Part shown: positions 1 through 64,000 of the stretch, piece by piece
How the letters are laid out: every line of letters starts with the position of its first letter
Position numbering within the stretch: position 1 is the first letter of the stretch
DNA from: Clostridia bacterium
GTDB taxonomy: Bacteria; Bacillota; Clostridia; Oscillospirales; RGIG8002
DNA length: 64,000 bases
Assembly (NCBI GenBank): GCA_017620395.1
Contig: JAFZQJ010000035.1
Location: forward strand, 1-64,000
Direction: 5' to 3'
Notes under the pieces: generated by a model
What the model saw: only the letters and a program-made list of their open reading frames with translations
Told to the model about the DNA's origin: nothing
The model's database searches: none
Translations under genes and position numbers: made by a program

Positions 1-41
1 CAGTTTTGAACGAGATGTTTATCGTTCAGGCAAAACAACAA

Positions 42-78
42 AACAGCGGTCATACTTGATGTATGGCCGCTGTTTTTT
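42..78 (+). terminator. Hairpin terminator, probably bidirectional
   Basis: A 14-bp stem (42-55 with 61-74, one G-U pair) and a 5-nt loop are followed by six T on the plus strand, so it would end transcription entering from the left. The opposite side is rich in A, so it could also stop upp transcripts, which end about 100 bases away. Confidence 0.8.
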
Positions 79-171
79 GTGAAGCATGGGCGGGAAACAG
101 CCGTTCAAAACCCGACTTATCCCTAATTTGCGCGCCCTTTAAAGGAGCGGCGTTCGCGTATTTGTTTTGTT

Positions 172-807
172 TTACATCGTGCCGAAGATACGGTCGCCGG
201 CGTCGCCGAGGCCGGGGACGATGTAGCCGTTCTCGTTGAGCTTCTCGTCGAGGCAGCCGCAGTAGAGCTGAACGTCGGGATGCGCGTCCATCAGGCGCTT
301 GATGCCGACGGGGGCGGCGATGATGGACATGAACTTGATGTGCTTGCAGCCGCGCTGCTTGATGAAGTCGACCGCGGCGCAGGCGCTTCCGCCCGTCGCG
401 AGCATCGGATCGAGCAGGATGACGAGGCGCTTGTCGATGTCCTCGGGCAGCTTGCAGTAATATTCATGGGGCTCAAGAGTCTCGTGATCGCGATAAAGAC
501 CGATATGTCCGACCTTCGCGGTGGGCACGAGCGCGTGGATGCCGTTGACCATTCCCAGACCGGCGCGGAGGATGGGGACGATGGCGAGCTTCTTGCCGGC
601 GATGACGGGGGAGACGGTCTTGGTAATGGGCGTCTCGATCTCGATCTTTTCGGTGGGCAGGTCGCGGAGCGCCTCGTAGCCCATAAGTATCGCGATCTCC
701 TCAACGAGCTGACGGAACTGCATATTGCCGGTGTTCACGTCGCGCAGGAGGGTGATTTTGTGCGAGATCAGCGGATGATTGAAGATAGTCGGATTTTCGT
801 GATGCAT
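172..807 (-). CDS. upp: Uracil phosphoribosyltransferase
   Basis: Cytosolic pyrimidine salvage enzyme that joins uracil to PRPP to give UMP. The 211-residue product matches the usual length of about 209. It has the PRPP-binding segment with [12 protein letters not shown] and the C-terminal uracil-site region with [12 protein letters not shown]. The ATG at 807 is preferred because GAGAGGGG lies just upstream; an in-frame ATG at 837 would add ten residues of unusual sequence and lies inside the -10 box of the promoter. The gene stands alone, divergent from the CapA-like gene, with its own promoter. Confidence 0.96.
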
Positions 808-835
808 TTTCTTTTGCCCCTCTCGTGTTTTTTTC

Positions 836-864
836 ATTATAGCACAAGCTTCGACTCAATGCAA
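836..864 (-). promoter_or_regulatory. Sigma-A promoter of upp
   Basis: Minus strand TTGCAT, 17-nt spacer, TATAAT. It sits about 30 bases upstream of the upp start. Confidence 0.8.
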
Positions 865-883
865 CAAAATAATGACATAATAT

Positions 884-912
884 TTGCATTTGTCGACAGG
901 GTGTGATAAAAT
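884..912 (+). promoter_or_regulatory. Promoter of the CapA-like gene
   Basis: TTGCAT, 17 nt, TAAAAT, 22 bases before the start codon. It diverges from the upp promoter. Confidence 0.6.
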
Positions 913-934
913 CAAGCGTATAAGGAGTGATAGT

Positions 935-2134
935 ATGAAGCTGAAACGTCTCGCCGCTTTGATAACTCTGCTTTGCGTCGCGTTCGCGTTCGCCGCCTGC
1001 GGCGCGAAGGAGCCGCTGCCCGCGGATACGTCCGCGTCGTCCGCGGAGCCGTCGGCGCCGAAGCCGGACTCCGTCGTGCGCCTTATGGCGGTGGGGGATA
1101 ACCTCATCCACAACGTCATTTACAATCAGGCGAAGGAGCGCGGCACCGCGGAGTTGGAATACGATTTCTCCTACGTCTACGAACACGTCAAGCCGATAAT
1201 TCAGAAGGCGGACGTCGCCTTCATCAATCAGGAGACCGTCCTCGCGGGCAAATACTTCGAGCCGTCGAACTTCCCGCGCTTCTGCACTCCGACGGAGATG
1301 GGCGACTGCCTGCTCGACGTCGGCTTCAACGTCTTCAACCACGCGAACAACCACATGCTCGACAAGGGGCGCAAGGGCATCGCCGCCACGCTCGAGTACT
1401 GGGATACGCAGGCGGATAAGGATATCTGCGTCTGCGGTATGTATAAGGACGAGGCCGACCTATATTCCTGCCACTATATCGAGAAAAACGGCGTCAAGAT
1501 CGGCTTCTTCGGCTTCACCGAGCACACCAACGGACTCGTCGCGCCGGACTCCATGACAGAGCGCATCGTCTACGCCGAGGACGAGGCGGTCATCAAGAAG
1601 GCGATAGACGTTATGAAGGCGGAATGCGACGTCGTCGCCGTTTCCGCGCACTGGGGCGACGAGAACTACTCCGAGCGCACCAAGACCGCGCTGACGAAGC
1701 TCGAGAAGACGCTTTCGCAGAAGCTCGCCGACTGGGGCGTCGACCTGATAATCGGCACGCATCCGCACGTCATCCAGCCGATGAAGTGGCTCGACCGCGC
1801 CGACGGCGGAAAGACCTTCTGCGTCTACTCGCTCGGCAACTTCGTCTCCGCGATGAACGGCCCCTGCAATATGCTCGGCGGGCTTGTCGACCTCGATATA
1901 CGCAAAAACAACAACACCGGCGAGATCTCGATAGAGAATATCTGCTACGTTCCGCTCGTCACGCACTATAACCGCGGAATGAAAAACGTCCGCATATATC
2001 CGCTTTCCGAATACACCGAGGAGCTCGCCTCCGCCCACGGCTGCAAGGCGAAGACCTATTCCGGCTTCTCGCTGAAATATCTGAACAAGGTCGTCACCGA
2101 CAATATCGAAGAGGAGTACCTTTTTGAAAAATGA
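935..2134 (+). CDS. CapA-family lipoprotein (PGA_cap metallophosphatase fold)
   Basis: Predicted surface lipoprotein of 399 residues. The signal peptide ends in a lipobox (AFAAC, Cys about 22), then comes a Ser/Pro/Ala-rich linker and a CapA domain from about residue 48. Signature pieces are AVGDNLIHN, NQETVL, NHANNHMLDKG, SAHWGDENY and GTHPHVIQP, the metal-ligand-like motifs of the family. CapA proteins act in poly-gamma-glutamate or capsule export, but no capB or capC is present, so the substrate is unknown. The ATG at 935 follows AAGGAG. The 3' end overlaps uvrC by 11 bases, implying co-transcription. Confidence 0.88.
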   Translation: MKLKRLAALITLLCVAFAFAACGAKEPLPADTSASSAEPSAPKPDSVVRLMAVGDNLIHNVIYNQAKERGTAELEYDFSYVYEHVKPIIQKADVAFINQETVLAGKYFEPSNFPRFCTPTEMGDCLLDVGFNVFNHANNHMLDKGRKGIAATLEYWDTQADKDICVCGMYKDEADLYSCHYIEKNGVKIGFFGFTEHTNGLVAPDSMTERIVYAEDEAVIKKAIDVMKAECDVVAVSAHWGDENYSERTKTALTKLEKTLSQKLADWGVDLIIGTHPHVIQPMKWLDRADGGKTFCVYSLGNFVSAMNGPCNMLGGLVDLDIRKNNNTGEISIENICYVPLVTHYNRGMKNVRIYPLSEYTEELASAHGCKAKTYSGFSLKYLNKVVTDNIEEEYLFEK

Positions 2135-3956
2135 TCGCATTGAAGCGTGCCTGAAAAAGGCGAATTCGCTTCCGCTGACTCCCGGCGTCTACATCATGAA
2201 AAACCGCGAGGGAGAAATCATTTACATAGGCAAGGCGAAGAAGCTCCGCAACCGCGTGAGCCAGTATTTCGCGCGCTTCGAAAGCCACACCGGCAAGACG
2301 CGCCGCATGGTCGAGAACGTATACGATTTCGACTACATACTGACCACCTCCGAGCTGGAGGCGCTGACGCTCGAATGCTCGCAGATAAAGCAGCACCGCC
2401 CGAAGTACAACATCCTGCTTAAAGACGACAAGGGTTTCTGCTTCATTCGGCAGAGCCGGGAGCAGTACCCGCGCTTCACCGTCGTCTATCACAAAAAGGA
2501 CGACGGCGCGGAGTATTTCGGCCCGTTCATGTCCGCCGGTTCGGCGCGGCAGACGCTGGAGCTCGCGTCAAAGCTGTTCCTGCTGCCGACCTGCACGCGC
2601 AAGCTCGAGTACGGGAAGCGCTCGGAGCGCCCCTGCCTCAACTACTTCATAAAGCAGTGCTGCGCGCCCTGCACCGGCAGGGTGCCGCCGGAGCGCTACG
2701 CCGAGAACGTCAAAGACGCGCTCGCGTTCATAAACGGCGGCATGAAGCAGGCGGTGGAGGATATGACCGCGCGCATGAAGGCGTATTCCGACGCGATGGA
2801 ATACGAGAAGGCCGCGCAGCTGCGCGACCGTATCGCCGCCGTGGACCGCATCTGGCAGCGGCAGGGAGTCGTTTCCGACGACTGCCGCGAGCACGACGCC
2901 TTCGCCATCACCTCCGACGGCGTCACGCAGTGCGTCTGCGTGCTGAACGTCCGCGAGGGCAGGGTGAAGCTGAAGGAAAGCAGCTTCTTCGACTGCGACG
3001 AGACCGAGAGCGGCCCCGAACTGCTGACGAGCTTCATATGCGAGTATTATTCCGAAGACAGGGAGGTGCCTCCCGTCGTCGCGCTCGCGTCCGAGCCGGA
3101 GGACTTCGCGCTGCTGCGCGAGTGGCTTTCCGCGAAGCGCGGCAGGCGCGTTTCCCTGCGCTGCAAGGGCAGGGGCGACCTGCCGAAGACAGCGCGCATC
3201 TGCCTCGACAACGCCGAGGAGGCGCTTGTGCAGTACAGCGTCCGCCGCGGCGGTAAGAAAACGAAGGCCGCCGAGGAGCTGAAGGCGTACCTCGGGCTGA
3301 CCGGCGAGCTGACGCGCATCGAGGCGTACGATATATCCCACACCGGCGGCAAAACGACCGTCGGCGGCATGGTGGTCTTCGAGAACGGCGCGCCTAAAAA
3401 GAGCGACTACCGCCGCTTCCGCGTCTCCGTCACCGGCGGCGACGACTACGCCGCCACCGCGGAGGTGATTTCGCGCCGCCTCGCCCATCTGGGCGAGAAG
3501 GGCTTCGAGCGTCCGGACGTGATCCTGCTCGACGGCGGCGCCCAGCACGTCGCCGTCGTCGGCGAGCTGTTCAGAGAGAAGGGCGTGGATATCCCCTTCT
3601 TCGGCATGGTGAAGGATAACAAGCACTCGCTCCGCGGCCTCGTTTCGCCGGAGGGAGAGCTCGATATAGGCAAAACGACGCGGGCGTTCCGTCTGCTTTA
3701 CGCCGTCTCCGAGGAGGTGCACCGCTTCGCGATAAGCTACCACCGCGCCGCGCGCTCGGCGGAGCTGAAAACGTCGCAGCTCCGCGTGATAGACGGCGTG
3801 GGCGAAAGCCGCGCCGCCGCGCTGCTGAAAGCGTTCGGAAGCGTAGACGGAGTACGCGCCGCCACGGTCGACGAACTCGCCGCCGTCAAGGGCATGAGCC
3901 GCGCCGCCGCGGAGAACGTCCGCAAGTTCTTCGACGCCATCCCCGCCGACGCGTGA
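2124..3956 (+). CDS. uvrC: Excinuclease ABC subunit C
   Basis: Nucleotide excision repair nuclease that cuts on both sides of lesions marked by UvrAB. Order: GIY-YIG domain (PGVYIMKN, EIIYIGKAKKLRNRV), Cys-rich linker (CLNYFIKQCCAPCTGR), UVR motif near residue 200, RNase H-like endonuclease (IEAYDISHTGG, DVILLDGG) and C-terminal helix-hairpin-helix pair. Length 610 is normal. The start is TTG, 7 nt after GAGGAG, inside the end of the preceding gene. Both the rare start and the overlap suggest translational coupling. Confidence 0.96.
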   Translation: MKNDRIEACLKKANSLPLTPGVYIMKNREGEIIYIGKAKKLRNRVSQYFARFESHTGKTRRMVENVYDFDYILTTSELEALTLECSQIKQHRPKYNILLKDDKGFCFIRQSREQYPRFTVVYHKKDDGAEYFGPFMSAGSARQTLELASKLFLLPTCTRKLEYGKRSERPCLNYFIKQCCAPCTGRVPPERYAENVKDALAFINGGMKQAVEDMTARMKAYSDAMEYEKAAQLRDRIAAVDRIWQRQGVVSDDCREHDAFAITSDGVTQCVCVLNVREGRVKLKESSFFDCDETESGPELLTSFICEYYSEDREVPPVVALASEPEDFALLREWLSAKRGRRVSLRCKGRGDLPKTARICLDNAEEALVQYSVRRGGKKTKAAEELKAYLGLTGELTRIEAYDISHTGGKTTVGGMVVFENGAPKKSDYRRFRVSVTGGDDYAATAEVISRRLAHLGEKGFERPDVILLDGGAQHVAVVGELFREKGVDIPFFGMVKDNKHSLRGLVSPEGELDIGKTTRAFRLLYAVSEEVHRFAISYHRAARSAELKTSQLRVIDGVGESRAAALLKAFGSVDGVRAATVDELAAVKGMSRAAAENVRKFFDAIPADA

Positions 3957-3992
3957 TCCGCGAAAAAATCGGGCGAAAATCCAAAAAACCGC

Positions 3993-4021
3993 TTGCCATA
4001 AAGCGCCAAATATGATAACAT
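3993..4021 (+). promoter_or_regulatory. Candidate promoter of the rsmD operon
   Basis: TTGCCA, 17 nt, TAACAT in an AT-rich gap, 73 bases before rsmD. It could drive the run of genes to 9154. The -10 box is imperfect. Confidence 0.5.
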
Positions 4022-4094
4022 ATATTATTAAGGTGGAAAAGTGGGACTTCGGTGCTGTTTCCGCCCGTTCACGCTGTAAAAACGGAGTGAGACG

Positions 4095-4676
4095 ATGAGA
4101 GTTGTCAGCGGAAGCGCCAAGGGCACGCTGCTCGAAGCGCCGAAGGGAATGACCACGCGCCCGACGAGCGACAAGGCGAAGGAAGGCGTTTTCAGCGCGA
4201 TACAGTGCGAGGTCGAAGGCGCGAGGGCGCTCGATATTTTCGCCGGCAGCGGCGGAATGGGCATCGAGGCGCTCAGCCGCGGAGCCGCGTCCTGCGTCTT
4301 CGTGGATATCGACCTTAACGCCCTGCGCTGCATAAAAAACAACCTCGCGAAAGCGAAGCTCGAGGGCAGGGTGGTCCGCAGGGACGCGATCGCGTTCCTG
4401 AACTCCTGCTCCGACCGCTTCGATATCATCTTCAGCGACCCGCCTTACAACAAGGGCTGGACGGCGAAGCTGCTGCCGCTTGCGGCGAAGCTGCTGGACG
4501 ACGGCGGCGTACTGCTTTGCGAGACCGACGGCGCGGAGCCGCGTCCGGAGGCGGCCGAAGGGCTGCGCCTCCGCAAGACCTACGTTTACGGCAGGGCGGT
4601 CGTCACCCTGTTTGAAAAGATTTCCGAGAAAGGAGCCGACGCCGATGAGGATAGCGGTTTACCCGGGCAGCTTTGA
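4095..4676 (+). CDS. rsmD: 16S rRNA (guanine(966)-N2)-methyltransferase
   Basis: SAM-dependent enzyme that methylates G966 of 16S rRNA during 30S assembly. The 193-residue product starts with MRVVSGSAKG, has the SAM loop DIFAGSGGMGIEAL and the catalytic (N/D)PPY motif as SDPPYNKG near residue 117. GGAGTGAG precedes the ATG. It is the first gene of a compact operon and overlaps coaD by 32 bases, a common pairing in Bacillota. Confidence 0.95.
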   Translation: MRVVSGSAKGTLLEAPKGMTTRPTSDKAKEGVFSAIQCEVEGARALDIFAGSGGMGIEALSRGAASCVFVDIDLNALRCIKNNLAKAKLEGRVVRRDAIAFLNSCSDRFDIIFSDPPYNKGWTAKLLPLAAKLLDDGGVLLCETDGAEPRPEAAEGLRLRKTYVYGRAVVTLFEKISEKGADADEDSGLPGQL

Positions 4677-5124
4677 CCCGATAACGATGGGGCATATAGA
4701 CATCATCAAGCGCGCCTCGGTGATGTTTGACAAGCTGATAATCTGCGTGATGTCCAACGCGAAGAAGACGCCCGTCTTCACGCCAGATGAGCGCGTCGAG
4801 CTTATCAAGCGCGCGACCGCGGGGATCGAAAACATCGAGGTGACCTCCTACGGCGGACTGCTCGCGGATTTCGCCCGTCAGCAGGGAGCCGGCTTCATAG
4901 TCAGAGGCCTGCGCGCGCTCTCGGATTTCGAATACGAGTTCCAGATGGCGCTGACGAACCGCAAGCTTTATCCCGACGCCGACACCGTCTTCCTGACGAC
5001 CAGCGCGGAGTATATGTACCTCAGCTCAAGCATAGTTAAAGAAGTTATTCGCAACGGCGGCTTCGTTCGGGACGCGCTTCCCGAGCAGATTGCCGATGAC
5101 GTTGTTAAAAAAATAAGAGCGTAA
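4645..5124 (+). CDS. coaD: Phosphopantetheine adenylyltransferase
   Basis: Adds AMP to 4'-phosphopantetheine in coenzyme A synthesis. The 159-residue protein carries YPGSFDPITMGHIDII with the nucleotidyltransferase TxGH motif, RGLRALSDFEYEFQMA, and the SSS(I)VKE segment. AAAGGAG precedes the ATG at 4645. The reading frame stays open further upstream inside rsmD, but that extension has no family homology and is treated as overlap. Confidence 0.96.
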   Translation: MRIAVYPGSFDPITMGHIDIIKRASVMFDKLIICVMSNAKKTPVFTPDERVELIKRATAGIENIEVTSYGGLLADFARQQGAGFIVRGLRALSDFEYEFQMALTNRKLYPDADTVFLTTSAEYMYLSSSIVKEVIRNGGFVRDALPEQIADDVVKKIRA

Positions 5125-5137
5125 GGAGAAGAAGACT

Positions 5138-5617
5138 ATGGATATGAACATTGACGACCTGCTCGACATAATGGACGAGCTTATTGACAAGGCGTGGAAA
5201 GTGCCGCTTTCCTCCAAGAGCATGGTGGACGTTGAGCAGATAAAGGACGTCGTCCAGGATATCCGCCTCAACATGCCCGCCGAGATCCGCCAGGCGAAGA
5301 CCATCGTCGCGGACCGCAACAAGATCATCGCCGACGCCAGACGCGAAGCGGATACCGTTATCCGCGTAGCCGAGGAGAAGGCGGCGTTCATGGTCACGCA
5401 GGAAGAGGTCTACAAGGCCGCGCAGCAGAAGGCGAACGAGACCGTCGCCCAGGCGAACAAGATGTCCGCCGAGCTGAAGCGCTCCACCAACGAGTATATC
5501 GAGAACATGCTCAAGAACACCGACGAGGTGCTCACTCAGGAGCTCACCGAGATCCGCAAGGCGCGTCAGAATATGAAGAACATCGGCCGCGGCGAAGCGC
5601 CGGCAGAGGCTGAATAA
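5138..5617 (+). CDS. Coiled-coil protein of unknown function (often named ATPase-like)
   Basis: A charged 159-residue protein, predicted mostly helical, with a long coiled coil from about residue 45 to 145 rich in Ala, Glu and Lys. No signal peptide or Walker motif is visible, so the name ATPase given to similar clostridial proteins is not supported; it resembles ATP synthase stalk or DivIVA-type coils. AAGGAGAAG precedes the ATG. Its stop overlaps the cmk start (TAATG). The setting with coaD and cmk is recurrent in Clostridia, as I recall. Function unknown. Confidence 0.8.
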   Translation: MDMNIDDLLDIMDELIDKAWKVPLSSKSMVDVEQIKDVVQDIRLNMPAEIRQAKTIVADRNKIIADARREADTVIRVAEEKAAFMVTQEEVYKAAQQKANETVAQANKMSAELKRSTNEYIENMLKNTDEVLTQELTEIRKARQNMKNIGRGEAPAEAE

Positions 5618-6279
5618 TGCTCAATATAGCGATTGACGGACCCTCCGGCGCAGGCAAAAGCACCGTTGCGAAGGAGGTCGCGGCGCGGCGCGGGATGCTC
5701 TATCTCGACACCGGCGCGCTTTACCGCACCGTCGCCCTGCGCGTGCTTGAAAGCGGCGCGGATACGCATGACGAAGCCGCGGTGGAAGCGCTCCTTCCCG
5801 GAACGGAGATATCCCTGCGTTTCACCGACGGCGAGCAGCGCGTGCTGCTCGGCGGGCGCGACGTCAGCGACGAAATACGCACTCAGCCGGTCGCCATGGC
5901 GGCGTCGGATATATCCGCGATGCCGGCGGTCAGAGCGTTCCTGCTCGAGCTTCAGCGCGGCATCGCCGCGAAGAACGACTGCATCATGGACGGCCGCGAC
6001 ATCGGCACGGTGATCCTGCCGAACGCGGATATCAAGATATTCCTCACCGCCTCCGCCGAGGAACGCGCCGCGCGGCGCGTCAAGCAACTCGCGGAGAAGG
6101 GGATCGAAGCGGACTACGCCACCGTCGTCGAGGAGATCAGGCAGCGCGACGAGCAGGACAGCACCCGCGAAATATCTCCGCTTAAACCCGCGCCCGACGC
6201 CTGCGTCATTGACTCCACGAATATGAGCTTTGAGCAGGTGGTCGCCTTTATTTCCCGAATGATAGGAGAGCTTGTCTGA
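5617..6279 (+). CDS. cmk: Cytidylate kinase
   Basis: Phosphorylates CMP and dCMP with ATP in the cytosol. The 220-residue product begins with the P-loop IDGPSGAGKST, followed by LYLDTGALYR (substrate site) and DGRDIGTVILP, all diagnostic. The C-terminal lid holds conserved arginines (RRVKQL, RDEQDSTRE). One-base overlaps with both neighbours point to coupled translation in one operon. Confidence 0.97.
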   Translation: MLNIAIDGPSGAGKSTVAKEVAARRGMLYLDTGALYRTVALRVLESGADTHDEAAVEALLPGTEISLRFTDGEQRVLLGGRDVSDEIRTQPVAMAASDISAMPAVRAFLLELQRGIAAKNDCIMDGRDIGTVILPNADIKIFLTASAEERAARRVKQLAEKGIEADYATVVEEIRQRDEQDSTREISPLKPAPDACVIDSTNMSFEQVVAFISRMIGELV

Positions 6280-6893
6280 TGAGCTTTTACGCGGTAGCCA
6301 AGGTTATCGTTTACCCGTTCTTCAAGCTGTTTTACGGGCAGCGCGTTATCAACAAAAAGGGTTTCCCGACGGATGAACAGGTGATAGTCGCCTCAAACCA
6401 CACGTCCTTCATCGACCCGATCCTTATCGGCATGGCGTGCAAAAAGCGGCTGTATTACATGGGCAAGGCGGAGCTTTTCCGCTTCAAGCCGTTCGGAGCG
6501 CTGATAAAGGCGCTCGGCGCGTTCCCGGTGCACCGCGGGATGCGCGATTCGGACGCCACCAACCGCGTCTATGAAATTATTAACGAAGGCAAGACCTTCG
6601 CGCTCTTCCCGCAGGGAACGCGGCTTCCGCACAGGGAGGACCCGGACGACGGCAAGCCCGGCGTCGCGATGTTCTCCGACAAGACGGGAGTCGGCGTCCT
6701 GCCCGTTTACGTCTTTAATAAAAAGGGCAAGGTACGCGCTTTCTCGCGCAACGTCGTCGTTATCGGCGACGTGATACCCGCGTCCGAATTCTCGGTCGAG
6801 GGCGGCTCGATGCTGGATTACCGCCGCAAGTCGAAGGAACTTATGGAAAAGCTCTTCGCGCTGAAGGAAAGGGTACCGGAAAAATGGAGGTAA
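6279..6893 (+). CDS. plsC: 1-acyl-sn-glycerol-3-phosphate acyltransferase
   Basis: Membrane-associated enzyme that makes phosphatidic acid from lysophosphatidate. The 204-residue sequence has the acyltransferase HX4D block (SNHTSFIDP, about residues 41-49) and the glycerol-phosphate block as FPQGTRL, where the usual PEGTR is PQGTR. The cmk-plsC-ispH order is typical of Clostridia. It overlaps ispH by 10 bases. Confidence 0.9.
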   Translation: MSFYAVAKVIVYPFFKLFYGQRVINKKGFPTDEQVIVASNHTSFIDPILIGMACKKRLYYMGKAELFRFKPFGALIKALGAFPVHRGMRDSDATNRVYEIINEGKTFALFPQGTRLPHREDPDDGKPGVAMFSDKTGVGVLPVYVFNKKGKVRAFSRNVVVIGDVIPASEFSVEGGSMLDYRRKSKELMEKLFALKERVPEKWR

Positions 6894-9154
6894 TTCTCGC
6901 CCGTACCGCCGGCTTCTGCTTCGGCGTAGCGCGCGCGGTGAAGCTTGCCCGCGAGCTTGCCGATTCCGGTGCGCCCGCTGCGACGCTGGGCGAGCTGATA
7001 CACAACCCCGTCGTTACCCGCGAGCTTGCGGAAGCGGGAGTGCGCCGCATCGACTCGCCGCAGGAAGCGCGGGAAGGTGAAACGGTCGTCATCCGCTCGC
7101 ACGGCGAAGGCCCCGGCGTTTACGAGGCGCTCGCCGCACGCGGAGCGAAGGTAGCGGACGCGACCTGTCCGTTCGTCAAGCGCATCCACGAGCTCGCGAA
7201 ATCGCTCGGCGAGAACGATTTGCTGCTTCTGGCGGGAGACGAAACGCATCCCGAGGTCCAAGGGATAGGAAAATACGCAAAATGTTCCGTCTTTGTCTTC
7301 AAAAATGAAAAAAATTTCAAAAAAACTCTTTACGAATCAAAAAAAGTAGAGTATAATAGCATAATTATAGCGGCTCAAACTACGTTTTCCGTTTCGGAGT
7401 GGCAGGAATGCACCGCGCTCGCCGCGGAGCTGCTGCCGGAAGCGAAGATAGTGAACACGATCTGCAGCGCCACCGATGCGCGGCAGACCGAAGCCGCGGA
7501 GCTTGCTGCGAAGTGCGACGCCATGATAGTCGTCGGCGGCAGAAACAGCTCCAACACGGCGAAGCTTTACGAGCTTTGCCGCAGTCATTGCGACAATACC
7601 GTCCTTGTCGAGACAGCGGACGAAATTGACATGGGCAGGTATGCATATACCGATATTGTCGGGATTACCGCCGGGGCGTCCACTCCGTCGGGAATAATTG
7701 AGGAGGTTGTTCACAAGATGAACGAAGAAAAAGACGCGATCATCGAATCGCAGGAGCCCGAGGCTATAGCCGAGGAGACCAAAGCGGCCGAGGCCGTTGA
7801 AACTGAAGTCAAGGAGGAAGAACCTGTTAAGGAAGTAAACCTTGACGAGATGAGCTTTGCTGAAGCAGTCGATTACACGTTCAAGACTTTATATAACGGG
7901 GAAAGGGTTACCGGCAGAGTTATAGGCATAACTCCGACGGAGGTTCAGATCGAGCTGAACACCAAGCACTACGCTTTTGTTCCGCTTTCCGAACTCAGCA
8001 GCGACACCACCAAGTCGCCCGAAGAGCTCGTTTCCGTCGGCGACGAGCTGGATCTCATCGTCACCAGAGTCAACGACGTTGACGGTATGGTCACGCTTTC
8101 CAAGAAGCGCGTCGACGCCATGAGAGGCTACGAAGAGATCGAGAAGGCCGTCGGCACTCAGGAGCCCCTTGAAGGCACGATCACCGACGCTGTCAACGGC
8201 GGCGTTATCGCCATCGTCAACGGCGTGCGCGTATTCATCCCCGCGTCCCGCACCGGCATTCCGCGCGACGGCGACCTGTCCGTACTGGTCGGCACCACGC
8301 AGAAGATAGTCATCCTCGAGATCAACCCGCGCCGCCGCAGAGTCATCGGCTCCATCAAGGCGGGCGAACGCCGCACGCGCAAGGAGCTTGCCGCGCAGCT
8401 GTGGTCCGAGATCGAGGTCGGCAAGAAGTACACCGGCAAGGTCAAGTCCCTGACCAGCTACGGCGCCTTCATCGACATCGGCGGAGTGGACGGCATGGTC
8501 CACGTCTCCGAGATGTCCTGGGAGCGCGGCAAGAAGCCGGAAGACATCTTCACAATCGGCGACAGAGTCGAAGTCTACGTCAAGGATTTCGACGCCGAGA
8601 AGAAGCGTATTTCCCTCGGCTACCGCAAGGAAGAGGATAACCCGTGGAACACCTTCACCGATAACTTCGCCGTCGGCGACGTCATCGACGTGACGGTCAA
8701 CCGCCTGATGAGCTTCGGCGCGTTCGTCTCGATCGTTCCGGGCATCGACGGACTGATCCACATTTCGCAGATCGCGGACCGCCGCATCGAGAAGGCGTCC
8801 GACGAGCTGAAGGTCGGCCAGCAGGTCAAGGCGAAGATCACCTCGATCGACGTCGAGAATCACAAGGTCGGGCTCTCCATCAGAGCGCTGCTCCCCAAGA
8901 AGACCGAAGAAGCTCCCGCCGAAGAGGTCGAGACCGTTTCCGAAGCTTCCGAGGATCCCGCCGCGATAGAAGCTCCCGCGGAGACCGAGGCGCCCGCCGC
9001 TCCCGTTGAGGAAGCCGTCGCCGCCGCCGAAGAGACCGCAGAGAAGGTCGAAGAGGCCGCCTCCGCCGCCGAAGAGGCCGTCGAAGAGGCCGCCGCTCCC
9101 GTCGAGGAAGCCGCCGCCGCTGTCGAGGAAAAGGCCGAAGAAGCCGCCGAGTAA
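6884..9154 (+). CDS. ispH: IspH-S1 fusion: HMBPP reductase joined to ribosomal protein S1
   Basis: Residues 1-278 are IspH (LytB), the 4Fe-4S enzyme making IPP and DMAPP in the last MEP step. Its three cluster cysteines are visible at C12 (GFCFGVARA), C95 (ATCPFVKR) and C194 (NTICSATD). After an acidic linker come four S1 RNA-binding repeats (about 335-665), ending in GRVIGI, GTITDA, GKVKSLTSYGAFIDIGG and FGAFVSIVPGIDGLIHIS blocks, then an Ala/Glu tail. This fusion is known in Clostridia. An AT-rich patch with a promoter-like sequence and an internal AGGAGG-ATG at the junction may allow separate S1 synthesis. Confidence 0.95.
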   Translation: MEVILARTAGFCFGVARAVKLARELADSGAPAATLGELIHNPVVTRELAEAGVRRIDSPQEAREGETVVIRSHGEGPGVYEALAARGAKVADATCPFVKRIHELAKSLGENDLLLLAGDETHPEVQGIGKYAKCSVFVFKNEKNFKKTLYESKKVEYNSIIIAAQTTFSVSEWQECTALAAELLPEAKIVNTICSATDARQTEAAELAAKCDAMIVVGGRNSSNTAKLYELCRSHCDNTVLVETADEIDMGRYAYTDIVGITAGASTPSGIIEEVVHKMNEEKDAIIESQEPEAIAEETKAAEAVETEVKEEEPVKEVNLDEMSFAEAVDYTFKTLYNGERVTGRVIGITPTEVQIELNTKHYAFVPLSELSSDTTKSPEELVSVGDELDLIVTRVNDVDGMVTLSKKRVDAMRGYEEIEKAVGTQEPLEGTITDAVNGGVIAIVNGVRVFIPASRTGIPRDGDLSVLVGTTQKIVILEINPRRRRVIGSIKAGERRTRKELAAQLWSEIEVGKKYTGKVKSLTSYGAFIDIGGVDGMVHVSEMSWERGKKPEDIFTIGDRVEVYVKDFDAEKKRISLGYRKEEDNPWNTFTDNFAVGDVIDVTVNRLMSFGAFVSIVPGIDGLIHISQIADRRIEKASDELKVGQQVKAKITSIDVENHKVGLSIRALLPKKTEEAPAEEVETVSEASEDPAAIEAPAETEAPAAPVEEAVAAAEETAEKVEEAASAAEEAVEEAAAPVEEAAAAVEEKAEEAAE
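7329..7357 (+). promoter_or_regulatory. Candidate internal promoter inside ispH
   Basis: TTTACG, 17 nt, TATAAT in an abrupt A-rich stretch within GC-rich coding sequence. It would drive the S1 half. It might instead reflect Lys- and Asn-rich coding. Confidence 0.4.
7701..7720 (+). promoter_or_regulatory. Internal Shine-Dalgarno and ATG at the IspH/S1 junction
   Basis: AGGAGG lies 11 nt before an in-frame ATG at 7718 (residue 279), exactly at the natural IspH C-terminus. A separate S1 protein of 478 residues could start here. The same bases encode the conserved IspH end (IIEEVV), so the match may be partly coincidental. Confidence 0.45.
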
Positions 9155-9178
9155 TCCGGCCGATAATAAAAAGGTACA

Positions 9179-9219
9179 AACGAGCTCCGAAGGGCGCGCC
9201 CTTTCGGAGCTCGTTTTTT
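9179..9219 (+). terminator. Terminator of the rsmD-ispH operon
   Basis: Long stem with arms around ACGAGCTCCGAA and TTCGGAGCTCGT, followed by six T, starting 25 bases after the stop. Confidence 0.9.
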
Positions 9220-9289
9220 GACTTTCACCGCTTCGCAATATGAACGCGAAGCGGGAGCTGCCTCCTCGGAACGACAAAAACACATAACA

Positions 9290-9321
9290 AAAGCGGGGCA
9301 GACTTTCGTCTGTCCCGCTTT
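9290..9321 (-). terminator. Terminator of rplU-prp-rpmA
   Basis: 13-bp stem (9291-9303 with 9308-9320, one G-U pair) 20 bases after the rpmA stop. A T-rich tract follows on the minus strand. Another 9-bp hairpin (9228-9254) lies between this and the converging terminator. Confidence 0.8.
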
Positions 9322-9340
9322 GGTTTCAACTCAAAGCAAA

Positions 9341-9619
9341 TTACGCCTCGTAGACGCTGACCTGCTTCTTGTCCTTACCGACGCGCTCAAACTTGACCTT
9401 GCCGCTGATCATGGCGAAAAGGGTGTCGTCGGAACCTCTGCCGACGTTCGCGCCGGGATGGATCTTGGTGCCTCTCTGGCGGACGAGGATGTTGCCGGCG
9501 AGGACGTACTGACCGTCGCCGCGCTTCGCGCCGAGACGCTTGGAGTGGGAATCTCTGCCGTTCTTGGTGGAGCCCATTCCTTTTTTATGAGCGAAAAACT
9601 GTATTCCTAATCTGATCAT
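9341..9619 (-). CDS. rpmA: 50S ribosomal protein L27, with cleavable N-terminus
   Basis: The 92-residue protein begins [17 protein letters not shown]. The Bacillota-specific extension ending in QFF precedes AHKKG, the site cut by Prp to expose the residues that reach the peptidyl transferase centre. The ATG at 9619 overlaps the prp stop as ATGA, after an AGGAG box. A longer open frame upstream is the prp shadow. Confidence 0.97.
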
Positions 9620-9924
9620 AACACACACTCCTGTTCTGTGATTCTGATGTTCTTCGGATATTCTTCCGAATAGCCCTTCAGCTGATCGCGCAGCGCGCGT
9701 ATCACGCGCTCGCTGTTTTCGTCGGGGGAGGGGATACGGACCGTGACCTTCGCGTTTTTTTCGTCGGCCTTCGCCTCGCCTCCGGCGAGGTTGGCGGCCA
9801 GCTCGGTCGCCGCCGAAACAGCCGCGCAAAGCACGTCGCTGCCGGCGTCGGCAAGCCCCGAATGTCCGCTGATCTCAAATCCGGCGTATTTCCCGCCCGA
9901 TCTGGTGAAAACCGCGGCGATCAT
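9616..9924 (-). CDS. prp: Ribosomal-processing cysteine protease Prp
   Basis: Cysteine protease that removes the L27 N-terminal peptide. The 102-residue product has the catalytic His in [12 protein letters not shown] (about residue 20) and Cys in DVLCAAVSA (about 33). It lies between L21 and L27 with a 1-base overlap to rplU and a 4-base overlap to rpmA, the canonical Bacillota arrangement. The L27 cleavage site and the protease both being intact supports a working pair. Confidence 0.95.
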
Positions 9925-10274
9925 TACTCGGCGGCTTCTTCCGTCTTCTCCGCTTTCTTGGCGGCGGCGGAAACGGCGGTTATCTCGACCTTCGTATAAG
10001 GCTGTCTGTGACCCTGCTTTTTGCGGGAATCCTTCTTGGGCTTATACTTCAGGATGGTGACCTTCTTGCCCTTGCCGTTCTTCAGAACGGAAGCGGTGAC
10101 GGTCGCGCCCGCGACGGTGGGGGTGCCGACCTTGCTCTTCTTGCCGTCTCCGACGTAAAGAACCTGATCGAAGGTTACCTCTTCACCTTCGGCGGCGTCG
10201 AGTTTCTCGATGTAGATCTGATCTCCCTTTTCAACCTTGTACTGTTTTCCGCCCGTAACGATAATAGCGTACAT
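9924..10274 (-). CDS. rplU: 50S ribosomal protein L21
   Basis: 23S rRNA-binding protein of the large subunit. It begins [18 protein letters not shown] and has the conserved [11 protein letters not shown]-type segment ([14 protein letters not shown]). It is 116 residues, slightly long because of an acidic, Ala/Lys/Glu-rich tail of about 15 residues. First gene of the operon, with about 90 bases of untranslated leader behind a strong promoter. Confidence 0.97.
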
Positions 10275-10363
10275 TACAAAGCCTCTCTTTCATTAGGACT
10301 CGCTGTTCGGGGGCAGGCGAAACGCCTTTATTGCGTGCAAAAAACACGCCCTCAACACGCGGC
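10275..10363 (-). promoter_or_regulatory. 5' leader of rplU, possible L21 autoregulatory leader
   Basis: About 90 bases of transcribed leader. Its place fits the known Bacillota L21 leader RNA, but I cannot confirm the fold. A covariance-model scan with the Rfam L21 leader would decide. Confidence 0.35.
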
Positions 10364-10370
10364 AAGTGCT

Positions 10371-10399
10371 ATTTTACACTGCCGCCGCGCGTTTGTCAA
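10371..10399 (-). promoter_or_regulatory. Sigma-A promoter of rplU-prp-rpmA
   Basis: Minus strand TTGACA, 17 nt, TAAAAT: a near-consensus strong promoter. Confidence 0.85.
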
Positions 10400-10449
10400 G
10401 AGTTTTTTTGCCGTTTTTGACATTTTTATTCATATATATAATGCAAAAG

Positions 10450-10493
10450 GGCGTTTCGTCCGTATTGACGGAACGCCGGAAGCGTGCTAAAAT
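10450..10493 (+). promoter_or_regulatory. Promoter with overlapping inverted repeat, rhamnosidase gene
   Basis: TTGACG (10465-10470), 17 nt, TAAAAT (10488-10493). An 11-bp inverted repeat with one mismatch (10450-10460 with 10467-10477) covers the -35 box and looks like a repressor operator. Confidence 0.6.
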
Positions 10494-10525
10494 ATATCCG
10501 CAAGCAATTTCGGGAGGGTACGGCC

Positions 10526-13500
10526 ATGAAATACGCCGCGATAACAAAACGCATATGCGCCTTCGCGCTCGCGCTGACGCTGCTGGCGGGAACGCTCCCG
10601 TCCGCTTCCTTCGCGCGCGCGGACGTGCCGGACTTTTCCGCGAACAACGCGCGGGCGATAGTCGCGCGCGGCGAAGACGCTTTCGGCAGGAGCGACTATG
10701 CCTTCTCGGCGAAGTGGATATGGTCGCCCTCCGACGACGGCGCGCAGAACCGCTGGATGGCGTTCCGCAAAGACGTAACGCTGACCGCCTCCGACCTTGA
10801 GGGCGAAATAACCGCGAAGATCGCCGCCGATACGAAATACTGGCTCTGGATAAACGGCGAGCTCGCCGTCTACGAAGGGCAGCTCAAGCGCGGCGCCGCG
10901 CTTTTGAAAAAAGACATCTACCCGCAGGGCAGCGACGAACAGCCCGACCTTGACGAAATGATAACCGAGGTCGCGACCTACTGCGACGAGGTAGTGCTGA
11001 CGCCGTACCTGCGCGAGGGGAAAAACGTCATCGCCGCGCTCGTGTGGTATTACGGCAACGAGGGACACTCCCACGTCGGCAGCGGCAAGGGCGCGTTTCT
11101 GTTCGAGTCGCGGATGGGCGGCGAGCTCGTCGTCTCCGATTCGAGCTGGAAGGTCAGCAGGCATATGGGTTATCAGCCGTCGAGCCGCGTAAACGTCCAC
11201 GCGCAGGAGTTCCATATCGTCTACGACGCGCGGCAGGGCTTCGACGGTTTTTACGAGCCGGAGTTCGACGCGTCCGGCTGGGAGAACGCCGCGGAACTCG
11301 GCGAGGCGGGCGATAAGCCGTGGAACGAGCTGTGGCCGCGCCCGATACCCGAGTGGAAGGTGTGGGACCGCGAAAGCTATCCCGTCGCCGATACCGAGCA
11401 CGTTCAGCAGATAAGCGGCGGCTACCGCGTGCTTTTCCCGACGAACATACACTTCGGCGCGTATCTTAAAGTGATCGCGCCGGCGGGCAAAACGATAAAG
11501 GTCTCCTGCCCGAACGCCGGCAGATACTCCGTCACCTACGTGACGAAGGGCGGCGAAAACGGCGAAGCCGTCGAGCAGGAATACGAGTCGCCCGCGTGGA
11601 TAAACTGGTGGTACGCGGATTTCGCGGTACCCTCCGGCGTGGAGGTCGTTGAGCTCGGCTACCGCCGCTCCGGCTACAACGCCGAGGAGGTCGGTTACTT
11701 CGACTGCAACGACGACTTCTACGACGCGCTCTGGCGCAAGGCGGCGGATACCGTCTACGTCAACATCCGCGACACGTTCATGGACTGCCCCGACTCCGAG
11801 CGTGCACCGTGGCTCGGCGATATGGTCAACGAGGCGCAGATCGCGTACTACACGCTCGACGAGCGCGTTTTCGACGCGCTCCGCAAGGATATCTCCGTCC
11901 GCATAAACTGGCAGAACGAGGAAGGGGTAATTTCCTCCACCGCGCCGGCGTCGCTCCGCTACAACGAATGGGCGGAGTTGCCGGGACAGTCGCTCGCGGG
12001 CGTGATGTCGTGGTTTCAGTACTATCTCTATTCGGGCGACCGCCTCACGCTTGAGAAGGCGTACCCCGCGCTGCTGAAGTATATCTCGCTTTTCAGACTC
12101 GACAAGACCTCCTTCACCGTCCCGTTTGAACGCCGCAACGGCACTAATACGCAGCATCTGAGCTGGGTGGACTGGGGTAACAACGTAGATACGGACCTGT
12201 GCCTCAATATCTGGGCGTATATCGGCGTGAAGACCGTTGTCGATTTCGCAATCGCCCTCGGCGACGCGGAGACCGCGGAGTATTACTCCGGCGTCCGCGG
12301 CGTCATGGCGTCGAAGTTCGACCGTCTCTTCTGGAACGGGAGCGAATACCGCTCCTCGACCTACGCCGGCCCCGCGGACGACAGAGCGCAGGCGCTCGCG
12401 GTCTTCGCGGGTCTCGTTTCGCCCGATAAGTTCCCGGCGCTGCGCGATATCCTGCTGAATAACAAGTTCGCAAGTCCGTATATGGTCAAGTACTGCATCG
12501 AGGCGCTATATATCATGGGCTATCCGGACGCCGCGGAACAGCGGATGAAGGAGAGCTATTACGACGCCGTTACGTCGCCGAATCCGACTCTGCCGGAGCG
12601 GTGGACCGACGGCAGCGCGAACCACGGCTGGGCGGGCGGCGGACTCGTTTCGCTTTCCGGTTACGCCGCGGGCGTGCGTCCGCTCGAGGCGGGCTACGAA
12701 AAGTTCATCGTCAAGCCGCAGCTCGGCGGGCGGATAACGAAGGTCAGTGCCGGGATCCCGTCCGTCAAGGGTCTGATCGAGGTGGAGGCCGAGAAGAATG
12801 ACGGCGGCTTCACTATGACAGTCAACGTGCCGGAGGGCAGCGCCGCGCTGCTCGCCGTTCCGCGCGCCGAAGGCGCGACCGCGGTCGTTTCCTGCGGCGT
12901 GACGATATGGAATAACGGTGTTGCGAATACCGGCGCAGAGGGTATAACCTACGCTTATGATGATTACAGTCACGTTTATTTCAACGTCGGTCCGGGCGAA
13001 TGGAGCGTCGGCTCGTACGCCGCGCCGAAGCCGTCCGGCGACAGCTTCACGCTGAAGATAAACGAAACGGAAAACGGCAGGGCGGAGGTCAACGGAACGC
13101 CGGTCGCGCTGCCGTATGAAGAAGTCTTCGCCGCCGGAACGCGGGTGACGGTCGAAGCGATACCTGCGCGCGCTTACTGCTTCGCCGGCTTCGACGGCAC
13201 GCTCGGCTCGCGCGAAAGCGCTCTTACGCTGACGATGGATGCCGACGCGGAGCTGAACGTTCGCTTCGCGCCGACCTCGCTGCCGTTCAGCGAAAACTAC
13301 GCGCTTGGCTGCCGCACCGCCGTCTCCACGGCGTACGCAAGCGACGCCGCGCTTCGCCAGCGCTTCGTCAACGACGGCGTCCGCGACACGCGCCCGGGCG
13401 AGAACGAGGGCTGGTCGTCGAAAAACGTCAGCGGCGGCAGGAGCGAGTGGGTATACGTCAACCTCGGCGCGCCTAAGGCTATAAACCAGCTCGTGATCTA

Positions 13501-13969
13501 TCCTCGGGCATACGGCGACGACGCGGGCTTCGGCATACCCGAGGACTTCACCGTCAGCGTCAGCGACGACGGCGAAAACTGGCGCGTCGTCCGCGAAGAG
13601 ACCGGATTTGAACGCCCGACCGACTTCTTTATCCTCGACTTCGACGGCGTCGAGGCGCAGTACGTGAAACTCGAGGGCACGAAGTTCCGCGGCAACCCGT
13701 TCAATAATAATAGGAGGCGTATGCAGATCGCGGAGTTTGAGGTCTACTGGTACGGTGAGGCTCCCGTCAAGCTCGGCGAGCTTGACGGAGACGGAAAAGT
13801 CACCGTCAGCGACGCGCTGCTTGCGCTTCGCATCGCGGCCGAACTGCTCGCGCCTTCGGATGCGCAGGCGTCCGCGGGCGATTTCGACGGCGACGGAAGG
13901 ATCACCGCCGCAGACGCGCTTTCCGCGCTCCGCTGCGCCGTCGGACTCGCGCGGGAACGGCTCGTTTAG
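10526..13969 (+). CDS. Secreted alpha-L-rhamnosidase-like (GH78-type) enzyme with F5/8 and dockerin modules
   Basis: Large exported glycosidase of 1147 residues. Order: signal peptide (1-31); N-terminal beta domains; (alpha/alpha)6 barrel from about 390 to 725 with the GH78-like motif DCPDSERAPWLGDM near 420; C-terminal beta domain; InlB-type bacterial repeat (about 839-915); F5/8 type C carbohydrate-binding domain (about 922-1076); and a type I dockerin of two DxDGDGxxxxxDA loops (about 1081-1147). Rhamnosidase-like activity on plant or host glycans is inferred; the exact sugar is not. Start at 10526 after GGGAGG. The dockerin implies attachment to a cohesin, and a cohesin-like protein lies at 33 kb. 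Confidence 0.85.
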   Translation: MKYAAITKRICAFALALTLLAGTLPSASFARADVPDFSANNARAIVARGEDAFGRSDYAFSAKWIWSPSDDGAQNRWMAFRKDVTLTASDLEGEITAKIAADTKYWLWINGELAVYEGQLKRGAALLKKDIYPQGSDEQPDLDEMITEVATYCDEVVLTPYLREGKNVIAALVWYYGNEGHSHVGSGKGAFLFESRMGGELVVSDSSWKVSRHMGYQPSSRVNVHAQEFHIVYDARQGFDGFYEPEFDASGWENAAELGEAGDKPWNELWPRPIPEWKVWDRESYPVADTEHVQQISGGYRVLFPTNIHFGAYLKVIAPAGKTIKVSCPNAGRYSVTYVTKGGENGEAVEQEYESPAWINWWYADFAVPSGVEVVELGYRRSGYNAEEVGYFDCNDDFYDALWRKAADTVYVNIRDTFMDCPDSERAPWLGDMVNEAQIAYYTLDERVFDALRKDISVRINWQNEEGVISSTAPASLRYNEWAELPGQSLAGVMSWFQYYLYSGDRLTLEKAYPALLKYISLFRLDKTSFTVPFERRNGTNTQHLSWVDWGNNVDTDLCLNIWAYIGVKTVVDFAIALGDAETAEYYSGVRGVMASKFDRLFWNGSEYRSSTYAGPADDRAQALAVFAGLVSPDKFPALRDILLNNKFASPYMVKYCIEALYIMGYPDAAEQRMKESYYDAVTSPNPTLPERWTDGSANHGWAGGGLVSLSGYAAGVRPLEAGYEKFIVKPQLGGRITKVSAGIPSVKGLIEVEAEKNDGGFTMTVNVPEGSAALLAVPRAEGATAVVSCGVTIWNNGVANTGAEGITYAYDDYSHVYFNVGPGEWSVGSYAAPKPSGDSFTLKINETENGRAEVNGTPVALPYEEVFAAGTRVTVEAIPARAYCFAGFDGTLGSRESALTLTMDADAELNVRFAPTSLPFSENYALGCRTAVSTAYASDAALRQRFVNDGVRDTRPGENEGWSSKNVSGGRSEWVYVNLGAPKAINQLVIYPRAYGDDAGFGIPEDFTVSVSDDGENWRVVREETGFERPTDFFILDFDGVEAQYVKLEGTKFRGNPFNNNRRRMQIAEFEVYWYGEAPVKLGELDGDGKVTVSDALLALRIAAELLAPSDAQASAGDFDGDGRITAADALSALRCAVGLARERLV

Positions 13970-13985
13970 CGGCTTTCGGGGCGCT

Positions 13986-14012
13986 TTCAAAAAAAACGCG
14001 TTTTTTTGAAAA
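13986..14012. terminator. A/T palindrome, possible terminator
   Basis: Near-perfect palindrome of A-run, CGCG, T-run just after the rhamnosidase gene. The stem is weak in GC, so termination is tentative. Confidence 0.4.
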
Positions 14013-14018
14013 AAATAC

Positions 14019-14047
14019 TTGCATTTATGAGAACCATATAGTATAAT
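14019..14047 (+). promoter_or_regulatory. Sigma-A promoter of rpmE
   Basis: TTGCAT, 17 nt, TATAAT. Confidence 0.8.
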
Positions 14048-14065
14048 GACTCTTGCTGATTAAGA

Positions 14066-14091
14066 GCTGATCGTACTTTACGCCGATCAGC
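14066..14091 (+). promoter_or_regulatory. Stem-loop in the rpmE leader
   Basis: Perfect 8-bp stem (GCTGATCG with CGATCAGC) and 10-nt loop, between promoter and rpmE start. It could be a ribosomal-protein feedback site. Not matched to a known leader. Confidence 0.45.
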
Positions 14092-14113
14092 CAAGGAAAA
14101 GAGGTTTTGTGCA

Positions 14114-14323
14114 ATGAAGGAAGGAATCCATCCTAACTATCAGCCGACGACCATCAAGTGCGCCTGCGGAGAAGTCATCGAGACTTCCTCCACCAAGAAG
14201 GATCTGCGCGTTGACATCTGCTCAAAGTGCCATCCCTTCTATTCGGGCAAGCAGAAGCTGGTCGACACCGGCGGACGTGTTGATAAGTTCAACAAGAAGT
14301 TCGGCCTTAATAACAATAAATAA
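14114..14323 (+). CDS. rpmE: 50S ribosomal protein L31, zinc-containing type
   Basis: The 69-residue protein starts [10 protein letters not shown] and has the zinc ligands C16 and C18 (KCACGE) and C36 and C39 ([15 protein letters not shown]). This is the C+ form; no zinc-independent paralog lies in the window. Single-gene unit with its own promoter and terminator. In many bacteria the C+ form serves as a zinc reserve. Confidence 0.97.
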
Positions 14324-14414
14324 ACTGTTCAGCATCGCTCCGACGTAAATAATTACGGGAGGATATGCCGATAGTTTATCAAGCCGACCTATTGAAGAAT
14401 ACAACGAGTTCTCG

Positions 14415-14445
14415 AAGCACAAGCTCAATACGGCTTGTGCTTTTC
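14415..14445 (+). terminator. Terminator of rpmE
   Basis: 10-bp perfect stem AAGCACAAGC with GCTTGTGCTT, 8-nt loop, then TT. Confidence 0.75.
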
Positions 14446-14488
14446 GGGCATAGTAAAAATAATTGCGTTTTCGCATAGGGGTGCCGGT

Positions 14489-15106
14489 ATGGAGTATATA
14501 ACCGTTTTTGAAGAAGCGGAAGCCCGCCACACCGAGAAGCGCTCCGAATTCATAGGCAGAATAGCTCACGCCGCGGACGAAAGGGAAGCCGCAGCGTTCG
14601 TTTCGCGTATCCGCGCGCTTGAACGCGACGCGCGCCACAACGTCTTCGCGTATATCGCCTCCGGCGGAAGCGCCGTCCGCTATTCCGACGACGGCGAGCC
14701 GCAGGGAACGGGCGGGATGCCCTGTCTCGAGGTGCTGAAAAACGCCGGATTGACCGACGTCGTCGTCACCGTCACACGCTATTTCGGCGGCATACTGCTC
14801 GGCGCGCCCGGGCTCGTCCGCGCCTACACGAAGGCGGCTGCGGAAGCGGTAGCGGCGGCGAAGAAGGTCACGATGACCGAGTGCCGCAGAGTTCGCTCCT
14901 GCTATGAATACTCCTACCACGGCAGAGTTTCTCTGCTCGCGGAAGCCGCCGGAAAGCTCGACGGCATCGATTACAGCGACAAAGTCGCCCTCGCCTGTCT
15001 CGTCAGGAACGAGGACGTTGAGAAATACGTCGCCTCCGTCACGGAAGCGACCAACGGTACAGCGGAAACGGAGGTTTCCGCCTCTGCCGAATTCGTCGCG
15101 CTTTAG
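14489..15106 (+). CDS. YigZ/IMPACT family protein
   Basis: Cytosolic 205-residue protein of the UPF0029 family, linked to regulation of translation in eukaryotes and of unclear role in bacteria. Signature blocks: KRSEFIGRIAHA, ARHNVFAYI, SDDGEPQGTGGMPCLEVL and VTRYFGGILLGAPGLVRAY. A second ferredoxin-like domain follows from about residue 135. The ATG at 14489 is preferred over an upstream open extension because the family consensus starts there. It precedes dgt by 15 bases, likely co-transcribed. Confidence 0.9.
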   Translation: MEYITVFEEAEARHTEKRSEFIGRIAHAADEREAAAFVSRIRALERDARHNVFAYIASGGSAVRYSDDGEPQGTGGMPCLEVLKNAGLTDVVVTVTRYFGGILLGAPGLVRAYTKAAAEAVAAAKKVTMTECRRVRSCYEYSYHGRVSLLAEAAGKLDGIDYSDKVALACLVRNEDVEKYVASVTEATNGTAETEVSASAEFVAL

Positions 15107-15121
15107 CGCAGTGGAGAAAAG

Positions 15122-16120
15122 ATGGACCCGAGAATCGAATACGAAAACTTTGAATACGAGTTCCTTTCGCCCCGCGCCGTCAAGAGCCGCGACACGAAGG
15201 GGAGACAGAAGCCGATTGATCCCTGCCCGCTGCGCACCGATTTTCAGCGCGACCGCGACAGGATCATCCACTGCAAGTCATTCCGCCGTCTCAAGCACAA
15301 GACGCAGGTCTTTCTCGCGCCGGAGGGCGACCATTTCCGCACCCGCCTGACGCACACGCTTGAGGTAGCGCAGATCGCCCGCACCATCGCGCGTGCGCTC
15401 CGCCTCAATGAAGACCTTACGGAAGCGATATCCCTCGGCCACGACCTCGGCCACACACCCTTCGGACACTCCGGCGAAGCGGCGCTGAACGAGGTATCGC
15501 CGACCGGATTCAAGCATTACGAACATTCGCTGCGCGTCGTGGACGTGCTCGAACGCAATCACAACGGGCTTAATCTGACTTACGAAGTGCGCGACGGCAT
15601 CGTCCGACACACCTGCGATCCGCTTGCCGCGACGCTCGAAGGTCAGATCGTCCGCTATGCCGACCATATCGCGTATATGAACCACGACATCGACGACGCG
15701 GAGACCGCCGGCATCCTCAAGCCCGGCGACATCCCCGCCGATATTCTCGAGGGGCTCGGCAGGTCGCATTCCGACCGCATAACGACTATGATAATCTCGC
15801 TCGTCCGCGCAAGCGGGAACAGCGAGATAATCACCATGGAGCCGGAAATAAAGAAACTTTACGACGAGCTCCACACGCTTCTTTACGAAAAGGTCTATTA
15901 CAATCCGCTCGCGAAGGGCGAGGAAAACAAGGCGAAAGCCGCGATCATCCGCCTCTACGAGCACTTCTGCAAAAACCCGGACAAGCTGCCCGACGGCTAC
16001 AAAAGCTACATCGAGTCAGACGGCGTTGAGCGCGTCGTATGCGACTACATCGCGGGCATGACGGACACCTATCTTATCAGCGTATTTGAGGATATCTACA
16101 TTCCGAAGAGCTATAAGTGA
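15122..16120 (+). CDS. dgt: dGTP triphosphohydrolase
   Basis: HD-superfamily enzyme releasing deoxyguanosine and triphosphate from dGTP. The 332-residue protein has HCKSFRRLKHKTQVF, then the HD motifs in RTRLTHTLEVAQIAR and LGHDLGHTPFGHSGE, and a further metal Asp in ADHIAYMNHDIDDA. It belongs to the shorter dGTPase type common in Clostridia. It sits directly before dnaG (13-base gap), as in other Clostridia. Confidence 0.94.
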   Translation: MDPRIEYENFEYEFLSPRAVKSRDTKGRQKPIDPCPLRTDFQRDRDRIIHCKSFRRLKHKTQVFLAPEGDHFRTRLTHTLEVAQIARTIARALRLNEDLTEAISLGHDLGHTPFGHSGEAALNEVSPTGFKHYEHSLRVVDVLERNHNGLNLTYEVRDGIVRHTCDPLAATLEGQIVRYADHIAYMNHDIDDAETAGILKPGDIPADILEGLGRSHSDRITTMIISLVRASGNSEIITMEPEIKKLYDELHTLLYEKVYYNPLAKGEENKAKAAIIRLYEHFCKNPDKLPDGYKSYIESDGVERVVCDYIAGMTDTYLISVFEDIYIPKSYK

Positions 16121-16133
16121 CGAAGGAATAATT

Positions 16134-17909
16134 ATGAGGATAACGGACGACGTCCTGCGGAGCATCAAGGAACGGTGCCCGATAGAGGAGACAATTTCAC
16201 GCTACGTCACCCTGAAGCCGAACGGCAGCAGGTTCGTCGGTCTGTGCCCGTTCCACAGCGAAAAGACGCCGTCGTTCACCGTTTTCAGCGATACGCAGTC
16301 GTTTTACTGCTTCGGCTGCGGTGCGGGCGGCGACGTGATAACCTTCGTTATGCGCGAGGAGAGCCTCGACTACCCCGAGGCGGTCAAGCTGCTCGCCGAC
16401 CGCGCGGGAGTGCGCCTCGAGCAGAATGAGGAAGAGGAGAAGGCGGCGCGTCTGCGCGCCCGCGTGCTCGCCATGAATAAGGACGCGGCGCGGTTCTTCC
16501 ATGAGACGCTCGTTTCAGAAGCCGGCGCGCGCGGTATGGAATACCTGAAAAAGCGCGGGCTTAAAAAGAAGACGATAACGCATTTCGGCATCGGCTACGC
16601 GCCGGACAGCTGGGACGCGCTGACCAATCACCTGAAATCAAAGGGCTACAAGGAAGAGGAAATGATCTCCGCGTTCCTTGCTTCAAAGGGAAAGAAAGGC
16701 GGCTGCTACGACATTTTTCGCGACCGCGTGATTTTTCCGATAATCGACGTGACCGGCAGAGTCGTCGCCTTCGGCGGCAGGCGCGTCGGCGACGAGGATC
16801 CGCGCAAGTATATCAACTCGTCCAACACGCCGGTCTACCGCAAAGGACAGACGGTATTTGCGCTCAACTTCGCCAAAGGCGCGGACAAGCTCATCCTCAC
16901 CGAGGGTTATCTTGACACGGTGTCCCTGCACGAAGCGGGCTTCACCGGCGCCGTAGCGACCTGCGGCACCGCGATAACCGCGGATCAGGCGCGGCTTCTC
17001 GCGCGCTACTTCGACGAAGTAACGATCGCCTACGACTCCGACGGAGCGGGCAGGACCGCCACGTCGAAAGCTATCGAGCTTTTCAAGCCGACAGGCATCT
17101 CGATCAACGTCCTCGACTACAAGGGCGCGAAGGATCCGGACGAATTCATACGCCGCTACGGCGCGGACGCCTTCGGCGAGCTGCTTTACGGCTCGGGAAG
17201 CTACGTCGACTACCGGTTGGAGCTGCTGAAGCGCGACAACGACGTTACGAAACCGGACGGCAAGGTGCGTTATATAAACGCCGCCGTCGAGGTGATCGCG
17301 GCGGAGGACAGTCCGCTGAAACGCGAGATATACGCTTCGCGCGTCGCGGAGCAGACCGCAGTAGACAAGCGGACGGTGCTGACCGAGATCGAAGACCGCC
17401 GCAAGCGCGAGGGCAAACGTGAGCTCGTCAGGGAGCAGAAGCAGCGCATACGCGCCTCCTTCGGCTCGGACGACAAAGCCAACCCCGAAAAGCGCGCTAA
17501 TCTGAGGGCCGCGCGGGCGGAAGAAGAAATACTGCGCTGTCTGTATGCGAACCCCTCGGCTTACGATGTTATTAAAACCGAACTGACGGATTCCGATTTC
17601 GTCACGGAGTTTGACCGCAGGATATTTGATTGTATTGTCAGCGTCGTTTCAGACGGAAGAAAGCCTGGCCTGTCGGACTTCAACGCGGATTTCGATCCTG
17701 TCACGGAGATGAGCGCGATAACGCGCATAATGCTTGACGCCGATAAGGAGCCGTTTGAAAAGGCTGCGCTTAAAAAAGCGATTTCGGCGCTCAAAGAAGA
17801 AAAGGGCAAGCTGACCGGAGAAAGCATCAGAGAGATGTCGCCCGAAGAGCTGAAAGACTACATATCCGGGCTCGGCAAGGGCGGCCGGCGCAAGCCGGAA
17901 GAAGAATGA
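16134..17909 (+). CDS. dnaG: DNA primase
   Basis: Makes RNA primers at the replication fork. The 591-residue product has an N-terminal zinc-binding domain (CPFH and CFGCG, about residues 38-65), a TOPRIM catalytic core with [15 protein letters not shown] and YDSDGAGR, and a C-terminal helicase-binding region from about 450. The ATG at 16134 gives the family start [11 protein letters not shown]; an upstream ATG would overlap dgt. Part of the conserved dgt-dnaG-rpoD macromolecular synthesis cluster; the rpoD frame begins 15 bases on. Confidence 0.97.
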
Positions 17910-17923
17910 AAGGGAAGAGGATC

Positions 17924-19036
17924 ATGAGCGAAAAAAGAAACATAGTCAAGGAACTCGTTGAATACGGAAAGGCAAAGGGCTCGCTGACGAGCAAAGAGAT
18001 AATGGACGTCCTCGACGATTCCGATCTCGACGTCGATCAGATCGAACGTATGTACGAGGCCTTCGAGGAGGCGGGGATTGAAGTCATCGAGGATATCCAG
18101 CTCGACGACTCCATCGACGACCTCGATCCCGACAAGGACATCGACAAGGAAATCCTCGACGACTACGACGAGGAGAAAAAGGAAGAGGCGCTCGCCGAAG
18201 CGGCGACCAACGACGATCCCGTCAAGATGTACCTGAAAGAGATCGGCCGCGTGCCGCTGCTGAGCGCCGAAGAAGAGGTCGAGCTCGCGATCAAGATGCA
18301 GAACGGCGACGTCGAAGCCCGCAAAAAGCTTTCCGAGGCGAATCTCCGCCTCGTCGTCAGCATCGCGAAGCGCTACGTCGGCCGCGGAATGCTTTTCCTC
18401 GACCTCATTCAGGAGGGCAACCTCGGACTTATCCGCGCCGTCGAGAAGTTCGACTACACCAAGGGCTATAAGTTCTCAACCTACGCGACGTGGTGGATCC
18501 GACAGGCGATAACCAGAGCCATCGCAGACCAGGCGAGGATCATCCGCATCCCCGTCCACATGGTCGAAACTATAAACAAGATCGTCCGCATCGAGCGCCA
18601 GCTCGTGCAGGAGCTCGGCAGAACGCCGACCGCCAACGAGATCGCCGAGGAAGCGGGCATGTCCGTCGAGAAGATCCACGAGATAATGAAGATCGCGCAG
18701 GAGCCGGTCTCCCTCGAAACGCCTATCGGCAAGGAGGAGGACAGCCACCTCGGCGACTTCATCCCGGACGAGGACGCTCCCGCGCCCGCCGACGCCGCCT
18801 CCCGCGAGCTGCTCAAGGAGACCATCTCCGAGGTGCTCTTCACGCTGACTCCGAGAGAGGAGAAGGTGCTGCGCCTGCGCTTCGGCCTCGTCGACGGCAG
18901 ACCGCGCACGCTTGAAGAGGTCGGCGACGAGTTCGGCGTCACCCGCGAGCGCATCAGACAGATCGAAGCCAAGGCGCTCCGTAAGCTCCGCCACCCGATG
19001 CGCTCCAAGAAGCTCAAGGACTTCCTCGATAACTGA
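17924..19036 (+). CDS. rpoD: Housekeeping sigma factor SigA (RpoD)
   Basis: Primary sigma factor of 370 residues. Region 1.1 is at the N-terminus with an acidic stretch (about 45-90). Region 2 has [40 protein letters not shown] and [18 protein letters not shown], covering core binding and -10 recognition. Region 4 holds [20 protein letters not shown] for the -35 box. The ATG at 17924 follows GGGAAGAGG; an earlier ATG overlapping the dnaG stop is less likely. The promoters noted in this window match this sigma factor. Confidence 0.97.
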
Positions 19037-19066
19037 TCGCCTGCGATAATTGCAATAAAGCCGTAA

Positions 19067-19097
19067 ACGCCGCCTGTTCCGCCGGAACAGGCGGCGT
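19067..19097 (+). terminator. Strong hairpin after rpoD
   Basis: Perfect 14-bp GC-rich stem with 3-nt loop (19067-19080 with 19084-19097). No T tract follows, so it may act as a 3' processing or stability hairpin. Confidence 0.55.
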
Positions 19098-19099
19098 CT

Positions 19100-19231
19100 C
19101 CGTAGGGGCGAGCATCGCTCCCCCCGCAAGCTTTCCCCTTGAGGGGAAGGTGGGTTTTGCCGAAGGCAAAAGCCGGATGAGGTGTAGCCGCGAAGCGGCA
19201 TCTCGTAGGGGCGATCTTGATCGCCCGCGGA
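19100..19231. repeat. Composite dispersed intergenic repeat
   Basis: Two related units CGTAGGGGCGA(G/T)C, each a small inverted repeat, flank a segment with CTTTCCCCTTGAGGGGAAGG, a GCCGAAGGC hairpin and GGATGAGGTGTAG. Similar non-coding elements are, to my knowledge, scattered in many gut Clostridia genomes. Only one copy is seen here. Confidence 0.6.
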
Positions 19232-19241
19232 ATAACAAACA

Positions 19242-19274
19242 ACAGCCCCTCCGGAGCGTGCTCCGAGGGGCTGT
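19242..19274. terminator. Terminator, mainly for the minus-strand DUF6873-like gene
   Basis: Stem of about 15 bp with a single bulge (arms ACAGCCCCTC and GAGGGGCTGT), 15 bases past the stop of the minus-strand gene. Confidence 0.65.
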
Positions 19275-19288
19275 CTTTATATCTGTTT

Positions 19289-19966
19289 TCACGCCTCGAT
19301 TATCCCGCCGTAGTCTGTCAGGACGCCGTCGCACAGCGGCGCGACCTCGACTCCGCGCGCGGCGGCGAAGGCGAGGATGCGTTCGCCGTCCGGATGCGTC
19401 AGCGGATCGCCGAAAAGCGCGAGCTTGCCGCCGACCGTGCCTCCGCACCCGCCTATGAAGCCGTAGGCGTACCCCTCCAGCAGTATGCCGCCGGGGGCGA
19501 TGCGGAGCGTTTCGACACCCGCTTTTTCGCAAGCGGCGGCGACGTTTTTATCCGCGGTAACGACTCCGCCCGGCAGCCGCAGCGCCGAGCAGGAGCAGTA
19601 CCCCTGTCTGCAGTCGATTATTTCCGCGCCGCGCTCGCGGTAATACGAAAGTATCGCGCCGTCGGTGTGCGCGATATTGCATATCAGCGCCCCGTTAAGC
19701 GTAAAGCAGTTATACCGCACGTCGGCGGGATAGACGGCTCCGGGATCCGCGTCTCCCGCCCGCGCGGAAACGCCTTCGGCGAGGAGCGCGGCGAGTACTT
19801 CGGGCGCGCATATCGGTCCGTCCGGCGAGGCGTGTATAAGCATATCCGGGTGCGCGGCAAGCGCCCCGGGCAGCGCCTTCGCCGCCGGGACCTTCACGAC
19901 CTTACCGGTCAGTTTTTCGAGCCGCCGGATCGCTTCCGCCGGCAGATTTCCGTTCACAATAACCAT
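19289..19966 (-). CDS. DUF6873-like (GME-fold) protein of unknown function
   Basis: A 225-residue cytosolic protein. It resembles the clostridial DUF6873 family, thought to share the guanidine-modifying (GME) fold; I recall this from family pattern, not a search. Notable segments: RYNCFTLNGALICN, HTDGAILSYYRERG, CRQGYCSCSALRLP with a Cys cluster, GGVVTADKNVA and GGCGGTVGG. The Asp/His/Cys-containing blocks repeat around a pseudo-symmetry. The ATG at 19966 was chosen; a TTG at 19984 is possible and neither has a strong ribosome site. Enzymatic role unknown. Confidence 0.7.
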   Translation of the reverse strand: MVIVNGNLPAEAIRRLEKLTGKVVKVPAAKALPGALAAHPDMLIHASPDGPICAPEVLAALLAEGVSARAGDADPGAVYPADVRYNCFTLNGALICNIAHTDGAILSYYRERGAEIIDCRQGYCSCSALRLPGGVVTADKNVAAACEKAGVETLRIAPGGILLEGYAYGFIGGCGGTVGGKLALFGDPLTHPDGERILAFAAARGVEVAPLCDGVLTDYGGIIEA

Positions 19967-20001
19967 AACAGTATCATAACACAACTTGCGCGGAAAAGAT
20001 A

Positions 20002-20030
20002 TTGCTATTTTTGATATAAGATGATATAAT
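20002..20030 (+). promoter_or_regulatory. Sigma-A promoter of maf operon
   Basis: TTGCTA, 17 nt, TATAAT, 34 bases upstream of maf. Confidence 0.8.
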
Positions 20031-20064
20031 TTATACGAGATAGAATTGCGAAAGGTGACGCCGG

Positions 20065-20631
20065 ATGAAAATCGTGCTCGCTTCCGCGTCGCCCAGACGC
20101 GTTGAACTGATAAAGCTTATCGCGCCGGAGGCGTTATGCGTCCCCGCCGATATTGAAGAAATAACCCCCGACGGTATGCCGCCGGAGGAATGCCCCGCCT
20201 ACCTCGCCGCACTGAAGGCGAAGGCGGTTGCGGCGCACTTTCCCGACGCCGCGGTCATCGGCTGCGACACCGTCGTCGTCATCGACGGCAAAGCGCTCGG
20301 CAAGCCCTGCGGCGAAGCGGACGCCGCCGCTATGCTCCGCGAGCTTTCCGGCAGGACGCACGTTGTCGTTACCGGCGTTTACGTCGCCTTCGCCGGCGGC
20401 GGATTCGGCTTCTCCGAGCGCACCGAGGTCGAGTTCCGCGCACTGCGCGAGGAAGAGATCGCCGACTACGTCGCTTCCGGCGAGCCGATGGACAAGGCGG
20501 GCGCGTACGGCATACAGGGCGCGGGTTCAACGCTCGTGCGCCGCATAAACGGAGATTTTTACAACGTGATGGGTATGCCCGTCGCGCGGCTGAAAGAGGA
20601 ACTTTTTAATGAACGTATTATTTCTCGGTGA
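20065..20631 (+). CDS. maf: Maf-family nucleoside triphosphate pyrophosphatase
   Basis: House-cleaning pyrophosphatase acting on dTTP/UTP and modified nucleotides; overexpression in bacilli affects septum formation. The 188-residue protein has the diagnostic start LASASPRRVELI, GCDTVVVIDGKALGKP with the catalytic Asp, and YVASGEPMDKAGAYGIQG. AAAGGTGA precedes the ATG. It overlaps ymdB by 23 bases, so the two are coupled. Confidence 0.95.
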   Translation: MKIVLASASPRRVELIKLIAPEALCVPADIEEITPDGMPPEECPAYLAALKAKAVAAHFPDAAVIGCDTVVVIDGKALGKPCGEADAAAMLRELSGRTHVVVTGVYVAFAGGGFGFSERTEVEFRALREEEIADYVASGEPMDKAGAYGIQGAGSTLVRRINGDFYNVMGMPVARLKEELFNERIISR

Positions 20632-21385
20632 CGTCGTCGGCAGGCCCGGCAGGGAAGCGGTCGCCGCGAAGCTGCCGGCGTTCAGGCGCTTTCAGGCGAT
20701 AGACTTCTGCATAGCGAACGGCGAGAACTCCGCCGACGGCGACGGAGTCACAGAGGCGTCCGCGGAGGCGCTTTTCTCCGCCGGAGTCGACGTCGTGACC
20801 GGCGGCAACCACTCCTTCAAGCGCCGCGAGGCGTACGATTACATCGCGGAAGCGCCCTACCTGCTGCGTCCGGCAAATATTTCACCATCCGCGCCAGGCA
20901 AGGGTCTCTGCGTTTACGATATGGGCAGATCCGCCGTCGCCGTTATCAACCTCGTCGGCGCGTCGTATATGGATCCCTGCGACAATCCGTTCCGCAAGGC
21001 GGACGAGCTGCTCGCCTCGCTTGATCCCTTCGTCAAGGCGGTCGTCGTCGATTTCCACGCGGAAACGACAGGCGAGAAGCGTGCGCTCGCGGAATATCTC
21101 GCGGGCAGGGTTTCCGCCGTTATCGGCACCCACACCCACGTTCAGACCGCGGACGAGCGCGTCCTTGAAGGCGGCACCGCCTTCATCACAGACGCGGGTA
21201 TGTGCGGGCCGACGGACTCCGTCCTCGGCGTCAAAAAGGAACTCGCGATAGAGTTTATGCTCAACAGAATGCCGACGCGCTTCGCCGTCGCTGAAGGGGA
21301 AACGGCGCTTTGCGGCGTCGTCATCCGCATCGACGAGGCGACCGGCAGGGCCGAAAGCATAGAAAGAATACAGATAACCGTCTGA
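20609..21385 (+). CDS. ymdB: YmdB-family metallophosphoesterase
   Basis: Cytosolic phosphoesterase acting on cyclic nucleotides such as 2',3'-cAMP in Bacillus, with effects on biofilm. The 258-residue protein has metal-site motifs LGDVVGRPGR, NGENSADGDG, TGGNHSFKR, DFHAETTGEKRA, GTHTHVQTAD and TDAGMCGP, all typical of the family. GAGG precedes the ATG within the end of maf. Confidence 0.94.
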   Translation: MNVLFLGDVVGRPGREAVAAKLPAFRRFQAIDFCIANGENSADGDGVTEASAEALFSAGVDVVTGGNHSFKRREAYDYIAEAPYLLRPANISPSAPGKGLCVYDMGRSAVAVINLVGASYMDPCDNPFRKADELLASLDPFVKAVVVDFHAETTGEKRALAEYLAGRVSAVIGTHTHVQTADERVLEGGTAFITDAGMCGPTDSVLGVKKELAIEFMLNRMPTRFAVAEGETALCGVVIRIDEATGRAESIERIQITV

Positions 21386-21410
21386 CGCTCCGCGTCGGAA
21401 AGAGGCAGAT

Positions 21411-21935
21411 ATGCAGAATTATTACGAAAAAATAGTCAGACGCGTCTGGCGTGCCGCGGATTACGTCCGCGTCGCGCTTATAGTCGCGGCCACGCTGATA
21501 CTTATAGCCGCGGCGATAATCTCCGCCGGACTGCTTTCGCGCTACGGGCTGAGTATGCTCGTGCCGCTCCTCTCCGTCGGCGCTGTCGTCGGCGCGTGGT
21601 ATCTCATCGGCACAATGCGGACAGAATACGAATATAACTACTTCGGCGGCGAGATCGACCTCGACGTCATAACCGCGAAAAGCCGCCGCCGCAGAGTCGC
21701 GACGGTCAACGTGCGCGATTTCGAGGCGTTCGGCAAATACTCCGAGCTGAAGAAGACGAAGCAGCAGCTGAAAAACGACTATGATAAGCGCTGGTTCATG
21801 TGCTCCGCGCCGGAGAATCCCGACTGTTACTACGCCGTTTTGCGCCACGAGCACAAGATCACGCTGCTCGTTTTCGAGCCGAGCGAGGAGATGCTCGCCG
21901 AGATGCGCGCGGTCGCGCCCAGACTTTTCAGATAG
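21411..21935 (+). CDS. Membrane protein, DUF6106-like
   Basis: A 174-residue protein with two adjacent transmembrane helices (about 22-44 and 49-68), then a cytosolic domain with EYNYFGGEIDLDVITAK and a basic patch KSRRRRV, typical of PH-like or short bacterial membrane-associated beta domains. It resembles the clostridial DUF6106 family as I recall it; no role is known. Position between ymdB and acpS suggests a shared transcript. Confidence 0.65.
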   Translation: MQNYYEKIVRRVWRAADYVRVALIVAATLILIAAAIISAGLLSRYGLSMLVPLLSVGAVVGAWYLIGTMRTEYEYNYFGGEIDLDVITAKSRRRRVATVNVRDFEAFGKYSELKKTKQQLKNDYDKRWFMCSAPENPDCYYAVLRHEHKITLLVFEPSEEMLAEMRAVAPRLFR

Positions 21936-21980
21936 TTTTTCGGAGTATACACAGAATACGCACGGTTGAAAGGAGAACGA

Positions 21981-22355
21981 ATGATGATTTACGGAATAGG
22001 AGTCGATATTGAAGAGGTCGGCAGGATAAAGGCCGTCATCAAGGGAAGAGAAAGCTTTATAGAACGCTTTTTCTCGAAAGCTGAAGGCGAATTGTTCGTC
22101 CAGAAGCGCTTCAACCCCGAGACGATCTGCGGCAATTTCTGCGCAAAAGAGGCGTTCGTCAAGGCGCTCGGCACCGGCTTCAGAGGTATTACGATGAAGG
22201 ATATCGAGGTGCTCCGCGACGAGCTCGGCAGCCCGTATTACCGTATAAGCGGTCAGCTCGGCGAAAAGCTGAAGGATAAGGGGCTGAAATGGAATCTTTC
22301 CCTCAGCCATACCGCCCAAACGGCCGTCGCTTTCTGTGTTATCGAGAAGGAATAA
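21981..22355 (+). CDS. acpS: Holo-acyl carrier protein synthase
   Basis: Transfers phosphopantetheine from CoA to acyl carrier protein (acpP is at 54180). The 124-residue product has IYGIGVDIEEVGRI with the metal Asp and NFCAKEAFVKALGTGF with the catalytic Glu/Lys. AAGGAG lies five bases before the ATG at 21981; the second ATG at 21984 is equally good. Last gene of the maf operon. Confidence 0.95.
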   Translation: MMIYGIGVDIEEVGRIKAVIKGRESFIERFFSKAEGELFVQKRFNPETICGNFCAKEAFVKALGTGFRGITMKDIEVLRDELGSPYYRISGQLGEKLKDKGLKWNLSLSHTAQTAVAFCVIEKE

Positions 22356-22415
22356 CGTCAACCCGCGCCGCGCGTTTTTGCGAAGGCGGAAAAACCCCGT
22401 AACAGTGCGCTTTCA

Positions 22416-22458
22416 CGCCGTATCGGATGATAATTGTCACCCGATACGGCGCTTTTTT
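22416..22458 (+). terminator. Terminator of the maf-acpS operon
   Basis: 11-bp perfect stem CGCCGTATCGG with CCGATACGGCG, 14-nt loop, then CTTTTTT. Confidence 0.9.
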
Positions 22459-22486
22459 GCCACGTTTTGCGCCCGTCGGAACACCG

Positions 22487-22541
22487 TATGAATACAACCT
22501 ATATGAATAATATTCATATAAATAGCGTTCATATATAGGTT
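22487..22541. repeat. Nested AT-rich inverted repeats
   Basis: A 9-bp perfect palindrome arm TATATGAAT with ATTCATATA around a 3-nt loop (22500-22520). A wider pair AACCTATATGAA (22496-22507) with TTCATATATAGGTT (22528-22541) encloses it. A further TATGAA copy is at about 22488. No gene starts here. Confidence 0.6.
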
Positions 22542-22698
22542 ATTCGGCTATATTTACGGAAAACGGCGCCGCGTTTCGCGGTATCGCACGCGTGAGCGAA
22601 AAACACTCCTTCAGAGGCGATAACAAGGTCGGAGACGCAGAAATTGATGCCTCCGCGACGCGAAAACCGCAAAAGAGCAGAAACCGCCCGAAAGCATA
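22542..22698. other. Gene-free spacer
   Basis: Part of the 393-base gap between acpS and the radical SAM gene. Beyond the terminator and inverted repeats described on either side, I see no convincing ORF, RNA or promoter. Confidence 0.5.
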
Positions 22699-22732
22699 AA
22701 GAAATCCCCGCCGATGCCGGCGGGGATTTCTT
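22699..22732 (-). terminator. Terminator of the radical SAM gene
   Basis: 14-bp perfect stem (22699-22712 with 22719-22732), 6-nt loop, T-rich on the minus strand. Confidence 0.85.
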
Positions 22733-22748
22733 ACGTTTATCGGGTTTT

Positions 22749-24293
22749 TCAGCTCGCGGCCTTCGCTTCGCCGTTTTCCTTGATTCTGTTGCGCTTGCGG
22801 CGCAGGAAGAGGTAGAGCTTGGGCATCTTGCGGATGACGAAGCGCTTGGTGCGGAGGATCGCGCGGTGGCGCAGATCGTACTGCCAGTTGAGGAACTTGC
22901 GCGGCACGAGCTTGCTGGTGAAACGATGGTCGTACATCTTCTCGAACATCTTTCCGAGCCATCTGGGGCGGTACTTCGCGCAACGCTTGTAGCGCTTGAT
23001 GTATTTGTGGAAGAAGTTGGAGGCGTAGAGCACCTCGTGCGGCGGGTAGTCCTCCTGATAGAAGGGGACCTTCATATCCGCAGGGATGACGTCAGGGAAG
23101 GAGCCGCATTTGCTCGCGATATCCGCGAGCACGGTGTGCGGGTAGGGGTAGAATATGTTGGGTATGACTTTGTCGGGATTAAGCTGAACGTTCAGCTTGA
23201 TCGTTTCAAGCGTCTTCGCGAGCGTTTCGTGCGGGAGTCCGACGATGTTGTAGGTCATCGTAGTGAAGTCGTACTTGTGGAACCACGAGAAAGCGTTGAT
23301 CATCTGCTCGTTGGTCATCATGCGCTTGCAGTACTTCATTCTGATCTCTTCGTTGCCGCTCTCGACGCCGACGTCGATCAGATAGCAGCCCGCCTTCTTC
23401 AGCGTTTCGACCGTCTTCTCGGTCATGATATCGAGGCGCAGGTTGCAGGTGAAGGGGAGGTGTATCTTCTCGGTATACATCTCCATGAAGGGGTAGAACC
23501 AGTCGTCGTACATATTGAAGATCGCGTCGCGGAAGTTGAAGAACTTTATGTTCGGGAACTTCTTGAGCAGCGTCTCCAGATAGAGCATCGCGTTCTCGGG
23601 CGAACGGAAACGCGCGTACTTTTTCTTGTTGGGGTAGACGTTGCGGAACTGCGAGTTTCCGCAGTAGGTGCAGGAGAAAAGACAGCCGCGCGACATCATG
23701 ACAAGCGCGGTGTCGAGGCGCATGCACTCGAGGTTTTTGTAGTCGAAAAGATCGAAGTCGGGCAGCGGGAGCTCGTCCAGATTCTCGAGCAGCGGACGGA
23801 CGGGATTGCGTATGATCTCGCCGTCGGGCTTCTTGAACCACAGGCTCTGGATATCGAAGTAGTCGCCGGTCTTGTATCTCTGCGCGAGCTCGAGGGCGGG
23901 GTATTCGCCTTCGCCTATGCAGACGCAGTCGACGCCGGGGACCTTAATGACCTCTTCCGGCTCGATCGTCGCGTGATAGCTGCCTATCCAGATGAAGCAG
24001 TCGGGGTCGGCCTCCTTCGCCCACTTGACGAGGTCGGAAACGTATTCGAACGCGGTCGTGCGGCAGGAGATGCCAATAAGATCGTAGTCGAATTCCTTGA
24101 GCTTTTTCTTGAAGGTTTCTTCATCGTATTCATAGACGATATGCATCAGGCTGACCTTGTGGCCGCCCTGCTTGAGCACCGCCGAGATGGAAGCGAGGCC
24201 TTCGCTCCAGTTGCCGCCGGTATTGCGCTTTTCGGAAGCGGCGCTGACGAAATCGGGGTATACGAGAAGTACTTTCGTAAGTTCGTTATCCAT
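22749..24293 (-). CDS. B12-binding-type radical SAM protein
   Basis: A 514-residue protein. The N-terminal half (about 5-150) is a Rossmann-like cobalamin-binding-type domain, but the DxHxxG cobalamin motif is not seen. The radical SAM domain follows, with the 4Fe-4S cysteines in SRGCLFSCTYCGN (CxxxCxxC, about 205-213) and VESGNEEIRMKYCKR downstream. The C-terminus is very basic, with RRKRNRIK near the end, perhaps for nucleic acid or membrane contact. Such enzymes do methyl transfer or other radical chemistry; substrate unknown. Monocistronic with a consensus promoter. The ATG at 24293 follows CGGAGG. Confidence 0.85.
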   Translation of the reverse strand: MDNELTKVLLVYPDFVSAASEKRNTGGNWSEGLASISAVLKQGGHKVSLMHIVYEYDEETFKKKLKEFDYDLIGISCRTTAFEYVSDLVKWAKEADPDCFIWIGSYHATIEPEEVIKVPGVDCVCIGEGEYPALELAQRYKTGDYFDIQSLWFKKPDGEIIRNPVRPLLENLDELPLPDFDLFDYKNLECMRLDTALVMMSRGCLFSCTYCGNSQFRNVYPNKKKYARFRSPENAMLYLETLLKKFPNIKFFNFRDAIFNMYDDWFYPFMEMYTEKIHLPFTCNLRLDIMTEKTVETLKKAGCYLIDVGVESGNEEIRMKYCKRMMTNEQMINAFSWFHKYDFTTMTYNIVGLPHETLAKTLETIKLNVQLNPDKVIPNIFYPYPHTVLADIASKCGSFPDVIPADMKVPFYQEDYPPHEVLYASNFFHKYIKRYKRCAKYRPRWLGKMFEKMYDHRFTSKLVPRKFLNWQYDLRHRAILRTKRFVIRKMPKLYLFLRRKRNRIKENGEAKAAS

Positions 24294-24325
24294 TATTTGC
24301 CTCCGGGTAGTATTCATACGCAACC

Positions 24326-24354
24326 ATTATATACCTTATCCGGCGGAATGTCAA
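24326..24354 (-). promoter_or_regulatory. Consensus sigma-A promoter of the radical SAM gene
   Basis: Minus strand TTGACA, 17 nt, TATAAT: a perfect match to both boxes. Confidence 0.9.
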
Positions 24355-24364
24355 TTAAATAAGA

Positions 24365-24402
24365 CAAAAAAAGAAGACGAAAAACGCGGGTTTTCCGTCT
24401 TC
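24365..24402 (-). terminator. Terminator of the HlyD-permease pair
   Basis: Stem GAAGACG...AAAAC with GTTTTC...GTCTTC and seven T on the minus strand. Confidence 0.85.
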
Positions 24403-24409
24403 CGCAAAT

Positions 24410-25570
24410 TTACCTCCGCAGCGTTTCGGCGGGCCGCAGCCGCGCCGCCTTCAGCGCGGGGTAGACTCCGAAGACTACCCCCGTACCGCAGGAAAGCAGC
24501 AACCCTGCGAACACGACCCCGGCGGATATATGAAGCGACGCGCCGGTCGCCAGCTTCAGAACGAGCGCCGCGGAAAAAGCCAGCGCGACTCCGGCCGCGC
24601 CGCCGAGCGCGGAGATGACGGCGGACTCGGTAAGAAATTCGGCGGCAATGTGCTTTGTTCGCGCTCCGAGCGCCTTCTTGATCCCGATCTCGCGCCCGCG
24701 CTCGCTGACCGAAACGAGCATGAGCGTCATTATCATAAGTCCCGCGACGATCAGAGAAATACCGCCGATCCCGCTGACGACCGCGGTAACGGCGTCGATT
24801 ATGCGCGAATACTTCGCGCGTTCGCGGTCGATGTCGGTGACGGAATAGGCGCCGTTATCCCCTGCGGCGGTATTCAGCTTTTTCAGCACGGAGGCCGCGA
24901 CCGCTTCCGCGCGTTCCGCTTCGACGTCGACGCTTATACGGTCAAAGCCGCCGACTCCGGCGATATCGCTCAGCGTTGTGTAGGGCAGATGCGCGAAGGC
25001 GGGGAAGTTTTGCCCGGTAAGCGTTGCGATCGTACCGGTGCCCGCTTCCGCCACTCCCACTATCTTCAACGGAATATCTTTCCCGTTTATCCGCAGAACG
25101 AGCTCGTTTCCGCAGACGTTTTCGCGGCCGAAGGCCTGCGCAGCCGCGTCCGCAGAAAGCACGCAGACCCGCGCCCGCTCGCGCACCTCCTTTTCGGTGA
25201 AAGCTCTGCCGTGGAGCACGTTCAGTTTTGTAACGCGGCAGACGTTGCCGCCTGCGCCGATAAGCACGGTGTTGAGGTCCGTGTTCCGCAGGCGGGAATA
25301 GGCGTAGCGGATGATTATCGGAGTCGCGCCGTCCGCGACTGAACGCACCTTCGCGAGCTGTGTTTCTGTCAGCGGGTACTTTTCGCTTTCGACCGAAAGA
25401 CCGCTGATGCCGAGGCTGTCGATCTCACCGAGTATGATGTCTTTTCCGGTCATGCCGACGGAAACGACCGTTATGACCGAAAAAACCCCGATGGCTATGC
25501 CGATGACCGCGAGCGCGGTGCGTAGCTTCTTGCGTTTGAGATTTCTGACGTATGCGCTTATCTTATCCAT
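24410..25570 (-). CDS. MacB/FtsX-type ABC transporter permease
   Basis: A 386-residue membrane protein of the MacB_PCD plus FtsX architecture. One N-terminal helix (about 17-38, LRTALAVIGIAIGVFSVITV), a large extracellular domain (about 40-260), then three helices near 275, 325 and 360. The cytosolic segment RGREIGIKKALGAR is the coupling helix. It follows the adaptor gene with a 14-base gap. A partner ATPase is expected between them in yknXYZ-like sets but is absent. Start at 25570 by family consensus; the ribosome site is weak. Confidence 0.9.
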   Translation of the reverse strand: MDKISAYVRNLKRKKLRTALAVIGIAIGVFSVITVVSVGMTGKDIILGEIDSLGISGLSVESEKYPLTETQLAKVRSVADGATPIIIRYAYSRLRNTDLNTVLIGAGGNVCRVTKLNVLHGRAFTEKEVRERARVCVLSADAAAQAFGRENVCGNELVLRINGKDIPLKIVGVAEAGTGTIATLTGQNFPAFAHLPYTTLSDIAGVGGFDRISVDVEAERAEAVAASVLKKLNTAAGDNGAYSVTDIDRERAKYSRIIDAVTAVVSGIGGISLIVAGLMIMTLMLVSVSERGREIGIKKALGARTKHIAAEFLTESAVISALGGAAGVALAFSAALVLKLATGASLHISAGVVFAGLLLSCGTGVVFGVYPALKAARLRPAETLRR

Positions 25571-25584
25571 TTTTACAAACCGTT

Positions 25585-26634
25585 TCAGTTGATGCTTCTT
25601 ATCCTGACCTGACCGCCGGCGCGGAGCGTTCCGTCGGCTTCGGAGACGACGAGACATCCGGATTCAATTCCGCTGACCTCTACGCAGTCGTCGAGTTCCG
25701 CGCCGGTGACGACCCCGCGGCGGTAGGCGCGGCTGCCGAGCAGCATCCAGACGAACCTGCCGTCTTCGTCTTCGTTAAGCGCGGACCACGGTACCGTCAG
25801 GGCTCCGGCCTTGCGTGAGACGACGATTTTCATATCGGCGGTGTAGCCCGCCTTCAAAGCCTCGTCGGGGAAGTCGATTTCCGCTACGCATTCCACAGTG
25901 GAGCGCCCGCCGGAAACACTTTTCGCCACCGGCGAGATTTCCTTAAGCGTCGCCGTATATTCGCCTTCGAAGGCGTCGCCTGTTACGACGCAGTTAAGCC
26001 CTTCCGAAAGAGACGAGGCGAAGCTTTCGGGAAGCTCGCAGCGCACGAAAAGCGCTGAGGCGTCGCATATGCGCAGCAGGGGTGAGGAGCCGTCCGCGTA
26101 CGCGCCGTTTTCGATCGCGAGGTTAGCGACGACTCCGTCGGCGGAAGCGGTGACTATGTCGGGGATAAGCACGAGCAGCTCGCTCGTCGCGCCGTTTGCG
26201 CTTCCGCCCGCGGATTCGTCGGAGAAGGAGGAGAACATGTTTCCGATCGCGTTTGTGAAGTAATCGGCTATAAGCCCGTCAAGCAGCTTCGAGACCTGTT
26301 CGCCGTCTTCGCGGGAGTTGCTTTCGGCGGCCTCCCAGAGCGAAACCGTCGCGGCCTTGTCGACGGAGAAGAGCGGATCGCCCGCCCTGACGCGCTGTCC
26401 GTTTTTAACGTAGACCTCGTCCACGGTCAGTCCGGCGGCGGTGTAAAGATCCTTTGCGTACCGCGGCTCGATGGTTCCGGTGCATTCCACGGTGTCCTCT
26501 ATCGTTCTGCCCGTAACGCGCTTCGCGATAACGGTCGGCAGCGTGGAACGCACTACCGTCGGCGCCGCGGCGGCGGCTCCGATGAAAAGCGCCGTAAGCA
26601 GCAGAGTTATGATGTATTTTCTCGCTTTCTTCAT
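25585..26634 (-). CDS. HlyD/MacA-like periplasmic adaptor (membrane fusion) protein
   Basis: A 349-residue protein with a signal anchor (about 6-27), a lipoyl/beta-barrel half around ECTGTIEPRYAKDLYTAAG and VKNGQRVRAGDPLFSVD, a helical hairpin near 95-150, and a C-terminal barrel with PWSALNEDEDGRFVWML and VVSEADGTLRAGGQVR. In monoderms these adaptors act outside the membrane with MacB-like permeases (yknX type). Preferred start ATG 26634 after GGGTGAG; a GTG at 26643 is possible. Confidence 0.85.
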   Translation of the reverse strand: MKKARKYIITLLLTALFIGAAAAAPTVVRSTLPTVIAKRVTGRTIEDTVECTGTIEPRYAKDLYTAAGLTVDEVYVKNGQRVRAGDPLFSVDKAATVSLWEAAESNSREDGEQVSKLLDGLIADYFTNAIGNMFSSFSDESAGGSANGATSELLVLIPDIVTASADGVVANLAIENGAYADGSSPLLRICDASALFVRCELPESFASSLSEGLNCVVTGDAFEGEYTATLKEISPVAKSVSGGRSTVECVAEIDFPDEALKAGYTADMKIVVSRKAGALTVPWSALNEDEDGRFVWMLLGSRAYRRGVVTGAELDDCVEVSGIESGCLVVSEADGTLRAGGQVRIRSIN

Positions 26635-26734
26635 TTTTCTCACCCGTTTCTATTTTGCCGTGACTGCGCGTAAATATACCGAAGCGCAGCGATGGGAAAT
26701 CGCAAAAAAACACGGATTATCACTTAATTTACCG

Positions 26735-26762
26735 TTGACATTTCGCGCGCGTTCATTATAAT
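26735..26762 (+). promoter_or_regulatory. Sigma-A promoter of the dockerin phosphoesterase gene
   Basis: TTGACA, 16 nt, TATAAT. A 5' leader of about 65 bases follows. Confidence 0.85.
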
Positions 26763-26834
26763 GAATATATGGAGTGTTATCACTTACGGTGGGGGATTGT
26801 TCCCGCGCCGAATCTCCGAAAGGAAGGTATGATT

Positions 26835-29800
26835 ATGAAGAAGACGTTATCAACTTTGCTGGCCCTCTGCATGCTTATCGGCCTGCTCAGCGGCGTCGTG
26901 CTTTTCTCAAGCGCGGCAAAGACCGACGACTCCTACACCTACGTTCAGCTTACGGGCGTCCAGGACTGGACCGCCTCGGACGTGGCGAGTCTGACGACCT
27001 TCGGCGCCGACTTTGCGCTTTCCGATAAGGGCCTTGTCGGAAACGCGGCGCAGTCGGTCGAGCTGACGGTCACGAATAACCTGACCCGTTTCTGCCTTGC
27101 CAGCAAGACGAGCAGCGGCTTCCTTGCGAAGAATCCGTTTAGGTTTGCGGACGCTTCGCAGGGGTATAAGCTCTCCGACTTCGACGGCATCGCAATCGCC
27201 TTCTCGGATGCGGACGGCAACGAGATCCCGCTGACCCAGTTCCAGGTTCGCCTTATGCGCGATGCGACCGACTGGGGCAGTTACTGGCTGTACGAAGGCA
27301 ACTACTACGATATGAACGTCGTTTACGCGAACGGCTACTATCACCTGAAATTCGACGATTATAAGAACCTCTCGAACGGCGCGATAGACAGCATTTCCGT
27401 CCTTTCGGCGCTCTTCTACAAGGACGGCATTAAGGCGGGCGACAAGGCGTACATCTCCGACATATGCGCCTACACGAAGGGCGATCCCGCAGAGCCGCCG
27501 GAGGAGAAGGAATACGAATACCTCCAGCTCGACGGCGTGCAGAAGTGGACGCAGGCGCACCTTGCGCAGACCTCCGCCAACAACGGTCACGTCAACAACG
27601 TCACCGCGACCTACTCGCTTTCCGATCAGCAGCTCGCCGGAGCGGCGGCTCAGTCGATAAAGGCGGTCAAGTCGCAGTCCGGCGGCTTCAACTGCCTTGT
27701 GAACAAGGCGTACGACTCGAACGACATCTGCTGCCCGTCGCCCTGGAAACCCTCCGACGGCGTCAGCAAGCTCTCGGACTACGACGGCGTTATGATTGCG
27801 GTCAAGGACGCGAACGGCAATATGCCCGTTACCAGTCAGGTCAGACTCCGCATTCTTACGAGTCCGGCTCTCAACGGCTGGGGCGTCTTCTATATGAGCA
27901 CGAACAGCTACGAATACACCGAAGACGGCTACTATATGTTCCCGTTCACCGGCTTCAGCGGCTACACGGCCATGATGAAGGAGCTCGACAGCGCGCAGGG
28001 CATTTCATTCCTGCTTGACGACGGTCCTTACACGGAGTATTACTTCTCCGACTTCCTCGCCTACCGCGAGAAGCGCGACGTAGACTACTCCGCGCTCGAA
28101 TCCGCGCTCGCGGCCCTCGAGGGAACGGACGCGGCGCTGGACAACCCCGACGTTATCGCTGCGGCGCAGGCCGTCCTCGATAACCTGGACGCCACGCAGG
28201 AAATGATCAACGAGCAGGTGGTAATTTTGAAGAGACTTATGCGCGAAACCCTGCCGGCGGTGCAGTTTGACGAAAACAACATCGTATTCACCTTCGGCGC
28301 GGTCAGCGATATCCATATCGACGGCACGCTCGGTTCGAGCACTACCAATAAATACCTTAACGCCGCGCAGCTGCTGAAGAAGTACTCCGGCGGCAACATC
28401 GACGCGATAACCGTCGACGGCGACTTCTCGCAGAGCAGCTACAACGACAATATCCCGCAGGCGTACAAGAGCATAAACGACGAAGTCTTCGGCGAAGACA
28501 TCAAGTCTTTCTTCATCACCGGCAACCACGACGCGCAGGGAAGCGAGTGGAATCACATCAATTCCTTCTATACCCAGCTGGGCAGCTACTGCACCGAGGA
28601 CGAGCCCGGCACCAACCTTGCCAGAGGCAACCGCCACATGGTCATCAACGGCTACCACTTCATCGGCGTCAACATGATGGACTACTGGAACAGCCAGGAA
28701 GCCCGCTTCGATCCGCAGGATCTCGTATGGCTCGACACCGAGCTTGCCGCCGCCCGCGCCGCGGCGCCCGGCAAGCACATCTTCGTTTACACCCACGCGC
28801 CGGTCTACGGAACGACCTACGGCTCGGATCTTTACACCGGCTCCTGGTGGGGCAGCAGGAGCATATACGACCACCTCAAGGATTACCCCGAGGTCGTGAC
28901 CTTCGGCGGACACGTCCACTTCCCGCTGGAGGACGAACGCACCATCTATCAGCGCGACTTCACCTCGCTGAACTGCGGCAGCGTTCAGTATATGGCGATC
29001 GAGAACGGCTACCTCGAGAGCGGAAGCAAAACCACGATCGACCCCGACTCCTGGGCTGTTTCCGACGGACTTATGCTTCAGATCGACGCTGACGGCAACG
29101 TCAAGATCACCCGAATCGACTTCGGCAGAGACGCGATCATCAAGCAGCCGTTCTACATTCCGGCTCCCGATCTTGAAAACAAGACCAACCTGATGTATTA
29201 CGACGACTACCGCTTCGAAGAAGCCAACGAAGCGCCCGTGTTCCCCGAGGATGCGACCGTTACCGCGACGATAAACGGCGGCAACGTCGAGGCGAACTTC
29301 ACCGCCGCGAACGACGACGATATGGTCCACCGCTACGTCTTCGAGATCACCGGCATTCCCAGCGGCAGAAAGACGAGCGCCAAGAGCTTCTCCGAATTCT
29401 ACAATTATCCGCAGGTCAGGGATATGCCGAAATCCTACAGAAGACTGATTCCCTACACCGCGGCGTCCGGCGACAGGGGCTTCGAGCTCGCGGTCTACGC
29501 CGTTGACTCGGGAGGCAAGACGTCCGAGCCGATCGTCTTCAACTCCATCGTCGGCGCGCCGGATATCAAAACGCCGTCCGGAATGAACCTGATAAACGCC
29601 TTCTTCATCACCGGCGAACCGCAGGTCACCGGACTCAACGGCCTCTCGGTCACAACGAGAGGCGACACGATAAAGCACAAGACGAAATACGGCTTCTCCG
29701 GAGCGGGCGACAGCCGCATGACGATCTTCGCCCCGTCGTCCGCCGCGACGCTGACGGCTCGCAAGTTCGCGATCGAAGCGGCGTTCGAGGTCGGTTCTGT

Positions 29801-31289
29801 CGGCACGGAGCAGTACATCTTCAGCTGCAGCAAGGATGACAAGGGCTTCTCGCTCTATCTGACCGCGGACGGCCGTATCGCCTTCGATATGTACACGACC
29901 GCGAAGTACTCCGTCGTCTCCGAAGCGACCGTGAACCCCGGCGAATACCACAGCGTTATGCTTAACTTCCAGTCCGGCGTCCTCACGCTTTACCTTGATG
30001 GCAGCAAGTCCGGCGAGGCCGAGGTCTCCGGCAACGCGAAGTACAACACCAACGTCGGCTACACCGTCGCCGCGCATATCGTGACCGGCTCGACCTACGG
30101 CGACTTCTTCGACGGCGTCGTCTATCAGGTCGGACTCGGCAGCGCTAATATCACCGCCGATAACGCCGCCGACCGCGCCGTGGAATTCGAGAACGGCTGG
30201 AACTATAAATACGTTCAGTCGATCTACAACGAATACGAAGCCGTGAAGGAGGCGCTCGCGCTCAACGCGAACGCGAACGAATCCGCCAAAAAAATCCTCA
30301 ACAACTATCTTGTCGAGCTCGAAGCCGCGCTCAACGCGGTCAGCGTCAACGAGGCGTATATCAACACCGTGCTCCGCAGCGAAGCGGTCGCCGAAGCGCT
30401 CGCCGACTTCGGCGTCGCCATCGAGCTGCCCGAGCTCAACGCGCCCGCTGTCAGCGGAGTCGCCGACGGCGAGACCTACACCGGGCCCGTCACTATCACG
30501 TGGGACGAAGGAACCAACGCCGAGCTCGACCACGAGCCGTTCGAGAACGGCTCCGTCGTCAACACCCCCGGCGAGCATCGTCTGTTCGTACAGAACAAGT
30601 ACGAATCCACCGCGGTCTACTTCACCCTCGATATCGAGTATGAAGAGCCGGTCGTCAGCATCGAAGACGGCGCGGAGTTCGGCATCCCCAGCGATCCGGT
30701 CAGCGCGACCTGGACTCCCGAAGAAGCGGCCGCCACGCTGAACGGCGAGCCTTACGCCGCCGGTACCGAGATAACCGAAGTCGGCGAATACACGCTGGTC
30801 GTCACCAACGGCGACAAGAGCGTGACCGTAAACTTCACGATTGTCGATAACTTCATGGTGCCGGTCGTCAGCGTTGAAGACGGCGCGGAGTTCGACCTTT
30901 ACAACGCGGCTGAGCCTCTCGCGATAACCTGGACTCCCGAAGAGGCGACCGCCACGCTGAATGGCGAAGAATACGCCGCCGGCACAGAGATCACGGAAGT
31001 CGGCGAATACACGCTTGTAGTCGTCAACGGCACGAAGGAAGTCACCGTGAACTTCACGGTCGTCGACACCGCGCCCGCGTTCAAGAAGGGCGACATGGAC
31101 GGCGACGGAGAGATCACCGTCGCGGATGCGCTCAAGGCGCTCCGCATCGCGGCGAAGCTCGTCGAGCCCGCCGCGCAGGACCTCGACATCGGCGACGTCG
31201 ACGGCGACGGAGAGATCACCGTCGCGGACGCGCTCAAGATCCTCCGCGTCGCGGCGAAGCTCGCGACAGAGGAGAGCCTCAACGCGTAA
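26835..31289 (+). CDS. Giant secreted metallophosphoesterase with beta-sandwich modules and C-terminal dockerin
   Basis: An exported 1484-residue protein. Order: signal peptide (about 1-27); two related N-terminal modules (about 34-215 and 221-400), each opening with Y(T/E)Y(V/L)QL(T/D)GVQ(D/K)W, perhaps carbohydrate-binding; linker; calcineurin-like phosphoesterase (about 481-735) with AVSDIHIDG, DGDFSQ, TGNHDAQG and GGHVHFP; Fn3-like region (about 807-915); LamG-like domain (about 955-1105); Ig-like repeats (about 1202-1413); and a type I dockerin with two DGDGEITVADALK loops (about 1415-1483). The last Ig-like repeat also occurs in the cohesin-like protein at 33 kb. Substrate unknown. ATG 26835 follows AGGAAGG. 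Confidence 0.85.
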   Translation: MKKTLSTLLALCMLIGLLSGVVLFSSAAKTDDSYTYVQLTGVQDWTASDVASLTTFGADFALSDKGLVGNAAQSVELTVTNNLTRFCLASKTSSGFLAKNPFRFADASQGYKLSDFDGIAIAFSDADGNEIPLTQFQVRLMRDATDWGSYWLYEGNYYDMNVVYANGYYHLKFDDYKNLSNGAIDSISVLSALFYKDGIKAGDKAYISDICAYTKGDPAEPPEEKEYEYLQLDGVQKWTQAHLAQTSANNGHVNNVTATYSLSDQQLAGAAAQSIKAVKSQSGGFNCLVNKAYDSNDICCPSPWKPSDGVSKLSDYDGVMIAVKDANGNMPVTSQVRLRILTSPALNGWGVFYMSTNSYEYTEDGYYMFPFTGFSGYTAMMKELDSAQGISFLLDDGPYTEYYFSDFLAYREKRDVDYSALESALAALEGTDAALDNPDVIAAAQAVLDNLDATQEMINEQVVILKRLMRETLPAVQFDENNIVFTFGAVSDIHIDGTLGSSTTNKYLNAAQLLKKYSGGNIDAITVDGDFSQSSYNDNIPQAYKSINDEVFGEDIKSFFITGNHDAQGSEWNHINSFYTQLGSYCTEDEPGTNLARGNRHMVINGYHFIGVNMMDYWNSQEARFDPQDLVWLDTELAAARAAAPGKHIFVYTHAPVYGTTYGSDLYTGSWWGSRSIYDHLKDYPEVVTFGGHVHFPLEDERTIYQRDFTSLNCGSVQYMAIENGYLESGSKTTIDPDSWAVSDGLMLQIDADGNVKITRIDFGRDAIIKQPFYIPAPDLENKTNLMYYDDYRFEEANEAPVFPEDATVTATINGGNVEANFTAANDDDMVHRYVFEITGIPSGRKTSAKSFSEFYNYPQVRDMPKSYRRLIPYTAASGDRGFELAVYAVDSGGKTSEPIVFNSIVGAPDIKTPSGMNLINAFFITGEPQVTGLNGLSVTTRGDTIKHKTKYGFSGAGDSRMTIFAPSSAATLTARKFAIEAAFEVGSVGTEQYIFSCSKDDKGFSLYLTADGRIAFDMYTTAKYSVVSEATVNPGEYHSVMLNFQSGVLTLYLDGSKSGEAEVSGNAKYNTNVGYTVAAHIVTGSTYGDFFDGVVYQVGLGSANITADNAADRAVEFENGWNYKYVQSIYNEYEAVKEALALNANANESAKKILNNYLVELEAALNAVSVNEAYINTVLRSEAVAEALADFGVAIELPELNAPAVSGVADGETYTGPVTITWDEGTNAELDHEPFENGSVVNTPGEHRLFVQNKYESTAVYFTLDIEYEEPVVSIEDGAEFGIPSDPVSATWTPEEAAATLNGEPYAAGTEITEVGEYTLVVTNGDKSVTVNFTIVDNFMVPVVSVEDGAEFDLYNAAEPLAITWTPEEATATLNGEEYAAGTEITEVGEYTLVVVNGTKEVTVNFTVVDTAPAFKKGDMDGDGEITVADALKALRIAAKLVEPAAQDLDIGDVDGDGEITVADALKILRVAAKLATEESLNA

Positions 31290-31313
31290 CTCTTCGCGCA
31301 AAACGTTCTTTCG

Positions 31314-31348
31314 GGCGCCTCCCTAGGATTTAGGGGGAGGCGCCTTTT
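31314..31348 (+). terminator. Terminator of the dockerin phosphoesterase gene
   Basis: Stem GGCGCCTCCC with GGGAGGCGCC and TTTT, 25 bases after the stop. Confidence 0.85.
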
Positions 31349-31418
31349 CGTGCGCTGAATAAAGACGCGGCGGTGAACGCTGCGTTGCGAGGATCCGGTA
31401 TCACTGCAAAAATCTCTC

Positions 31419-31447
31419 TTTACTTTTTCGTTCGCTTCAACTATAAT
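31419..31447 (+). promoter_or_regulatory. Promoter of the paralogous membrane-protein pair
   Basis: TTTACT, 17 nt, TATAAT, 33 bases before the GTG start. Confidence 0.7.
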
Positions 31448-31480
31448 ACATATTGATGAATATAAAAGGAGGACATCGCC

Positions 31481-32008
31481 GTGTCCGAAATGTACGAATT
31501 CGTGCAAAACAGCAAAAACAAGCGCAAAGGAAAGCGGCGCGTCGAATGGAAGATCGCCGTGCTCATTGCGGTCGCGGTCGCGATTCTCGCCGTGATCGGC
31601 GGACTGCTCTGGCGTAACATGACCGCCGGCCGGCGCTTCAGCGAATTCTGCGGCAAGCTTTCCGAAAGCACTACCTACGCTTACGAGCACGACTCCGCCG
31701 CCGTAGAGGACGCCGACGGAATCTACGGGCTCACGACGGAAAATCTATACGAGCTTTACCAGTGCGTCTGTGTCTACGGCCCGGGCAAGGAACGCCGCAG
31801 CGCGCCGGAAGGCGACGGCGTTACCGTGACCTACGGCAACGGCTCCTCGCTGAAGCTTGTCAAAGTCGGGGAGGGCAAGGACGAGGAACTGTTTTTCTGC
31901 TATTCCGACGCCGACGGTTACTCCCACGTGTTCCGCGGCGAGAACGTTCGCCTTTCTTATATAGTATCGCGATACCTTTCGCGGAGCAAAAATGAAGTAA
32001 AAGCGTGA
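31481..32008 (+). CDS. Small membrane protein, paralog A
   Basis: A 175-residue protein with basic N-terminus, one transmembrane helix (about 25-44) and an outward-facing domain. The block ELYQCVCVYGPGKERR is shared with the next gene, as is the C-terminal YSHVFRGENVRLSYIVSRYL pattern. Start GTG at 31481, 8 nt after AAAGGAGG. No family recognised. It may be an envelope-associated pair; both genes share one promoter. Confidence 0.6.
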   Translation: MSEMYEFVQNSKNKRKGKRRVEWKIAVLIAVAVAILAVIGGLLWRNMTAGRRFSEFCGKLSESTTYAYEHDSAAVEDADGIYGLTTENLYELYQCVCVYGPGKERRSAPEGDGVTVTYGNGSSLKLVKVGEGKDEELFFCYSDADGYSHVFRGENVRLSYIVSRYLSRSKNEVKA

Positions 32009-32012
32009 TAGT

Positions 32013-32525
32013 ATGGAAGATATGTACGAGCCGGTAAGGCGGCATGAAGAAAAGCGCCGCTTGGCGAACGACAAAAAAACCTTCATTATAATAATATTGG
32101 TGGGGATGTTTTTCATCGGGATGGTTTTCTCGTTCTGGTGGTATATGTCCTATTGGAAGCGTTACGCGAAGCTCAGCTCTGAGATTTCGGCGGCGACGCT
32201 GTACGCGTACGATAACGACTGCGCCTACGCGGAAACCGGATCCGACGGCGGCACGCTGAGGTACAAGCTCGAGCGCGGCAACGTCTACGATATCTACCAG
32301 TGCGTCTGCGTCTACGGCCCGGGCAGGGAACGCTTCAGGGAGCCGGACGGCGACGGAGTGGAGATCGACTACGGCAACGGCGCGAAGCTGAAACTTGTCT
32401 GGGACGGCGAGCGGCTGTACTTTTGCTTCCGCGGCGCAGAAGGCTTCAATCACATATTCTACACTAAGGAAATAGACCTTGATTATCTGATGATGCGTTA
32501 CCTCGCTCCGGATAAGCAGGGGTAG
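32013..32525 (+). CDS. Small membrane protein, paralog B
   Basis: A 170-residue protein, clear tandem paralog of the preceding gene: basic N-terminus, one helix (about 24-45), then DIYQCVCVYGPGRERF and GDGVEIDYGNGAKLKL. Seven of the 16 conserved block positions around CVCVYGPG are identical, including both cysteines. Only 4 bases separate the genes. Function unknown; the two Cys outside the membrane could form a disulfide. Confidence 0.6.
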   Translation: MEDMYEPVRRHEEKRRLANDKKTFIIIILVGMFFIGMVFSFWWYMSYWKRYAKLSSEISAATLYAYDNDCAYAETGSDGGTLRYKLERGNVYDIYQCVCVYGPGRERFREPDGDGVEIDYGNGAKLKLVWDGERLYFCFRGAEGFNHIFYTKEIDLDYLMMRYLAPDKQG

Positions 32526-32540
32526 CGCCTGCTGATTATT

Positions 32541-32569
32541 GCATAACGGTTCTCTCCGCCGCATATAAA
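32541..32569 (+). promoter_or_regulatory. Possible sigma-E promoter of spoIIID
   Basis: GCATAAC, 14 nt, CATATAAA resembles the sigma-E consensus (kmATATT, 13-15 nt, CATACAMT). spoIIID is sigma-E driven in bacilli. Imperfect match. Confidence 0.45.
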
Positions 32570-32594
32570 TGACCGAAAGGCAGGTCGGTCATTT
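32567..32594 (+). promoter_or_regulatory. Hairpin abutting the spoIIID start codon
   Basis: Perfect 10-bp inverted repeat AAATGACCGA with TCGGTCATTT around an 8-nt loop AAGGCAGG. The loop carries the ribosome-binding purines and the ATG follows at once. Confidence 0.65.
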
Positions 32595-32870
32595 ATGAAC
32601 GCATCATATGAACGCCGCGCGGCGGAGATCGGCGAGTACATACTTGAAAGCAACGCCACCGTGCGCACGGCGGCGAAGCGCTTTGGCGTCAGCAAGAGCA
32701 CGGTTCACAAAGATGTCGCCGAGCGCCTGCTCGCGGTCGATCCGTCGCTTTACCGGCAGGTGAGGGCGGTGCTGGATAAAAACAAATCCGAGCGCCATAT
32801 CCGCGGCGGCGAAGCGACGCGCCGCAAATATCTTTCAAACCGTCCGCCTTCGTCGGCAAAAGCCGATTGA
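32595..32870 (+). CDS. spoIIID: Sporulation transcriptional regulator SpoIIID
   Basis: DNA-binding regulator of mother-cell genes in sporulation. The 91-residue protein carries a helix-turn-helix with NATVRTAAKRFGVSKSTVHKD (about 21-42) and the basic C-terminal segment SERHIRGGEATRRKYL, both highly conserved in Bacillus and Clostridium SpoIIID. Located away from the mother-cell genes it controls. The terminator overlaps the last codons. Strong proof that the organism sporulates. Confidence 0.95.
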   Translation: MNASYERRAAEIGEYILESNATVRTAAKRFGVSKSTVHKDVAERLLAVDPSLYRQVRAVLDKNKSERHIRGGEATRRKYLSNRPPSSAKAD

Positions 32871-32884
32871 AGGCGGTTTTTTTA
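32844..32884 (+). terminator. Terminator of spoIIID
   Basis: CCGCCTT with AAGGCGG plus an inner GTCGGC/GCCGAT stem, then eight T; it begins inside the coding end. Confidence 0.85.
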
Positions 32885-32958
32885 TTTTCTGTCATCTCTC
32901 TGACGAAAAGCGGCGGAAAATCCTTGAAAAAATGCTGTATTTTTCACAAAAATAACTA

Positions 32959-32987
32959 TTGACAAATTGAAAATAGTAATGTAAACT
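32959..32987 (+). promoter_or_regulatory. Promoter of the cohesin-like protein gene
   Basis: TTGACA, 17 nt, TAAACT. The 6-bp inverted repeat AATAGT...ACTATT (32972-32990) covers the -10 box and could be an operator. Confidence 0.7.
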
Positions 32988-33051
32988 ATTAGCGTATGGT
33001 ATGGGAAGCCATAAAGTGCAATCAATCTTACTAAAAGAAAGGAATGCAGTT

Positions 33052-35640
33052 ATGAAGAAATTTGCAAAACTCATGTCTGTCGTCCTCGCTATTGCCATGC
33101 TGTTCGCTATGGCGATCCCGGTAGCGAGTGTTGCGGCGGAAGACGAAATCGCGATCACGATCGAGACTGTCGAGTCTGAAGCCGGCGCGAAGAACGTCGG
33201 AGTCAAGGTATTTATGCCCACCGGTTGGTCCGGAGTCGGCTTTACCTTCAATTTCGATCCCGCGGCTTTGACGTTCAAGAGGTTTGAACAGAATCTTGCT
33301 GTCCAGCATCAGGCGAGAGACGGCGAAGCCAATGTTTACGCACTGAACAGGAACAACGCCGCTTCCGGCGAAGTCATCGTTTCCTTCGCGTCCGCTGTTG
33401 TTGTTAACGGCAAGGAAGGTTATTACAACGTTGACGTTGACGACGATACCGCATACGATTATTTCGGTATCCTCGTATTCGACGTTGCCGAAGGCGTGGA
33501 AGGCCTTCAGGCTGTTACCGCTACGGTCGACAAGCTTGTCGGCCCCGATGGTGATATTGAGTTTACTCTCACCAACGGCGGTATCCAGCTGCCCGGCGGC
33601 GAACAGCCCCCGGTCGATCCCTGCGACCACGAGTGGAGCGAGTGGGAAGTGACCACTCCCGCGACCTGCGTTGCTAAGGGCGAGAAGACCAGAACCTGCA
33701 CCAAGTGCCAGGAGACCGAGACCGAAGAGATCGACATCGATCCCGACGCTCACGCCTGGGGCGATTGGATGGATTCCGATAAGGAAGGCTGGGAGCAGAG
33801 AGTCTGCGCCAACGATCCTTCTCACGTCGAAGAGAGAGAGAAGAGCGTTGAGCCTCCGGTCAATCCCGATGCTCTCCAGATAGTCATCGAGACCGTCGAG
33901 TCCGAAGCCGGCGCGAAGAACGTCGGTGTCAAGGTATTTATGCCCACCGGTTGGTCCGGAGTCGGCTTTACCTTTAATTTCGATCCCGCGAAGCTGACCT
34001 TCAAGAGATTCGAGCAGAACCTTGCTGTCCAGCATCAGGCGAGAGACGGCGAAGCCAATGTTTACGCACTGAACAGGAACAACGCCGCTTCCGGCGAAGT
34101 CATCGTTTCCTTCGCGTCCGCTGTTGTTGTTAACGGCAAGGAAGGTTATTACAATGTTGACGTTGACGACGATACCGCATACGATTATTTCGGTATCCTC
34201 GTATTCGACGTTGCTGAAGGACTTGAGGATGGTCTCTATGAAGTTACCGCTACGGTCGACAAGCTTGTCGACCCCGATGGTGATGTTGAGTATACTCTCA
34301 CCAACGGCGGAATCAAGCTCGGCGCTGATGAGTGCGAGCACGACTGGGTCGAGACCGGCAGAACCCCCGCGACCTGCACCGAAGCCGGCAGCATAACCTA
34401 CACCTGCTCCAAGTGCCAGGAGACCAAGGAAGAGACCATCGATCCTCTCAACCACGACTGGGGCGAGTGGGAAGTCACCACTCCCGCCACCTGCACCGAG
34501 AAGGGTGAAGAGACCAGAACCTGCCAGCGTGAAGGCTGCAACGCGACCGAAACCAGAGAGATCGAAATCGATCCCGAAGCTCACGATTGGGTCGAGAACG
34601 GCAGAATTCCCGCGACCTGCGTTGATCAAGGTACAGTCTATTATGTCTGCAAAAACGATCCCGATCACACTAAGGAAGAGACCATCGACATCGATCCCGA
34701 CGCTCACGACTGGGGCGAGTGGGAAGACTGCGCTGACGAGCCCGGATTCGAGCAGAGAGTCTGTAAGAACGATCCTTCTCACATTGAGAAGAGAGAGAAG
34801 GGCTCCGAGCCTCCGGTTCACGAGCACACCTTCGGTGAACCCACCTACATCTGGGCTGACGATAACAGCACCTGCACCGCTACCCGCGTCTGCACCGCTG
34901 ATGGTTGTGACGAGACCGAGACCGAGACTGTAAACGCTACTTCCGAGACCACTCCTGCGACCTGCACCGAGACCGGCAAGACCGTTTACACCGCGACCTT
35001 CGAGAATGCGGCGTTCGAGACTCAGACCAAGGAAGTGACGATCGACATCGATCCCAACGCTCACGCTTACGGCGCGCCCACCTATAAATGGGCTGATGAC
35101 AACAGCACCTGCACCGCGACTATGGTCTGCGCGAATGACGCTTCTCACGTCGTGACCGAGACGGTCAACGCTACTTCCGAGACCACGCCTGCTACCACCG
35201 AGGCTGAGGGCAAGACCGTCTACACCGCGACCTTCACGAATACGGCGTTCGAGACTCAGACCAAGGAAGTCACCATTCCGAAGCTGAATCCTGAAGAGCC
35301 CACCGCTCCCGCCGTCACCGGCATCACCGACGGTCAGGAATTCGATCTCGGCAAGGGCGATAAGCCCGCTCCGACTTGGGAGCCCGCTGACGCTACCGCG
35401 ACTCTGAACGGCAAGCCCTACACTGCCGGCACCGCGATCACTGAGGCTGGTGATTACACGCTCGTTGTCACCAACGGCGACAAGACCACCACGATCAAGT
35501 TCAAGGTCACCGATAGCTCCGCTACCAATCCTGATCAGCCCAACACCTCCGATCTGCCCGTCGCCGGCATCGCGATCGTTTCCCTGATCGCCGCCGCTGC
35601 CGTCGTGGTTATCGCCCGCAAAAAGAGATTTGCGAGATAA
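33052..35640 (+). CDS. Wall-anchored protein with two cohesin-like modules (scaffoldin-like)
   Basis: An exported 862-residue protein. Signal peptide ends after AAEDE-type sequence (about 1-28). Two near-identical modules (about 31-170 and 273-426) show the cohesin pattern: VGVKVFMPTGWSGVGFTFNF, then DPA(A/K)LTFKRFEQN, SGEVIVSFASA and ATVDKLV. Between and after them are Cys/His-rich repeats of the CxHxWxxWE..PATC..C..C type, seen in other clostridial surface proteins. An Ig-like repeat (about 752-821) matches those in the 26.8-kb phosphoesterase. The end is PNTSDLPVAG, a hydrophobic helix and KKRFAR: an atypical sortase-type signal. A scaffold for dockerin proteins is inferred. ATG 33052 follows AAAGGAA. 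Confidence 0.75.
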   Translation: MKKFAKLMSVVLAIAMLFAMAIPVASVAAEDEIAITIETVESEAGAKNVGVKVFMPTGWSGVGFTFNFDPAALTFKRFEQNLAVQHQARDGEANVYALNRNNAASGEVIVSFASAVVVNGKEGYYNVDVDDDTAYDYFGILVFDVAEGVEGLQAVTATVDKLVGPDGDIEFTLTNGGIQLPGGEQPPVDPCDHEWSEWEVTTPATCVAKGEKTRTCTKCQETETEEIDIDPDAHAWGDWMDSDKEGWEQRVCANDPSHVEEREKSVEPPVNPDALQIVIETVESEAGAKNVGVKVFMPTGWSGVGFTFNFDPAKLTFKRFEQNLAVQHQARDGEANVYALNRNNAASGEVIVSFASAVVVNGKEGYYNVDVDDDTAYDYFGILVFDVAEGLEDGLYEVTATVDKLVDPDGDVEYTLTNGGIKLGADECEHDWVETGRTPATCTEAGSITYTCSKCQETKEETIDPLNHDWGEWEVTTPATCTEKGEETRTCQREGCNATETREIEIDPEAHDWVENGRIPATCVDQGTVYYVCKNDPDHTKEETIDIDPDAHDWGEWEDCADEPGFEQRVCKNDPSHIEKREKGSEPPVHEHTFGEPTYIWADDNSTCTATRVCTADGCDETETETVNATSETTPATCTETGKTVYTATFENAAFETQTKEVTIDIDPNAHAYGAPTYKWADDNSTCTATMVCANDASHVVTETVNATSETTPATTEAEGKTVYTATFTNTAFETQTKEVTIPKLNPEEPTAPAVTGITDGQEFDLGKGDKPAPTWEPADATATLNGKPYTAGTAITEAGDYTLVVTNGDKTTTIKFKVTDSSATNPDQPNTSDLPVAGIAIVSLIAAAAVVVIARKKRFAR
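33160..34310 (+). repeat. Internal duplication encoding the two cohesin-like modules
   Basis: About 33160-33575 and 33886-34310 are nearly identical at DNA level, offset 726 bases (729 after a 3-base indel). Runs of more than 150 bases are almost unchanged, implying recent duplication or gene conversion. Confidence 0.9.
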
Positions 35641-35685
35641 TCGGAACTTGAGCGATTAATGATTGATTAGCACAATGGTGTTATA

Positions 35686-35722
35686 CAGCCCCCGCTGCTT
35701 CTGCAGCGGGGGCTGCTTTTTT
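35686..35722 (+). terminator. Terminator of the cohesin-like gene
   Basis: 12-bp perfect stem AGCCCCCGCTGC with GCAGCGGGGGCT, 4-nt loop, six T. Confidence 0.9.
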
Positions 35723-35748
35723 ATTGTTTTCGAAAGCTTCGCCTTTTT

Positions 35749-35872
35749 GCCATCCTGTGCGCAGCGACCGCTGATGCTATCTTCTGTCATCCTGAGCGAG
35801 CGCGTAAGCGCGAGTCGAAGGATCTCACGCTTCCTTCCGTCATCCTGAGCGCAGCGAAGGATCTCGCATCTG
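35749..35872. repeat. Dispersed repeat units (CATCCTGAGCG type)
   Basis: Three partial copies of a motif around (G)TCATCCTG(A/T)GCG with AAGGATCTC, at about 35751, 35786 and 35839. This family is, to my knowledge, scattered between genes in many bacterial genomes. Together with the preceding terminator it fills the gene-free 35641-35957. Confidence 0.6.
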
Positions 35873-35904
35873 CTTCGCATTGTGTGAAAGGCGCGACAAC
35901 AAAA

Positions 35905-35932
35905 GAAGACAGCCGCGTATGCGGCTGTCTTC
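35905..35932 (-). terminator. Terminator of the GDSL hydrolase gene
   Basis: 12-bp perfect stem GAAGACAGCCGC with GCGGCTGTCTTC, T-rich on the minus strand. Confidence 0.8.
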
Positions 35933-35957
35933 GATTATAAAAGATCTGCTTTTTATT

Positions 35958-36587
35958 CTATTCCGTTACCGCGTTGACCCAGCAGTTCGCGATCAACTTA
36001 TGGCCGGTCTCGTTCGGATGCACGCCGTCGGGGGAGAGGTAATAAATATCCTCATACTTGTCGAATTCCGCCTTGAATATCTCATCGAGCGGGATATAGA
36101 CGTCGGCGAACTCCTTCGCGAGGCGGCGGACGGCGTTCTGCTTGGGGATCAGATCCTCTTCGAGCCAGTGGATCTTATCCGGCACCTCCAGCACGAACGG
36201 CGCCATCATAACGATCGGAACGCCGGGCAGCCGCTCTTTGATCTCGCTGAGCAGGCCGCGGTATATCGCCTCGAACTCCTCCGCGCTGCGCGGGTTGTTC
36301 TCGTCATAGCGCCTCCACGTATCGTTGACGCCGATGAGAATGCTGAAAAGATCGGGCTTGACCTCGAAAATATCCTTTTCTCTGCGGTTATAAACGTCGC
36401 TGACGCGCTCGCCGCTGACGGCGCGGTTGATGAACGTTATACCCTTACCGTTCAGTTTTTCCGCTATGAACGCCGGATAGCCGTATCCGAGGTAGGAATC
36501 GTCTTCGCGGCTTCTGTCGCAATCTGTGACGCTGTCGCCCTGAAACAGGACCTTCATATTATCTTTGAGCAGCATGGTTTTATTCAT
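35958..36587 (-). CDS. SGNH/GDSL-type hydrolase (esterase/lipase family)
   Basis: Cytosolic or surface hydrolase of 209 residues with catalytic blocks I (FQGDSVTDC, nucleophile Ser), III (IGVNDT with oxyanion Asn) and V (DGVHPNETGH, Asp and His). Alpha/beta fold spans the whole protein. No signal peptide. Such enzymes remove acetyl or acyl groups from glycans or other esters; the substrate is not evident. Start 36587 is tentative, since an ATG at 36575 is nearly as good. Confidence 0.9.
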   Translation of the reverse strand: MNKTMLLKDNMKVLFQGDSVTDCDRSREDDSYLGYGYPAFIAEKLNGKGITFINRAVSGERVSDVYNRREKDIFEVKPDLFSILIGVNDTWRRYDENNPRSAEEFEAIYRGLLSEIKERLPGVPIVMMAPFVLEVPDKIHWLEEDLIPKQNAVRRLAKEFADVYIPLDEIFKAEFDKYEDIYYLSPDGVHPNETGHKLIANCWVNAVTE

Positions 36588-36607
36588 TCCTTTCTTTTTC
36601 TTCCGCT

Positions 36608-36636
36608 ATTATAGCATTATATCCTGATATTGTAAA
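36608..36636 (-). promoter_or_regulatory. Promoter of the GDSL hydrolase gene
   Basis: Minus strand TTTACA, 17 nt, TATAAT. Confidence 0.75.
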
Positions 36637-36657
36637 CACCGTCTGCAAAAAAAGTCC

Positions 36658-36685
36658 TTGCGTAATGCCGAGGATATGGTATAAT
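36658..36685 (+). promoter_or_regulatory. Promoter of the amidase gene
   Basis: TTGCGT, 16 nt, TATAAT; divergent from the GDSL promoter. Confidence 0.7.
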
Positions 36686-36777
36686 CAAATAAGAAAGATA
36701 TATGACCGGCACGGAAAGCCCGGCAAGGTATCTGACGGCGCTTTTTCCTGCGGGTATGTATATGAACGGAGCTGCAG

Positions 36778-39700
36778 ATGGAAGACAAGGTCAAAAAGAA
36801 AAAACACGGCCTTATTGCGTTTATCGTCGTTATAGCTGTAGTAGCGGCCGCGTCGGCAGCCGTCTTTTTCAGCAGCTATGCGCGCGGAGTCGTGACGTCA
36901 TTGTATGAGAAATTCATCAATTTTGTCAATTACGACGAAACCGTGAAACGCGTTGAGGAAGACGACGCCTTTGCGGAAAGCTACTCCGCGCAGCCTCGTG
37001 AAACGGGCGGAGTCAGAGCGATACGCATTACCGTTCCCGAACGCGATATGCGCGAGGTGAAGGACGGCGCCTATGCGGACTACGCCCTGCCTCTGCTTAA
37101 CGTTCAGCTCGACTATGCGGTCAACAGCGGATACACGCATGTTTTATACAAAACGTCGCTGTTCAGTGATAAGGACTACGACGTTGCGGGTTATCTGCGC
37201 GAGCAGGTCAGCGGTATGGGTATGAAGCTCATTCTCGAGACGGACGCGCTCCTTCTCAACAACGAGAACGACGAGGCGGCGTTTGCCGCGGCGCGTTTCA
37301 CGCCGGAGTACAAGACCGTACGCGGAGGCTTTCTGCAGCGTCTGCTTTATCCCTCAAGCTCATCCCGTAAGGTCGTTACTTACGGGATAGATCCCGAATG
37401 GATATATGTTGCCGACGACGGCGCGCGCAGGCTCAATCCTTCTTACGACGGCGCGCGGGATTTTGTCGTCGGCGAGGTGAGACGCGCCGTGGAAAAGTAC
37501 GCGCCCGATATGCTTCTGCTGGATACGCCGATATACAACGTGCGCAACCTTTCCGAACAGAGCGCGTTCAAGCGTTTCCCCGGTATGACCGGAGAGGAGC
37601 TCCACCACCGCTGCACGAAACTGCTTACCGCGTCGATCTCCGAAATGATGCGCGAAGCCGCGCCGGACGCGCTTTTCGGGATCCGCGCCGACCGCGTCTG
37701 GAAGACTCTGGCTGCCGACGCGCGCGGCATAGATATAAACTCGTCGTATTCCGATTACGGCAAGGGCTGCGCGGACACGCTCGAATGGTGTGAAAAAGGA
37801 TACGTAGACTTCGTCGTGATCGACAACCGCTCCTCGATGCTTGAGAACAACGACTTCATGATCGCGCTCGACTGGTGGAAGAACGTCGAGAGCCGAACCG
37901 GAGTCAAGCTGATATGCGGTTATGACGCGAATATGATAAACACGACGCCCGAGTGGAGCGGCTACTATGAGCTTGCCAACCAGTATGATTACGCCGCGAA
38001 GGCCAATTGCGCCGACGGCGTTTTTGAAGACTACGACGCGCTGGCGGAGCATTCGGAGGAAGCCGAGCTGCTCTATATGGTGTTCAACAACACCATAGAC
38101 TTCGGCATTGCGGATGAGGAATTGACGCTGACTTCGCCCGCCGACAACGTAACCGTGGACGTTCCGACCGTCGCCGTAAGCGGCACGTGTGATAACAACT
38201 TCGACATCATGGTCAACGGCAGGAAGATCGAGCCTACCGAGCGCGGATTTTTCGCGACGGATATCGAACTTTCCGCGGGGAAAAACACGATAACGGTCGA
38301 GCACAAGGGAAAGAAGATCTTACGCACCGTCAACTATAACATCGTGATAATAAAGGACGTTGCTCCGACCGGACAGATAACCGTCACCGGAGGCAGCCGT
38401 GTGGAATACACGGTCACCGCGCGCAGCGGCGCGAAGGTCACCGGCAGCCTGAACGGCGAGACGGTGCGCTTTACCGAGCAGTCCCTGCCTTACGAAGCCG
38501 CAGGCTCGTCGAATCTGTTCGCTTCGTTCGTCGGGTACTTTACCGCTCCGGAATCCGGCGAGGAGCAGTACTCCATAGGTTCCGCGAGAATAACCGCGTC
38601 TTACGGCGACTTTGTCAAGAGTCTGACAGGCGCGAACGTGGTCGTTCAGCCGCTGCCGCCGACGGTCGGCAAGATCGCGGTAGTCAAGGCGGCGAAGGCG
38701 GAGAGCTTCCGCGCCGAGCCTGCCAACAGCGATACGAGTCTGCCGCAATACTTCTGGCTGCCGAAGGGTACGCGCGACTACATCACAGGTGAATCGGAGT
38801 ACAACGGAGACGGCGTTACAAAGAAGTATTACACCCTCCGCTGCGGCCTGCGCGTCTATCAGAGCGACGTCGACGTCGAGGAGGGCGAGCTGCCGATAAA
38901 CGAGACCTCCGGAGTTACGGTTACGGATTCCGGCAAGTACACGTATCTGACGTTTGCGAATTCGCAGAAGGTTCCGTACAAGCTCGTTATGCACGGGTTG
39001 TTCCCGTCCGGGAACGACAGCGCGACTACCGCGTCCTCCGGCGGCTTCAGCAGGCTCGACTTTGTGATTTGCGGCACGGATAAAAAAGCTTCCGTCAGCG
39101 GCTCGTCGCCGCTTATGAGCTTTACCTCTGCGTCGGCTAACGCGGAGGCGCATACGGTCACGTATTCGTTCACTCTGAACAAAAACGGCGGCTTCTACGG
39201 TTTCACGAGTTACTTCGACGATAACGGGAAGCTCGTTATCCGCTTGCGCAATCCGATCCGTGCGGCCGGCGGCAGGCTTGACGGAATAAGCATCTGCCTC
39301 GATCCCGGTCACGGAGGAAACGACGTCGGAGCCAGAGGACTTGACAGGAGCATATACGAGGCTAACGAGAATCTTAAGGTCGCGCTCGCGCTGCGCGCCG
39401 AACTTGAATCTCTCGGCGCTACCGTATATATGACGCGCACGAATAACCAGTATTACGTCGACGGCACGCCGATAACCTCCTCAACGCTTCGTCCGAAGCG
39501 GCTCGAACTTATCGACTCCTTCGGCGTGGATATCCTCATCAGCGTGCATCACAACTACAGTCCCGCCAGCTCCGGCAACGGCACGGAGGCGCTGTATTTC
39601 TACGGCTTCAACCAGAAGCTCGCGCAGACGCTTTCCGACAGTATGGCGGAGGTGAGCGGAATGAAGAACCGCGGCGGCAAATACCAGAACGTCTTCGTCT

Positions 39701-39846
39701 ACCGCAACCACGACTTTATGTCCGTCCTGCTCGAATGCGGATTCCTTTCCAACCCCTCCGACTCGCAATGGCTCACTACCGAGGGCAACACCGTAAAACT
39801 CGCCAAGGCGATCGCCTCCGGCGTTGTTGAATACTTCTCTAAATAA
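36778..39846 (+). CDS. N-acetylmuramoyl-L-alanine amidase fused to a glycosidase-like domain
   Basis: A 1022-residue membrane-anchored protein: N-terminal helix (about 13-32), then a TIM-barrel-like domain (about 80-440; DPEWIYVADDGARRLNPSYDG, LLLDTPIYN) like the GH10-like (GHL10) family, several beta domains, and an Amidase_3 domain (about 845-1022) with zinc-site motifs CLDPGHGGNDVGARG, ANENL, SVHHNY and ECGFLSNPSD. It would hydrolyse the MurNAc-L-Ala bond of peptidoglycan outside the cell. The GHL10 plus amidase union is unusual and may cut glycan strands too. GGAG precedes the ATG. Confidence 0.85.
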   Translation: MEDKVKKKKHGLIAFIVVIAVVAAASAAVFFSSYARGVVTSLYEKFINFVNYDETVKRVEEDDAFAESYSAQPRETGGVRAIRITVPERDMREVKDGAYADYALPLLNVQLDYAVNSGYTHVLYKTSLFSDKDYDVAGYLREQVSGMGMKLILETDALLLNNENDEAAFAAARFTPEYKTVRGGFLQRLLYPSSSSRKVVTYGIDPEWIYVADDGARRLNPSYDGARDFVVGEVRRAVEKYAPDMLLLDTPIYNVRNLSEQSAFKRFPGMTGEELHHRCTKLLTASISEMMREAAPDALFGIRADRVWKTLAADARGIDINSSYSDYGKGCADTLEWCEKGYVDFVVIDNRSSMLENNDFMIALDWWKNVESRTGVKLICGYDANMINTTPEWSGYYELANQYDYAAKANCADGVFEDYDALAEHSEEAELLYMVFNNTIDFGIADEELTLTSPADNVTVDVPTVAVSGTCDNNFDIMVNGRKIEPTERGFFATDIELSAGKNTITVEHKGKKILRTVNYNIVIIKDVAPTGQITVTGGSRVEYTVTARSGAKVTGSLNGETVRFTEQSLPYEAAGSSNLFASFVGYFTAPESGEEQYSIGSARITASYGDFVKSLTGANVVVQPLPPTVGKIAVVKAAKAESFRAEPANSDTSLPQYFWLPKGTRDYITGESEYNGDGVTKKYYTLRCGLRVYQSDVDVEEGELPINETSGVTVTDSGKYTYLTFANSQKVPYKLVMHGLFPSGNDSATTASSGGFSRLDFVICGTDKKASVSGSSPLMSFTSASANAEAHTVTYSFTLNKNGGFYGFTSYFDDNGKLVIRLRNPIRAAGGRLDGISICLDPGHGGNDVGARGLDRSIYEANENLKVALALRAELESLGATVYMTRTNNQYYVDGTPITSSTLRPKRLELIDSFGVDILISVHHNYSPASSGNGTEALYFYGFNQKLAQTLSDSMAEVSGMKNRGGKYQNVFVYRNHDFMSVLLECGFLSNPSDSQWLTTEGNTVKLAKAIASGVVEYFSK

Positions 39847-39865
39847 ACAGAAAAGAGGGACACTT

Positions 39866-40672
39866 ATGAGCGAAACCTTCAAGATAGGATGCCTTGCCGA
39901 CGGCTTCCGCACCGACGTGCGCACCGCGCTGAAAAAGGCCGCTGCGCTCGGTCTTCAGGGCGTGCAGATCTACGGAACGGGCGGCGAAGTCTCGCCCGAT
40001 ATGACGGCCGCGCAGCGCCGCGAGCTCGTCGATATCATCAAGTCGAACGGGCTGACGCTTTCCGCGGTCTGCGGCGAGATAGGCAGCTTTGCCGAGCCGG
40101 AGTTCCGTGCGCAGAGGATCGAGCTTTCGCGCCGCGTCCTCGAGCTCGCCGTCGAGCTCGGCACTAACATCGTCACCACTCACGTCGGCACCATCCCGGA
40201 GGATAAGAACGACGAGAATTACAAGATGATCCAGGATGCCTGCTACGAGCTCGCGCAGTACGCCGACACGATGGACGCGCACTTCGCGCTGGAGACCGGC
40301 AAGGAGACCTGCGTCGTGCTCAGGGATTTCCTCGACGGGCTCGGCTCCACCGGCGTCGCCGTCAACTTCGACCCGGCGAACCTCTGGATGTGCATACAGG
40401 ACGACCCGGTGGCGGGCGTCTATACGGTGAAGGACTACATCGTCCACACTCACGCAAAGGACGGCGTTCCGGATCCCGCCGCGCAGTGGGGCTGGCGCGA
40501 GCTTCCGCTCGGCGAAGGCGGCGTCGACTTCCCGAACTACCTCAAAGCGCTGAAGGATATCGGCTACCGCGGCTTCCTGACCATCGAGCGCGAAGTCGGG
40601 GAGAGGCCGGAGGAGGACATCGCGCACGCTGCGAACTTCCTGCGCCGCACTATTTCCGAAAACGCGCTGTAA
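39866..40672 (+). CDS. Sugar phosphate isomerase/epimerase (AP endonuclease 2-like TIM barrel)
   Basis: A 268-residue cytosolic protein of the xylose-isomerase-like TIM barrel family. Motifs: GLQGVQIYGTGGE, SAVCGEIGSFAEPEF, THVGTIPED, ALETGKETC with a metal Glu, NFDPANLWM, HTHAKDG and LTIEREVG, with Glu, Asp, His and Glu in the metal site. It probably isomerises or epimerises a sugar or inositol derivative; the substrate is not given. The ATG at 39866 follows AGAGGGA. It sits 19 bases after the amidase gene, so could be in its transcript. Confidence 0.88.
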   Translation: MSETFKIGCLADGFRTDVRTALKKAAALGLQGVQIYGTGGEVSPDMTAAQRRELVDIIKSNGLTLSAVCGEIGSFAEPEFRAQRIELSRRVLELAVELGTNIVTTHVGTIPEDKNDENYKMIQDACYELAQYADTMDAHFALETGKETCVVLRDFLDGLGSTGVAVNFDPANLWMCIQDDPVAGVYTVKDYIVHTHAKDGVPDPAAQWGWRELPLGEGGVDFPNYLKALKDIGYRGFLTIEREVGERPEEDIAHAANFLRRTISENAL

Positions 40673-40678
40673 AACCTG

Positions 40679-40707
40679 TTGCATAATAGATTTCTTTATG
40701 GTATAAT
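40679..40707 (+). promoter_or_regulatory. Promoter of the purine phosphorylase-ahcY operon
   Basis: TTGCAT, 17 nt, TATAAT. Confidence 0.8.
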
Positions 40708-40732
40708 CGACACGTGATGTTATCCGTGTCGA
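40707..40732 (+). promoter_or_regulatory. Stem-loop in the purine phosphorylase leader
   Basis: 8-bp stem TCGACACG with CGTGTCGA and 10-nt loop, followed by a short T-rich run. It begins at the expected transcript start and could be an attenuator or operator. Confidence 0.45.
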
Positions 40733-40780
40733 TTTGCTTTTATTCGATGCGGAAAAAGCAAAGGATACGGGGGTAAAAAA

Positions 40781-41611
40781 ATGAAGGAAAAAATGAGACA
40801 GCACGTTTTCGGCTTCAATCTCGCCGCGGAGTTTCTCCGCAAAAAGCTCGGCTGCGTGCCGGACTGCGCCGTAGTGCTCGGTTCCGGGCTCGCGCCGCTC
40901 GCCGAGGGCGAAGCCATACAGGTGATAGATTACGCGGAAATACCCGCTTTCAAGCAGTCGACCGCGCCCGGTCACAGCGGCAAACTCGTGCTCAAGGAGA
41001 TCGGCGGCAGGAAAGTGCTGCTGATGAAGGGCCGTCTGCACTGCTACGAGGGCTACGACGTGCTTGACACCGTGCTTCCGGTCAGAGCGTTCGCGAAGCT
41101 CGGCATAAAGAAACTCATTCTCACTAACGCCGCCGGCGGCATAAATCTCGACTTCTCCGAAGGCGCGCTTATGATGATAACCGACCACCTCGGATTCAAC
41201 GCTCCTCCCGTGCTTTGGGGCGCGAACGTCGAGGAGCTCGGCCCGCGCTTCCCCGATATGACCTTCGCCTACTCGCGCGAAATGATGGAAAAGGCACGCG
41301 AGGCCGCCAAGGAGCAGGGCGTGAAGCTCTGCGAGGGCGTCTACGCCTACACCAAGGGCGCTCAGTACGAAACCCCCGCTGAAATACGTATGTATAAGCT
41401 GCTCGGCGCCGACGCCGTCGGAATGTCCACCGTACCGGAAGTCATCGCCGCGCGCCACGCCGGCATGGAGACGCTCGCGATCTCCTGCATAACCAATATG
41501 GCCGCCGGAATCACCGGCAAAGAGCTCACTCATCAGGAGGTGCTCGATACCGCGAACCGCGTGATGGGCGATTTCATCAAGCTCGTCACCGCCGTTATCG
41601 CGAAACTTTGA
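40781..41611 (+). CDS. Purine-nucleoside phosphorylase
   Basis: Trimeric PNP-type enzyme that phosphorolyses inosine and guanosine. The 276-residue protein has VVLGSGLAPLAEG, APGHSGKLVL, MKGRLHCYEGYD, LTNAAGGINLD, YAYTKGAQYETPAEIR with the purine-site Glu, and AVGMSTVPEVIAARH. It is followed by ahcY after 18 bases, giving a unit that recycles S-adenosylhomocysteine: AhcY releases adenosine, and PNP handles inosine or related nucleosides after deamination. Confidence 0.95.
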   Translation: MKEKMRQHVFGFNLAAEFLRKKLGCVPDCAVVLGSGLAPLAEGEAIQVIDYAEIPAFKQSTAPGHSGKLVLKEIGGRKVLLMKGRLHCYEGYDVLDTVLPVRAFAKLGIKKLILTNAAGGINLDFSEGALMMITDHLGFNAPPVLWGANVEELGPRFPDMTFAYSREMMEKAREAAKEQGVKLCEGVYAYTKGAQYETPAEIRMYKLLGADAVGMSTVPEVIAARHAGMETLAISCITNMAAGITGKELTHQEVLDTANRVMGDFIKLVTAVIAKL

Positions 41612-41629
41612 TAAGCGAGGAATAACATT

Positions 41630-42874
41630 ATGTCGATTATCAGAAACATTGACCTGAAAGACAGCGGACTTCGCAAGATCGACTGGGTGCGCAGCAATAT
41701 GCCGCTGCTCCGTTCAATCGAGGAACGCTTCGTGAAAGAGCGCCCCTTCGCCGGAACGAAGGTGACGCTTTCCGTCCACCTCGAGGCGAAGACCGCATAC
41801 CTCGTGACCGTCCTCGCCGCCGGCGGAGCCGACATCCGCGCGACCGGCAGCAACCCGCTTTCCACGCAGGACGACGTCGCCGCCGCGCTTGTGTCGAAGG
41901 GGATAGAGACCTTCGCGTTCTATAACGCGACCGCCGAGGAATACGCCACCCATATCGAAGCCGCGCTCGACCACGGCCCGAACATAATCATAGACGACGG
42001 CGGAGACCTCGTGAATATGGTCCACACCAAGCGCACCGACCTGCTTCCGAACGTTTACGGCGGCTGTGAAGAGACCACCACCGGCATCGTTCGCCTCAGG
42101 GCGATGGCGAAGGCGGGGGAGCTTAAATTCCCGATGATCGCCGTCAACAATGCGAACTGCAAATACCTTTTCGACAACCGCTACGGCACCGGCCAGTCCG
42201 TCTGGGACGGCATAAACCGCACGACCAACCTCATCGTCGCGGGCAAGACCGTCGTCGTCGCCGGCTACGGCTGGTGCGGCAAGGGCGTCGCTATGCGCGC
42301 CAAGGGCTTCGGCGCGAAGGTCGTCGTCACCGAGGTCGATCCTATCAAGGCGATCGAGGCGTATATGGACGGCTTCGAGGTCATGCCGATGGCGAAGGCC
42401 GCCGAGATCGGCGACTTTTTCATCACCGTAACCGGCTGCCGCGACGTAATCACCCCCGAGCATTTCAACGTTATGAAGGACGGCGCGATCATGTGCAACG
42501 CCGGCCACTTCGACGTTGAAGTCGCCGTCGCGGAGCTCGAGAAGATCGCGGTCAGGAAGGAACTGCGCCGCAACAACATCATGGGTTACACGCTGAAAAA
42601 CGGCAGAACGCTGAACGTCATCGCCGAGGGTCGGCTTGTCAACCTCGCCGCCGGCGACGGACACCCGGCCGAGATAATGGATATGAGCTTCGCGCTCCAG
42701 GCGCTTTCCGCTGAATACGTGCTCAAGCACCGCGGCGAACTGAAGCCCGGCGTCATCAGCGTCCCGACCGAGATCGACGTCGCCGTCGCGAACGCGAAAC
42801 TGAAGGCGCTCGGCATCGAGTACGACCGCCTCTCCGACGCGCAGAAGGCGTACCTCGACAGCTGGGGAGAATAA
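41630..42874 (+). CDS. ahcY: Adenosylhomocysteinase
   Basis: NAD-dependent enzyme that cleaves S-adenosylhomocysteine to adenosine and homocysteine, keeping methylation going. The 414-residue protein has the substrate region LEAKTAYL, GSNPLSTQDD, IIDDGGDLV, and the NAD-binding VVVAGYGWCGKGVAMRA. The C-terminus ends in YDRLSDAQKAYLDSWGE, slightly shorter than the usual DHYRY-tailed forms, which fits the shorter bacterial/archaeal type. Co-transcribed with the purine phosphorylase. Confidence 0.96.
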   Translation: MSIIRNIDLKDSGLRKIDWVRSNMPLLRSIEERFVKERPFAGTKVTLSVHLEAKTAYLVTVLAAGGADIRATGSNPLSTQDDVAAALVSKGIETFAFYNATAEEYATHIEAALDHGPNIIIDDGGDLVNMVHTKRTDLLPNVYGGCEETTTGIVRLRAMAKAGELKFPMIAVNNANCKYLFDNRYGTGQSVWDGINRTTNLIVAGKTVVVAGYGWCGKGVAMRAKGFGAKVVVTEVDPIKAIEAYMDGFEVMPMAKAAEIGDFFITVTGCRDVITPEHFNVMKDGAIMCNAGHFDVEVAVAELEKIAVRKELRRNNIMGYTLKNGRTLNVIAEGRLVNLAAGDGHPAEIMDMSFALQALSAEYVLKHRGELKPGVISVPTEIDVAVANAKLKALGIEYDRLSDAQKAYLDSWGE

Positions 42875-42879
42875 TATGA

Positions 42880-42903
42880 AAAGGCGGTCGTCAGACCGCC
42901 TTT
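42880..42903 (+). terminator. Hairpin after ahcY
   Basis: 10-bp perfect stem AAAGGCGGTC with GACCGCCTTT and 4-nt loop, just after the stop. Little T tract, so partial termination only. Confidence 0.55.
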
Positions 42904-42926
42904 GGAATACTCAGGAGATTGTGACA

Positions 42927-45173
42927 ATGCGTAAGACGGATCTTAACGGCGAATGGCGCCTGTATATAAGCGACGGGCCGCGCGAGGCGCGCAGGGAAGC
43001 GGAGCTTGCGGATATTACTCCGCTGACCGCGCTTATACCCGAAACCCTCGAAGCGACGCTGGAACGTCTGGGAATACTCCCCGAGCTTTTCGTCGGCGAT
43101 AACGTGCTGAAGGCGCAGGAGTACGAAACGAAGCACCTCTGGTACGCGAAAAACTTTGACTGCGTCCCCGCGGACGGCGTTCCGACGCTCCGATTCGACG
43201 GAGTCGACACCGTCGCGGAAATCTTCCTCAACGGAGTCAAGCTCGGCGAGACGGATAACGCCTTCATCCCGCACGAATTTGCCGCCGAAGGAATACGCGA
43301 GGGCGAAAATGAACTGCTCGTGCATATACTGCCTTCCGCCGTTCTTGAGGCGGAAGCGCCGTCGTGCTGGAAATACGGTATGCCGAACTACCGCGACGGA
43401 GCGGTGACGCTGCGCAAGCCGCCGTTCACTCACGGCTGGGACATATTCCCGCGCCTTATGTGCGGCGCGCTCTTCAAGGGCGTTTCGCTCGTTAATAAAA
43501 CGCCCGAGCTGATAAAGAGCGTCTACTTTTTCACCAAAGAAGTCGTCTGGCGCAAAGCGGTCGTACGCGTCGAATACGAAACGGAAGAGGGCGGCGAAGT
43601 CGTCGTTTCCGGCGTATGCGGCAGAAGCGCGTTCCGCGCGTCCGCGCCGGCGGGAACCGGCGGAGTCGATATCGACGTTCCCGACCCGCTGCTCTGGGCG
43701 CCGAAGGGTATGGGCAAGCCCAACCTTTACAAAGTCAGAATCGAGCTCGTCCGCGGCGGCGAAGCCGTCGAAACGCGCGAGCTTTCGGCCGGCATCCGCG
43801 TCGCGGAGCTTGACCGCACCTCCGTCGTCGACGAAAGCGGAAACGGCGAGTTCTGCGTCCGCATAAACGGCAACCGTATGTTCTGTCTCGGCACGAATCA
43901 CGTTCCCGTCGACGCGGTGCTTTCGAGGCAGAAGGAGCGTCTGCCGAAGGTGCTGGAGCTGCTTGACGACCTCAACTGCAACACCGTCCGCGTCTGGGGC
44001 GGCGGCGTTTACGAAGAGGACGAGTTTTACGATTACTGCGACGCCCACGGCATCGCCGTGTGGCAGGATTTCATGATGGCGTGCGCCGTCTATCCCGAAA
44101 CGGAGGAGTTCAAGGCGAACCTGCGCCGCGAAGCGGAATACCAGGTGCGCCGCCTTCGCAACCATCCCTGCTTGATCATCTGGGCGGGCGATAACGAGGG
44201 CGACGCGATACGCCGCGAGTGGTACGACGAACAGCTCGACCCCGAGGATAATCAGCTTACCCGTCAGGTGCTTCCGGACGTCATTGAACGTCTCGACCGT
44301 TCCCGCGTCTATATCCCGTCGTCGCCGTATTTCGACCGCGAATGCGTCGAAAAAGGCACGAAGTACTGCCCCGAGAATCACCTCTGGGGCCCGAGAGACT
44401 ACTACCGGTCCGGGTTCTATCACGGCGCACTTGCGAAGTTCGTCAGCGAAGCGGGCTATTACGGAAGCCCTGCCGCGGATTATATCCGCGAGTTCATCAC
44501 GCCGGACGCGCTCGGCGACCGTTACGGCAGTCAGTGGGTGACCCATTCGACGGATACACGGAAAACGCCCGATCCGACCTATAATATAAAGATGAACGAG
44601 CAGGCGGACCGCATTTTCGGCAAGCGGCCGGAGACTCTCGAACAGTTCTCTTTCGCCAGTCAAGTCTCGCAGGCGGAGGCGGTAAAGCACTTTATTGAGC
44701 GCTTTCTGGCGCAGAAGTGGCGCCGGACGGGGTTCCTCTGGTGGAACCTTTACGACGGATGGCCGCAGTTCGATAACGCCGCGGTCGACTACAACTTCGA
44801 TAAGCGGCTTGTCTATCACTTCATAAAGCGCCTGCAGCAGCCGCTGTGCCTGCTGATAGACGACGAAATGACGCTGCGCGTGATAAACAACACCGAGAAC
44901 GAATCCTACGCCGAATACCGCGTCAGCGACGTCGGCAGCGGCAGAACGCTGACCGAAGGCAGGATCGCCGTCGCGTACAACTCGAGCATTCCCGTCTGCA
45001 AACTGCCCGCCGCGGAAAAGGGCGAGGTCTATCTGCTTGAATGGGACTACCGCTCGAGCGGTCTTACGGCCGAAAGGCACGGGATCAACCACTACCTCCA
45101 CGGCGATCCGCCGTTCGATCCCGGAAAATACGCCTCGCTGATGCGCAAGGCGGGTTTGATACCGGAGAAATGA
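42927..45173 (+). CDS. Beta-mannosidase (GH2)
   Basis: Glycosidase hydrolysing non-reducing beta-mannose residues; no signal peptide, so cytosolic. The 748-residue protein has a sugar-binding N-domain (about 1-180), an Ig-like domain, then a TIM barrel with NTVRVWGGGVYEEDEFYDYC, WQDFMMAC and WAGDNEGDAIR (acid/base Glu) and SEAGYYGSPA (nucleophile candidate). Blocks match GH2 beta-mannosidases and not galactosidases. ATG 42927 follows CAGGAG; an earlier ATG would translate through the ahcY hairpin. Starts a three-gene sugar operon. Confidence 0.88.
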   Translation: MRKTDLNGEWRLYISDGPREARREAELADITPLTALIPETLEATLERLGILPELFVGDNVLKAQEYETKHLWYAKNFDCVPADGVPTLRFDGVDTVAEIFLNGVKLGETDNAFIPHEFAAEGIREGENELLVHILPSAVLEAEAPSCWKYGMPNYRDGAVTLRKPPFTHGWDIFPRLMCGALFKGVSLVNKTPELIKSVYFFTKEVVWRKAVVRVEYETEEGGEVVVSGVCGRSAFRASAPAGTGGVDIDVPDPLLWAPKGMGKPNLYKVRIELVRGGEAVETRELSAGIRVAELDRTSVVDESGNGEFCVRINGNRMFCLGTNHVPVDAVLSRQKERLPKVLELLDDLNCNTVRVWGGGVYEEDEFYDYCDAHGIAVWQDFMMACAVYPETEEFKANLRREAEYQVRRLRNHPCLIIWAGDNEGDAIRREWYDEQLDPEDNQLTRQVLPDVIERLDRSRVYIPSSPYFDRECVEKGTKYCPENHLWGPRDYYRSGFYHGALAKFVSEAGYYGSPAADYIREFITPDALGDRYGSQWVTHSTDTRKTPDPTYNIKMNEQADRIFGKRPETLEQFSFASQVSQAEAVKHFIERFLAQKWRRTGFLWWNLYDGWPQFDNAAVDYNFDKRLVYHFIKRLQQPLCLLIDDEMTLRVINNTENESYAEYRVSDVGSGRTLTEGRIAVAYNSSIPVCKLPAAEKGEVYLLEWDYRSSGLTAERHGINHYLHGDPPFDPGKYASLMRKAGLIPEK

Positions 45174-45174
45174 T

Positions 45175-46101
45175 ATGAGATACGCCGGAATTGATATAGG
45201 CGGCACGAAGTGCGCCGTCACGCTCGGGGAAGCGAACGCGGAAGGCGTTGAAATCCTCAAAAAAGAGCGTTTTCTCACAGACGTAACCCAACCCCCGAAA
45301 AACGTTATCGAGCGCTTCTGCGCGATTTTGGACACTCTGGGGCGCGTTGACGGAATAGGCGTGTCCTGCGGAGGCCCTCTTTCGTCAAAAACGGGGCGGA
45401 TAATGGCTCCGCCGAACCTGCCGCTGTGGGTGGACGTGCCTGTCGTCGATATACTGCAAAAGCGTTACGGCGTGCCCGTCCGCCTGCAGAACGACGCGAA
45501 CGCCTGCGCGCTCGCCGAATGGCGCTACGGCGCGGGGCAGGGGTGCGAAAATATGATTTTCCTGACCTGCGGCACCGGCTTCGGCGCGGGACTGATACTC
45601 GACGGGCGGCTCTATTCCGGCTCGCATGATATGGCGGGCGAGATAGGGCACGTCCGGCTCGAGAAGGACGGCCCCGTCGGCTACGGCAAAGCGGGCTCCT
45701 GCGAGGGCTTCTGCAGCGGAGGCGGCATAAAGCGGCTCGCCGCGTCGATCGCGGAGAGCGCCGCCGTCAAGCCGGAATGGTATCCCGACCGCTGCGACGC
45801 GAAAAGCGTCGCGGAGGCGGCGAAGGCGGGCGACGAAACGGCGCTCGAGGTCTGGCGCGTCAGCGGCGAAAAGCTCGGCGCGGCGCTCGCGATCCTCGTC
45901 GACCTCTTCGATCCGCAGCGTATCGTCATCGGCTCGATCTTCGCGCGGAGCGGAGAGCTTCTTATTCCGCATATGGAGCGCGTGCTGCGCCGCGAGGCGC
46001 TCAGCCATTCGCTCGAGGGTCTGGAAATACTGCCTGCCGCGCTGGGCGAACAGCTTGGCGACTACGCCGCGATATGCGTTGCAATGGGTGATGAAAAATG
46101 A
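45175..46101 (+). CDS. ROK-family sugar kinase, atypical zinc site
   Basis: A 308-residue ROK protein with ATP motif GIDIGGTKCAVTLG, catalytic QNDANACALAEW and CGTGFGAGLILDG. In place of the usual Cys-x-Cys-Gly-x2-Gly-Cys zinc motif it has GHVRLEKDGPVGYGKAGSCE, with no CxCG pair, so the fold must be held differently. No helix-turn-helix, so it is a kinase not a repressor. It may phosphorylate mannose, glucose or an amino-sugar released by the beta-mannosidase. One base separates it from that gene. Confidence 0.85.
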   Translation: MRYAGIDIGGTKCAVTLGEANAEGVEILKKERFLTDVTQPPKNVIERFCAILDTLGRVDGIGVSCGGPLSSKTGRIMAPPNLPLWVDVPVVDILQKRYGVPVRLQNDANACALAEWRYGAGQGCENMIFLTCGTGFGAGLILDGRLYSGSHDMAGEIGHVRLEKDGPVGYGKAGSCEGFCSGGGIKRLAASIAESAAVKPEWYPDRCDAKSVAEAAKAGDETALEVWRVSGEKLGAALAILVDLFDPQRIVIGSIFARSGELLIPHMERVLRREALSHSLEGLEILPAALGEQLGDYAAICVAMGDEK

Positions 46102-46727
46102 AGTATATCTCTGAACTGATAACAAGATACCCCGCCCTCGCCGGGATCGAGGGCACGCTCAATGCCGCAGCCGAAGCGCTCATCGGCGTGTTTGAACACG
46201 GCGGAAAGCTGCTTTTGTGCGGCAACGGCGGAAGCGCCGCCGACTGCGATCACATCGCGGGCGAACTCTGCAAGGGCTTCCTTTCCCGCCGTCCGCTCGC
46301 CGCGGAGGAGCGCGAGATAATGAAGCGCGGCTGTCCGGATATTCCGGAAGAGCTGCTCGATTCGCTCCAGCAGGGGCTTCCGGCGGTATCGCTTCCGGCC
46401 GCCGCGCCGCTGATGACCGCCGTCGCCAACGACTGCGCCGCGGATAACGTCTTCGCGCAGCAGGTGATGGCGCTCGGCAATATCGGCGATATGCTGACGT
46501 GCATTTCCACGAGCGGCAACGCCGCGAACGTCTGCGCCGCCGCGCAGGTCGCGCGCGCCCGCGGAGTTTTCGTCCTCGCGCTGACCGGCGGTGACGGCGG
46601 AAAACTCGCGAAGCTCGCGGATATCGCCGTTATCGCGCCGGAAAAGGAAACCTACAAGGTGCAGGAGCTCCACCTGCCCATCTATCACGCGCTCTGCGCG
46701 GAAGCGGAGGCGCGCTTCTTCTCCTAA
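46098..46727 (+). CDS. SIS-domain sugar-phosphate isomerase (GmhA-like)
   Basis: A 209-residue protein with SIS motifs CGNGGSAADCDHIAGEL, CISTSGNAANV and LTGGDGGKLAKLAD, and a C-terminal HLPIYHALCAEAEARF with His and Glu as in GmhA metal sites. It resembles sedoheptulose-7-phosphate isomerase or other sugar isomerases. Overlap of 4 bases (ATGA) with the kinase shows coupling. Role as heptose or mannose-phosphate isomerase cannot be settled. Last gene of the operon. Confidence 0.85.
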   Translation: MKYISELITRYPALAGIEGTLNAAAEALIGVFEHGGKLLLCGNGGSAADCDHIAGELCKGFLSRRPLAAEEREIMKRGCPDIPEELLDSLQQGLPAVSLPAAAPLMTAVANDCAADNVFAQQVMALGNIGDMLTCISTSGNAANVCAAAQVARARGVFVLALTGGDGGKLAKLADIAVIAPEKETYKVQELHLPIYHALCAEAEARFFS

Positions 46728-46754
46728 GAAACGATAATTTAAGAAACGATAATT
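46725..46754 (+). repeat. 15-bp perfect tandem repeat at the operon end
   Basis: TAAGAAACGATAATT occurs twice without a gap; the first copy holds the stop codon. Confidence 0.9.
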
Positions 46755-46763
46755 CAGCAATAA

Positions 46764-46797
46764 AGATGCCTTTTCTTTAGTGAAAGGGCGTCTTTTG
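46764..46797 (+). terminator. Terminator of the mannosidase operon
   Basis: 12-bp stem with two wobbles (46764-46775 with 46782-46793), then TTT. Confidence 0.75.
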
Positions 46798-46860
46798 TTA
46801 TCTGTGAATAAGTTTTTGCCGCCGTTTATTATCTCTGCTTAAGTTTTTTAAATAGTTGGG

Positions 46861-46889
46861 TTGACAAACGAAAAATTCCCGAGTATGAT
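46861..46889 (+). promoter_or_regulatory. Promoter of the zinc-ribbon gene
   Basis: TTGACA, 17 nt, TATGAT. Confidence 0.8.
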
Positions 46890-46913
46890 GTTGCTTGTAA
46901 GGCGGTGAACAGA

Positions 46914-47525
46914 ATGAAAAAATACTGCCCGTATTGCGGCGAAAGGTCTTTGTCTGGTAATCAAAGATTTATGGGGAAAAGAGTGCCTGCATGGTGGAAT
47001 AAAGCAGTAAATAAGCTTTGGTTTTCCTGCCCCAGCTGCGGCAAGGAAGTGTATAAGCGCACAGAGGTAAAAGGAAATAAGATATACAGCTTTTTGATAC
47101 CGGGTTTGATTGTTTCTATGGTCGCTGTTATCGTTTTTGTAGTGCTGAAAATGAATGTGTTTGTGTATTGCGCTTGTGCCGTGGCAGCGATACTTGCGAT
47201 AATGATCGGTATTGCTGATTATAAATACAGCATATTCACCAGAATGGAAGCAAACACGGAAGACGACGTTGTGGCGAGAGCGAATATCGACCTGAAGGGC
47301 GGATTCACAGAAGAAAAAATCTATATCATACGGGCGAAATACAAAAACAAAGTCAACGTCGGCTCTATGTATATCGCCGCCCTGTCGAATTATTCGCGGG
47401 AGGACGGAACCTGCGACGTGAGATTTATTAAGCCGCGGAAAGCGGCGGGACTTATCGACGCCGGAAAGTTTGAGGTTTACGACGACGACAAGCTCGTCGG
47501 CAGCGGAGAGTTTATCGCTGGCTGA
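46914..47525 (+). CDS. Zinc-ribbon membrane protein A
   Basis: A 203-residue protein with an N-terminal zinc ribbon (CPYCGE and CPSCGK, about 5-50), two transmembrane helices (about 60-100), then a mostly beta domain ending in YDDDKLVGSGEF. No family name is secure. AAGGCGG precedes the ATG at 46914; an in-frame GTG at 46905 is possible. A paralog follows at 47569, and a relic of a third C-terminus after it. Confidence 0.65.
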   Translation: MKKYCPYCGERSLSGNQRFMGKRVPAWWNKAVNKLWFSCPSCGKEVYKRTEVKGNKIYSFLIPGLIVSMVAVIVFVVLKMNVFVYCACAVAAILAIMIGIADYKYSIFTRMEANTEDDVVARANIDLKGGFTEEKIYIIRAKYKNKVNVGSMYIAALSNYSREDGTCDVRFIKPRKAAGLIDAGKFEVYDDDKLVGSGEFIAG

Positions 47526-47568
47526 GTTGGAAAAAGTTAGGAATGGGATTACTTAAAAGGGGTATTAA

Positions 47569-48111
47569 ATGAAAAAGTATTATTGCCCATACTGCGGGAG
47601 CAGATCTTTAAGAATAGGGCAAAAAATTTTTGGGGTGTTGGAGTTTACGAATTATAGTAAAAGATGTAGCAGTTGCGGTAATGTGGTAGCCCTGATTAGT
47701 CATTGGAGCGTATATATGACATTGGTTGGATCTACTATATCAATGATTCTTTCTGTTGTTTTTAAATCTTATGTATTTCTTGCTATATTTCTCTTATTAA
47801 ACATTCTTTTTTATGCATTAACTATTTTGTTAACAAGATTTGTTAGGCGCGACGGCTTAGATGCGACAGGAAGAGAATACATATGCAGTTTTGATGTTTC
47901 GCCATGTGTTAAGTTTCCGCGATTATTCTTTTGCGGTAATTCAGTTTTGGAGATTGAATGTGAAAACAGAAGGTATCCGGCAATAATAGAGTTGATAGAT
48001 GAAGATGCGGTTACGATTTCTTTAATAAAAGAAGATGGTATTGATTTGAAAGGGAAATCCGTAACCTTCTATGATTATGAAAAAGAAATAGGAACAGGTA
48101 AAGCAAAATAA
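47569..48111 (+). CDS. Zinc-ribbon membrane protein B, AT-rich
   Basis: A 180-residue paralog: zinc ribbon CPYCGS and CSSCGN (about 6-37), two helices (about 48-90), then a beta domain ending in YDYEKEIGTGKAK. Visibly more AT-rich than neighbours, with different codon choice (many TTT, AAA, ATA). This suggests recent arrival or low expression. AAAAGGGG precedes the ATG. Function unknown; perhaps a phage or envelope-stress factor. Confidence 0.65.
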   Translation: MKKYYCPYCGSRSLRIGQKIFGVLEFTNYSKRCSSCGNVVALISHWSVYMTLVGSTISMILSVVFKSYVFLAIFLLLNILFYALTILLTRFVRRDGLDATGREYICSFDVSPCVKFPRLFFCGNSVLEIECENRRYPAIIELIDEDAVTISLIKEDGIDLKGKSVTFYDYEKEIGTGKAK

Positions 48112-48192
48112 GGTGACAAGCTCATCGGCAGCGGCGAGTTTATCAAACAGGACACAAAACGGACGACGGCGCATATAATGGACCGAGGATAA
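48112..48192 (+). pseudogene. Relic of a third zinc-ribbon paralog's 3' end
   Basis: Directly after the stop of gene B, GACAAGCTCATCGGCAGCGG and on to GAGTTTATC nearly repeats the end of gene A (two changes in about 31 bases), and stays in frame to TAA at 48190. It looks like the leftover tail of another copy or of a recombined gene. Confidence 0.7.
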
Positions 48193-48220
48193 AACCTCAA
48201 TACCAACGAAGGTGATTTGT

Positions 48221-48352
48221 GTGTGCAACTTGACGCCGTGTAATTTCGTCAGATGCCTGCGGCGCGGAGCGTGCAATCTGCGCAGAACGCTCTGCTGCGG
48301 ATGCCGCCGCTGTCAGCAGACTCCGATACAGCCCCGCGGATTCTGCCGCTGA
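48221..48352 (+). CDS. Cysteine-rich 43-residue mini-protein (candidate)
   Basis: Open frame with GTG start, AAGGTGAT 5 bases upstream matching the 16S anti-Shine-Dalgarno, and TGA stop. The 43 residues include nine Cys (C2, C7, C12, C18, C25, C26, C28, C31, C42) and many Arg. The repeated CN(L/F) spacing and the pair CCGCRRC suggest metal binding or disulfides. A perfect hairpin terminator begins right at the stop. A TATAAT-like -10 lies at 48174 but with a poor -35. No family recognised; too short for usual gene finders. Confidence 0.45.
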   Translation: MCNLTPCNFVRCLRRGACNLRRTLCCGCRRCQQTPIQPRGFCR

Positions 48353-48397
48353 ATAAAACAGAACGCGTACTGCTGTGCAGTACGCGTTCTGTTTTAT
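48353..48397. terminator. Perfect 21-bp hairpin terminator
   Basis: Arms 48353-48373 and 48377-48397 with a 3-nt loop, AT-rich ends. It can act on both strands: after the Cys-rich ORF on plus, and after the glycyl radical activase on minus. Confidence 0.8.
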
Positions 48398-48400
48398 CTG

Positions 48401-48481
48401 CGCCGAAGGCGCAATATCACTGTTTTTCTGAAAAAACAATATCACTTGCCGCAGGCAAATACCACTGCGAAGCAATATCAC
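48401..48481. repeat. Array of mini-hairpins separated by AATATCAC
   Basis: Copies of AATATCAC at 48413, 48438, 48458 (AATACCAC) and 48474. Between them are small inverted repeats: GCGCC...GGCGC, TGTTTTTC...AAAAAACA, TTGCC...GGCAA. Non-coding in appearance. Confidence 0.75.
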
Positions 48482-48510
48482 TGTACGTGCAAGCGTAAGT
48501 CGGGAGACGC

Positions 48511-49311
48511 TCAAAACGTCGGGTAGTCAACGCCGATGCGCTTCGCCTTCGTCCTGCCGAGATCGTGGTAGGGTAGGTATTCGACCGCGAGCAGCTTCGG
48601 GAACCGCGCGGCGAACGCTTCGCGCTCTTCGTCCGTGCCGTTGACGCCGGGAACGACGGGGCAGCGCAGTATCACCTTCGCGCCGCTGTCGAGCAGGAAA
48701 GCGAGGTTTTTGACGATGAGGCCGTCCGGCGCGCCGGTCAGCTTTTCGTGCAGCTCAGTCGGCGCCTTGTGGTCGAACAAAAACAGATCGCAAAGCGGCA
48801 GCAGCTCCGCGAAGCGCTCCGTCGGCGCGAAGCCGCAGGTCTCGACCGCCGTGTGAACGCCCTCGCGCTTCGCGAGCGTCAGCAGTTCCTTCAGAAACGC
48901 GAACTGAAAGGTCGGCTCGCCGCCGGAAACGGTCAGTCCGCCGCCGGAGGTCTCGTAATACGCCCTGTCGCGCAGAACGACGCGCATTATCTCCTCCACG
49001 GACGCTTCGTATCCGTATATCTTCAGCGCCTTCGCGGGGCAGACGGATACGCACTTTCCGCAGGCGGCGCAGGCGGAGAAATCGACCGCGTGCCCGTCCG
49101 CGAATGAGTGGACGCCGCGCGGACAAGCTTCCGCACATCTGCCGCAGCCGACACAGGCGCCGGCGTTATAGGAGAGCTGCGGGCGCGGGCTCTTCGATTC
49201 GGGGTTGTGGCACCATAGGCAGTTCAGCGGACAGCCCTTGAAAAAGACCGTCGTGCGTATGCCGGGGCCGTCATTGAGCGAGAAACGCTCGATATCAATT
49301 ATCGTTCCCAT
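48511..49311 (-). CDS. Glycyl radical enzyme activase (radical SAM)
   Basis: A 266-residue activase that uses SAM and a 4Fe-4S cluster to place the glycyl radical on the partner enzyme. SAM cluster CxxxCxxC in FFKGCPLNCLWCHN (near 26-36). Two further Fe-S clusters in the insert: CVGCGRCAEACP and CAACGKCVSVCP. GGEPTFQ for SAM contact. Overlaps the enzyme gene by 17 bases. Its partner is the 719-residue protein just upstream, not the classical PflB. Confidence 0.94.
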   Translation of the reverse strand: MGTIIDIERFSLNDGPGIRTTVFFKGCPLNCLWCHNPESKSPRPQLSYNAGACVGCGRCAEACPRGVHSFADGHAVDFSACAACGKCVSVCPAKALKIYGYEASVEEIMRVVLRDRAYYETSGGGLTVSGGEPTFQFAFLKELLTLAKREGVHTAVETCGFAPTERFAELLPLCDLFLFDHKAPTELHEKLTGAPDGLIVKNLAFLLDSGAKVILRCPVVPGVNGTDEEREAFAARFPKLLAVEYLPYHDLGRTKAKRIGVDYPTF

Positions 49312-51454
49312 AAAGCGTCCTCGAAACTATCTCGCGCTGAACGTCTGGGTCGAGCTCTACGAACCGCGCCGCGAAGCCGCCGACGCGGACTATCAGATCG
49401 GGGTATTTTTCCGGATGGACGAGCGCGTCCTCAAGGTCGCCCTTGTTGAGCACGTTCAGCATCGCCTGCTGTCCTCTGCGGAAGTATGCGGCGAGCAGCG
49501 CCTTCGTCTTTTCGCGGTACTTGTTGAACATCTCAGTGGTGAACTTCATGTTCTGCACCGCGCCGGCGTGGATCGACGGGTCGAGCTTCACGAGGGAGTT
49601 GAGCATCGCGGTGACGCCGCTTACGTCGCGGCCGCCCGTCGGGTTGTTGCCGTTCGCCATCGGCTCGCAGGCGCCGCGTCCGTCCGCGGATGCGCCGGTG
49701 AGCACGCCCATGGTAGTGTTCATGGAGTTGTTTATCACGACGACCTTGTAGGTGTGCAGTCCGACCTTCACGGCCTGCGCGTTCGCGCTTGCGCATACCT
49801 GCTCGTGAACGCGGACCGCCATCGCGTCCGCCTCATCGTCGTCGTTGCCGTACTTCGGGCAGTCGAGCAGCGCGCGGCGCAGGTCTTCGTATCCCTCGAA
49901 GTTCGCGGCGAGCGCCGCTTTCAGCTCGTCGAGCGTGGCGAGCTTGCGGTCGTAGACGACGGACTTTATCGCCGTTAAGCTGTCGGCGGTATTGATATTG
50001 CCGTATGACTCAATCGTGCCGCCGAGCCAGCGGACGCCGCCGGAAAGCAGCGGCTTCCCGCGCTCGACGCAGTCGTCGTAAAGCATGGAGAGATAGAGCA
50101 AGCTCGCTTCCTCGCCCGTGACGTCGTATTCGATCTTTTCCTGGAGCGCGAGCGCCTCCATAAGCAGGTCGACGTTCGCGGAATAGGCGGCAAAAAGCGT
50201 CTCGAAATCGCTGAATTCGCGTTTCGGGAGTATCTGCTTGCCGCGCCTGATATCGCGCCCGCCGAAGAGCGTCGCTTCAAGTACCTTCAGCAGGTTTATC
50301 GTGCCGCTGGGGGTGCCGAGCGAGCAGTGCTCCAGCACGTATTCGCCGCAGCCGAACGGCATATAATGCTCGGCGGTCTCGCGGCTGACGCCGAAGGACT
50401 TTTCGACGGCGGGGACGTTGACCTCGTCGGAATAGAGCATGGGGTAGATGTAGCCGTCTGCGAAATTGTCGAACGCCTTTTCCAAAAGCGCGGGATCCTG
50501 TCCGTCATAGAAGCGGAGCGTCAGCTGCGGCAGTACCTCGCGGTAGCGGCGGCTCGCCTCGATCGCGAGCAGCGCGACGCGGTCGGCGGCCTTTTCGCGC
50601 TTGCGCGCGCGTCCGCCTACGATGACGCGGCCGTCCCATATCCAGCCGCGGAAAACCACGAGCTTGTAGAAACCGATGAGCAGGCGGATTATCTCCTCGT
50701 CGTCGAGCCCGTCGGCGAAGGGGGCGAGGATATCGTCCAGCCGCCCATAGTCGAGGTTGCCGGAAATATGCGCGAAAAGCGTGATGAGCTGCAGCGCCTC
50801 GTGCATATTCTCGGGCGCGTGCGCGGCGATGCCTTCGCACGAAGCCGCCATTTCGTCCTTGCCCGCCTTGCGCGCGGCTTCGGCGCAGCTTAAGGCGATT
50901 TCTGCGAGCAGGTCGAGCGCGCCGAGCATGGAGCCGAAGAAGTCGGCGTCGCCGCCTTTCGCGGCGCGCGCGGAGATCTCCGCCTTCAGCCCGGGAATGC
51001 CGAGCGTGACGAGTTTTTCGTAGTCGGGAAACGTGCCGCCGATGCGGTAGAGCAGGGAAGCGGCGTCCTCGTAGTCCGCCATAGGCGGCAGCAGTGAGGT
51101 TATCTTTTCCGGATATGCGGTTATCGTTTTCGCGGTCGTGGTCCTGCCGCGAAAGCGGTCTGCGGCTTCGCGGAGGCGCTTCGCGGTCGCTTCGTCGACC
51201 TCGGCGGCGACGGCCTCGACCTTTTCGGGGTACATATAATAGCCCTGATACTCGTGCTCCTGCGGCGTGAAGCCGACGGCGAGTTCGCGGTATCTTCCGG
51301 CGAAAATATCCCCGTCGTCAAACGGCAGGAAAAACGCTTTCGCGAAAACGCGCAGGCAGGCGAGCTCGCGCGCGCCCTTCGGGCCGTTCCCGTGCTCGAG
51401 GAACGTATTTATAAACGAGATTATATACTCGGCGTGGTCTTTTGGAGTAAACAT
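49295..51454 (-). CDS. Glycyl radical enzyme of unknown substrate
   Basis: A 719-residue enzyme of the PFL/GRE superfamily, oxygen-sensitive and cytosolic. Thiyl Cys in PFGCGEYVLE (C369), followed by the Glu typical of non-PFL members, and radical loop RVGGFAARF with Gly693 near the C-terminus. At 719 residues it is shorter than most dehydratases of about 780-850. The CGE motif is closer to dehydratase-like or decarboxylase-like clades than to PFL. Substrate unknown. CGGAGG precedes the ATG at 51454. Pair operon with activase. Confidence 0.9.
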   Translation of the reverse strand: MFTPKDHAEYIISFINTFLEHGNGPKGARELACLRVFAKAFFLPFDDGDIFAGRYRELAVGFTPQEHEYQGYYMYPEKVEAVAAEVDEATAKRLREAADRFRGRTTTAKTITAYPEKITSLLPPMADYEDAASLLYRIGGTFPDYEKLVTLGIPGLKAEISARAAKGGDADFFGSMLGALDLLAEIALSCAEAARKAGKDEMAASCEGIAAHAPENMHEALQLITLFAHISGNLDYGRLDDILAPFADGLDDEEIIRLLIGFYKLVVFRGWIWDGRVIVGGRARKREKAADRVALLAIEASRRYREVLPQLTLRFYDGQDPALLEKAFDNFADGYIYPMLYSDEVNVPAVEKSFGVSRETAEHYMPFGCGEYVLEHCSLGTPSGTINLLKVLEATLFGGRDIRRGKQILPKREFSDFETLFAAYSANVDLLMEALALQEKIEYDVTGEEASLLYLSMLYDDCVERGKPLLSGGVRWLGGTIESYGNINTADSLTAIKSVVYDRKLATLDELKAALAANFEGYEDLRRALLDCPKYGNDDDEADAMAVRVHEQVCASANAQAVKVGLHTYKVVVINNSMNTTMGVLTGASADGRGACEPMANGNNPTGGRDVSGVTAMLNSLVKLDPSIHAGAVQNMKFTTEMFNKYREKTKALLAAYFRRGQQAMLNVLNKGDLEDALVHPEKYPDLIVRVGGFAARFVELDPDVQREIVSRTLYGNDN

Positions 51455-51477
51455 GGTATCGCCTCCGTTCACCTCGA

Positions 51478-51505
51478 ATTATAGCGGGTATTTCACATTT
51501 GTCAA
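51478..51505 (-). promoter_or_regulatory. Promoter of the first glycyl radical operon
   Basis: Minus strand TTGACA, 16 nt, TATAAT. Confidence 0.85.
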
Positions 51506-51531
51506 TGCGTTTTTGAGAAATATCGAAAAAG

Positions 51532-51558
51532 AAAAACGCCCGGGAGACGGGCGTTTTT
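51532..51558 (-). terminator. Terminator of the acyl-CoA synthetase gene
   Basis: Perfect 11-bp stem AAAAACGCCCG with CGGGCGTTTTT and more T on the minus strand. Confidence 0.9.
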
Positions 51559-51572
51559 CATATTGCGGAGTT

Positions 51573-53216
51573 TTATTCGTTTCTGATTGCCTTGCGGTTT
51601 ATTTTGCCGGTGACGGTTTTCGGGAGCGCGTCCATATAGCAGACGATGCGCGGATACTTATACGGCGCGGTCATCTTCTTGACGTAGGTCTGAAGCTCCT
51701 TCGTCAGCTCGTCGGTGCCTTCGTAGCCCTTGTGGAGCACGATGGACGCCTTGACGACCTGCCCGCGCAGCGGGTCGGGAGCGCCGGTGATGGCGCATTC
51801 CTTGACCGCGGGGTGCGAAAGCAGCACGCTCTCGATCTCGAAGGGGCCTATGCGGTAGCCGGAGCACTTGATCATATCGTCGTTGCGCCCGACGAACCAG
51901 ATGTGGCCGTCCTCGTCCTTCCACGCGAGGTCGCCGGTGTGGTAGCGGCCGTTTTCATCGCAGTGGTCGATTATCTTTTCGCCGTCGTAGTAGCCGCAGA
52001 GCAGGCCGAAGGGGCTGTCCTTCTTCGCGTTGCGGACGACGAGTTCGCCGACGTCGCCGACGCCGCATTCAGAGCCGTCCTCGGCGCAGATGGCGAGATC
52101 GTAGACGGGGGAGGGCTTGCCGGTCGAGCCGTATTTCGGCTTGAACCATTGGAAATTCGCAATCAGCACGCTGCTCTCGGACTGGCCGAAGCCCTCGTGT
52201 ATTTCGAGCCCTGTCTCTTCCTTGAATTCGGTGATTATCTCCGGCGCGAGCGGCTCGCCCGCGGTGCAGCAGTGCACGACTGAGGCGAAGTCCTCTTTTT
52301 TCAGGCCTTCGACTATGAGGAAGCGGTATATCGTGCCCGGCACGCATACGGTGGTCGGCTTGAAGGTGCGGATGACGTCGAGGAACTTCGCGGCGGAGAA
52401 CTTGTTGCCCTGATCGTAGCCGAGCAGCGCGGTGCCGGAGATCCACTGGCCGTAGATCAGACCCCACGCGAACTTTGCCCAGCCGGAGTCGGCGTTCGTC
52501 AGGTGCAGACCGCCGTCGACGACCTGCTGCCAGTACTTCGCGGTCACGATGTGCCCGAGCGGGTAGCGGTAGTTATGCACGACCATCTTCGGCATTCCGG
52601 AGGTGCCGCTCGTGAAGTAGAGAAGCATCGGGTCGGTCAGCTTTATATCGGGGTTGACGGTATAGTCGGGCTTCGCGTTCGCGATGCCTTCGCGGTAGTC
52701 GATCCAGCCCTCGCGTTTGTTTCCGACGAGGAGCAGGTTCTCGACGGAGGGACACTGCGGCGCGGAGGCCTCGACCTGCTGTATTACCCAGTCGTCCTCG
52801 GCGGCGATGACCATCTTCGCGTGCGCGGAGTTGAAACGGTAGACGAGGTCCTTCGCGGCGAGCTGGTAGTTCGCGGGAATCAGCACAGCTCCGATACGGT
52901 GGAGCGCCACTGCGGTGATCCACATCTCCGGCCTGCGCCGGAGTATCGTGACGACCATGTCGCCCTTGCGGATGCCGAGCGAAACGAGGTAGGAGGCGGC
53001 TTTTTTGGAAAGCTCCGAGATCTCGCCGAAGGTGAATTCGCGGCTTTCGCCCTCGTCGTTGCACCAGACGAGCGCACGTCTGTCCGGCTCGGTGCGAGCC
53101 CATTCGTCGATGACGTGGGTCGCGAAATTAAAGTCCGGCGGGCAGTTTACGGCGTAGTTCGCCTTGAAATCCTCGTAGGAGTCGTATTCGATTCTGTTGA
53201 TGAATTTTTCCAGCAT
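51573..53216 (-). CDS. AMP-dependent acyl-CoA synthetase (MACS-like)
   Basis: A 547-residue adenylate-forming ligase that activates a carboxylic acid to its CoA thioester. Motifs in order: YFTSGTSGMPKMVVHN (A3), HEGFGQSE (A5), YHTGDLAWKDEDG (A7), GRNDDMIKCSGYRIGPFEIE (A8) and PKTVTGKINRKAIRN with the catalytic Lys (A10). The family acts on acetate to medium-chain, branched or aromatic acids. A T-box leader ahead of it suggests control by uncharged tRNA, unusual for this family. GGAGG precedes the ATG. Confidence 0.93.
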   Translation of the reverse strand: MLEKFINRIEYDSYEDFKANYAVNCPPDFNFATHVIDEWARTEPDRRALVWCNDEGESREFTFGEISELSKKAASYLVSLGIRKGDMVVTILRRRPEMWITAVALHRIGAVLIPANYQLAAKDLVYRFNSAHAKMVIAAEDDWVIQQVEASAPQCPSVENLLLVGNKREGWIDYREGIANAKPDYTVNPDIKLTDPMLLYFTSGTSGMPKMVVHNYRYPLGHIVTAKYWQQVVDGGLHLTNADSGWAKFAWGLIYGQWISGTALLGYDQGNKFSAAKFLDVIRTFKPTTVCVPGTIYRFLIVEGLKKEDFASVVHCCTAGEPLAPEIITEFKEETGLEIHEGFGQSESSVLIANFQWFKPKYGSTGKPSPVYDLAICAEDGSECGVGDVGELVVRNAKKDSPFGLLCGYYDGEKIIDHCDENGRYHTGDLAWKDEDGHIWFVGRNDDMIKCSGYRIGPFEIESVLLSHPAVKECAITGAPDPLRGQVVKASIVLHKGYEGTDELTKELQTYVKKMTAPYKYPRIVCYMDALPKTVTGKINRKAIRNE

Positions 53217-53236
53217 AGCGATGCCTCCGAAAAGCA

Positions 53237-53503
53237 ATAAAAAAATCCCGGCCAGTCAGCCGGGACGCGTCAGCGCGGTACCACCCGAATTCGTGCCGAA
53301 GCACGCACTCATCCGGAGCGAAAACTCCGTGCCATTTGGTAATGCGGCGGCGGTCCGCAGCGGAGACTAATGAGCGCGACGCGCCGTTCGATCCGCGGCT
53401 CCGAGGCTACTTCACCCGCTTCCGAACGCGGCGCTTCCACCGTCCGCCGCTCTCTATGCTCCGAAGGTGCGGGGTACTACTCCTCTTCACAGCCTTTGAA
53501 TAT
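53237..53503 (-). ncRNA. T-box riboswitch (tRNA-sensing leader), probable Val specifier
   Basis: The minus strand holds the T-box hallmark GGTGGTACCGCG (53274-53286), a stem I with GAAGAGGAGTAGTA, AGAGAGCGG and GGTGGAAGCG, and a terminator (TCCCGGC with GCCGGGA, 53239-53265) ending in seven T, just before the ribosome site of the synthetase gene. The probable specifier after GTGAA is GTA (53408-53410), a Val codon; an AGT reading (Ser) is less likely but possible. Uncharged tRNA would stabilise the antiterminator and turn the gene on. Confidence 0.9.
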
Positions 53504-53509
53504 GTGTGG

Positions 53510-53538
53510 ATTTTAGCACAATAAAGGGGTGTTGTCAA
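53510..53538 (-). promoter_or_regulatory. Promoter of the T-box leader
   Basis: Minus strand TTGACA, 17 nt, TAAAAT. Confidence 0.85.
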
Positions 53539-53556
53539 TAGTTTTTTGAAATAATC

Positions 53557-53585
53557 TTCCATTTTTCGCCGCCGTATGTTATAAT
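53557..53585 (+). promoter_or_regulatory. Promoter of the LemA-like gene
   Basis: TTCCAT, 17 nt, TATAAT, divergent from the T-box. Confidence 0.6.
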
Positions 53586-53608
53586 TGTTCCGAAAGGTGG
53601 GAATGTTT

Positions 53609-54097
53609 GTGAGTCCGATAGGAATAATAATACTGTGCATCGTGGTGCTGCTTTTCATCGCCGCGTTCGCGACAATAAGAATGTTCAACAAGCTGACGAT
53701 CAAAAAGATCGTTTCCGAGGGGAAATACGTCGACCTCGACGAAGCGTTCATCAGGCGCTACGAAGCGCTGCCCGAACTGCTTGAGCTCGTCGGCGGAGGC
53801 GAAGCCGTTGCTTCCGAGCGGCAGGCGGCGATCGACGCCAAGCGGGCGGAGGAGCGCGTGGAGCACGACAAGCTCATGGCCGCCGCGCTTTCGGAGCTGC
53901 TGGCTGAGAAGGCGGACGCGCTTTCTTCCGGCAGGGGAGCCGAACTGTGCGAAACGCTTTCCGCGCTGGAAAGCGAGATCGCGGATAAGTACGCGAAGTA
54001 CAACGAGGCGACGGAGGAATACGAGAATCTGCGCAAAACGCCGATAATGAAACCGGTCGTCAAGTTCTTCTCGTTCGAGGAGAAGCCGCTCTTTTAA
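53609..54097 (+). CDS. LemA-like membrane protein
   Basis: A 162-residue protein with one N-terminal helix (about 3-22) then a helical domain: YVDLDEAFIRRYEALPELLE, ADKYAKYNEATEEYENLR and VVKFFSFEEKPLF, matching LemA pattern pieces, though shorter and with a divergent middle. LemA proteins are membrane factors of unclear role, sometimes linked to envelope stress. GTG at 53609 is preferred since GAAAGGTGG lies 8 nt upstream; ATG 53603 is too close to it. Confidence 0.65.
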   Translation: MSPIGIIILCIVVLLFIAAFATIRMFNKLTIKKIVSEGKYVDLDEAFIRRYEALPELLELVGGGEAVASERQAAIDAKRAEERVEHDKLMAAALSELLAEKADALSSGRGAELCETLSALESEIADKYAKYNEATEEYENLRKTPIMKPVVKFFSFEEKPLF

Positions 54098-54111
54098 TCT
54101 TCAAAAATGTA

Positions 54112-54140
54112 TTGACAAATCGCGGCCGAGGCGGTATCAT
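54112..54140 (+). promoter_or_regulatory. Promoter of acpP
   Basis: TTGACA, 17 nt, TATCAT. Confidence 0.8.
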
Positions 54141-54179
54141 TTAATCAAGATAACCGATAATCGAAACGGAGGTAACAAC

Positions 54180-54407
54180 GTGGTATTTGAAAAGCTCAGA
54201 GACATCATTTGCGACCAGCTCGATCTGGACCCCGAAAAAGTGACCGAAGATTCCCTCATAATTGAGGATCTCGGAGCCGACTCCCTCGACATCGTCGACA
54301 TAGTCATGACGATCGAGGAAGAATTCAACGTCGAAGTGCCCGACGAAGTCATCGAACAGATCAGGACCGTCGGCGACGTGGTGAAACACATCGAAGCGAA
54401 GCAGTAA
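54180..54407 (+). CDS. acpP: Acyl carrier protein
   Basis: 75-residue acidic carrier with the phosphopantetheine Ser in GADSLDIVD (S35), modified by AcpS at 21981. Start is GTG after GGAGG. It stands alone with its own promoter and terminator instead of in a fab cluster, and might serve fatty acid or a special pathway; the sequence (DLGADSLDIVDIVMTIEE) is that of a general ACP. Confidence 0.95.
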   Translation: MVFEKLRDIICDQLDLDPEKVTEDSLIIEDLGADSLDIVDIVMTIEEEFNVEVPDEVIEQIRTVGDVVKHIEAKQ

Positions 54408-54421
54408 TATAAAAACACGGC

Positions 54422-54460
54422 GAAAGGGAGCCCGCGAGAGCGGACTCCCTTTCTTTTTTT
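54422..54460. terminator. Terminator of acpP
   Basis: GAAAGGGAG with CTCCCTTTC and inner CCGC/GCGG, then seven T. It may also serve the opposing SASP gene. Confidence 0.85.
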
Positions 54461-54518
54461 CAAGCCGCGCCGCCGGAGGAACAGGACGGCGCAACGTCGC
54501 GCATATGCGGACGTTCGG

Positions 54519-54710
54519 TTATTTCATACCGTTTTCGTAGGCCTGGATCATCTTCTTGACCATCTGGCCGCCGACGCTGCCCGCCTGGCGGGAGGTCAGA
54601 TCGCCGTTGTAGCCCTGCTTGAGATTGACGCCCACTTCGTTAGCGGCTTCCATCTTGAAGCGGTTAAGAGCGTCCTTGGCCTGGGGAACCAGCGTTCCGT
54701 TTCTGCTCAC
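54519..54710 (-). CDS. Alpha/beta-type small acid-soluble spore protein
   Basis: 63-residue DNA-binding protein that protects spore DNA. The GPR cleavage region KMEAANEVGV and the conserved GDLTSRQAGSVGGQMVKKMI are present. Start GTG at 54710 after AAGGAGAGG. It lies just downstream of the gerA-type operon on the same strand, but with its own candidate promoter. Confirms sporulation. Confidence 0.96.
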   Translation of the reverse strand: MSRNGTLVPQAKDALNRFKMEAANEVGVNLKQGYNGDLTSRQAGSVGGQMVKKMIQAYENGMK

Positions 54711-54750
54711 AAATACCTCTCCTTTTTCGTCAGATTAGCGTTTGCAAGTT

Positions 54751-54779
54751 TAGTATCTGCGCTTTCGCGCTCGATATAA
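54751..54779 (-). promoter_or_regulatory. Possible sigma-G promoter of the SASP gene
   Basis: Minus strand TTATA, 17 nt, GATACTA resembles the sigma-G pattern (GMATR, 16-18 nt, CATWMTA). Weak -35; expected from the gene's known forespore timing. Confidence 0.35.
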
Positions 54780-54799
54780 TCGGCATTTTTTGTAAAAAA

Positions 54800-55915
54800 C
54801 TACTTCGCGTCGCCGCCGGTGATGACGGAGCAGGAAATATCATAGGTTATCGGGGATGAGGCGAAGAGCTCGTCCCATTTTTCATAATTCCGCTCCCACC
54901 ATTCGGGATATGAGTTTTCGACAGCCCTGCCGAAACCGAGGAAGTCGGTTTTCAGCTCGCTTTGCGCGGTCAGTGCAAGCGCTTTGCAGCGGCACAGCGT
55001 CTCCGCGCGGAGCGCTTCCTCGGCGGCGGCGTAGAATTCGGGATCGAGCGCAGGTGAAGCGCCGCCCGCCGGGCCCTCGCTCAGCGTGAAGCGCGCTTCG
55101 ACCTTTGCCTTCAGCGCAAATCCGTACCGCGTCCGCTCCGCTTTGAAGCGGCATTCGCTCGAGATGCAGCGGAAGCCGAGATTATCGCCGTACCCGTCAA
55201 CGCCGCACGTGACGCTGAACTCCTCCTCTTTTTTCTCAAAAAAGCGGTAGCTTTCCCATTCGTCCGCCGCGATACTGCCGCGCATAACGCCGCCCGAAAA
55301 GATGAAAACGCCGTCGGGGAAGACCGCTTCCGCCTCCGCGTCATAGCGAATCTTATTGATAAAAAGCGCATGTCCGTCCTTTTCGAGGCGGCATATCGAA
55401 AGCAGCGACGAGCCCGGTATCAACTCGGACTCCGACGGGATGTCGGACGCGAGAAGCCCGACCGCGTATTCGTAAAACGCCTCGCCGCCCGGCTTTATCG
55501 CGAACGCCTCGTTCGGACTGCTTTCCGCGGCGACGACGTTGACCGTCTTCTGCACGTCGGCGGAACGCAGAAAAAAGTCGAGGCACCCGGCGACGCTTCC
55601 TTCGCAGAGGGAGCGATCTATGATAATAAGCTGCAGGTGCTCATATGTTATCGTTTTGCCGGAATTGCGCGTCGCCTGCGCCAGCGCATCCGAAATGTTC
55701 GCACCGCCGCCGGGTACGTCGATGACGTTCGCGGAGCCGTCGCCGTTTTCGGAAGCGACGGGGTCGCAGCACTGGACGAGGCATTCCACGCCGTCTTCGG
55801 AGGCGCCGAGCCAAACCGCCATCGCGTAGTTCTGGCGGCTGATATCCACGTTGTCCCAGCAACCGCCGAGTATCAGCAGCGCGGTAAGTGCCGCAGTCAG
55901 CCGCAGAACGCGCAT
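54800..55915 (-). CDS. gerAC: Spore germination protein GerAC (lipoprotein)
   Basis: 371-residue lipoprotein subunit of the spore inner-membrane germinant receptor. Lipobox LGGCW near residue 19 and mature part starting DNVDISRQNYAMAVWLG. The C-terminal domain has VENSYPEWWERNYEKWDELF. Start 55915 after GGAGGAA, overlapping gerAB by 19 bases. An open frame running from this gene into gerAB's strand region is not a fusion. Confidence 0.9.
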   Translation of the reverse strand: MRVLRLTAALTALLILGGCWDNVDISRQNYAMAVWLGASEDGVECLVQCCDPVASENGDGSANVIDVPGGGANISDALAQATRNSGKTITYEHLQLIIIDRSLCEGSVAGCLDFFLRSADVQKTVNVVAAESSPNEAFAIKPGGEAFYEYAVGLLASDIPSESELIPGSSLLSICRLEKDGHALFINKIRYDAEAEAVFPDGVFIFSGGVMRGSIAADEWESYRFFEKKEEEFSVTCGVDGYGDNLGFRCISSECRFKAERTRYGFALKAKVEARFTLSEGPAGGASPALDPEFYAAAEEALRAETLCRCKALALTAQSELKTDFLGFGRAVENSYPEWWERNYEKWDELFASSPITYDISCSVITGGDAK

Positions 55916-57012
55916 TGTCTGTTCCTCCTGTTCCGAAAAGCCCTTATTATCAGCAGTATCAGTATCACGGGAATGAATCCTGTCTGCGCAAGCTCGCACA
56001 GATGCTCCGCGGCAATCATTTCCGCGTCGTTCAGCGGAACGAGCAGCAGTCCGTACGCGCACAGCGAAACGATAACTCCCGCCGCAGACGGTTTCAGCCG
56101 CGGAAAGAAGCTTACCAACCCGAGGGCGGCGACGTAAAGCGCCGCAACGCAGCTTAAAAAGCGCGGCAGCAGGCGATAGAGCACCATAAAGATGATGTTC
56201 GAGCGTTCGGGCATAAGCCCGGAATCGCCGCCGATAAGCTTTGACAGCTCCAGCAGGGGCGAAAACATCTCCGTAGGCAGGACCGTGCCGAATACGGACT
56301 GCACCACCGCCGCCAGAAACAGGAACGCCGCGCCCGCGGCCGCGACGGTGAGTCCGACCGGGACAAACAACCGTCCGCGCCGCGCGAACGGCGCGAAAAA
56401 CAGCAGCATCCACGTAGGGAAGAAACCGGAAAAGACCGAGAACGCCGCGGACGCGCTTTCCGCGATCCCGCCAAACCGCAGGTGGCGCGAAAAGTACGTG
56501 AAATCGAGATAGGGAGCGGACATTACGGCCACCACCGCGAGACAGAACGCCGCCGTTACGAAGAAAAACTCGCCGCATCGCGCTACTGAGTTGACGCCTC
56601 CGCGCAGCGCGTAGCACGCGGCGGCGATTATCAGCGCCGTCGTCACCGCTACCGGCGTGTGCGGCAGCAGATAGGAGCGCAGAACGTTCATCGTCGGGCG
56701 TATCTCGCTCGCCGCGGTCCACACCGCGACGAGAACGACCGCGCCGTTCAGCGCCGCGCCGCCGTATTTTCCGAGCAGTTCGGGCGAATACTCGTAAAGC
56801 GTCCGCCCGGGAAACGCCCGCGCAAGCAGCAGCACCGGAACGAGCGCGATGAGCGCCAGCGCGACGGCGGCAGCGCTGTTTGCGATAAAGCCCTGCCGAT
56901 AGGGTGACATATACGTCACGTTCACGTTCGGCATGCCCATTCCCATGCCCATCGCGGTCAGCGCGCATAGCTGGAAGACGGACAGCCCGTCGTTTTTCGT
57001 CAAGCTTCTCAT
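55897..57012 (-). CDS. gerAB: Spore germination protein GerAB
   Basis: 371-residue inner-membrane subunit with about ten helices, of the amino acid/polyamine transporter superfamily. Starts MRSLTKNDGLSVFQL and includes LPTEMFSPLLELSKLIGGD near 250. It recognises germinants; the ligand is not predictable. Overlaps gerAA by 4 bases. Confidence 0.9.
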   Translation of the reverse strand: MRSLTKNDGLSVFQLCALTAMGMGMGMPNVNVTYMSPYRQGFIANSAAAVALALIALVPVLLLARAFPGRTLYEYSPELLGKYGGAALNGAVVLVAVWTAASEIRPTMNVLRSYLLPHTPVAVTTALIIAAACYALRGGVNSVARCGEFFFVTAAFCLAVVAVMSAPYLDFTYFSRHLRFGGIAESASAAFSVFSGFFPTWMLLFFAPFARRGRLFVPVGLTVAAAGAAFLFLAAVVQSVFGTVLPTEMFSPLLELSKLIGGDSGLMPERSNIIFMVLYRLLPRFLSCVAALYVAALGLVSFFPRLKPSAAGVIVSLCAYGLLLVPLNDAEMIAAEHLCELAQTGFIPVILILLIIRAFRNRRNRQCAFCG

Positions 57013-58424
57013 CTGCCGTCACCCCGTACCCACCGCAGCGGAAAGCGCACGAGATCGCGTTTCCAGCGCTTCAGCCGCATAGGCGCGACGGGGAAGAGGT
57101 AATCCCGTCCCATACTTTTCAGCGACGCCATGTGTATCGCCATAAAGATCAGCGACATCACCAGCCCGTAAAACCCGAATATGCTCGCGAGCAGCAGCGA
57201 GAAGAAGCGCACCGTCCGCAGCGAGACGACCATAGAGTAGACGGGTATCGTGAACGAAGTCACCGCCGATATCGCGATTATCACGACGAGCAGGGGGCTT
57301 GCGAGCCCTGCGGAGATCGCGGCTTCGCCGATGACGATTCCGCCTACGATGCTTATCGTGGAGCCGACGTTGGGCGGCATCGAGGTCGACGCTTCGCGGA
57401 GCAGCTCGATGAATATCTCCATTATCACCACCTCCGCTATCGCCGGCAGCGGTACCGCCGCGCGTCCGCTCGCAGCCGAAAGCATCAGCTTGACCGGAAG
57501 CATACGCGGGTGAAAGGACATCACCGCGACGTATAGCGCGGGAGTGATTATAGTTATCGCGACGCTGACGAGCCGGAGCAGCCGTATCAGGCTCGTGTAT
57601 ATCCACGGCGAGTGGCTGTCCTCGGGGCTTTTCAGGAAGTCGGTGAAGCTGACCGGAGCGATTATCGCCCACGGCGAACCGTCGGGGATGACCGCAACGC
57701 AGCCGCGCAGCAGCGCCTCCGTCACGCGGTCGGTGCGCTCGGACGTGACGTACTGCGGGAAGGGGCTGAGGCGGTCTTCCTTAAAAAGCTCTGTGAATTC
57801 GCCGACGCTTTTGACGTTCGCGGCGGCGCAGGAGAAGACGCGCTTCTTGACCGCCTCGACGACGCGTTCGTCCGCCGTGCCGGAAAGGTAGCAGACCGCG
57901 ACCTTCGTCAGCGTGCCGGACTTAAGCTCGTATTCCGCGAACGCGAGGTCGGGCGTGCGTATGCAGTCGCGCAGAAGCGCGATATTGCTTTTGCAGGAGT
58001 TTTGAAACCGCGCGTGAGGGCCGAGTACTATGTTCTCCGGCGACGATTCCTTGCCGGTGTCCGGAGCGGGCTTGCGAAGCTCCAGCGCCTGCGCTCTGCC
58101 GCCGGGAAAAACAAGCAGTGCGCATCCGGCGCAGAGCGCCTTCGCCGCCTCCCGCGGAGTCGCGGGCAGCTTAACGCCGGCGGCGGCGTGCCGCGCCTCC
58201 GGCGCCTCGTCCGCCGTCGACGCGGAAAGCGGCAGTATGACGAAGCGCTGCAGCGCCTCCTTGTTGACCGCGCCGTCGAGGAACAGCAGGACGTATTCCG
58301 CGCCGTCCGCGCCGAAAACGCGGCGTTCGGTCAGGTCGGTGTTCTCGGCGAAAAGCGCCTTCACCGCGTCGGCGTTGGCTCGCGCGTTGCCCGTGAAACG
58401 CGCCGCCGCGTTCTGCTCCGTCAT
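57009..58424 (-). CDS. gerAA: Spore germination protein GerAA
   Basis: 471-residue first subunit of the germinant receptor. N-terminal soluble domain (about 1-270; GSPWAIIAPVSFTDFLKSPED, YVTSERTDRVTEALL) then five to six helices with TSMPPNVGSTISIVGGIVIG conserved in GerA proteins. GGAGGTGAG precedes the ATG. Heads a gerAA-gerAB-gerAC operon. Confidence 0.92.
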   Translation of the reverse strand: MTEQNAAARFTGNARANADAVKALFAENTDLTERRVFGADGAEYVLLFLDGAVNKEALQRFVILPLSASTADEAPEARHAAAGVKLPATPREAAKALCAGCALLVFPGGRAQALELRKPAPDTGKESSPENIVLGPHARFQNSCKSNIALLRDCIRTPDLAFAEYELKSGTLTKVAVCYLSGTADERVVEAVKKRVFSCAAANVKSVGEFTELFKEDRLSPFPQYVTSERTDRVTEALLRGCVAVIPDGSPWAIIAPVSFTDFLKSPEDSHSPWIYTSLIRLLRLVSVAITIITPALYVAVMSFHPRMLPVKLMLSAASGRAAVPLPAIAEVVIMEIFIELLREASTSMPPNVGSTISIVGGIVIGEAAISAGLASPLLVVIIAISAVTSFTIPVYSMVVSLRTVRFFSLLLASIFGFYGLVMSLIFMAIHMASLKSMGRDYLFPVAPMRLKRWKRDLVRFPLRWVRGDGR

Positions 58425-58472
58425 CTTCTCACCTCCGGGTATATTCTGCCCTCGGGACAGGAAAATAAACGC

Positions 58473-58507
58473 AAAAAAAGAAAGCCGAAGCGATCGCTTC
58501 GGCTTTC
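58473..58507 (-). terminator. Terminator of the lipoprotein gene
   Basis: Perfect 14-bp palindrome GAAAGCCGAAGCGA with its reverse complement, and seven T on the minus strand. Confidence 0.9.
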
Positions 58508-58523
58508 GCGCCTCTTTATTCGG

Positions 58524-59705
58524 TTACGGCAGGGTGATTATCAGCGCTCTCGACTCAGCCACGGTGTTGATCATAAACACCACTGAGTTTCCGCTCAAAA
58601 CGTCCGAGCTGCTGTACTCCGCTTCTTTGTGTTCGCAGATTTTTTCAAACGTCTGCATATCGTACGCGGCGAAGACAAGCCCGTTCTGCGCGCTTTCCGC
58701 GGCGACGCAGAGATACCTGCCGCCGGCGCCGCTGAACGCGTGGAAATAGTCGGAGCCTTCGAGCGTATCGCGGAACTGCGCTTCGTACTCGCTGACGGAG
58801 CTCTTTTCGCGGTTGTAAAGCGGCACTCTGACGCCGGGATTCGAGAGATCGATATAGCCGAACTCGGTGCGGTCTACGATATAGGGAACGCGCTCAGTCA
58901 GGTGGTTTTCGCAGGGGAAAACTCCTACGTCGATGAGATTATCGAAAAGCTGCGTTTCGCCGGTGGAGATATCATAAACGCCGTATCCGTTCATCCATTC
59001 GTAGCCGGATACGTTGAAGATGAACTTGTCGCCCGCGAAGCCGAGCGGCATGGAAGCGGTCGTATCCTCGAAGTTGCCGTTGTTGACGCCGACGTAGGGA
59101 ACGATTTCTTCGCCGGTTTCAACGTTGACGAGCATCGCGTCGCCCCGCTTGTCGGGCTCGCCCGCGGCGCGGGTCGCATACCACTTGCCGTCGGGGGAGA
59201 GGAACCGCTCGTCGTCATGCTCGTATCTGCGGTCTGAGTCGAGCTTTTCGACTTTTACGTTCGCGCGCGGATCTCCGCTGACTTCGACCGTCATATTATC
59301 ACAGCAGACGTAATGCGAATCGCCGCGGTCGACTATGATGCAGTGATCCCACGCGCCGAGCTCGTATTCGCCGTCGGCGAGCCAGCCGTAATTCGTGTCT
59401 ATGAAGCGCAGGAACATCTTTCTCTCGCCGTCGACGGTTTTAACGATCACAACGCCGACGAAGCCGTCTCCGTAGTCGAACATATCGTATACACTCTCGG
59501 CGCCGGCCTTTTCGCGCAGATTTATCGACGTGATTTTAGGCTCGCCGGTTTCGGTCTGCTGCCCGCCGGACTGCTCCGAAGACTGTCCTGAAGACGACGA
59601 ATCCGGCTCCGTTCCGCTGTTCGCTGGAGCGGGCGTGTTCTTGCCGCACGCGGCGAAGGTGAAGCACAGGCAGAACAGAAGTATAAACGAAATCAGTTTT
59701 TTCAT
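58524..59705 (-). CDS. Lipoprotein of unknown function, beta-propeller-like
   Basis: 393-residue predicted lipoprotein: lipobox FTFAACG (Cys about 20), a Ser/Gln/Gly linker (about 25-55), then a beta-rich domain with repeating aromatic/Asp turns (FIDTNYGWLADGEYELG, FLSPDGKWYATR, VYDISTGETQLFDN, DMQTFEKICEHKE) that hint at a beta-propeller. No family name. AAGGAGGGA precedes the ATG. Its promoter carries a striking inverted repeat. Confidence 0.75.
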   Translation of the reverse strand: MKKLISFILLFCLCFTFAACGKNTPAPANSGTEPDSSSSGQSSEQSGGQQTETGEPKITSINLREKAGAESVYDMFDYGDGFVGVVIVKTVDGERKMFLRFIDTNYGWLADGEYELGAWDHCIIVDRGDSHYVCCDNMTVEVSGDPRANVKVEKLDSDRRYEHDDERFLSPDGKWYATRAAGEPDKRGDAMLVNVETGEEIVPYVGVNNGNFEDTTASMPLGFAGDKFIFNVSGYEWMNGYGVYDISTGETQLFDNLIDVGVFPCENHLTERVPYIVDRTEFGYIDLSNPGVRVPLYNREKSSVSEYEAQFRDTLEGSDYFHAFSGAGGRYLCVAAESAQNGLVFAAYDMQTFEKICEHKEAEYSSSDVLSGNSVVFMINTVAESRALIITLP

Positions 59706-59735
59706 AACGATCCCTCCTTTTTGCTTTACGATTGT

Positions 59736-59744
59736 ATTATAGCA
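59736..59744 (-). promoter_or_regulatory. Extended -10 promoter of the lipoprotein gene
   Basis: Minus strand TGCTATAAT: extended -10 with no good -35, so activation is likely. The inverted repeat begins about 20 bases upstream. Confidence 0.65.
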
Positions 59745-59763
59745 TATAAAACGGAAAAAATCG

Positions 59764-59801
59764 GTTACAAAATAGTTACAGTTTTGTAACTATTTTGTAA
59801 C
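59764..59801. promoter_or_regulatory. 17-bp perfect inverted repeat, candidate operator
   Basis: GTTACAAAATAGTTACA (59764-59780) and its exact reverse complement (59785-59801) around a 4-nt spacer; four GTTAC/GTAAC half-sites in all. It lies at and above the -35 region of the lipoprotein gene. Confidence 0.75.
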
Positions 59802-59833
59802 TTTTAGGCGCCGCTTCTTTTTGCCGCGAACGC

Positions 59834-59861
59834 AAAAAGCGTCCCCGAACAGGAGACGCTT
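59834..59861 (-). terminator. Terminator of the second glycyl radical operon
   Basis: AAGCGTC stem with GACGCTT and five T on the minus strand, about 150 bases past the activase stop. Confidence 0.7.
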
Positions 59862-59900
59862 CAGCATGTGTTGCGCAGCACATATTGATAGAATCCACAA

Positions 59901-59926
59901 GAGGAGGGTAAGTGCTTACCCTCCTC
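59901..59926. repeat. 26-bp palindrome
   Basis: GAGGAGGGTAAG, TG, CTTACCCTCCTC: perfect 12-bp arms with a 2-nt centre. Purpose unknown; a small hairpin GCAGCACAT/ATGTGTTGC also lies nearby. Confidence 0.7.
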
Positions 59927-60013
59927 GAAAGATGCGTCCATTACATTTTTGCGATCTTGGGCAAAAATGGCGCAGTGGTATATATTTTTCTTTTAACAGC
60001 TCTTCCGGCCGAT

Positions 60014-60928
60014 TCATGTCATAACGCACTTACAGCCTTTTTCGATCAGCGTTTGTTTGATCCTTTTCAGCTCGGATCGATCAGGGATGTTTTCCTTGGT
60101 CAAGGTATACTTCTTATCGAGCGAAGCATATTTGCCTTCGCCGTATTGATGATAAGGAAATATCTGTATCTCTTTACAGTTTTTTAACGATTTGAACAGT
60201 TTTGCCAAAGCATCAAGGTGACCTTCGTCGATGTTGATTCCCTTTATCATAATGCAACGCAGGATCGTTTTTCCACCCATGCGGTCGAGCGCAAAAAGGT
60301 TTTCAAGAATCAAACCGTTATCGACTCCCGTATTCGCTTTGTGTCTTTCGGGATTGGTGTCCTTTACATCCCAAAGGAAAAGAGCAACCGATTTTTTCAG
60401 CCTCGGCAGGTATCTCGGGTCGAACGAGCCGCAGGTCTCCATCACGACGTTGATACCCTGCTCCTTGGCTTTTTCCGCAAGCAGAACACACCCTTCGCCG
60501 TGATACATCGGCTCCCCTCCCGACAAAGTCAACCCACCGTCCCTACCGTAAAACGCTTCGTCTTTTTTGACTTCCGAAATAATTTCATCCAAAGTCAACG
60601 TCCTGTATGCGCTTTCGAGCGCACCCGAGGGGCAAGCATCGCAGCATTTTAAACACCCGACACAGTTCTCGCGTAAAACGAGGTGCTCTTCCGTAATAAA
60701 TCTGTGGACTTTGCCGGGGCATACGCCCTCACACGCCTTACATCCGATACACAAAGAAGGCGTATAAAAAAACTGCGGCAGAGGCGTTTGTGCTTCGGGG
60801 TTGTGGCACCACTTGCAGTTTAACGGACAACCTTTCAAGAACACCGTAGTCCTGATTCCGGGTCCGTCGTGCGTCGAAAAGCGCTGTATATTCGTGATCG
60901 GAAGCCGAATCCCGTTTTCATCCTTCAT
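60014..60928 (-). CDS. Glycyl radical enzyme activase, second copy
   Basis: A 304-residue radical SAM activase with FLKGCPLNCKWCHN (SAM cluster), CIGCKACEGVCPGK and CVGCLKCCDACPSG (two extra clusters), and SGGEPMYHG. It overlaps its enzyme gene by 11 bases. Base composition is more AT-rich than the 48-kb copy, and the sequences differ clearly, so it is not a recent duplicate. Confidence 0.94.
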   Translation of the reverse strand: MKDENGIRLPITNIQRFSTHDGPGIRTTVFLKGCPLNCKWCHNPEAQTPLPQFFYTPSLCIGCKACEGVCPGKVHRFITEEHLVLRENCVGCLKCCDACPSGALESAYRTLTLDEIISEVKKDEAFYGRDGGLTLSGGEPMYHGEGCVLLAEKAKEQGINVVMETCGSFDPRYLPRLKKSVALFLWDVKDTNPERHKANTGVDNGLILENLFALDRMGGKTILRCIMIKGINIDEGHLDALAKLFKSLKNCKEIQIFPYHQYGEGKYASLDKKYTLTKENIPDRSELKRIKQTLIEKGCKCVMT

Positions 60929-63044
60929 GTTCTGTCCTTCCTATGATCATATCCTGCCACTCTTTCGTGAGCGTCACAAAACGAGCGTTCCAACCGGAGA
61001 CTCTGACCGACAGCGTTTTATATGCCTTTGGATCCTTCTGCGCGGCTCGCAAGGTGTCCGCGCTTACGGTATCCATCTGTAAAAAGTATCCGCCCAAATC
61101 GACAAATCCGAGAATCAGCGACTTGATTGCGGCAACACCGTTTTTACCCGACAAAGCGGTCGGAGAAATATTGATATATAACGCCGTGCCCGTTACCATT
61201 TCCGAAAGGTCTGCTTTGCAATAAGAATTGATGACCGCCGTTGCACCAACGGTATCCGTTCCGGGGGTCGGTGACGAATTGCCAGCCAGTACAGCGCCTT
61301 GATACGCGCCGAAAGGCGTCGACAATCTTTGTTTTGCCCACTCGATCTGCCTTCCGAAAGTCGAAACGCCGGCAGGAAAGAGAAAATTCACCTTCGTATC
61401 GAACTCACGGCAAATCAGATAAAAATCGTGAAGTATTCTAGCGTATATCCCGTCAACTTCGTCGTTGTCCGTGCCATAATATTGATAAGACAAAATACGA
61501 TTTCTTAAAGCCTCGTTACCTTTCCAATCGTTTTTAAGAACGGTCATAAAAGATCCGAAAGAAACGATCTTTTCATCAAAAACAAGTTTCTTGATCGCAT
61601 ATAGACTGTTAACGGTATCCGCAATACCACCGATATGAGGAGATAAAACGGAATACTTGGCGCCACCGTTACAATATGACTTTGCGCTTTCTATACAATC
61701 GTTCTCAAAAAGCGATACAGCCGAGCAAGGAGTCTGTGAATTGAACCAACGGTAATACGGGTTGTCGTCGGGATTGTCGATATATTTTTCTACCGATGCA
61801 TATAGTTTTCCGACCTCATCGCGAAGATCGGAAATATATTTATGATACAACTCTTCAAAATCGGCAAATTCTATATTTTCATAATCGTTTAAAGTAACCT
61901 TCTGCAAGAGGCAGAGCGAATCGAAAGAATGATACTCGAACCGGGTTTTTCCGGGAACCTGAACTTCCCAACAACCGTCGTTTGCAAAATCGCGGGCGTC
62001 TCTTTCGGGATAACCGTAATTTGTCATCGCCTTGATAACGAGCTCTTCGTTATATAAAGCCACCACCCCGCCGCCGTGGCGAATTACGCGTGCGACTTTA
62101 TCGAGTAGTCTGCGGGACGTATTTTTATTGACCCTTACGGAAACCGGGTAGTCCGATATGCCGAGTTCTTCTATGATATCGAGAACAAGATATGTCACCT
62201 CGTTGGTAACATCATTTCCGTCCGCATCGATACCCGATAAAACAATGTTTTGATAATGCTGCGCGTCGCCGCTGCCAAGCGGAGTATCTTTTTGTATCCA
62301 CTCCGTCCCCTTAATAAAGAATGATGCTAAAATCTCCCTTGCTTTTTCTTTCGTCAACAGACCTTTTTTTACATCATTTTCATAGTATTTGCCGAGCATT
62401 TTATCAATTCTGCCTATACCCGGGAAATTCCCTGTCAAACGAAGAAACGAGAATATAAACCAGATCGACTGCACCGCTTCGTGAAAAGTCCTTGCAGGTT
62501 GAAAAGGAACCTGCAACAAGTTTTCATAAATATCCGGTTTCAGATCCTTAACGGCCGCAAGATAACGCAAGTGATAAATTTTAAGGCATTTTATCACATT
62601 TCTCAGACTGAACAATAATTTTTTCTGTTTGTCCGAAAGGGTGCAGTCTTTTAGTCTTTCTTCAATCTTTTCCGAATAAAAATCTATGCCTTTATCAAGC
62701 GTCGTTTCATAATCCGTCGTCAGATGACTAATGGAAGAAAAAACAAATTTATTTTTGTAAAAAGCGGGCACGCGATGCCATATAGCCGCGCCGAGCGTTG
62801 CGGATCCGGAAACCAGTTCTTCCTCACAAATCCGTATCGGTGCTTCTCTTGCGATTTTTTCAAGTAAAAAGTCATATTTTTCGATCGGTGTAAGCTCTTC
62901 AAAAGAAGGATCGACAACATTCAGATATGGCGTCTCCATTGCTTCTGTCCCGTATTTTCCTTGCAAGGATTCCCAAGCCCATTTCCTTATTTTTGCAGAC
63001 AACCGAATCGGTCTTTTTACGCTTGACGCGGTAGGAAAAACCAT
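60918..63044 (-). CDS. Glycyl radical enzyme of unknown substrate, AT-rich
   Basis: A 708-residue GRE. Thiyl Cys in ANDGCWEVQVPG (C358) and radical loop RVSGWNARF (Gly684) near the C-terminus. The CWE block and length set it apart from PFL and from the 49-kb enzyme. GC content is visibly lower than the rest of the window. AAAGGAG precedes the ATG at 63044. Next to a mobile element edge; acquisition by transfer is plausible. Substrate not predictable. Confidence 0.9.
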   Translation of the reverse strand: MVFPTASSVKRPIRLSAKIRKWAWESLQGKYGTEAMETPYLNVVDPSFEELTPIEKYDFLLEKIAREAPIRICEEELVSGSATLGAAIWHRVPAFYKNKFVFSSISHLTTDYETTLDKGIDFYSEKIEERLKDCTLSDKQKKLLFSLRNVIKCLKIYHLRYLAAVKDLKPDIYENLLQVPFQPARTFHEAVQSIWFIFSFLRLTGNFPGIGRIDKMLGKYYENDVKKGLLTKEKAREILASFFIKGTEWIQKDTPLGSGDAQHYQNIVLSGIDADGNDVTNEVTYLVLDIIEELGISDYPVSVRVNKNTSRRLLDKVARVIRHGGGVVALYNEELVIKAMTNYGYPERDARDFANDGCWEVQVPGKTRFEYHSFDSLCLLQKVTLNDYENIEFADFEELYHKYISDLRDEVGKLYASVEKYIDNPDDNPYYRWFNSQTPCSAVSLFENDCIESAKSYCNGGAKYSVLSPHIGGIADTVNSLYAIKKLVFDEKIVSFGSFMTVLKNDWKGNEALRNRILSYQYYGTDNDEVDGIYARILHDFYLICREFDTKVNFLFPAGVSTFGRQIEWAKQRLSTPFGAYQGAVLAGNSSPTPGTDTVGATAVINSYCKADLSEMVTGTALYINISPTALSGKNGVAAIKSLILGFVDLGGYFLQMDTVSADTLRAAQKDPKAYKTLSVRVSGWNARFVTLTKEWQDMIIGRTEHEG

Positions 63045-63103
63045 ACTTTAACTCCTTTATAACAGGACACAATTCTAACACAATACACCCTTTGTTCTTT
63101 TCA

Positions 63104-63132
63104 ATTATGCCATATTTGCAGAGAATAATCAA
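63104..63132 (-). promoter_or_regulatory. Promoter of the second glycyl radical operon
   Basis: Minus strand TTGATT, 17 nt, CATAAT. Confidence 0.6.
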
Positions 63133-63265
63133 GTGGTTGGGGGAAATAAGTTTATCAGGATCAAAGTTTTTTTATAGACCCGGTTTTGACCTGTATCGTT
63201 TGCCTATTGAATACCCAAAAACTCGAAGAAGCCATTATTTCAAGCACTTTTAAGGCAAAACAAAA

Positions 63266-63300
63266 GAAACGGCTATTCTATCAGAATAACCGTCTCTTTA
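63266..63300 (+). terminator. Hairpin, possible terminator
   Basis: 11-bp stem with one mismatch (63269-63279 with 63283-63293) and CTCTTT following, in the gap between the two units. No gene is seen from 63045 to 63433. Confidence 0.4.
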
Positions 63301-63433
63301 TGGTCGGAGTGTTCATAACGCAAGTGAATTTTATGATGAAATCCGGCGCGATACACATTCCGATGCCCGACCGTAACAACCGTTCGACTTATCTGAAACA
63401 ACAAAAACAAAGAAATTTTGGAGGTTTCAGATC

Positions 63434-63814
63434 ATGAAAGAATTAAAGAAGTATATCATTGACGAAAAGACCGGGCTGAAATATGAATTAGTGGGCGATT
63501 ACTATTATCCCTGCCTGAAAGCACCGGAGACACCAAAGGTCGGCAGATTCGGAATGATGTATCACGATTATCTGCGTAACCATAAGCGGGCTACATATTC
63601 GGGGCTTATGCTGTCGGGCAAACTGAAAGAGCAGATCGAAGAGGTTGACCGGCAAGCGGAAGAACTGTTTTCTCAGTTGGTTGAGCAAATGATACAGGCT
63701 GAGGGCGTAACCGAACAATTAAAAGCCGCCGACCAGATGGAATGGGTGCGCAGGATGAACAACATCCGCAACCGCGCCGAAGAGATCGTGGAAAGCGAGG
63801 TGGTGTTCGCATGA
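63434..63814 (+). CDS. tnpV: Transposon-encoded protein TnpV
   Basis: A 126-residue protein of the TnpV family of clostridial mobilisable or conjugative transposons. Recognisable blocks: YELVGDYYYPCL, GRFGMMYHDYLRNHKR, SGKLKEQI and ADQMEWVRRMNNIRNRAEEIV. Its role in the elements is unclear. GGAGG is upstream of the ATG. The overlap (ATGA) with the next gene shows they travel together. Confidence 0.85.
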   Translation: MKELKKYIIDEKTGLKYELVGDYYYPCLKAPETPKVGRFGMMYHDYLRNHKRATYSGLMLSGKLKEQIEEVDRQAEELFSQLVEQMIQAEGVTEQLKAADQMEWVRRMNNIRNRAEEIVESEVVFA

Positions 63815-64000
63815 CTTTACTTGAAAACTTATGGTACGGGAACGTCCATCCGGTCGAAGAATTCCTCGAGGGGAATAAAGAGTACAAAAACCTACTTCGC
63901 ATTGCGGCAAAGGATCAGGAAAGACTCAGCGCTTCTTTATCCCCCGAGCAAGCCGTACTGCTTGAGAAATACGAATCGGCGGTAAAAGAAATGAACGCTA
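63811..64000 (+). CDS. DUF6809-like protein, cut by the window end
   Basis: First 63 codons of an open frame starting ATG at 63811. The start MTLLENLWYGNVHPVEEF and the later SPEQAVLLEKYE segment recall the DUF6809 family often found next to TnpV in clostridial elements. The 3' end is outside the window. Confidence 0.6.
   Translation, partial: MTLLENLWYGNVHPVEEFLEGNKEYKNLLRIAAKDQERLSASLSPEQAVLLEKYESAVKEMNA

Follow-up and report, generated by a model that had tools for sequence, protein, structure and literature searches.

A valine-type T-box leader ahead of an acyl-CoA synthetase gene in a Clostridia bacterium: possible tRNA control of isobutyrate salvage

The known targets of T-box riboswitches are tRNA synthetases, classical biosynthetic genes and transporters. 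The stretch of DNA analysed here (hereafter, the window; 64,000 nucleotides of contig JAFZQJ010000035.1, positions 1 to 64,000) carries a T-box-like leader immediately upstream of a gene for an acyl-CoA synthetase. This raises the question of whether the leader is genuine, which amino acid it reads, and why an enzyme activating carboxylic acids should be placed under the control of a tRNA.

The leader, its specifier and the transcription unit

The analysis of the minus strand revealed a complete regulatory unit between positions 53538 and 51531 of the window, in which a promoter, the T-box, a terminator, a GGAGG ribosome-binding site, an ATG, the synthetase gene and a closing terminator follow one another. 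The promoter (TTGACA-17-TAAAAT, 53538-53510, minus strand; 11/12 in a consensus scan) has similar hexamers at the same position in the relatives. The covariance-model scan proposed in the initial annotation matched the whole leader (53499-53258, minus strand; model positions 1-219 of Rfam RF00230) with 92.6 bits and an E-value of 5.1e-21. A default-threshold Rfam scan of the window gave no match, since this score lies 0.4 bits below the gathering score of 93; against the same gathering score, the orthologous leaders of the genus reach 91.0-93.8 bits and those of more distant lineages 107.8-124.9 bits. The fold of the whole leader by itself has a z of -0.7 and is uninformative. In an alignment of eight leaders, UGGU is invariant and the base pairs flanking the specifier bulge show compensatory changes. 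The T-box sequence (GGGUGGUACCGCG, 53286-53274, minus strand) contains the UGGU bulge at 53283-53280 and is followed by an intrinsic terminator (GTCCCGGCTGACTGGCCGGGATTTTTTT, 53266-53239, minus strand; -15.9 kcal/mol, z -4.3) that competes with the antiterminator ahead of the gene. The AMP-forming synthetase (547 aa, 53216-51573, minus strand) starts with the ATG at 53216, the GGAGG being located just upstream. The relatives likewise have an intact promoter, specifier, UGGU, terminator and start codon. The element at 53499-53258 is a real T-box leader, and the T-box riboswitch annotated at 53237-53538, with terminator and start codon intact right before an acyl-CoA synthetase gene, is borne out by the RF00230 match and by the span from promoter to terminator.

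According to the rule of the T-box database, the specifier occupies positions 2-4 counted from the end of the Stem I bulge (PMC7778990); applied to the bulge GAA-GUA-G, which lies ahead of CCUC, this rule gives GUA, i.e., valine (53410-53408, minus strand). The bulge is one base shorter than that of the covariance model, and therefore the specifier was checked comparatively. The orthologous leaders L043 and L074 show the canonical spacing GAA-N-GUA-G. The comparison set consisted of sixteen T-boxes associated with valS in the same order, thirteen of which have a readable bulge; these read GAA-N-GUA-G, GAA-N-GUC-G or GAA-N-GUG-G, with L017 reading exactly GAA-GUA-G. Moreover, GUAG is invariant across the eight aligned leaders, and the genome encodes a tRNA-Val(UAC) whose ACCA end matches the UGGU bulge. 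The register shared with the valS T-boxes, the conservation in other lineages, the cognate tRNA and the operon of locus L135 (see below) thus support the assignment of GUA to valine, in agreement with the GTA specifier originally proposed.

The synthetase forms a single-gene unit, since its closing terminator (51559-51531, minus strand) and a perfect promoter (TTGACA-16-TATAAT, 51505-51478) precede the next gene; a transcript shared with the downstream glycyl radical enzyme is ruled out by these two elements. The latter enzyme and its activase (48511-51472), having their own promoter, fall under every NCBIfam equivalog cut-off, and a different, second glycyl radical enzyme/activase pair is located at 60014-63044. 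The genome (1.93 Mb, 98.7% complete) contains three T-box matches altogether. One of them is a weak T-box-like element of 48 bits (L003 1501-1713, contig C9) that lies close to tyrS, on the other strand, and for which no clear target gene was found.

Conservation of the pair and the exchange of regulator

The T-box/synthetase pair is present in all four genomes of the genus. Two records almost identical to genus members are rumen metagenome-assembled genomes from water buffalo and goat, and the organism is a gut bacterium, probably of the rumen. The same pair was found in Angelakisella massiliensis, in L071, L073, L074 and L135, and in G238, which belongs to another family, with protein identities of 56-64%. 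In a tree of 113 proteins, built with a quick method and with L135 on a long branch, the synthetases preceded by a T-box, including that of A. massiliensis, form one clade (SH-aLRT 100). In L135, the gene order is T-box-synthetase-valS-folC, synthetase and valS being about 15 bases apart; this arrangement provides operon evidence tying the synthetase to valine.

Outside this clade the synthetase homologues have a different neighbour. An XRE-cupin gene lies directly upstream in 79 of about 97 of them, including homologues from Lentisphaerota, Spirochaetota and Bacteroidota, and in none of the members of the T-box clade (Fisher p 1e-7, shared ancestry being ignored). It appears that in one clade a protein regulator has been replaced by an RNA regulator, perhaps through an arrangement resembling T-box-synthetase-valS. 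A further T-box (L139 3148-3982), with the probable specifier GUC, also valine, precedes an XRE-cupin-synthetase pair outside the main clade, which suggests a second acquisition. The genome under study also contains a synthetase paralogue (L180 7498-9789, contig C27; 49% identity) fused to the XRE-cupin regulator within a single protein of 763 aa. The T-box itself is ordinary, its target and the swap of regulator appearing to be new: no published link of a T-box to an acyl-CoA synthetase, reductive carboxylation, indolepyruvate or isobutyryl-CoA was found in a search that did not cover two main T-box surveys, so that earlier notice is possible.

Substrate, valine pathway and alternative explanations

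Both the AMP-binding (PF00501) and the C-terminal (PF13193) domains of the synthetase score over their cut-offs, and the nearest solved structure is 3ETC, the medium-chain acyl-CoA synthetase MacsMa of Methanosarcina acetivorans (588 bits vs 356 for the next one). The preferred substrate of MacsMa is 2-methylbutyrate, and the acyl pocket of that enzyme contains a Trp and a Gly (PMC10455477). The pocket Trp (Trp259 of MacsMa, assuming a one-residue offset between the numbering of the paper and that of the chain) is kept in 115 of 116 rows, as are, in the window protein, the Gly replacing the Trp of Acs and the EGFGQ motif. The retention of both pocket residues points to a small branched acid as the likely substrate, and the valine specifier suggests isobutyrate in particular, which the enzyme probably activates; the preference of the nearest characterised enzyme for 2-methylbutyrate, an isoleucine-type acid, counts against this. 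Among the NCBIfam profiles, staphylococcal MbcS (NF047394) gives the best match across the full length of the protein, but equivalog membership is ruled out by a score of 400.6 bits, far under the cut-off of 850.

The gene content of the valine pathway was then compared. The window genome and its sister species have no IlvC, and neither do G238, A. massiliensis, L071, L073, L074, L135 and L139; it was found in 14/14 control genomes and in 131 of 226 good genomes from the order, and since about two fifths of the latter lack it, its absence is weak evidence if taken alone. It is present in Ruminococcus callidus and Pseudoruminococcus massiliensis, which have a synthetase homologue and no T-box. 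Across the order, IlvC is rarer in genomes with a close synthetase homologue (11/45 vs 132/250, uncorrected for kinship). IlvD is likewise absent from the T-box genomes tested, with the only exception of the L074 genome, where an IlvD/Edd-family gene (L226) occurs in the absence of IlvC and may encode either a true IlvD or another dehydratase.

The ketoacid:ferredoxin oxidoreductase that the initial annotation had suggested looking for was found in the window genome as a set of three genes for a ketoisovalerate:ferredoxin oxidoreductase (VOR), with an alpha subunit above the NCBIfam NF005507 cut-off (550 vs 399 bits), together with IorAB, a pyruvate oxidoreductase and a branched-chain aminotransferase (BCAT) passing TIGR01123. 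In six Lachnospiraceae, a VOR operon is followed by the XRE-cupin gene and the synthetase; no such VOR-synthetase linkage was found in the window genome, which counts against a role in valine synthesis. In G238 (L184 5299-10346, contig C11), iorA-iorB lie between two genes that, judged by eye, resemble those of phenylacetate-CoA ligases.

On the whole, the lack of IlvC and (with the one exception) IlvD in genomes that do have VOR and BCAT, together with the homologue preferring 2-methylbutyrate, suggests that a cell starved of valine most likely induces the activation of isoacids, to be carboxylated reductively to valine. Isoacids (isobutyrate, isovalerate and 2-methylbutyrate) have long been known to promote the growth of microbes in the rumen. 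In the mechanism proposed here, a transcriptional T-box would sense the charging state of tRNA-Val(UAC): under valine shortage, the uncharged tRNA would bind the GUA specifier through its anticodon and UGGU through its ACCA end, the antiterminator would be stabilised, and RNA polymerase would enter the synthetase gene. The synthetase would then convert isobutyrate left by neighbours, and probably other short branched acids too, into the CoA thioester; the ferredoxin-dependent VOR, presumably run reductively, would turn isobutyryl-CoA into 2-ketoisovalerate, and BCAT would yield valine, this route replacing the IlvC/IlvD pathway missing from the organism. The isobutyrate-to-valine logic suggested at the outset is supported by this predicted gene content, with its one IlvD exception, and by the VOR operons beside synthetase homologues, and the probable explanation of the locus is considered here to be that tRNA-Val controls the activation of isobutyrate, which would then be carboxylated reductively to give valine.

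The main alternative is that the system serves membrane-lipid salvage: a shortage of valine would deprive the cell of the isobutyryl-CoA derived from it, and isobutyrate taken from outside would prime branched-chain fatty acids instead. Staphylococcal MbcS reportedly does so with outside acid, and that MbcS is the best NCBIfam match, although far below its cut-off, speaks in favour of this use, while isobutyryl-CoA as a product would fit either one. However, the missing classical pathway alongside VOR and BCAT, the homologues adjoining VOR and the operon with valS in L135 all point towards the amino acid, and a tRNA sensor would not track lipid need; lipid salvage is therefore considered unlikely as the main function, even though branched-lipid priming and valine synthesis may coexist. 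It is similarly improbable that a valine-specific T-box controls an enzyme acting mainly on another acid, such as 2-methylbutyrate or isovalerate, with valine starvation as a general signal of branched amino acid shortage. The preference of MacsMa would agree with such a signal, as would the fact that isoleucine, too, cannot be made through IlvC; the specifier, nevertheless, is for valine in all the readable leaders of the clade (and probably GUC in L139), and a separate leucine T-box ligase exists.

The only point in favour of a leader that has decayed, or that lies beside the gene by chance, is its score slightly under the Rfam threshold. The relatives retain every element from promoter to start codon, the helices beside the specifier bulge carry compensatory changes, and the leader has been retained while the proteins diverged to 56-64% identity, so that this explanation is extremely improbable; a chance neighbour, in particular, is ruled out by the invariant GUAG and UGGU and by the single clade.

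The leucine element just mentioned is a T-box with specifier CUC (L001 1501-1736) located in the same genome, on contig C1, ahead of the gene for an 865-aa protein (L181 95-2692) in which a xylose-isomerase-like TIM barrel is fused to an AMP-binding ligase. Of 197 genomes from the order, 102 have strong matches to this fusion, some of which cover the ligase part only; a T-box motif lies upstream in 17/20 loci inspected, most with CUC. Four other genomes carry, behind a T-box, a gene for a divergent LeuA-like protein ahead of the fusion. T-box control of acyl-CoA ligases may hence extend more widely among these bacteria. The chances seem about even that scavenged isoacids supply the branched amino acids under tRNA control, the valine T-box having replaced XRE-cupin and the leucine T-box running a second, fused ligase, so that salvage would be switched separately for each amino acid.

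Comparison with known systems

If the preferred reading, valine from scavenged isobutyrate, holds, the set of T-box targets is widened to carboxylic-acid salvage, and, since the specifier codon names the amino acid served by the synthetase, the pairing offers a genetic means of matching each isoacid to the enzyme that activates it. The prediction is clear and testable in a cultured species, A. massiliensis.

The window enzyme resembles MacsMa in the Trp and Gly of its pocket and differs from it in that MacsMa is archaeal and has a known preference for 2-methylbutyrate; MbcS provides its best whole-length NCBIfam profile, yet by score the protein is not a member of that family. Rumen methanogens feed 2-methylbutyrate and isovalerate into isoleucine and leucine (PMC10658910). 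An enzyme set of the kind with which rumen microbes make branched amino acids from isoacids is predicted here too, whereas no description of an activating enzyme under T-box control was found for that process. With the valine T-boxes of valS (RF00230), the leader shares the common Stem I motifs, the register of the GUN specifier, UGGU and the terminator/antiterminator pair; those elements, however, act on valyl-tRNA synthetase, while here an acyl-CoA synthetase stands in its place or, as in L135, ahead of it.
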